Source of the DNA: a virus
DNA length: 22,236 bases
Direction: 5' to 3' (one strand)
Virus record (IMG/VR): IMGVR_UViG_3300029911_000153
Coordinates: 1 to 22,236 of that record
Made by a program: the position numbers and the translations under genes. The notes beneath the pieces are model-generated. The model was not told the DNA's origin and made no database searches. It saw nothing but the letters and a program-made list of their open reading frames with translations. How positions within the stretch are numbered: the first letter of the stretch is position 1; each line of letters begins with the position of its first letter. Shown one piece after another: positions 1 to 22,236 of this stretch.

Positions 1-1159
1 GCACAACAGCCATGTAAGATTTTTGGTCGGTGGCATTATTTAGTTCGCCTTCAATTTCAGTCGTCAACCCTGCTTTAGGCAAGCCGCCGCCGGCAAGTGC
101 CCGCGCTATTTCTCCTGCCGCAGACGTGTTACTGGCTTTAAATGCTTTAAACTGCGGGCTGTTTTCAAAATTGGCCCCTTGCTTCTGTATCCAGCCCTCA
201 AGCGCATTTTGGTCTGGCGGCAAATAAGCCATAGCCGCTTTTAATGCGGGGCCGTTAAGAACTTTTTCGGCATCGGCTCGAGCAACATTTGTGCGGCCAC
301 CGACGTTACCTGCGGCTTTGGCCTGAGCATTTTTAGCACTGAAATCTAAAATTTTATCTGTTGCCCCTCCGCCGCCAAGTCCGGCTTTGTCTTTTGCAAG
401 GTCAAGCCGCTGCTCATTTATGCCCATGCGCTCTTGAGATTGTCCAAGGCGCTGCGTTAAAATGGCTTGCTGGTACTGTTTCAAAACTTCATTGGTTTGC
501 GAGTTCACATCTTTCATAATCTCGGACACGGCCAAGGCGCGAGCTTGCGGCGTCGCATTAGGCATGGCCTGTTTAACGGCTGCAATCACGTTGGTGTACT
601 GCGGAGCATGGGGGCCAAGCATGTTCTGGTGGATGTCCTGCGCCACTTGGGGGTCAACCTGCGACGCTTGGGGTGCGGCGGCCTGTTGTCCTTGCTGCGG
701 CATCTGCGCGGGGCTAGGCGGGGGAGGAACGGGGCCAGAGGGGGCATTTCCCGCGCCGGGCTGCAACACAGAAGCGTTAACCTGCGGCATGGGCGTAGCG
801 CCGGGCATAGGGACGTTTGCCATATCAGAACCCGGCGTCGGCAAAGGCTGCGACTGCACAGGGGGCGGATTAGGTGCGGGAGATCCGCCGCCAACCTGTT
901 GGCCGGGCATGGGGCTTACCTGCGGAGCGTTTTGGTTTCCTGCCTGCGGGTAAAGCGTCGAAGGATTGATGTTGCCCATACCGGCCAATGCTTGCTGGTT
1001 CTGGTTTTGCGACAAAACATCTCCAGCCATCTTTTGGTTGGCAATCGGATTTTGCCCCTGCATAAAAGCAAGCCGCGCGCCGGACACCCCGCCGGGCTGC
1101 ACGTTCGGCGACGAGTTGCCCGCTAGGGTATTCAAAATTTGAGCCAGCGTGGGGTCCAT
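1..1159 (-). CDS. Internal virion/ejection-type protein, partial (C-terminus off the left edge)
   Basis: The frame is open for 386 codons from an ATG at 1159 to the window edge, so the gene continues to the left. AGGA lies 6 bases before the start, and the preceding gene stops 10 bases upstream. Residues 1-50 include LAQILNTL and repeated NQ pairs. Residues 65-175 are very rich in Pro, Gln and Gly (PMPGQQ, PVPPPPSP), probably disordered. From about residue 180 the sequence becomes helical and charged (NVIAAVKQAMP, QRLGQSQERMGINEQRLDLAKDK). Its place as the last large gene after lysis, and its low-complexity head, fit podovirus proteins ejected with the DNA. That role is inferred from position and composition. 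A peptidoglycan-degrading domain might lie in the missing part. Confidence 0.72.
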   Translation of the reverse strand, partial: MDPTLAQILNTLAGNSSPNVQPGGVSGARLAFMQGQNPIANQKMAGDVLSQNQNQQALAGMGNINPSTLYPQAGNQNAPQVSPMPGQQVGGGSPAPNPPPVQSQPLPTPGSDMANVPMPGATPMPQVNASVLQPGAGNAPSGPVPPPPSPAQMPQQGQQAAAPQASQVDPQVAQDIHQNMLGPHAPQYTNVIAAVKQAMPNATPQARALAVSEIMKDVNSQTNEVLKQYQQAILTQRLGQSQERMGINEQRLDLAKDKAGLGGGGATDKILDFSAKNAQAKAAGNVGGRTNVARADAEKVLNGPALKAAMAYLPPDQNALEGWIQKQGANFENSPQFKAFKASNTSAAGEIARALAGGGLPKAGLTTEIEGELNNATDQKSYMAVV

Positions 1160-1168
1160 GGTCTATCC

Positions 1169-2167
1169 TTACTTGAAAAGTGTTGCCAGCCAAGCGCCGA
1201 TCTGATTTGCCGTTGAGCCGGCTGCAGGCGTCGAAGTCGTGGTTCCGCCCGTCGTGCTGGTAGTCACCGGAGACGAGGCTCCAGTAGCACCCAATATCCC
1301 GTTCAGCCCCGCGCTCGTCAAATTGTCGATTGATTGGTTTTGTGCAGCGGAAGCGGCCAACTGGTTTGTGTAATTCGTCTGGTTCAAGCTAGCCTGAACA
1401 TTTGCTTGGTTTTCGCCTTGGCCCATATATGCCAAGAAATCCTGCACCGCCGTGTTTGTATTGTTATTCGCGTTTGTCATGGCAGTGCCATAAGTGTTCA
1501 ACGCGTTGTTCTGGTTAGTCAAATTGGACTGATAAGCAACATTCGGCACAGCGCCGGACAGCGCCGTATTGGTGGCCGCAGTCCCGCCCAAGTTGGCCGC
1601 CGTCGTCATGCCGGCACCTGCCGAGTTGATCCCAGACGACGCAGAAGCCAAGCCGGATGTCTGATTTGCCAGCTTCGCAGCGTTCCAGTCAATGTTGTAA
1701 TTCGTCGTTGCTTGGTTGGTATTCCCCGCGCCAAACGGAGATCCGGTAAGACCGTTCTGCGCGTTTGAAACGTTGGCCTGATTTTGCACCGCTGTCAGGT
1801 TCTGGTTATAAAGCGCATTCTGCGGATCCATCGCGGTGTTTTCCACCTGCGAGACGTAAGGAAGAAGCGACATCGCACCCGCATTCAAAGCAGTGCTGTC
1901 GGCCATGCCTTGCGTACCCAGTGCGGCATACTGCTGGCCCGCCGTGTTTGCCGCAGTCTGGACGCCCGCCGCGTATGGGTCATTTAAGCCGGCTTGCAGG
2001 GTTGCCTGATAAGCCCCCTGGTTTTGCAAATAGGGGTTGTTATTGGCAATGCTCTGGATGCCCGTAAACGCACCCGTATCCGCCTGCGAAGTGTACTGCG
2101 GCTGATAGGTCTGCAAATTGGGAGTAGAAGGAGATCCCCCAATTAAGCTCGATATGGAACTGCCCAT
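1169..2167 (-). CDS. Asn/Gln/Ala-rich virion protein, probable ejection protein
   Basis: This 332-residue protein starts at an ATG preceded by AGGGG. It is dominated by Asn, Gln, Ala, Thr and Gly throughout, with almost no Lys, Arg or Cys. Motifs such as NNNPYLQNQGAYQ, NAQNGLTGSPFGAG and NQNNALNTYGTAM recur loosely without a strict period. The N-terminus (GSSISSLIGGS) resembles the short hydrophobic start of internal virion proteins. The C-terminus is Thr/Gly-rich and then ends in a short hydrophobic stretch (IGAWLATLF). It lies between a GNAT-like gene and another low-complexity late gene, with a 9-bp gap on each side. I infer an internal or ejection protein. A tail-fibre accessory protein cannot be excluded. 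Confidence 0.7.
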   Translation of the reverse strand: MGSSISSLIGGSPSTPNLQTYQPQYTSQADTGAFTGIQSIANNNPYLQNQGAYQATLQAGLNDPYAAGVQTAANTAGQQYAALGTQGMADSTALNAGAMSLLPYVSQVENTAMDPQNALYNQNLTAVQNQANVSNAQNGLTGSPFGAGNTNQATTNYNIDWNAAKLANQTSGLASASSGINSAGAGMTTAANLGGTAATNTALSGAVPNVAYQSNLTNQNNALNTYGTAMTNANNNTNTAVQDFLAYMGQGENQANVQASLNQTNYTNQLAASAAQNQSIDNLTSAGLNGILGATGASSPVTTSTTGGTTTSTPAAGSTANQIGAWLATLFK

Positions 2168-2175
2168 CTTAGCCC

Positions 2176-2640
2176 CTACAAAAGTTTGGCGGAGATTTTC
2201 TCGATGAATTTATACCCCAGACGCTCAAAAAGCGGGGTCATATCATGGTAAACCTTCGTCATAAGATACCGCTTTTGAACTCCCATGTCACGCAACATAT
2301 TCTCACTTGCCCTAATCAAGTTGCGGTATCTGGGGATCCAAGCAAAACCACGGGTATATTCGCGTCGGAGATACATTAGGTCGGTGTAAGCAGTTAGGGA
2401 TTTAGCATAGTGAAGATGGGGGGTAACAAGAGAAAAGATATAGCCTGCCAGTTTTTCTCCGTCGCGTGCAGTAGTGACATGGAGCACCCCAATCGTTTCC
2501 AGACGCATGTACTCTTTCCATGCGGGATCAAGGGGAATGGCGTCTTTGTTAAGAGCTATGTCCTGCCAATGCTTGTAAAAAATCTCCGGCAGTTCTGGCA
2601 TTAAATCAACAAAACGCTCGCGCTGGTAGGTCAAAGCCAT
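2176..2640 (-). CDS. GNAT-like acetyltransferase-fold protein
   Basis: This 154-residue protein resembles the GNAT-fold proteins found among podovirus structural genes, some of them annotated near T7 gp13. The N-terminal part has FVDLMPELPEIFYKHWQDIAL. A strand-like stretch follows (GVLHVTTARDGEKLAGYIFSL, residues about 52-72), as in the central sheet of GNAT enzymes. The second half carries RNLIRASENMLRDMGVQ and LFERLGYKFIEKI, the usual GNAT ending where a late helix is followed by a 'lGyk' strand. The canonical acetyl-CoA loop Q/RxxGxG/A is not clear, so catalytic activity is uncertain. It follows the 76-residue membrane protein with its ATG 2 bases from that gene's TGA. A role in virion assembly or host modification is inference. 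Confidence 0.6.
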   Translation of the reverse strand: MALTYQRERFVDLMPELPEIFYKHWQDIALNKDAIPLDPAWKEYMRLETIGVLHVTTARDGEKLAGYIFSLVTPHLHYAKSLTAYTDLMYLRREYTRGFAWIPRYRNLIRASENMLRDMGVQKRYLMTKVYHDMTPLFERLGYKFIEKISAKLL

Positions 2641-2641
2641 A

Positions 2642-2872
2642 TCAAGTCACCGGATTTCCGTCGCCCGACGTTAGATTTGTCGTAACCGGCGGCGCGGGAG
2701 CATCCCCCGGATATTGATCATAGGTCTTTAGCGACTTGACCTCGTTTACCAAAGCAACAGTCCCTTTGGCTGCCAGTGCTTCTGCGGCATTGACATATCC
2801 TTCCTTTTGCAACCAAGAGATCACAACAGGGAGAACCAATTTCCACAAAACAACCGACAGCCAAATGGGCAT
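2642..2872 (-). CDS. Small membrane protein, possible lysis accessory
   Basis: This 76-residue protein has AAGGA 7 bases before its ATG. Residues 2-20 (PIWLSVVLWKLVLPVVISWLQ) form one hydrophobic helix, followed by an Ala-rich amphipathic segment and a soluble Pro/Thr-rich tail (GDAPAPPVTT). One N-terminal transmembrane segment with a polar tail is compatible with a class III-type holin, an antiholin or a virion-associated membrane protein. No spanin lipobox is visible. It lies 10 bases after the 116-residue gene and 2 bases before the GNAT-like gene. The family is not recognised. Confidence 0.65.
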   Translation of the reverse strand: MPIWLSVVLWKLVLPVVISWLQKEGYVNAAEALAAKGTVALVNEVKSLKTYDQYPGDAPAPPVTTNLTSGDGNPVT

Positions 2873-2882
2873 GCTGTTTTCC

Positions 2883-3233
2883 TTACGAAGCAGAAGTTTC
2901 GACAGGCGCTTCCGAAACAGCCACCGGCTTGACCAAGTTAGCGACCGCGCCTTCGATGGCCAAATTAACTTGGTTCATGACAACCGGAATGCCCGCAGCG
3001 GCAAGCTGCGAGACAACGCCGGCTTGGGCCGTGGCGAACTTCTGTGCGCCAGTAGCAACGCTGCCGGCTTCGACGCCAGCGATAATGGCCGTTTCAGCCG
3101 CTTGAACTTCTTGAGTGGCGATAGCCTGCACTTGCGGATTAGCCTCCAATGCCGCTGCCGCACCCTTCAGAAAGTTCAAAGTAGCCGCACTGATGCCGAG
3201 AAAGAAAGCTCCGAGATCACTAAGAATGCTCAT
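2883..3233 (-). CDS. Ala-rich small protein in the lysis region, holin-like candidate
   Basis: This 116-residue protein overlaps the end of the lysozyme-like gene (ATGA). AGGAG stands 7 bases before the start. It is strongly Ala/Val-rich: SILSDLGAFFLGISAATLNFLKGAAAAL at the N-terminus is moderately hydrophobic, and helical repeats follow (EVQAAETAIIAGVEAGSVATGAQKFATAQAGVVSQLAAAGI). The middle (AAETAIIAG...GAQKF) faintly recalls Holin_LLH-type phage proteins, whose helices follow a similar 'AEq...GekKf' pattern. That resemblance is from memory and weak. Its position directly after the lysin supports a lysis-related or virion role. Confidence 0.6.
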   Translation of the reverse strand: MSILSDLGAFFLGISAATLNFLKGAAAALEANPQVQAIATQEVQAAETAIIAGVEAGSVATGAQKFATAQAGVVSQLAAAGIPVVMNQVNLAIEGAVANLVKPVAVSEAPVETSAS

Positions 3234-3661
3234 GTGTTCGCTCCTGTGGTTATGCCTAGCTCATTGGCTATGGCTTGGTTAATTAACGCATCACTATAAG
3301 GGTTCATACCCTGCTCCTGCACAATAACACATTTTACCGAATTGGCAAGGAAGGTAGGATCGGAAAGATTGATTGTGTCCCACGGGCTTACGCCAGTGCC
3401 CTTGCACACCGCTGTGATATAGGCTTCCGTATCATTCTCGCTCGGAGGCGCATACTTGGTTATGATGTCTGTCCAGTTTTTTAGCCCATGAAGGAGCTGC
3501 TGATTGCGCAGGTTGCGCGCGCCGGCTCGGATACCGTTAACCGGCAAGTCGAATTTGCACAAAACACCCTTGGGATCCGTCGTAGGGATCTGGCCCTGCC
3601 AAGTGAATTGTGGGTTTATTTCCAGATCCAGCGGGTTATTCAGGTCAATGCCACGGCTCAT
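3230..3661 (-). CDS. Lysozyme-like / structural protein P5-type phage lysin
   Basis: This 143-residue protein resembles a phage family often annotated as 'structural protein P5' or virion lysin. Family hallmarks read by eye are GIDLNNPLDLEIN (residues 4-16, the 'RNNNPGNI' region), W21 with G23, the strand VLCKFDLPVNGIRAGARNL (33-51) and the very typical APPSENDTEAYI (71-82). It is probably a peptidoglycan-cleaving enzyme used in lysis or carried in the virion. The frame is open 41 codons further upstream inside the membrane-protein gene. I chose the ATG at 3661 because GGAG lies 8 bases before it, it overlaps the upstream stop as ATGA, and the family similarity begins there. No signal peptide is seen, so export would need a holin. 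Confidence 0.72.
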   Translation of the reverse strand: MSRGIDLNNPLDLEINPQFTWQGQIPTTDPKGVLCKFDLPVNGIRAGARNLRNQQLLHGLKNWTDIITKYAPPSENDTEAYITAVCKGTGVSPWDTINLSDPTFLANSVKCVIVQEQGMNPYSDALINQAIANELGITTGANT

Positions 3662-3885
3662 TTTAGTGCTCCAATCCGGTCTATAGTGGCCACGAACCCA
3701 GCTTTGATCTCGGCAGCGTGCAAAGTGATGTAGGCGTGGGCAAAAAAAGAAAACACAAAACAGAAAATCCCCCGCAGTGTCCATTTCCCCACCGTTGCAT
3801 ACTTGGCGTCAAGCCACTCGGAAATGCTTTCTTTTATTGCCTCTTTGACAATATCAACCGCTTCTTGGTGCGCTTTCTGTCCCAT
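3658..3885 (-). CDS. Single-TM membrane protein, holin candidate
   Basis: This 75-residue protein uses the ATG at 3885, preceded by GAGGG. The open frame extends further upstream into the fibre gene but has no ribosome site there. The N-terminal half is charged and helical (QEAVDIVKEAIKESISEWLDAKY). Residues about 37-56 (TLRGIFCFVFSFFAHAYITL) form one strong hydrophobic helix. The C-terminus is short and soluble. Its stop overlaps the start of the lysozyme-like gene (ATGA), which is a classical holin-endolysin arrangement. Role inferred from topology and position, not from a recognised family. Confidence 0.68.
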   Translation of the reverse strand: MGQKAHQEAVDIVKEAIKESISEWLDAKYATVGKWTLRGIFCFVFSFFAHAYITLHAAEIKAGFVATIDRIGALK

Positions 3886-3950
3886 ATATCCCTCAGCTTC
3901 TGATTGTGGAATTTCTGTACCGGCGTCATATCGGTAATTTGCACAAACAT
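3834..3950 (-). CDS. Candidate 38-residue basic leader ORF overlapping the holin candidate
   Basis: A short frame starts 9 bases downstream of the fibre stop. AGGAG stands 5 bases before its ATG, the best ribosome site in this stretch. The product begins MFVQITDMTPVQKF and ends in a Lys/Arg-rich tail (RKRTKKRLILSKRQ). It overlaps the first 17 codons of the holin candidate in another frame and ends at 3834. It could be a real small protein, or an upstream ORF that couples translation of the holin candidate. The overlap with the downstream frame limits what codon bias can tell. Confidence 0.4.
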   Translation of the reverse strand: MFVQITDMTPVQKFHNQKLRDIWDRKRTKKRLILSKRQ

Positions 3951-3958
3951 TTTTACTC

Positions 3959-4690
3959 CTAAGCTGTCCTTTGCCAGATATAAATCCCGATGCTTGGTTG
4001 CACGTTGTTATGTGATAATCCGCCACCAGTGTTCTGGATATTAGCGTATCCAACATCTGTATTGCCGGGGTTTGATTGTCCGGACCCGCTTATTCCCGGG
4101 CCGCCAGTAGCCCTCCACAGATTAGACCCATGAAAGTGCCCTCCATCCGCATGAGTATGGCTGGGCATTTCTGGAGTTGTAAGCGTATGTGTATATTCAC
4201 CTACCTGTGTGCCCGCAGTGAAAGTTTGCGTATTACTGTTTGAGTCCGTTCCGGTACCAACACCTACAAGGCAAAGCCCTGCAATGGCCGTCCACGTTCC
4301 GAAGCCTAAAAGCGTTGCGGGGTTCGTCGCATTCGAAGCGTTGAAATATAGGCTGCCTACCGGGTACATTGACACAAACGCAGGATCTGCTCCTGCGCCT
4401 TGGCTTGTCAAAACCTGTCCAGCTGTGCCCGGACCAACAGAGACAACAGCCGAAGACCCTTCCCCAACCAAAACCGCATGCGCAGTTGGCGAGGCAACAC
4501 CAAGGCCCCCCTGCGAAGAAGATAGCGCGGTGGTCAAACCTGTCAGAACAGTAATGTTTGAATTGAGCCCATTATTTGCCGCGTTTGCATTAACGCTAGT
4601 GACAATAGCATTAAAATTTGCCATCACCTGTGTCGCATCGGCAACCGTGCCATTTAAGATGTTAACGGGCAATGAGGGGATGACTGACAT
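3959..4690 (-). CDS. Tail fibre/collar protein with gp10-like C-terminal domain
   Basis: This 243-residue protein has AGGAG 6 bases before its ATG. Residues 1-60 are an Asn/Thr-rich trimer-type stem. Residues 60-105 look like a spacer (QGGLGVASPTAHAVLVGEG, AGQVLTSQGAGADPAFVSM). YPVGSLYFNASNATNPATLL (109-128) followed by GFGTW is the signature of the T4 gp10 C-terminal/collar domain. PSHTHA (176-181), GHFH and the ending SHNNVQPSIGIYIWQRT (226-242) are typical of phage tail-collar proteins, where His residues often bind metal along the trimer axis. It probably forms a receptor-contacting fibre tip. It is placed between the 679-residue tail protein and the lysis genes. Confidence 0.85.
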   Translation of the reverse strand: MSVIPSLPVNILNGTVADATQVMANFNAIVTSVNANAANNGLNSNITVLTGLTTALSSSQGGLGVASPTAHAVLVGEGSSAVVSVGPGTAGQVLTSQGAGADPAFVSMYPVGSLYFNASNATNPATLLGFGTWTAIAGLCLVGVGTGTDSNSNTQTFTAGTQVGEYTHTLTTPEMPSHTHADGGHFHGSNLWRATGGPGISGSGQSNPGNTDVGYANIQNTGGGLSHNNVQPSIGIYIWQRTA

Positions 4691-4698
4691 TATATCTC

Positions 4699-6738
4699 CT
4701 ATGTAGTGGATACGCCCGCGATCGCGGTGCTAGGATAACCAAGAGGCTGGTAAAGGGCTTGGAAATTGCTAATCGAAAAGCCCAAGGCACTTTGTCCCGA
4801 AATGCCCAAAACAAACTTACTAAAAACAACAGGGGATGTCCACGGGATTACACGCGGCTGTAGCCCGTACTGAGCCCCATACCACAAAGTCCCGTTTCCC
4901 CACGTAAAAGCGCCCCATATTGCCGCGACAGCCGGTGGACTAAGTATTGCCTGTCCGACGATTGTGCCGTTTTGATCAGCCGCAACACATTGAATTTGTG
5001 GATTACCGGCCTTAAAAGCCACATTGATAGTGCTTAGCACAAGAGAATTCATTGTAATGTCTTCATCACCGGCCCCCGTTGTGCTGGTTGTATAATTCCA
5101 GCTCAAAGCCGCGCCATTCTCAACAAAGGAGGCAGTTGCCCCCTGCACGACGTCGGCCTGATACATTTTCGCGGGGTAAAGATGCGAGAAACAAATAAAC
5201 GTTGCGTTCCAGCCCACGGCCAAGTCTTGCTGGAAGGTGTGCGGACCAGTCCACATTTTACTCTTCAGATCAAACCAAAATTCCTGCCACGGCGTGCTGG
5301 CAACGGCACCGTTCTGCAAACATATCCGATAGACGCCATTATTATATGCCGAACTCATGCGCGTGCGATAAAGGGCATTCTGAATAGGCACCTGAAGATC
5401 GGGCAACGGGTCAGAAATGGTTCCTGACAACTCTACACAGCGTATGCCGTCCGTTGCAGGAAAAAACACACCAACCTGAGTGGCACTGACCGCGTTTGGA
5501 GAAGTGGTGCCGATGCCCGACGCTGACAGGTTTGAATTGGTCAAGTTGCTGGTTGTGGGGTCGCCGTTTATGAGATTGATCAGGTTTTCTTTAAAAGCCA
5601 GCAGCCCAGATACGGGTGCCGCCGTAGCAGCGTTGATAATCGTCAGAGGCTGCAAACAGGTGATTGGCGAAGTATCTCCCACAGTCAAGGCGTTAGTAGC
5701 CGAAGATATGTTGAGCGTCAAAGCATCACAGAAAACCAGATACTGCTTGACCGCAAAATAAGGACGATTATTAAACTGCGCTATCTGCTGCGGGACTGCG
5801 ATAAGCGGGATATTAGTGGTATTGCCAGCGGCCCACAGGGGGGCAGCGGTTGTCCCGCCAGCCAACGTTATCGAAAGCCCAACCGTTGTGGCCGTAGCGT
5901 TCGCAGAGATCGTGATCACGGTGCCCGTCGCGGAGATCGTAATGCCCGTCGTCGTAGCCGTAGCTGCTTGGGACAGCGTAATCGTTGTGCCGGAAATGCT
6001 TGCAATCGTCGTCCCGGAAGGAATGCCCAGCCCTACGATCGGCTGGCCGGGCGCAAACCCAGCGATATTGGCCACACTATCGAGTGTCGTGTTCGAGTGT
6101 ATGTTTCCCGTGCTCTGCGGCGTCACTTGCGTCGTGTTAAGCACTGTGGAATTAGTAGGAATTCCGGTGCCGGAAACCGTATAACCCGGCCCCAAACCCG
6201 TAATAGGAATGTTCCCCGTAATGGTCGGGCTGCCAGCGGTGATGTTGCCGGTCGTCGTCTCAGTATAGCCAGACACGTCAAAATAACCAAAATATGCGCT
6301 CGTGCCGCCGGGGAAGCCCGGATGCGTGACAATCACGCGGGTGCCCACCATTTCCATAGAGGGGGGTGTCCAGTCGCCGGTCGTTGCCTGAGTGGCTGGC
6401 GTGTTTGCTGCCGTTATGCCCGAGACAGTAACAAAGGTCGCCGTCGTCAGGTTATAACAAAAAGGCTCGTCGTTGCCCGTGTTGCGCGCCGATCCGATCA
6501 AACCATAAACAAGATTGTTTACCTGATAAGCCGCTGAAACAACGCCCGGCGTCGAAAAGCCGGCAAATACTGATAAAGGAATTGCCGCAGGGCGGCACTG
6601 CAGACACATCGGGGTGGCAGGATCTTTGATAAGGTTGGTAAGCGCGCTACAAGCCCCCGCTGCCACGTTGTCGCCGTCCAGAGTGTCCGACAAGCTTCGC
6701 GGGCGAAACCGCATTGTATGGCCATTTACCAAGGGCAT
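4699..6738 (-). CDS. Large tail/stabilisation protein with inserted beta repeats
   Basis: This 679-residue protein has AAGGA 7 bases before the ATG. The N-terminal part (about 60-160) carries motifs I associate with phage tail stabilisation or hub proteins following the head-tail adaptor: VYGLIGSARNTGNDEPFCYNL, TTGDWTPPSMEMVGTRVIVT and HPGFPGG. Residues about 320-660 continue in the same style (FNNRPYFAVKQYLVFCDAL, PWQEFWFDLKSKMWTGPHTF) and suggest a beta-propeller-like fold as in P22 gp10. Between them, residues about 164-293 are a Thr/Ser/Gly-rich insertion with repeated modules. Position directly after the adaptor supports a role in closing the portal and mounting the tail. The P22 gp10 comparison is inference. 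Confidence 0.75.
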   Translation of the reverse strand: MPLVNGHTMRFRPRSLSDTLDGDNVAAGACSALTNLIKDPATPMCLQCRPAAIPLSVFAGFSTPGVVSAAYQVNNLVYGLIGSARNTGNDEPFCYNLTTATFVTVSGITAANTPATQATTGDWTPPSMEMVGTRVIVTHPGFPGGTSAYFGYFDVSGYTETTTGNITAGSPTITGNIPITGLGPGYTVSGTGIPTNSTVLNTTQVTPQSTGNIHSNTTLDSVANIAGFAPGQPIVGLGIPSGTTIASISGTTITLSQAATATTTGITISATGTVITISANATATTVGLSITLAGGTTAAPLWAAGNTTNIPLIAVPQQIAQFNNRPYFAVKQYLVFCDALTLNISSATNALTVGDTSPITCLQPLTIINAATAAPVSGLLAFKENLINLINGDPTTSNLTNSNLSASGIGTTSPNAVSATQVGVFFPATDGIRCVELSGTISDPLPDLQVPIQNALYRTRMSSAYNNGVYRICLQNGAVASTPWQEFWFDLKSKMWTGPHTFQQDLAVGWNATFICFSHLYPAKMYQADVVQGATASFVENGAALSWNYTTSTTGAGDEDITMNSLVLSTINVAFKAGNPQIQCVAADQNGTIVGQAILSPPAVAAIWGAFTWGNGTLWYGAQYGLQPRVIPWTSPVVFSKFVLGISGQSALGFSISNFQALYQPLGYPSTAIAGVSTT

Positions 6739-6748
6739 AACGTATTCC

Positions 6749-7450
6749 TTACAGCGGCTGTTGCTTGGTTGCCTTCAGGTTGCCCCCACCACGGAAAACA
6801 TTCCGATCCAGCTTGATCGTTTGTGCATAGTTTTCCTTGTCGTCCTTCATTTCGAGGAACAAGGAAAGCATGCGCTCAGCTTCAACTTTATATTTCAGCT
6901 CGCGTTCATCATCCGTTTCGGCCATGAGGTCGGCAGCAAGCTTCTTCAAAAGATAGCGTTGGTTGGTAAACCACGGAACAACGCTGCTCGTTTCGGGGCT
7001 TGTAATGTCCGGCATCTGCGGCTGGTATCGAATAAAGATCGTCAGCGGCGTCACAAGCGGCTGGTAAAAATAAATCGTGTAGGGCGAAGTCTCGGTGCGG
7101 ATGGCGTAATTGCACGGATAATTCGTCACGCCAGAGGATTGGGGGAGCTGATCGTATCTCTCGATCGGCATCTGGGTCAGATAAAACACAACGCCGTTGA
7201 CATAGTAAAAAACTTCGCGGGTGCGAAGATGGTCTGCAGCAAGCGCATAACCTGTGGGGAGAGCCCCATCACCGGATGCCACAACGGGCGAAGCCTGAAT
7301 AACCTGCGTCTCACGAATAAAATCGAAGTCATAAGTCTCACAGAGATCGGCCAAGATCATGTTCAAATACTGTCCGGCTTGGGTAAGAAACCCCGGAGCC
7401 TTGGCTATTGCACAAGCTCTTTGGACGATCTGCTGTGAGGTATATGCCAC
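6749..7450 (-). CDS. Head-tail adaptor protein (P22 gp4-like), GTG start
   Basis: This 233-residue protein begins QQIVQRACAIAKAPGFLTQAGQYLN and continues LADLCETYDFDFIRET, a pattern common at the N-terminus of podovirus head-tail connectors (helical, 'L..ln..l..l...yd'). The middle is beta-rich (TETSPYTIYFYQPLVTPLTIFIRYQPQMPDI). A helical segment then carries LLKKLAADLMAETDDERELKYKVEAERML. The start is GTG at 7450, with GGAG 6 bases upstream. An ATG 2 bases upstream is in a different frame and ends after 15 codons. It likely binds under the portal ring and forms the platform for the tail protein encoded next. Assignment rests on order and overall pattern. Confidence 0.72.
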   Translation of the reverse strand: MAYTSQQIVQRACAIAKAPGFLTQAGQYLNMILADLCETYDFDFIRETQVIQASPVVASGDGALPTGYALAADHLRTREVFYYVNGVVFYLTQMPIERYDQLPQSSGVTNYPCNYAIRTETSPYTIYFYQPLVTPLTIFIRYQPQMPDITSPETSSVVPWFTNQRYLLKKLAADLMAETDDERELKYKVEAERMLSLFLEMKDDKENYAQTIKLDRNVFRGGGNLKATKQQPL

Positions 7451-7453
7451 ATT

Positions 7454-7864
7454 TTACTCCGCTTCTTTTTCGAGCTCAGAAATGCGAGCCTTCTGCTCAA
7501 GAAGCTGGCTGCGCTGTTCGGCCAGATTTACGCTGACCGTTTCTTGGTCAAGCTTAGCCTGTTGGGGCAAAGTTTTGTGTCCCTTATACTTTTCAAAGTC
7601 CACGGCCATGCGCTTTTCAAAAGCCAGAGCCTGCCGTTCCATCTGGGACAGCTTGGACTTTTCAGCCGCCAAGCAAGAACGCGCCTGCTGGCGGCCAATA
7701 GCCTTCAGCAACTTGTCCAGCTCAACGTTGATATATCCTGCCGTAGCCCCCACGGGGAAATTGCCGCGCACAGAGAAATTCCGCTGGTTTCCCAACTCGG
7801 CAGAAATTTCATAGATGTAACCCGGCTTTTCGCCCACATTATCTTTTGCACCATCGGTATTCAT
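7454..7864 (-). CDS. Coiled-coil virion-type protein, function unknown
   Basis: This 136-residue protein starts at an ATG with TAGGTG upstream. Residues 1-55 are mixed (PGYIYEISAELGNQRNFSVRGNFPV). From about residue 50 to the end it is a long, highly charged helix (KLLKAIGRQQARSCLAAEKSKLSQMERQAL and LAEQRSQLLEQKARISELEKEAE) that should form a coiled coil. It lies between the 161-residue gene and the adaptor, in the head-completion group. No family is recognised. A chaperone or minor virion part is possible. Confidence 0.68.
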   Translation of the reverse strand: MNTDGAKDNVGEKPGYIYEISAELGNQRNFSVRGNFPVGATAGYINVELDKLLKAIGRQQARSCLAAEKSKLSQMERQALAFEKRMAVDFEKYKGHKTLPQQAKLDQETVSVNLAEQRSQLLEQKARISELEKEAE

Positions 7865-7871
7865 TTTGCAC

Positions 7872-8357
7872 CTACACTGATCGTTGAGTTAAAACGGCGT
7901 TGTGGGGTTTCATTCCCACGTAGTCATTCATGTCGAGGCCGTTGATCTCGGCATGATGCAGCCACTGGCGGTTCATAACTTCTTTGACAACAGCCGCTGT
8001 TGCGGGAGCAAAGGGGTATGTCGCGCCGTGGAAGTAGATAGTGCCATCCAGCGTAATGCGGTCAGAAAACTTGGGCAGGTCAATACGAATGCGCTCAACA
8101 AACTGCCCGCGATCGCCGGAGCCCTCAACAAAAAGGGCCTTCTTTTTCATGTCGGACTTGGTCTTTGCAAGAAAATCAGACCGCAATTTAGCTTTCAGTT
8201 CTGCATCGACTTCAGCGCGCGCCTGCGCCTGAATTTCTTTCATTTCGTCCATGGTCAACGTCGGCAACTCGGCATCATGGGACAACGCACTTACGGGCGT
8301 AGGCTCAGGCATAGCGCCAAGGTCAATATGCAGATCGGTAGATTTCTTGCGGCCCAT
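7872..8357 (-). CDS. Hypothetical virion-associated protein
   Basis: This 161-residue protein has AGGAG 6 bases before the ATG. Residues 1-45 are polar. Residues 35-75 form a charged helix (MDEMKEIQAQARAEVDAELKAKLRSDF). Residues 85-155 look globular, with RIRIDLPKFSDRITLDGTIYFHGATYPF and MNRQWLHHAEINGL. A long helix followed by a compact beta domain fits a minor head protein. It sits in the head gene cluster downstream of the capsid terminator. No family can be named with confidence. Confidence 0.68.
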   Translation of the reverse strand: MGRKKSTDLHIDLGAMPEPTPVSALSHDAELPTLTMDEMKEIQAQARAEVDAELKAKLRSDFLAKTKSDMKKKALFVEGSGDRGQFVERIRIDLPKFSDRITLDGTIYFHGATYPFAPATAAVVKEVMNRQWLHHAEINGLDMNDYVGMKPHNAVLTQRSV

Positions 8358-8369
8358 ATTTATCTCCTA

Positions 8370-8678
8370 TCAAGAGTGAACGATCGCCCCGTTCGCGGCA
8401 CAGTTAGCAGATACGACAATCGGCCAGCCGGTCGTCGGATCAACGGCGATATAATCGCCGGGTAGCAATTGAATATAACCGTCCCGACCGGGGAAAGTCA
8501 AAATCCCGCTGGTGCTCAGCGAGGTAGGAGCAGCGGTTGGCGTCGTGTTGTTCGCCGGATTGCTGTCCTGATAAATGTCGGCATTGATCGTGGCCAGATC
8601 AGCCGGAGCCAAATAGGGCTGGAATTGCAGCGCAACCAGTGAGGTCTGCGCAGTCGTACCGAGGGTCTTTGTGGACAT
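8370..8678 (-). CDS. Small structural-type protein after the capsid gene
   Basis: This 102-residue protein has GGGAG 8 bases before its ATG. It is rich in Thr, Ala and Pro, with a beta-like end: FPGRDGYIQLLPGDYIAVDPTTGWPIVVSANCA. Small proteins of this kind following a major capsid gene are often decoration or head-completion proteins. Here that is inference from position only. It is the first gene after the terminator at 8694-8741, so its expression depends on read-through or on an unseen promoter. Confidence 0.66.
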   Translation of the reverse strand: MSTKTLGTTAQTSLVALQFQPYLAPADLATINADIYQDSNPANNTTPTAAPTSLSTSGILTFPGRDGYIQLLPGDYIAVDPTTGWPIVVSANCAANGAIVHS

Positions 8679-8693
8679 TCACTATACTCCCTG

Positions 8694-8741
8694 AAAAAGT
8701 CCGAGGCTTGCTTTGCACCTATTGCAATATGGGCCTCGGAC
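8694..8741 (-). terminator. Rho-independent terminator after the major capsid gene
   Basis: On the minus strand a perfect 9-bp stem, GTCCGAGGC and GCCTCGGAC, closes a 25-base loop and is followed at once by TTTTT. The loop can form a smaller TTGC/GCAA hairpin. It lies 40 bases after the capsid stop. Such a signal would cap the abundant scaffold-capsid transcript and reduce expression of the following genes. Confidence 0.85.
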
Positions 8742-8781
8742 AATTCAAACACTCTGTAGAACTTCTTTAACTGTCAGCTAC

Positions 8782-10158
8782 TTAGCCGAAAGTTGCACTG
8801 AAAGCGCTTGAGCTTTCGATGCGGGCAAAAAAGTTCTGATTAAGCAAAATGGTGCCGTAAAACGCCTTCCACCCGCATACGCGCAGCTGGTTCAGAGGAT
8901 CCGCTTTGTCGCCACCGGACAGGTAGCTGAACTTCGGATCATCCAGAACGACTTGCCCGTAAGCGCCCTTACCGAAAATAAAGGTCGGGAACACGGTCAC
9001 GCCCGCAGCCGGAGCCGCAGGAGGAACACGAGCCGAGCCCACCGAAGTGATCGTGTAAGCGGTGCCGCCCGTGAGCAGAACAGCCTGACCAGCCAACGGG
9101 CCGGAGTTCGGGCCGCCGGAGGTCGTACCCAGATGGGCCGGAGAAGCAGCCGTGTCCAGATAGACGTTCCACGTATAGCCCGCAACGCTCGGGGTGGTAA
9201 CGACGATGGAGCCGAAGCCCGAACCGCCAACCGTAATCGCGCCCGATGTCAAGCTGATACGCTGCTCATAACCGTTCTGAGTAACCGAGCCGGTGATGAC
9301 GAGGTAATACGTGCCAGCAGCAAGCGATCCGCCGGTTGTGCTTGTCGCATAAGAGCCGTTGGTCGTATTGGCCGCCGTCGTCGGAGCGGTAACGCCGGTG
9401 AAGTAGGGGATCATGTTGGATTGAGCAAAGCGCATACCGCCCCATTCACCAAGCTCGTTATTATACAAGCGGTTGATGTCCGAACGGCTCCACGCGGTAA
9501 CAACCGTGGGATTTTCACGCATGTCCTGAGCCACCAAAGGGTGGATCATAGCGACGAAATGTTCTGCGCCGCGCGGATCTTTCGAAGCCATTGCAGGCTT
9601 ACCGGCGTCGATTTTGGCATCTTCTTCCAACTGACCGTTGAAGAGAGGGGCCCCGATCGTAACCAGTGAACCGTACACCCGGTTGATTTCGTGCGGGTTC
9701 AGAACGTCCGTCGATACCAGATTGGCGCGCGTGCCACGAGTGTTGACGTAATTGATCTGCGTGCCGGCCATAAGGTTGTTGAACGTGTTGCGTTCCAGCG
9801 TTTCCGACATCTGCATGGCGACCAACTCAATGGCCTTCTTGAAGAGCGGATGGTCGATGGTGAAATCGGCCACGTCGGTAACGGTAACCGTGTCGCCCCA
9901 CTGTTGGGCAACGGCGTTGACCTGCACCAGCACGAGGCTTTCGCCGACGGGCGGGATACCTTCGCTCAAAGGAGCGAAAGGCAGGTTAATACGATCGTAC
10001 CGCGAGGCGGTATAGACCGTACCGCGATTTTTGGGCAGGCGCAGCTTTTCGCCAAACTGATAGGCAATAAGCTGGCGCTGAACCAGCGGCAGGGTTTTCT
10101 TCTGAATAAAGTTACTAATATCAGCAGAAAAGGTGGGGGATACGTTTACGTTAGCCAT
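8782..10158 (-). CDS. Major capsid protein, N4-gp56 family, with inserted Ig-like domain
   Basis: This 458-residue protein shows the N4-gp56 capsid pattern: an N-terminal arm (FSADISNFIQKKTLPLVQRQ), FGEKLRLPKNRGTVYTASRY (residues 35-54), LSEGIPPVGESL, then QQWGDTVTVTDVADFTIDHP and MSETLERNTFNNLMAGT. Later come FVAMIHPLVAQDMREN and the GEWGGMRF segment. This HK97-like fold builds the icosahedral shell. I chose the ATG at 10158, since GGAGG lies 6 bases upstream. A TTG four codons earlier overlaps that site. Residues about 257-388 are an added Thr/Gly/Ser-rich beta domain. After it the capsid fold resumes with VFPTFIFGKGAYGQVVL. The gene follows the scaffold by 41 bases and is ended by a terminator. 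Confidence 0.9.
   Translation of the reverse strand: MANVNVSPTFSADISNFIQKKTLPLVQRQLIAYQFGEKLRLPKNRGTVYTASRYDRINLPFAPLSEGIPPVGESLVLVQVNAVAQQWGDTVTVTDVADFTIDHPLFKKAIELVAMQMSETLERNTFNNLMAGTQINYVNTRGTRANLVSTDVLNPHEINRVYGSLVTIGAPLFNGQLEEDAKIDAGKPAMASKDPRGAEHFVAMIHPLVAQDMRENPTVVTAWSRSDINRLYNNELGEWGGMRFAQSNMIPYFTGVTAPTTAANTTNGSYATSTTGGSLAAGTYYLVITGSVTQNGYEQRISLTSGAITVGGSGFGSIVVTTPSVAGYTWNVYLDTAASPAHLGTTSGGPNSGPLAGQAVLLTGGTAYTITSVGSARVPPAAPAAGVTVFPTFIFGKGAYGQVVLDDPKFSYLSGGDKADPLNQLRVCGWKAFYGTILLNQNFFARIESSSAFSATFG
8995..9390 (-). other. Ig/fibronectin-like insertion within the capsid protein (region)
   Basis: This coding segment gives residues about 257-388 of the capsid protein. It contains AAGTYYLVITGSVTQNGYEQ and VTTPSVAGYTWNVYLDT, the strand pattern of fibronectin type III or Ig-like domains (GxYYxxxT ... 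aGYxwnVY). Flanking capsid sequence is recognisable on both sides, so it is an insertion, probably displayed on the outer surface. Boundaries are by eye. Confidence 0.6.
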
Positions 10159-10199
10159 GTTAACCTCCAAGTTGCAAGGTCAGGGCGATCCCCCGAACC

Positions 10200-10958
10200 T
10201 TAGATTTGAACACCGCGAAGACGATCTTCCTCGGTTTTGCCTTGTTTTGATCCTGAAGAGTCCCCCCGCAGATTTGCAGGCCTTCCCCTCACATTTTCGA
10301 CCCGGTTCTGGGCTGCTTGTCTTGTGCGCTGCCCTGCTGCCGAACCGCCTTCCAATTTCTTCCGCGCGGCTTCGCCCAGCTTGTAGGTCAAGATGGCCTC
10401 ACGCGTGCTATTGACGCCTTTGGCCCGCATTTCCTGCAAAGTGGCTTCAACACCTGCGGCGTATTTCTTGTAGACAGGATTTAGCTCCGCTTTTGCCTCA
10501 AACCTTGCACGATCAAGACCGTCGGACTGTGCAAACCCAAGATTTGCGACTTGGGCTTCAAGAGCAGCAACCTTTTGCTTGTCTTCGTAACGTTCCCGCT
10601 CCATGGGATCCATTGCGGCAACTCGGGCTGCCTCGGCTTGTCTCGCTGCTTCCGCTTGCGGATTGTAGCGATTTTGGGCCTGAACTTCTGCCAACTGCTT
10701 GCGAAGGGCTTCTTCGTTCGCTTTGGCATCGTCTCGCTCTTTCGCAAGCTTCTGAATGCGTGCGGTGCTGCGGCTCGGCTGCACACTTGCGGCAGCGGTA
10801 TCTGCAACGCCTTCGACTTCAGGTTCTTGCTCTTCACTTCCGTCGTCTTCTGGATCAAGCGGTAATAGATCATCCTCATCATCGGCAGGATCGCCTACGC
10901 CCGTGTTTGTTTCCAGTTCTTGTGCTGCGCCTTGGTTTTCGGTTTCGTCGTCGCTCAT
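10200..10958 (-). CDS. Capsid scaffolding protein (probable)
   Basis: This 252-residue protein has AGGAG 6 bases before its ATG. Residues 1-55 are strongly acidic (DPADDEDDLLPLDPEDDGSEEQ). Residues 65-135 are a charged helix (RIQKLAKERDDAKANEEALRKQLAEVQAQ). Residues 135-200 include EDKQKVAALEAQVANLGFAQ. The tail is basic and flexible (AAGQRTRQAAQNRVENVRGR). An acidic start, central coiled coil and basic capsid-binding tail are typical of phage scaffolds, and the location immediately before the major capsid gene is standard. The scaffold would guide shell assembly and then leave or be degraded. No protease gene is seen in the window. Confidence 0.8.
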   Translation of the reverse strand: MSDDETENQGAAQELETNTGVGDPADDEDDLLPLDPEDDGSEEQEPEVEGVADTAAASVQPSRSTARIQKLAKERDDAKANEEALRKQLAEVQAQNRYNPQAEAARQAEAARVAAMDPMERERYEDKQKVAALEAQVANLGFAQSDGLDRARFEAKAELNPVYKKYAAGVEATLQEMRAKGVNSTREAILTYKLGEAARKKLEGGSAAGQRTRQAAQNRVENVRGRPANLRGDSSGSKQGKTEEDRLRGVQI

Positions 10959-10984
10959 CTGTCTCTCCTTTGTGGCTATCGGTC

Positions 10985-11023
10985 ACAACTCGAAAAGTTC
11001 CTTCCGGGAACAACTCGAAAGTT
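10985..11023. repeat. Direct repeat pair with small hairpin between portal and scaffold genes
   Basis: CAACTCGAAAAGTT (10985-10998) and CAACTCGAAAGTT (11011-11023) are near-identical, each an imperfect palindrome. Between them, GTTCC and GGAAC (10997-11011) form a 5-bp hairpin that is followed by TTTT on the minus strand. It lies in the leader of the proposed scaffold-capsid transcript. It may be an operator, a weak attenuator or a 5' stabilising hairpin. Confidence 0.45.
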
Positions 11024-11032
11024 AACGGGTTG

Positions 11033-11061
11033 ATATTATGTTATTTCACTTTGCGTGGCAA
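11033..11061 (-). promoter_or_regulatory. Candidate leftward promoter for scaffold and capsid genes
   Basis: On the minus strand the box GCAAAGTG (11047-11054) is followed after 6 bases by CATAAT (11035-11040). Just upstream is TTGCCA (11056-11061), 5 of 6 to a sigma-70 -35 site, spaced 15 bp from CATAAT or 17 bp from TAATAT (11033-11038). The site is in the short gap after the portal stop. Transcription would start near 11028 and read scaffold and capsid. Confidence 0.55.
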
Positions 11062-11069
11062 GTCCCATC

Positions 11070-13235
11070 TTACCTTGGCATCCTGTTTGGGTCTTGGATT
11101 GCATCTTGGTGAATTGCGCCGGGTGGGGCTTGCGCGGGACGTGGAGCACCGGGCTGTGCGCCGATACGCGGCTGCCCCGGGGGAGAAGCGCCAACGCCGG
11201 GCTGGCCCTTAGGCGCGGGACCGCCGGCAGCCTGTTGCGATTTGTGCTGAAGTTGGTTCATGTGCGCCAAAATGTGCAGCTTTAACAACTCGGCATTCGG
11301 GGCCATTTTCATGGCGTCCATGTGCGCCTTTAGGTGTTCGACGTCGTTATCCATCTGCTGCACAGTCACAGGGAAACCATTCAGCATAAGCTCATTTTCT
11401 TCCATCGGGTTGATGCTTAGCTGGTGGCGCTGATCAATCAACACGAATGGCGCGATGCGCGGACCGAAAGCAACTTCGGCAAGGTGCTCGATAATCGGAC
11501 CAATGTCGATTTTTCGACCGTTCAATAACTCTGGGGGCATGCCACGCAGAACATTCAGGGCCGCAATCTGTTGCTGCACCTGCTGTGTGGCCTTTGTGCC
11601 TTCAGACCCGTACCAAAGGAAGGTATTAGCGGTATAGGTCTCGAAAGGCTCAACTTCCTGCATCTTTGCCTGCATTCCGAGTTGGCCGAATTGTTTTACT
11701 TCGACCGCTTTAGTGCGGAATTGATAATCCAGATCGTAAAACCAGCCCAGCAGCTCGTTAAAAATGCCGGTTTCGAGAATTGCGATGTTATCTGCAACGC
11801 TTTCCTGCGCGACCTGCTGTTCCTGCGCGACCTGTGCTTGGGTAGGTTTCTTGCCGGCATTCCCGTGCGGCAGCAACGCGGGATTGATGCCTATGCTCTG
11901 CATGATCTTGTCGCCGAGCGTGCCGGCCATGGCAAAGGCATCTTTCCAAAGCTGGGGGAACTCCATGAATTTAGTGCTGTTCGGGTCCACTTCCCACAGC
12001 GCGCCCATGGACAGCACCATCGAACCTGTGCGCGGGTTCTTGGCAGGATCCGTCGCGGTAATCGGCATCAAGGAATACTGTGAGCTATCCAAGCCCTCGT
12101 TAGTTACGTCGTTCAGCGCGTATTGCAGCCCTTCAACCTTATAAAACACGCTCTTTCCCCAGATCGTGCCTTCCATTTTGCGCGCAGGCTGCGCAAGCAG
12201 GGGGATCTTGTCATTCCAGTAAGGGTTACGCTTGCAGGACAAAATAATCTTCCCGCCGCCAAAATAGCTCACACACTTGCGGCGCGCTTTGCCCTTTAGC
12301 TTTAGCGTTGACCACACACGGTAAATCACCGCGACTTTATTGCCTTTACTGTTCAGCTTTATGCCGGCAGCGGAAGCCGACTTTTTAGTTGTGTCCGTTT
12401 CATTCGGACTGTTTGCGGTGCCGAAGTTCTCCAGAAGCAGTTCGCCCGCTTCCTCGTCAAACGTTCCGTCGTCAATGGCATCCTGCACGCCTTCTTTTGA
12501 AAAGTGCAGCCGCTCTGCAACAATCGAGCAATCGCTTATATTGTCAACGGTGGCAGGCAACAGACAAACGTTGCGAGGATCCAAAACTTGAAGCGTCGGG
12601 CCACCTGACTTAATCTCTTCTTCTTCGATGTCGTCAACTTCGTCAGCCCCTTCGACCGGCACGCCCTGATCATCTTCGATCGTCGCTGTTTTCTTCTTGC
12701 GGATCGTGTGGAACGTTTCTTCTTTCCAGCCCACAGATAAAATATAGTGCCCCGTCACCTTGCCCGTTCGCAGCAGACAAGGGACAATGTTTTCGCGCAT
12801 CTTTGTCTGGCGCGCGTAATGGTCTAAGATTGCGATAACGTCATAAGGAACAGTGCCATTGGGGCCCACTGCCGTAGCATAGCGTCCGTTGATAGGGAAC
12901 AAAGAATTATTGTCGCGCGTCGTAAGAGCGTCCACGGCGTCGGCGACGGCGGATACATAGATTTGAGAATTGCCAAAATATGCCTGATTTTCATTGAGCA
13001 CACAGTTGTAAATGTCCCAAAAACGCTCGATATCCTCGGTCTGATCTTGCTTGTCATCAAAACCGGCCACAACCGTATCATAAAGCTCTTCAAGCTGAAC
13101 CCTAACCTTTTTCGAAGTAGAAAATTCTTTTTTCCTGTCTTCGACATCGGAAACTTCTTCCTCTTCAAGTTCTTCTGGCATGCCAGTCATTGCCGGATCT
13201 TCCGCACTAACGGGCTTTTTAATTTCATTAGGCAT
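11070..13235 (-). CDS. Portal protein
   Basis: This 721-residue protein forms the dodecameric DNA channel at the capsid vertex. The ATG at 13235 has AGGA 7 bases upstream and overlaps the terminase stop by 8 bases. The frame is open another 44 codons upstream but without a ribosome site. Residues about 40-60 read KKVRVQLEELYDTVVAGFDD; FWDIYNCVLNENQAYFGNSQIYVSAVADAVDALTTR follows, like the N-terminal wing of large podovirus portals. QTKMRENIVPCLLRTGKVTGHYILSVGWK is the usual helix-strand transition. An acidic loop (EGADEVDDIEEEEI) interrupts the wing. The clip and stem lie around LARKMEGTIWGKSVFYKVEGLQYALNDVTNEG. The last 60 residues are Pro/Gly/Gln-rich and probably disordered. Position next to the terminase supports the call. 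Confidence 0.85.
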   Translation of the reverse strand: MPNEIKKPVSAEDPAMTGMPEELEEEEVSDVEDRKKEFSTSKKVRVQLEELYDTVVAGFDDKQDQTEDIERFWDIYNCVLNENQAYFGNSQIYVSAVADAVDALTTRDNNSLFPINGRYATAVGPNGTVPYDVIAILDHYARQTKMRENIVPCLLRTGKVTGHYILSVGWKEETFHTIRKKKTATIEDDQGVPVEGADEVDDIEEEEIKSGGPTLQVLDPRNVCLLPATVDNISDCSIVAERLHFSKEGVQDAIDDGTFDEEAGELLLENFGTANSPNETDTTKKSASAAGIKLNSKGNKVAVIYRVWSTLKLKGKARRKCVSYFGGGKIILSCKRNPYWNDKIPLLAQPARKMEGTIWGKSVFYKVEGLQYALNDVTNEGLDSSQYSLMPITATDPAKNPRTGSMVLSMGALWEVDPNSTKFMEFPQLWKDAFAMAGTLGDKIMQSIGINPALLPHGNAGKKPTQAQVAQEQQVAQESVADNIAILETGIFNELLGWFYDLDYQFRTKAVEVKQFGQLGMQAKMQEVEPFETYTANTFLWYGSEGTKATQQVQQQIAALNVLRGMPPELLNGRKIDIGPIIEHLAEVAFGPRIAPFVLIDQRHQLSINPMEENELMLNGFPVTVQQMDNDVEHLKAHMDAMKMAPNAELLKLHILAHMNQLQHKSQQAAGGPAPKGQPGVGASPPGQPRIGAQPGAPRPAQAPPGAIHQDAIQDPNRMPR

Positions 13236-15210
13236 GAGAGTTCCTACTCGGCAAAGTGGTCTGATAAGTGCGGCCATCTGAAGTCTGAGCATACCGCTTG
13301 TTCGGGTCTTTATCAATAACACTCTCGTTATTGCCAAACCACCCGATGAAGGCCTCAATAGCCTCAATCACTATGCGATATTGGTTGTCCTCCGTCTGCC
13401 CCTGCAAAACACCGGCAGAATTTAACTTTCTGCCGTACCCACCAGCAAAACCGTTAACAACCCAGCGGGCCTCCATATCAATCAGAAAGGCTGGTTCTCC
13501 CCGTATGGTCTTGCGCAAATAGTCTTTCAAGTTGCCTTCGCATGCTCCTGCCATCGCGGCAGGCCTGACCTCTATTCGGTTGGCGCGCGCAGCACCGGGT
13601 AATCCGTATCCGGTGTATTTCTCGAACTGCTCCATCGGCACCACGATGTCAACCTTTCGACCAGCAAATAGCACGGCGTCGTCCACGATTTGACGGAAGG
13701 CTTCGACGGGGGGTAACTGCACGACCCAATCGTTGAAAATGCGAACACATCCGTCGATGTATTGCAAGAGCACCCCTGCCGTAATTGCCGGTCGCGCAGA
13801 CATGAGAAGAAAGACCGGACGCTTTCTATCGAGTTCCAATACCTCGGCAACGTTCGCGTCTTGAAAATCCTCGTACACAGGATGTCCTGAACGAAGGCGA
13901 ACTGAATATGCTTCAGCATTAAGGATGTCCATCCGGCCCTTTGGAAATTGAAGGAGTTGAGCATCCAACTCGGGTAAATGCTTTGCATGTACCACCTCGT
14001 GGGCGATATAGAACGGCTGCAAGCCCGTAATGAAGGATATTTTATTTTTCGGCGCGCGGATAGGGATAATCGGCAAGCTGCGCCCACGTTTGAGCATCTC
14101 GTTACGCAAAGGCTGCATAAGGAATTCTTCGAGCCCATCGACTTCAACCGCAATCTCGACAGGGCGATGTTCTTCGTCCAGCTTGAAAATAGTGTCCACG
14201 ATTTCATCCGGTCGATGGAAGGCCCCGAAAGCTTCGTGCACGATTAACTTGTTGCCTATCCAGCTTTGCACGACATAACCAGTCTGCGCCGACTTGCGCT
14301 CGTTGACGGTACGAGCCGGATCCACGATCAGCTTCTTGGCAACCCACGTCTGGCGCACCTGCGCGGTAACGATCATGTCGGCCTTGAACGGCTTCAAAGC
14401 GGCACTCTCGCTGCGGCACATATACTCTTGCTCGAATTCTGTCAGCGCGCCGTCGGTGATATAGTCCTGCCGCAGCTTATTGATCCACTCCATGGGGAAG
14501 CGGGAAGGCCACGTGGACTGCTCAATCCCGTTCTCGTCAATGTAACAAATCGGGAAGCGGGCGGAAAGCCACTCGGGATTATTCATCAACTGCTCGATTA
14601 GCGCTTCCGGGTGAAGTGGCGTGCCCAGCGCGCGGATCCGCCCTGTTTTGGGATTGAGTGCGGGACGAAGCACACCGTTAAACCACCGCTTGTTCTTGAG
14701 AATGGCTTCCTTTGACGAGACCATGTCTTCGTCTTCAAGATCGTCAACCACGGCCAAGTCAGGGCGCTCGTCGTTATGCTTGACGCCGCGCATAGACTGG
14801 CGCGCGCCGAGGGCTTGGATCTTGCGCCCGTTGGCCAAGACGATTTCACCCTCTGCCCATGTAGGACCGTGCTGGTCCCCGAACAACTCGATCAGGCCGT
14901 CGTTGTTTGTGAGCTCCTGCTTGACAGCAGAAAGCCGCTCGCAGGCCATGCCATAGGCGTTACCGATGAACACGGCAAATTCAAACTCGCGGAACAGCGC
15001 GGAGAGGATCACATATTCCTCGATCAGCGTTGATTTTGCACCGCCGCGAAAAGCCTCTTCTGCCACGCGCGGGTGCGAAGAATAAAAATTAAGTAGCGTT
15101 TGCCGATGAAACTCAGGGGTTGTGTCCTTATGTCGGTGCGCAAACAAAATCTCGTGCGCATAAACGCGGTCTTCGTTGAAAATCTTTAATAGTTCTTCGC
15201 GCTGTCCCAT
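13228..15210 (-). CDS. terL: Terminase large subunit (DNA packaging ATPase/nuclease)
   Basis: This 660-residue protein pumps DNA into the prohead and cuts the concatemer. Walker A is FRGGAKST (54-61), Walker B is DLAVVDDLEDED (151-162, with the catalytic acid in the D-L-E-D stretch), and GTPLHP (196-201) fits the coupling motif. The RNase H-like nuclease follows: LIVDPAR (Asp297), AVEVDGLEEF (355-363) and FPKGRMDILNA (422-432, Asp428). In many relatives the last motif reads 'HDD'; here the second Asp is Ile. About 200 residues follow the nuclease, making the protein longer than the usual 450-550, and part of this tail looks like a second, decayed RNase H-like domain. The start overlaps the KTSC gene stop as TAATG. 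Confidence 0.9.
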   Translation of the reverse strand: MGQREELLKIFNEDRVYAHEILFAHRHKDTTPEFHRQTLLNFYSSHPRVAEEAFRGGAKSTLIEEYVILSALFREFEFAVFIGNAYGMACERLSAVKQELTNNDGLIELFGDQHGPTWAEGEIVLANGRKIQALGARQSMRGVKHNDERPDLAVVDDLEDEDMVSSKEAILKNKRWFNGVLRPALNPKTGRIRALGTPLHPEALIEQLMNNPEWLSARFPICYIDENGIEQSTWPSRFPMEWINKLRQDYITDGALTEFEQEYMCRSESAALKPFKADMIVTAQVRQTWVAKKLIVDPARTVNERKSAQTGYVVQSWIGNKLIVHEAFGAFHRPDEIVDTIFKLDEEHRPVEIAVEVDGLEEFLMQPLRNEMLKRGRSLPIIPIRAPKNKISFITGLQPFYIAHEVVHAKHLPELDAQLLQFPKGRMDILNAEAYSVRLRSGHPVYEDFQDANVAEVLELDRKRPVFLLMSARPAITAGVLLQYIDGCVRIFNDWVVQLPPVEAFRQIVDDAVLFAGRKVDIVVPMEQFEKYTGYGLPGAARANRIEVRPAAMAGACEGNLKDYLRKTIRGEPAFLIDMEARWVVNGFAGGYGRKLNSAGVLQGQTEDNQYRIVIEAIEAFIGWFGNNESVIDKDPNKRYAQTSDGRTYQTTLPSRNSHA

Positions 15211-15428
15211 TAGGCCCTCCGATGAGGGTACACGCCAATGATGTTGCTACGCAGATACGATCCGGGGGACGAGGCATGATAAATTTCTTCTGCATCTTCA
15301 ACCGGCACACCTGTGTAAATATAATACCCGCCATTCTTGAATTGAACGTGCAGCTCATGGGCCGACAGGTCATACTTGACTTGGTCGATATTCGTGCTCT
15401 GGACTGAAGACCATTCTTCGGGGATCAT
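15210..15428 (-). CDS. KTSC-domain protein
   Basis: This 72-residue protein matches the KTSC domain almost end to end: SSVQSTNIDQVKYDLSAHEL, then HVQFKNGGYYIYTGVPVEDAEEIYHA, then SPGSYLRSNIIGVYPHRR. The typical elements are the 'S..i..v.Yd....L.v.F..G..Y.Y..VP' strands and the 'A.S.G.y....I.g.Y' end. KTSC proteins are found in phages and bacteria, sometimes next to lysyl-tRNA synthetase domains, and may bind nucleic acid. Their role here is unknown. It starts in an ATGA overlap with the 146-residue gene and ends in a TAATG overlap with the terminase, so it is tightly coupled to packaging genes. Confidence 0.82.
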   Translation of the reverse strand: MIPEEWSSVQSTNIDQVKYDLSAHELHVQFKNGGYYIYTGVPVEDAEEIYHASSPGSYLRSNIIGVYPHRRA

Positions 15429-15865
15429 TGGCCAAACCTGCGGCGCAAGTCTTCCACAAAGCCCAGCAGGACCTGCAGAGGGACATTCGGCGGCACTTCT
15501 TCCGTAAGACTGAATGCCGCACCCTTGGCTGTTGTGCCCACTGCGCGCAGCCGCCCCGTGCGGCCCCCGATAGACAAATAGTTAAACTCTGTCACAAGCA
15601 CAGAATGCGGAACTTGTTCTTCCGCTGCCGGCTTCGGAAGCATCTCAGGAAATAAATCTTCCTCCGGCGCGGGCGGCTGATTTGTGCCGGGATCTTCGTT
15701 GCCGTCGCGGTCAAACTCACCTTCGTCTTCTGGATCGTCCGGGCCAACTTCGCGTTCTGGCAGCAATTCAGGAAGCCCGTGGTTATGGCCGGGATCTTCA
15801 ATCGAATGGCTCGGCCCCACAGCTCTTTGTCCTGTAAGCGTACTCAAAGTGTTTACCAAGCCCAT
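15425..15865 (-). CDS. Acidic Pro-rich protein upstream of the terminase, function unknown
   Basis: This 146-residue protein has a strong AGGAGG 6 bases before the ATG; part of that site is the end of a 55-bp repeat. Residues 15-85 are acidic and Pro-rich, probably disordered (GPDDPEDEGEFDRDGNEDPG). Residues 87-146 look folded: PHSVLVTEFNYLSIGGRTGRLRAVG then EVPPNVPLQVLLGFVEDLRRRFGQ. The location two genes before the large terminase is where a small terminase could lie, but no DNA-binding helix-turn-helix is visible. The family is not recognised. Confidence 0.66.
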   Translation of the reverse strand: MGLVNTLSTLTGQRAVGPSHSIEDPGHNHGLPELLPEREVGPDDPEDEGEFDRDGNEDPGTNQPPAPEEDLFPEMLPKPAAEEQVPHSVLVTEFNYLSIGGRTGRLRAVGTTAKGAAFSLTEEVPPNVPLQVLLGFVEDLRRRFGQ

Positions 15866-15874
15866 AGCGCACCT

Positions 15875-15929
15875 CCTATGTTAGAATTATTTAAGGCCTG
15901 CATTTCGTGTCATTCCCCAAAATCAAATT
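15875..15929. repeat. 55-bp perfect direct repeat, copy A
   Basis: It is identical over 55 bp to 16391-16445; flanking bases differ on both sides. On the minus strand this copy encodes the last codons of the 69-residue gene (ending GNDTKCRP). It then carries ATG plus the first codons of the downstream frame (MQALNNSNI), which here stops after 16 codons. Confidence 0.95.
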
Positions 15930-16100
15930 AAGCCCCCGCAAGCTCTGCACCGCGAACCTGCGCATGGCGCGGGGATTGACTTCGCCTAACGCAATCTTTC
16001 CCATGTCGCCGATCATAAACTGCAAAGCCTGATCCAATTCAACAATCTTGTCGCAGAGTTCGTCTCTGTTTTGCGAGAATTGTTGGGTTAGGTCGGGCAT
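15891..16100 (-). CDS. Small helical protein, function unknown
   Basis: This 69-residue protein reads PDLTQQFSQNRDELCDKIVE, then LDQALQFMIGDMGKIALGEVNPRAMRRFAV, and looks wholly alpha-helical. An AGGAG lies 11 bases before the ATG, which is long spacing. Its last codons lie within repeat copy A. The same end (NLILGNDTKCRP and stop) is preserved in frame as a fragment after the fibre gene in copy B. A small helical protein near the terminase could be a packaging or connector helper. No family recognised. Confidence 0.62.
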   Translation of the reverse strand: MPDLTQQFSQNRDELCDKIVELDQALQFMIGDMGKIALGEVNPRAMRRFAVQSLRGLNLILGNDTKCRP

Positions 16101-16119
16101 TAAACACCGTACTCCTTAT

Positions 16120-16419
16120 TTAGAAGCAAACGTAATACAGAGTTCCCGTAAACGCCGTCATGGTCACTGTAACTGCCGCCGTAGATAGTGCCGTGATCGC
16201 CGGTGTTGCCAAGGCTGCGCTCCCCGTGAAATTGCAAGCAAGGCCTGCCGTGGGAGATGCTGCATTCCAAGTCAGTGTTAGCGTCGTGGCGCCAGATAAA
16301 CCTGTAACTTTTCCTGCGTTGGATGTTGATCCCGTGTCGATTGTTCCTGCAGAAGCGGTAGGGATCGCACCACCAAGACTGAGCGATCCCCCTATGTTAG
16401 AATTATTTAAGGCCTGCAT
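16120..16419 (-). CDS. Small beta-rich structural-type protein
   Basis: This 99-residue protein begins within repeat copy B (MQALNNSNIGGSLSLGG). It is rich in Thr, Ala, Ser and Gly, with alternating strands: SGATTLTLTWNAASPTAGLA, then TAAVTVTMTAFTGTLYYVCF. This resembles small beta-sandwich virion or fibre accessory proteins. The only ribosome site is GGGGA about 10 bases upstream, which is weak. The gene lies directly after the 628-residue fibre-like gene and may be a fibre partner. No family is recognised. Confidence 0.62.
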   Translation of the reverse strand: MQALNNSNIGGSLSLGGAIPTASAGTIDTGSTSNAGKVTGLSGATTLTLTWNAASPTAGLACNFTGSAALATPAITALSTAAVTVTMTAFTGTLYYVCF

Positions 16420-16445
16420 TTCGTGTCATTCCCCAAAATCAAATT
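16391..16445. repeat. 55-bp perfect direct repeat, copy B
   Basis: It is the second copy of 15875-15929, 516 bp away. Here it starts within the stop codon of the fibre-like gene and contains the start region of the 99-residue gene. The codons matching the end of the 69-residue gene are present but have no upstream gene body, so they are a remnant. Confidence 0.95.
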
Positions 16446-18331
16446 CAATAGACAATCCATGTCGTTGCAGGGGAATTTGTTGGAGTCCCAGAAGCTGAGT
16501 TATAGATTGCTTCCACGCATTGACCCGCAAGGAACGTAGTAGGCAAGCCCGCCACGGCTGTTGCTGGAGACGTCACCGCCCATGTGACAGTAGATGCATT
16601 CTTCAAACAAACACGACGGCGTTCTCCGTCTATGGTTGGTGCCGCGAATGTCAGTGTGATAGTAGCCGAGTTCGTAGACTCATAAGTTGAGGCTATCCCC
16701 GCCGCTATGGTGTCAGAAGTTGTCGCATTGTTAACTGCTCGTGCAGATGCATTTATAACAAGTCCATATGAAGAAACAGCACCGCGAACATCAAGCAAGG
16801 TATTTGTCGTCGGTGATGTAGTTCCGATACCTACTGCGCCAGTCGTTGTAATTTTAAGGGCGGTTCCTGAACCAAGCGTGTTATTGTTTACGTTTAATTC
16901 TATTCCGCGTCCTGAAATGCCTTGAACTACAGCATCAGAACTTGTGTCATTATAACCCACATATGCCCGATTGCCGTTGAAGGACATGTAATTGGAAACA
17001 CCAGAACCGCCGTTTCCGACATTAAGGCGCACCCCCGCCGTACCGCTGGCACCAATAGAAAGATCATAAATCCCAGCAGAACTCGTCCCGATTGACATTC
17101 CAGAACCAAATTGCGACGGGCCTGGTTGATACATAATCGGTGTGCTGGAATTGAGTGTACCATAAGCGTAGAATGAATAGACCGTACCGCTTACGGACGA
17201 TAGAGGTCCGACATAGACACCATAGAGGTTCGATACCGTCCCCGTGTACTGAGAATCTTGAAGGACAGCAAAGCCGTAGATATTCGTCGCGTTTGCTGAC
17301 GCATTACCGCCAATAGAGAGATATGCCTGATAAGCATAAGCATCGGTAATCGAACCGCCAGTCTGTCCGGTCAGGTCGAGTTGCCCTTCATTGGCGATAG
17401 CTTCTGGTACATTCCCTGCGGTGATCGCAGTTCTATGCCAACCCTTCAACCCGACCTGATGTCCCCCTGATGTTGGGGTTCCACTGCCAGTAACAATTAT
17501 TTCGCCAAGCAGATTCGTTACCGCCCCGCCAGCCGCCGATGCGTTGGTGGAAGAAGTGGTGATGAACGAATTGGCAAGGATATTAGATGCACCGAGCGCA
17601 AGAGTATTGGTTTCAGTCAATGTTCCACCCAAGGTCATAGCCAAGGTGCTGTCATTCCAATTCAGGTTCGCGTTATCTTGTGTCAGAGCACCAGAAGCAC
17701 CCATGAAGGGAATGCTATTTTGCGTAAACGCCGATGCGCCCGTCCCGCCGTTCGCCACTGCCAAAGGCGTTGCCAGTGTGGTCGTGCCATTCATTAAATT
17801 CAACGAATAGGAAGGCGTCGCCACAAATGCGGGCGCGCCAGAACCACCCGTCGCAGGCGCATAGAATGCCATGACATAGCCGTTATCGGTGTACGCCCAG
17901 CAGTAATTCGTCGATGTGTGGTCGTAGGTCGATGTGGCAGTTGTCCCCGTCCACAGGACATTATGACAGAATGCATAGTGCGCGAAATCGGACGTGCCTT
18001 CATAATTCGTAATCAGAGTTTGAAGCGTGCCGCCCGTTCCTTGTTCCCCAAAGACCGTAAAGGTTGACTGGTCAGACCCGCCCATGATCTGTTGGACACC
18101 AGCCGACGCCCAAGTAAGCACGGGAGAATTTCCCGAACCAAAAACACCTTGCAAATAATAGTCGATGTTATTGACGTACTGGATAATCTGGTTCTCGTTG
18201 TTGATCCCCGAGCTTGAGGCAGACAACAAGGGGTTTGGCGCGGGTGCAATCTGCGCAAAAGCAGGCTGGCACGAAAACACTGTCAGAGAAGACAGCGCCA
18301 AGGAAATCAGCCACAAATTTTTCTTGAACAT
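16445..18331 (-). CDS. Fibre-like protein with N-terminal signal peptide
   Basis: This 628-residue protein is composed like a phage tail fibre or spike: very rich in Ser, Thr, Gly, Asn and Ala, with repeated short strands (NLYGVYVGPLSSVSGTVYSF, SIGTSSAGIYDLSIGASGTA). VGIGTTSPTTNTLLDVRG (about 500-517) is the 'GNVGIGTTsP...LdV' motif common near fibre C-termini. The last 70 residues form another beta module (LTFAAPTIDGERRRVCLKNA). Unusually, residues 1-26 form a textbook Sec signal peptide: FKKN, a hydrophobic core LWLISLALSSLTVF, and a cleavage site PAFA before Q27. Thus the product may be exported, or the N-terminus may be a membrane anchor. GAGGG stands 4-5 bases before the ATG. Confidence 0.8.
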   Translation of the reverse strand: MFKKNLWLISLALSSLTVFSCQPAFAQIAPAPNPLLSASSSGINNENQIIQYVNNIDYYLQGVFGSGNSPVLTWASAGVQQIMGGSDQSTFTVFGEQGTGGTLQTLITNYEGTSDFAHYAFCHNVLWTGTTATSTYDHTSTNYCWAYTDNGYVMAFYAPATGGSGAPAFVATPSYSLNLMNGTTTLATPLAVANGGTGASAFTQNSIPFMGASGALTQDNANLNWNDSTLAMTLGGTLTETNTLALGASNILANSFITTSSTNASAAGGAVTNLLGEIIVTGSGTPTSGGHQVGLKGWHRTAITAGNVPEAIANEGQLDLTGQTGGSITDAYAYQAYLSIGGNASANATNIYGFAVLQDSQYTGTVSNLYGVYVGPLSSVSGTVYSFYAYGTLNSSTPIMYQPGPSQFGSGMSIGTSSAGIYDLSIGASGTAGVRLNVGNGGSGVSNYMSFNGNRAYVGYNDTSSDAVVQGISGRGIELNVNNNTLGSGTALKITTTGAVGIGTTSPTTNTLLDVRGAVSSYGLVINASARAVNNATTSDTIAAGIASTYESTNSATITLTFAAPTIDGERRRVCLKNASTVTWAVTSPATAVAGLPTTFLAGQCVEAIYNSASGTPTNSPATTWIVY

Positions 18332-18342
18332 CGTGCCCTCGC

Positions 18343-18627
18343 TTAAATGTACATCGCCGCGCCGGTCACCGTCCCACCAAGCACAACATTCAGCCCATTC
18401 TGGAAATAGGCCCGGAACTCATAGTATGTGGCTGCCGCCGGAGTGAAAGTCGGGATGATCGGATTTCCGGTGCCCGTCGTATTGTCGTACACCGTGATCG
18501 TCGGAGTGGCAGATGCCGACGAAACAAAAATGCCGGTCAGCACTCCGCTCCCCTTTTTCAACACACCGCCCGTGCTGGACAATTGCCCCGGCACGCCGCT
18601 CTCGACAGTTTGTGGAGAGATGCCCAT
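18343..18627 (-). CDS. Small beta-rich virion-type protein
   Basis: This 94-residue protein has GAGGA 7 bases before the ATG. It reads GVLTGIFVSSASATPTITVYD, then IIPTFTPAAATYYEFRAYFQ, then GLNVVLGGTVTGAAMYI. This pattern is common among small phage beta-sandwich proteins next to fibres or head decoration proteins. It lies between the 61-residue gene and the signal-peptide fibre gene in the promoter-proximal part of the late block. The exact role is unknown. Confidence 0.68.
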   Translation of the reverse strand: MGISPQTVESGVPGQLSSTGGVLKKGSGVLTGIFVSSASATPTITVYDNTTGTGNPIIPTFTPAAATYYEFRAYFQNGLNVVLGGTVTGAAMYI

Positions 18628-18642
18628 GATCTTGTCCTCGGG

Positions 18643-18828
18643 TTATAGGGTGGTTGCAGCGATGCTCGTCGCGGTGGCCGCCACCGTCGGCGACGCGGTG
18701 ATGTTCGTCACACCGATCGAGGTCAGCGCCGTGTTCAGGTTTGTCAGCGCCGTGCTGAACACCAACAGAAGGCATTGCGCGTTCTGGATCAGCGAAGCAG
18801 TGGTCGGGGTGTTGACTTCTGAGCCCAT
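18643..18828 (-). CDS. First late gene, small hypothetical protein
   Basis: I chose the ATG at 18828, giving 61 residues, because GGAGG lies 5-6 bases before it. An ATG four codons upstream (18840) would make the ribosome site part of the coding region. The sequence has a hydrophobic helix (ASLIQNAQCLLLVFSTALTNL) and a Thr/Ala-rich tail (NITASPTVAATATSIAATTL). It is the first gene of the leftward block, 15 bases before the next. Function unknown. Confidence 0.6.
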   Translation of the reverse strand: MGSEVNTPTTASLIQNAQCLLLVFSTALTNLNTALTSIGVTNITASPTVAATATSIAATTL

Positions 18829-18863
18829 GGTATCCTCCATGCAAAAGGGGAAATTTCAGACCA

Positions 18864-18893
18864 CACTATGGCACAGCACTATGGCGCGCGCAA
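18864..18893 (-). promoter_or_regulatory. Candidate leftward late promoter with doubled box
   Basis: On the minus strand GCCATAGTG (18877-18885) is followed after 6 bases by CATAGT (18865-18870), itself part of a second GCCATAGTG (18864-18872). TTGCGC (18888-18893) lies 17 bp upstream of CATAGT. The start would be near 18858, with a 30-base leader to the first late gene. Confidence 0.45.
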
Positions 18894-19076
18894 GCAGTAA
18901 GCGGAAGCCGGGCTGTTTCAAAGCGGCAGAGACCAATTCCCCAGCAGGGTGGCGCCATCCTCCGGCAGGGTGCGATCCACCGGGCTTTGCGTCCCGGCAA
19001 GGAGGCCCCGGGCCGGTTCCGCCACGAAGTGTACTATGAGGCGGCGGGGTTTGGCAATGGGGTTATGTTGTTTGAG

Positions 19077-19144
19077 AAGGAGTTAGGGAATTACGATGTC
19101 GGAATTACGATATTGGTTGGGGAGGGTTAAGGAGTTAGGGAATT
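19077..19144. repeat. 16-bp direct repeat pair
   Basis: AAGGAGTTAGGGAATT occurs at 19077-19092 and again at 19129-19144. GGAATTACGAT is also doubled between them (19088 and 19101). Function unknown; the pair lies at the border between the GC-rich and AT-rich parts of the control region. Confidence 0.85.
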
Positions 19145-19466
19145 TAATTTTTGGCAAAAAATTCCCGAAAATTTTGCAGTTTGGGACTGATCTCCGCAAA
19201 TTTAAAAAGTTCAATCCCCTCGAGCCCTATCCCCCAAGTTGCACAGTTATAAAGCAATAAAATTAAACTGCCCTGCCGTGACTAGTCACTATGCAGCCTC
19301 GCGCCTTAAACCTAAAACGCCTTAGCCCTAAGTCAACTTAATTTTAACTGCCTTGTATCTTGCCTCCTTATAATTTAGCCGCGCGGCGCCTCATTCACTT
19401 TGCATGGCTATAATACTAATATCATAGTGAGGTGTTAAGCTATTTTATGGTGTTTTTTAAAATAAA

Positions 19467-19486
19467 AATATAACCATGCACTTTGC
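19467..19486 (-). promoter_or_regulatory. Candidate leftward promoter in the control region
   Basis: On the minus strand GCAAAGTG (19479-19486), then 6 bases, then TATATT (19467-19472). No -35 hexamer is evident. The box lies within the 16-mer GCACTTTGCATGAATG (19478-19493), which recurs inverted at 19944-19959. If active, it would give a long untranslated leader before the first late gene. Confidence 0.4.
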
Positions 19487-19884
19487 ATGAATGCTGTTAA
19501 CCTTTTGTTAACTACATTCAATATGCACGCAAAGGAAATTGTTTTGTTTCAAGGGGTTAAGTGGGGTATGCCCAATGTTTATTTGTGTTAGGCTTTAAGG
19601 CGTTGAATTGTTTAGTTTTTTGGTGGTGGTGTGACCATGATGTCTATAATAATAACTAAATCCTAAAACATATATACTAGAGAAATTTTGTTTTTCTCTT
19701 TTTCTGCAATTTCTTTCTGTGCAGGGTACCCCTGTTTTTGAATTCAGTTATAAATCAGTACTTCATGGCGAATTTGCCAAACAATTCAATGCCCATGCGT
19801 GCAACCTCTCACTATGACACATACCCGCAATAAAATTACCCAATAGCAAAATCAATGGGTTACATTATTCCATGCTCGCGTAGT

Positions 19885-19958
19885 CACTTTGCAAAAACAT
19901 GCACTCATGGGCTAAAAACAGGCATTTTGAGCTAAAAAACACGCATTCATGCAAAGTG
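19885..19958. repeat. Three tandem 20-bp iteron-like repeats flanked by inverted boxes
   Basis: Units at 19891-19910, 19911-19930 and 19931-19950 align without gaps: GCAAAAACATGCACTCATGG, GCTAAAAACAGGCATTTTGA, GCTAAAAAACACGCATTCAT. CACTTTGC (19885-19892) and GCAAAGTG (19951-19958) flank the array as perfect inverted copies. Period 20 puts successive units near two helical turns apart. It could be an operator array or a replication origin. Confidence 0.7.
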
Positions 19959-19970
19959 CCGTGGTAAAAA
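19951..19970 (+). promoter_or_regulatory. Candidate rightward early promoter, weak
   Basis: GCAAAGTG (19951-19958) is followed after 6 bases by TAAAAA (19965-19970), a 4 of 6 match to TATAAT. It lies about 90 bases before the first early gene. A further TATACA (19984-19989) sits in the palindrome downstream and could be the true -10 element. Confidence 0.35.
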
Positions 19971-19972
19971 AC

Positions 19973-20031
19973 AATACGTTTTGTATACAAAAAGGAGTTG
20001 CAGCGTACTCAAAACCAGTATAAAACGTATT
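19973..20031. repeat. Palindrome and inverted repeat before the first early gene
   Basis: TTTTGTATACAAAA (19979-19992) is a perfect 14-bp palindrome containing TATACA. AATACGTTTT (19973-19982) recurs inverted as AAAACGTATT (20022-20031). The arrangement looks like operators over or just after the promoter of the regulator genes, allowing autoregulation. Confidence 0.6.
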
Positions 20032-20060
20032 CAAATCAACCCCAAAAAGGAGTAGTAAAA

Positions 20061-20345
20061 ATGGAAAAAAACAGCGTTAAATTAGTGATTACCGTAGCGC
20101 CGACGTGGCTAAGTGAATTTGAAAGCCTTGCAGCTCAAAAATTTATGAAGCCCGCCGCATACGCCCGCCTTGTGTTAGTAGAGCACTTGGCACAAAATAA
20201 ACTGCCAGTTACGCGGGAGGCTACATACAAGCAAACGCCCATGGACAAAAAGCTGGCGGCGGAAGCTGCGCAGCTGGGAGAAATTGACATATCTGTTCCG
20301 CTTGGCAAAGAGTTTGACGCCCAGCTGCCGTGGCTAAAGCCATGA
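20061..20345 (+). CDS. Ribbon-helix-helix-like DNA-binding protein (probable)
   Basis: This 94-residue protein starts at the ATG with AAGGAG 8 bases upstream. An upstream in-frame TTG lacks support. Residues 4-40 fit a ribbon-helix-helix fold: strand VKLVITV, helix PTWLSEFESLAAQKF, a turn, then helix KPAAYARLVLVEHLAQ. The rest (MDKKLAAEAAQLGEIDISVP) may form a second small domain. RHH dimers bind short palindromes or direct repeats in DNA. It is the first rightward early gene, downstream of an operator-like palindrome and iterons, so autoregulation is likely by inference. It overlaps the next gene as ATGA. Confidence 0.72.
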   Translation: MEKNSVKLVITVAPTWLSEFESLAAQKFMKPAAYARLVLVEHLAQNKLPVTREATYKQTPMDKKLAAEAAQLGEIDISVPLGKEFDAQLPWLKP

Positions 20346-20536
20346 GCATGCAAATCAGCAATAAATATTTAGCCTTGTTGGTGCAAACTGGCAGGACGCA
20401 AGGGGATATTGCCGCATACCTTGGCACAACACAGCCGAACGTGTGCAACTGGTTCCGGCATAAATATCCTATCCCGTCCAAGCACTGGCCGGAAATAGAG
20501 CGCTGGGTTGAAAGGTTAGCCAATGGTCAAAACTAA
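20342..20536 (+). CDS. Cro/YdaS-like helix-turn-helix regulator
   Basis: This 64-residue protein uses the ATG at 20342 that overlaps the upstream stop (ATGA). The helix-turn-helix is clear: LLVQTGRTQGDIAAYLGTTQ and NVCNWFRHKYPIP, followed by KHWPEIERWV. This matches small Cro/YdaS-type phage repressors, in which a 'tq.diA..lgttq..V..W' core is followed by 'IP..h...Ie'. It likely binds operators in the control region to switch transcription. Coupled translation with the RHH-like protein suggests the two act together. Confidence 0.78.
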   Translation: MSMQISNKYLALLVQTGRTQGDIAAYLGTTQPNVCNWFRHKYPIPSKHWPEIERWVERLANGQN

Positions 20537-20822
20537 GCGGCAGCGGGCCAAGCAACTGTTGAGCTGGCGAACGAATAACCCTACAAACGAGCTGTATCGG
20601 CGCGTGTTGCTTGCTCTTAGTGACCTTGACCTGCCGCATAGCAAGGGGCTAAGTGTGCGCGAGCTTGAGAACATCGTGGCGCTTAGCCCTGCTATGGTCT
20701 ACCAGTGCGCGACAGGGCGGCGCATGATACCGCGCGAAGCTTATCCGGCCATAGCGCGGGCCTCGCGGGATATTTTGCAAAAAGCAATAAAATTACCCAT
20801 TATGTCCTTGCATAGTGCATAG
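20523..20822 (+). CDS. Small HTH-like protein, probable regulator
   Basis: This 99-residue protein overlaps the Cro-like gene by 14 bases. The N-terminus is basic (VKTKRQRAKQLLSWR). Residues about 45-80 look like a second HTH: LSVRELENIVALSPAMVYQCATGRR, then MIPREAYPAIARASRDIL. The 'mvyqcatGRR.iP.e..p.Ia' pattern again resembles Cro/YdaS proteins. Its last codons contain a copy of GCAATAAAATTACCCA and the first promoter-type box. It may act with the two preceding regulators. Confidence 0.68.
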   Translation: MVKTKRQRAKQLLSWRTNNPTNELYRRVLLALSDLDLPHSKGLSVRELENIVALSPAMVYQCATGRRMIPREAYPAIARASRDILQKAIKLPIMSLHSA

Positions 20823-20866
20823 CTATAAACTATGATCCTTGCATAGTGCACGGTAACAAGTACACT
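20805..20866 (+). promoter_or_regulatory. Tandem rightward promoter-type boxes before the second early group
   Basis: TCCTTGCATAGTGCA occurs at 20805-20819 and 20836-20850, 31 bp apart. In the first, GCATAGTG (20810-20817) is followed after 6 bases by TATAAA (20824-20829). Alternatively TTGCAT (20809-20814) with 16-bp spacing meets TATGAT (20831-20836). The second copy has TTGCAT, 16 bp, then TACACT (20861-20866). It probably drives the genes from 20890 on. Confidence 0.6.
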
Positions 20867-20889
20867 AAAAGGTAACAAAAGGTGCTAAA

Positions 20890-21132
20890 ATGAAAACATC
20901 TAACCATTACGAAGCAACAATGGTCTACCACGCCCGCAAGCCTAAGGGCAAGCCTGTGGCCTTTCAGTGCTACCGCTTCATTGGCTTCATACCTCCTGAC
21001 AGTACGGGCAAGCCCGCGCTTAAAGTGTCCCTAGCGGCGGCAAGCATTGAGGACGCGAAAGAACAGCTTGAGAAAGCATACCACTGCCCGCGCAGCGCAA
21101 TCGAAGTTTTCAGCACTGGTAAAGTAATATGA
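20890..21132 (+). CDS. Small hypothetical early protein
   Basis: This 80-residue protein has AAAAGG about 10 bases before the ATG. It reads NHYEATMVYHARKPKGKPVAF, then QCYRFIGFIPPDSTGKPALKV, then SIEDAKEQLEKAYHCPRSAIEVF, suggesting a compact alpha/beta fold. It is the first gene after the tandem boxes and overlaps the following 28-residue frame as ATGA. No family recognised. Confidence 0.66.
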   Translation: MKTSNHYEATMVYHARKPKGKPVAFQCYRFIGFIPPDSTGKPALKVSLAAASIEDAKEQLEKAYHCPRSAIEVFSTGKVI

Positions 21133-21215
21133 CGCGCGGCGAAGCCCTAGCGGGCGGGATTACTTTCTTGATCGTGTTTGTGGCCACAGTGCTACGCGCG
21201 GTTTACTCAAACTAA
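21129..21215 (+). CDS. 28-residue single-membrane-span protein
   Basis: The ATG overlaps the preceding stop (ATGA). The product is a short polar start (MTRGEALAGG), a hydrophobic helix (ITFLIVFVATVL) and a short basic end (RAVYSN). This is a classic layout for a tiny phage membrane protein. Translational coupling and the clean hydrophobic stretch support it. It is short, so coding cannot be proved from sequence alone. Role unknown. Confidence 0.55.
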   Translation: MTRGEALAGGITFLIVFVATVLRAVYSN

Positions 21216-21229
21216 AAGGGGCAAAGATC

Positions 21230-21769
21230 ATGACCACACAAAAAAAGGAAAGTACCATGCCTAAAACAATCACAAAAACGGTTTATGAATATGACGAATT
21301 GCCAACTGAAAAGGCCAAAGAGCGCGCGCTTAATTGGTATTTAGAAGGAGCTTTTGACAATGAATGGTGGCAAAGCACGTATGACGATGCCGCGCATGTT
21401 GGCATAAGAATAACGAGCTTTGATCTTGACCGGAACAAGCGCGCCGAAGGCGATTTTATTAATCACGCCGACGCATGTGCAGAAAAGATTTTGGAAGAGC
21501 ACGGGGAAACTTGCGGCAGCTATAAAACAGCCAAGGATTATCTGGCCAAGGTTAAAGCTATCGTTGACGGCATGCCGGACAGCGACGATTTTTCCGAGAC
21601 AGAGGACGAGTTGGAGGAACTGGCCAGCGAGTTTCTCCGCGCCATTCTGGAAGAGTATGCAAGCATGTTGCAAAAGGAAGCCGATTATATGTCCTCGCGC
21701 GAGTACTTGGAAGAAGGCATTCGGGCCAACGAATACACCTTTGACAAAAACGGAAAGAGGGAGGGCTAA
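21230..21769 (+). CDS. Conserved phage protein of unknown function (YEYDEL family)
   Basis: This protein has 179 residues from the ATG at 21230 or 170 from the ATG at 21257. AGGGG lies about 9 bases before the first and AGGA about 6 bases before the second, so the start is uncertain. The body matches a conserved phage family I recognise from memory: VYEYDELPTEKAKERALNWY, EWWQSTYDDAAHVGIRITSF, then DADACAEKILEEHGETC-type sequence and YKTAKDYLAKV. Its biochemical role is unknown. Residues about 115-170 are charged helices with SEFLRAILEEYASMLQKEAD. It belongs to the early group. Confidence 0.75.
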   Translation: MTTQKKESTMPKTITKTVYEYDELPTEKAKERALNWYLEGAFDNEWWQSTYDDAAHVGIRITSFDLDRNKRAEGDFINHADACAEKILEEHGETCGSYKTAKDYLAKVKAIVDGMPDSDDFSETEDELEELASEFLRAILEEYASMLQKEADYMSSREYLEEGIRANEYTFDKNGKREG

Positions 21770-21772
21770 ACC

Positions 21773-22144
21773 ATGCTTGAACATAAAGACTTAAGTGTTT
21801 TCACGCGGGCCTATGTTGATGCGATCTTCTTCACCGATGCAGGGCCGGACGCTGACGAGGCCATACAAGGTAAGGCGTTTCCTGACTTCGCCCCCGAGAC
21901 GGTCGATAAGATCGTGTCCGACTGCGCATGCTTCGAACTGGTCAACAAAGCCTTGCTTGATCAAGCGGGCACATGTGACCAGAACGGCCACGACTTTTGG
22001 TTAACTCGCAACTATCACGGCGCGGGCTTTTGGGATAGGGACTATACCCTAGAGGTTGGCGAAGCCCTGACAAAGGCGGCGGAAGCATTCGGGCAACTGT
22101 CGCTTGTTTTGGGCAATAACGGTAAACTTTATCTTGAAGGCTAA
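21773..22144 (+). CDS. Conserved phage protein of unknown function (GHDFWLTRN family)
   Basis: This 123-residue protein has GAGGG 7 bases before the ATG. The C-terminal half contains NGHDFWLTRNYHGAGFWDRD (residues 70-89) followed by LTKAAEAFG, a motif found in small phage and bacterial proteins of unknown role, often next to other early genes. The N-terminal half reads YVDAIFFTDAGPDADE and ETVDKIVSDCACFELV. Gap to the preceding gene is 3 bases, so the two are likely co-translated. Confidence 0.74.
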   Translation: MLEHKDLSVFTRAYVDAIFFTDAGPDADEAIQGKAFPDFAPETVDKIVSDCACFELVNKALLDQAGTCDQNGHDFWLTRNYHGAGFWDRDYTLEVGEALTKAAEAFGQLSLVLGNNGKLYLEG

Positions 22145-22148
22145 AACC

Positions 22149-22236
22149 ATGAAAACCCAATACACAGCTAACGAAAACGCCCTACGCGATGCCCTTATAA
22201 GGCTCTTAAAGTCTGATACGGAAGGTATGTTTCCTT
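22149..22236 (+). CDS. Start of an early gene, partial (C-terminus off the right edge)
   Basis: An ATG with GAAGG 8 bases upstream, 4 bases after the preceding stop, opens a frame running past the window edge. The visible 29 residues begin KTQYTANENALRDALIRLLK, a helical charged start. Too little is present to name it. Confidence 0.5.
   Translation, partial: MKTQYTANENALRDALIRLLKSDTEGMFP

What the first reader, a model, noticed from the sequence alone, without database searches (positions are those of the whole stretch)
18864..20850. Repeated box GCA(A/T)AGTG placed 6 bp before a -10-like hexamer: candidate phage-specific promoter class
Seen directly: GCAAAGTG-N6-CATAAT (minus, 11035-11054), GCCATAGTG-N6-CATAGT (minus, 18865-18885), GCAAAGTG-N6-TATATT (minus, 19467-19486), GCAAAGTG-N6-TAAAAA (plus, 19951-19970) and GCATAGTG-N6-TATAAA (plus, 20810-20829). 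Each points toward the genes that need a promoter there. Most lack a good -35 site. Three isolated copies of the 8-mer inside late genes (10436, 13251, 13369) have no -10 element 6 bp away, and single copies are expected by chance. Further copies at 19287, 19396, 19885 and 20841 lack the spacing. The box could be an activator site, a repressor site at -26 to -19, or part of a phage-specific promoter.
Basis: partly seen in the sequence, partly recalled or inferred. Interest (0 to 1): 0.72.

Follow-up and report, generated by a model that had tools for sequence, protein, structure and literature searches.

The report
Repeated regulator-binding boxes in phage
An uncultured tailed phage carries about eleven copies of a 9-10 base word packed into the DNA between its early and late genes, most likely binding sites for a small phage-encoded switch protein rather than the new promoter type first proposed.

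Summary
The repeats are real. GCAWAGTG occurs 14 times in the window against 1.9 expected. CAWAGTG occurs 9 times in the 1.2 kb divergent intergenic region against 0.39 expected. The box recurs as a cluster in the same region of two relatives about 77% identical in terminase; the fitted motif is T-K-CAWAGTG-M. The promoter reading (box, 6 bp, then a -10 hexamer) is not supported. In the relatives only 1 of 18 boxes has a -10-like hexamer at that spacing, the chance rate. The "hexamer" at 18865 is part of a second box copy. Boxes do not co-localise with sigma-70-like promoters in six phages.

Best explanation: an array of operators for a phage regulator. Box orientation follows the local direction of transcription (p=0.0004, six phages). 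Sister lineages use a different box, TCAATRGSTTA, in the same place. A small YdaS/Cro-like HTH gene (20330-20536 here) occurs in exactly the box-carrying records and in none of seven others. The window and each near-identical strain differ at only 3 positions in about 21 kb; two are the same C/A change at the same position of both tandem boxes (20818, 20849). Which protein binds, and whether it represses, is inferred.

The parts
18845..20060 (.). Divergent control region, 1.2 kb without a convincing gene, between leftward late genes and rightward early genes; A+T 58%
18864..18870 (-). Box CATAGTG, second of a tandem pair 13 bp apart
18877..18883 (-). Box CATAGTG, first of the tandem pair
19287..19294 (-). 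Box GCATAGTG
19396..19403 (-). Box GCAAAGTG, at the expected start site of the candidate leftward promoter 19438-19410
19410..19438 (-). Best sigma-70-like leftward promoter of the region: TTAACA-17-TATTAT (10 of 12)
   Evidence: consensus match only; the number of such matches does not exceed shuffles
19423..19429 (+). Box CATAGTG inside the spacer of that promoter
19479..19486 (-). Box GCAAAGTG inside the palindrome ATGCA-AAG-TGCAT
19810..19816 (-). Box CATAGTG
19852..19862 (+). TCAATGGGTTA: single copy of the box used by the sister lineages G006, G010 and G017
19885..19892 (-). Box GCAAAGTG
19951..19958 (+). Box GCAAAGTG upstream of the first early gene
20061..20345 (+). Gene A, 94 aa, no family match; weakly ribbon-helix-helix-like in a low-confidence model
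   Evidence: pLDDT 48
20330..20536 (+). Gene B, 68 aa, YdaS/Cro-like helix-turn-helix; leading candidate for the box-binding protein
20523..20822 (+). Gene C, 99 aa, weak HTH_31 match; alternative candidate binder
20784..20795 (+). GCAATAAAATTA, also at 19254 and 19827; conserved beside the proximal box in G003 and G004
20810..20817 (+). Box GCATAGTG, first of the tandem pair before the main early operon; TTGCAT-17-TATGAT can also be read here as a promoter
20818..20818 (+). C here, A in G001 and G002: the base right after the first box
20841..20848 (+). Box GCATAGTG, second of the tandem pair
20849..20849 (+). C here, A in G001 and G002: the same position of the second box
11047..11054 (-). 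Isolated GCAAAGTG between late genes, not kept in G003 or G004; probably chance

Best explanation
The box (T-K-CAWAGTG-M, K = G/T, M = A/C) is the binding site of a phage-encoded DNA-binding regulator. About 11 copies form an operator array that controls both the leftward late transcripts and the rightward early transcripts from the divergent region. The most likely binder is the small YdaS/Cro-like HTH protein of gene B (20330-20536), made early, which would turn its own operon and the early genes down and time the switch to late expression. Shown: enrichment, confinement to the control region, conservation in relatives, orientation bias, concerted change of two boxes, and co-occurrence with gene B. 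Inferred: that gene B binds, that binding represses, and which promoters are affected.
For: Enrichment. TTGCAWAGTGM with up to 1 mismatch occurs at 3.4-6.8 per kb in the control regions of the window's phage, G003 and G004 against 0.08-0.20 per kb elsewhere in the same genomes. Base +7 was not chosen by the search, yet it is A or C in all 19 full sites, and T precedes G in 17 of 19. Orientation follows the local transcription direction, AUC 0.82, p=0.0004 over six phages. Sister lineages G006, G010 and G017 carry a different box, TCAATRGSTTA, at 3.3-5.5 per kb in the same region, as expected when a regulator and its sites diverge together. PF15943 (YdaS) HTH matches occur in exactly G000-G005, the box carriers, and in 0 of 7 other records, and the gene lies just upstream of a conserved proximal box. 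The window differs from G001 and from G002 at 3 positions each in about 21 kb; two are the same C/A change at the same place of both tandem boxes. YdaS of CP-933P is a demonstrated Cro analogue that binds a divergent intergenic region (PMC8630535).
Against: Boxes do not sit preferentially in sigma-70-like promoters, although host promoters may differ from that consensus. The gene B correlation rests on one clade, so it may be a single event. Gene B relatives are only 27-28% identical, and the structure search of its model found nothing significant. Genes A and C, or a host protein, could bind instead; G017 has the sister box without a detectable HTH_3 or YdaS match. The paired change could be gene conversion, and G001 and G002 may not be independent samples.
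Confidence: 0.55

Rival explanations
1. Phage-specific promoter class: the box is a recognition element read together with a -10 hexamer 6 bp downstream, by a modified or phage-encoded polymerase.
For: Five strings with that layout exist; in the window 4 of 11 control-region boxes have a hexamer with at least 4 of 6 matches at N6 against a background of 5%; orientation follows transcription.
Against: In G003 and G004 1 of 18. One of the five hexamers is a second box. No RNA polymerase-like gene was seen in the complete sister genome.
Confidence: 0.08
2. The box overlaps the -35 element of ordinary sigma-70 promoters (TTGCAW-17-TATRWT), so it is part promoter, part operator, at the proximal early site.
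For: Window 20807 TTGCAT-17-TATGAT, G004 24795 TTGCAA-17-TATATT, and the equivalent G003 site TTGCAA-17-TATGTT, all just downstream of the HTH gene.
Against: Holds for one site per phage, not for the other boxes. The offset N13 has only 5 of 30 hexamers with at least 4 matches.
Confidence: 0.15
3. The boxes are initiator-binding sites of the phage replication origin, or a partition site.
For: They sit in the largest non-coding, A+T-rich region, and the GC-skew minimum falls at or near this region in C2, G003, G010 and G017.
Against: Irregular spacing and both orientations, unlike iterons. Divergent genes alone would place the skew minimum there. One conserved copy sits directly before the early operon.
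Confidence: 0.13
4. The boxes bind a host regulator, and lineages differ because their hosts differ.
For: G017 has the sister box without a detected HTH_3 or YdaS match.
Against: A pair-of-boxes scan of all IMG/VR viral contigs returned this clade and unrelated tandem repeats, with no other dispersed cluster recognised among those examined. The box follows phage phylogeny and the YdaS gene.
Confidence: 0.09

Closest known systems
Stoperators and operators of cluster A mycobacteriophages (L5 repressor)
   Same: Short, largely asymmetric sites in many copies, orientation correlated with transcription, motif differing between related lineages (PMC9283540, PMC6550527).
   Different: Here 7-11 copies concentrated in one control region, not 20-30 over the genome; a 9-10 bp box with partial symmetry KCA-NNN-TGM; no L5-type repressor shown; no evidence on transcription stopping.
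Lambdoid immunity regions with a YdaS/Cro repressor (prophage CP-933P)
   Same: A small YdaS-family HTH gene beside a divergent intergenic region with repeated sites; there YdaS is a Cro analogue that binds that region (PMC8630535).
   Different: CP-933P has four evenly spaced 18-bp palindromes, two of them well conserved and overlapping the promoters; here sites are short, irregular and not promoter-locked; no tyrosine integrase (PF00589) in any of 13 records.
Bipartite phage promoters (activator box plus -10)
   Same: The layout box-N6-hexamer exists at some window sites.
   Different: Spacing not kept in relatives.

Membership tests
Phage-specific promoter (box-N6-(-10)) | Constant spacing of box and -10 in relatives | tested here: not met
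   1 of 18 boxes in G003 and G004
Phage-specific promoter (box-N6-(-10)) | Dedicated polymerase or sigma factor encoded | tested here: inconclusive
   large genes of the complete sister genome are otherwise assigned or structural; PF00940 search had no working control; sigma factors not searched
L5-type stoperators | Asymmetric sites oriented with transcription | tested here: met
   AUC 0.82, p=0.0004 over six phages; window alone p=0.02
L5-type stoperators | 20-30 sites spread over the genome | tested here: not met
   concentrated in the control region
L5-type stoperators | Sites block transcription elongation; L5-type two-domain repressor | not testable with these tools
   needs experiment
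Lambda/CP-933P-type Cro-CI control region | YdaS/Cro-family HTH gene next to the sites | tested here: met
   (E about 1e-7 to 1e-6, below Pfam's curated cut-off)
Lambda/CP-933P-type Cro-CI control region | Sites overlap the divergent promoters | tested here: inconclusive
   no enrichment over six phages; one window promoter (19438-19410) carries a box in its spacer
Lambda/CP-933P-type Cro-CI control region | Long (17-18 bp) palindromic operators | tested here: not met
   only KCA-NNN-TGM symmetry
Lambda/CP-933P-type Cro-CI control region | Temperate life with tyrosine integrase | tested here: not met
   0 of 13; distant relatives by capsid protein lie in Paraburkholderia and Glaciimonas genome contigs
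Replication origin iterons | Regularly spaced same-strand repeats bound by an initiator | tested here: not met
   irregular spacing, both strands

The most novel reading that the evidence does not exclude
A stoperator-like silencing system in a phage family of Proteobacteria-type hosts: asymmetric boxes whose orientation matters, read by a minimal single-domain HTH protein, with whole-array replacement of one box (TCAATRGSTTA) by another (TTGCAWAGTGM) between sister lineages and box changes fixed in concert in a natural population.
Probability: 0.15. Interest if true: 0.65.

Novelty: new member of a known kind. Interest (0 to 1): 0.4.

Why it matters
It gives an uncultured phage family a defined regulatory code and a candidate regulator. 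It also offers a natural case of two operator copies changing together between near-identical strains, which makes operator-regulator co-evolution testable with short synthetic DNA and one small protein.

Tried and rejected
Promoter spacing N6: fails in relatives. The -35 overlap with 17-bp spacer: good at one site per phage, not general. Simple palindromic operator: only partial symmetry. Host-wide or unrelated-phage use: the pair-of-boxes scan gave 50 stretches. Beyond this clade, those examined were tandem repeats (L134, L140, L148, L152, L153, L165, L166) or GC-rich repeat clusters (L137, L159, L172) in unrelated phages; the others mostly had only 2-5 copies and were not examined further. 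AAACCTTGCAAAGTGAAA in L058 and L059: a single copy each, no cluster, judged chance. The conserved early HTH of C2 22853-23059 (also in G003, G004, G010, G011, G014): does not track either box. Search for more relatives of gene B and its counterparts in IMG/VR: no further close ones. TerL search of bacterial genomes: none. Structure models from single sequences are too weak to use beyond helix layout. Rfam: nothing. Literature search for the box letters: no relevant paper recognised.

Full report
What was checked. The window is a whole IMG/VR record of 22,236 bp. Near-identical records exist: G002 (42,015 bp; its ends overlap by 2,073 bp, so 39,942 bp unique and probably circular, called C2 below when rotated to the window's start) and G001. 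So do relatives at 77-78% terminase identity (G003, G004, G005) and at 48-53% (G006, G010-G014 and others).

The repeats are not chance. GCAWAGTG: 14 against 1.9 expected; reversed-pattern control 0. CAWAGTG in 18845-20060: 9 against 0.39. An unbiased k-mer count in the corresponding regions of G003 and G004 again puts TGCAAAGTGA, TTGCATAGTG and overlapping words among the top repeated words. In the three lineages the control regions carry 29 CAWAGTG sites. The 19 with a leading G give T(17/19)-G-C-A-W-A-G-T-G-M, where M was never selected for yet is always A or C. TTGCAWAGTGM with up to one mismatch occurs at 3.4-6.8 per kb inside and 0.08-0.20 per kb outside. The copies inside late genes are conserved coding sequence in some cases (13251 and 13376 recur in the relatives' terminase/portal genes) and otherwise probably chance.

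The promoter rule fails. A hexamer with at least 4 of 6 matches 6 bp after the box: 4 of 11 control-region boxes in the window's phage, 1 of 18 in the relatives, background 5-7.5%. One window case (18865) is a second box 13 bp on. The alternative of a -35 overlap (TTGCAW-17-TATRWT) fits one conserved site per phage, just before the main early operon: window 20807, G004 24795 and the matching G003 site. Over six phages boxes do not fall within sigma-70-like promoters more than expected (7 against 7.6). The clearest window promoter, leftward TTAACA-17-TATTAT at 19438-19410, does have one box in its spacer and one at its expected start, but such promoter matches are no more frequent than in shuffles.

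What points to a regulator. First, orientation: minus copies lie on the late side and plus copies on the early side, AUC 0.82, p=0.0004 in a within-genome permutation over six phages; window alone p=0.02. Second, lineage exchange: G006, G010 and G017 lack this box but have TCAATRGSTTA at 3.3-5.5 per kb in the same region and at most 0.03 per kb elsewhere; the window keeps one copy at 19852. Third, gene co-occurrence: a YdaS-family HTH match is found in exactly G000-G005 and in none of seven others. In the window it is gene B (20330-20536), in G004 24548-24766 and in G003 37823-38293, each upstream of the conserved proximal box. The matches are below Pfam's curated cut-off, and B is only 27-28% identical to its counterparts. 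Fourth, strain variation: window and G002 differ at 20818, 20849 and 21481 only in the first 21,510 bp; window and G001 at 20818, 20849 and 21076 in 21,113 bp. Two changes in each comparison are C/A at the same position of both tandem boxes. With three changes in 21.5 kb, two landing on matching positions of one 15-bp repeat has a chance of roughly 1e-7 to 1e-6 (my estimate, made after seeing it), so the boxes change together, by selection or by gene conversion. 20818 also alters the last codon of gene C (Ala to Glu); 20849 is non-coding.

How it probably works (inferred). Gene B is made early with genes A and C, binds the boxes, and lowers early transcription and/or sets the balance of early and late transcripts, as Cro-type proteins do. 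YdaS of prophage CP-933P is a demonstrated Cro analogue acting on a divergent intergenic region (PMC8630535). The oriented, lineage-specific, largely asymmetric sites resemble the operators and stoperators of cluster A mycobacteriophages (PMC9283540, PMC6550527). Membership in that system is not claimed: copies are not spread over the genome and no such repressor is shown. Whether this phage is temperate is open: no tyrosine integrase in 13 records, but distant relatives by capsid protein lie in large genome contigs of Paraburkholderia and Glaciimonas.

Limits. All evidence is sequence-based. The binder is not identified; genes A and C, the replication machinery or a host protein remain possible. 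G017 carries the sister box with no detectable HTH_3 or YdaS match. The three box-carrying lineages form one clade, so gene co-occurrence may be a single historical event. The control-region limits used for the counts were set by hand from mechanical gene calls.

Noticed in passing
15866-15929 and 16382-16445: A 64-bp direct repeat, 95% identical, near the ends of small late genes.
   Followed up: no
19973-19985 and 20019-20031: Inverted repeat AATACGTTTTGTA / TATAAAACGTATT just upstream of gene A; may be a separate operator.
   Followed up: no
19254, 19827, 20784: GCAATAAAATTA three times in the control region, each near a box, and conserved beside the proximal box in G003 and G004.
   Followed up: partly
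G003 36765-38500 (L033): A second, palindromic repeat GTCATATGAC, three sites, in the same control region.
   Followed up: no
L176, L177, L179, L181, L182, L184: Relatives by capsid protein (50-66%) in bacterial genome contigs, including large Paraburkholderia and Glaciimonas contigs: likely prophages that could reveal hosts and life cycle.
   Followed up: partly
L134 7310-7362, L140 1465-1577, L153 8607-8743: Unrelated phage contigs with heptad CATAGTG arrays mixed with CATATG; in L134 and L140 near the same 233-234 aa gene.
   Followed up: partly
19562 (G002 terminal overlap): The two copies of the G002 overlap differ at one base (T/C), a sign of strain mixture.
   Followed up: no
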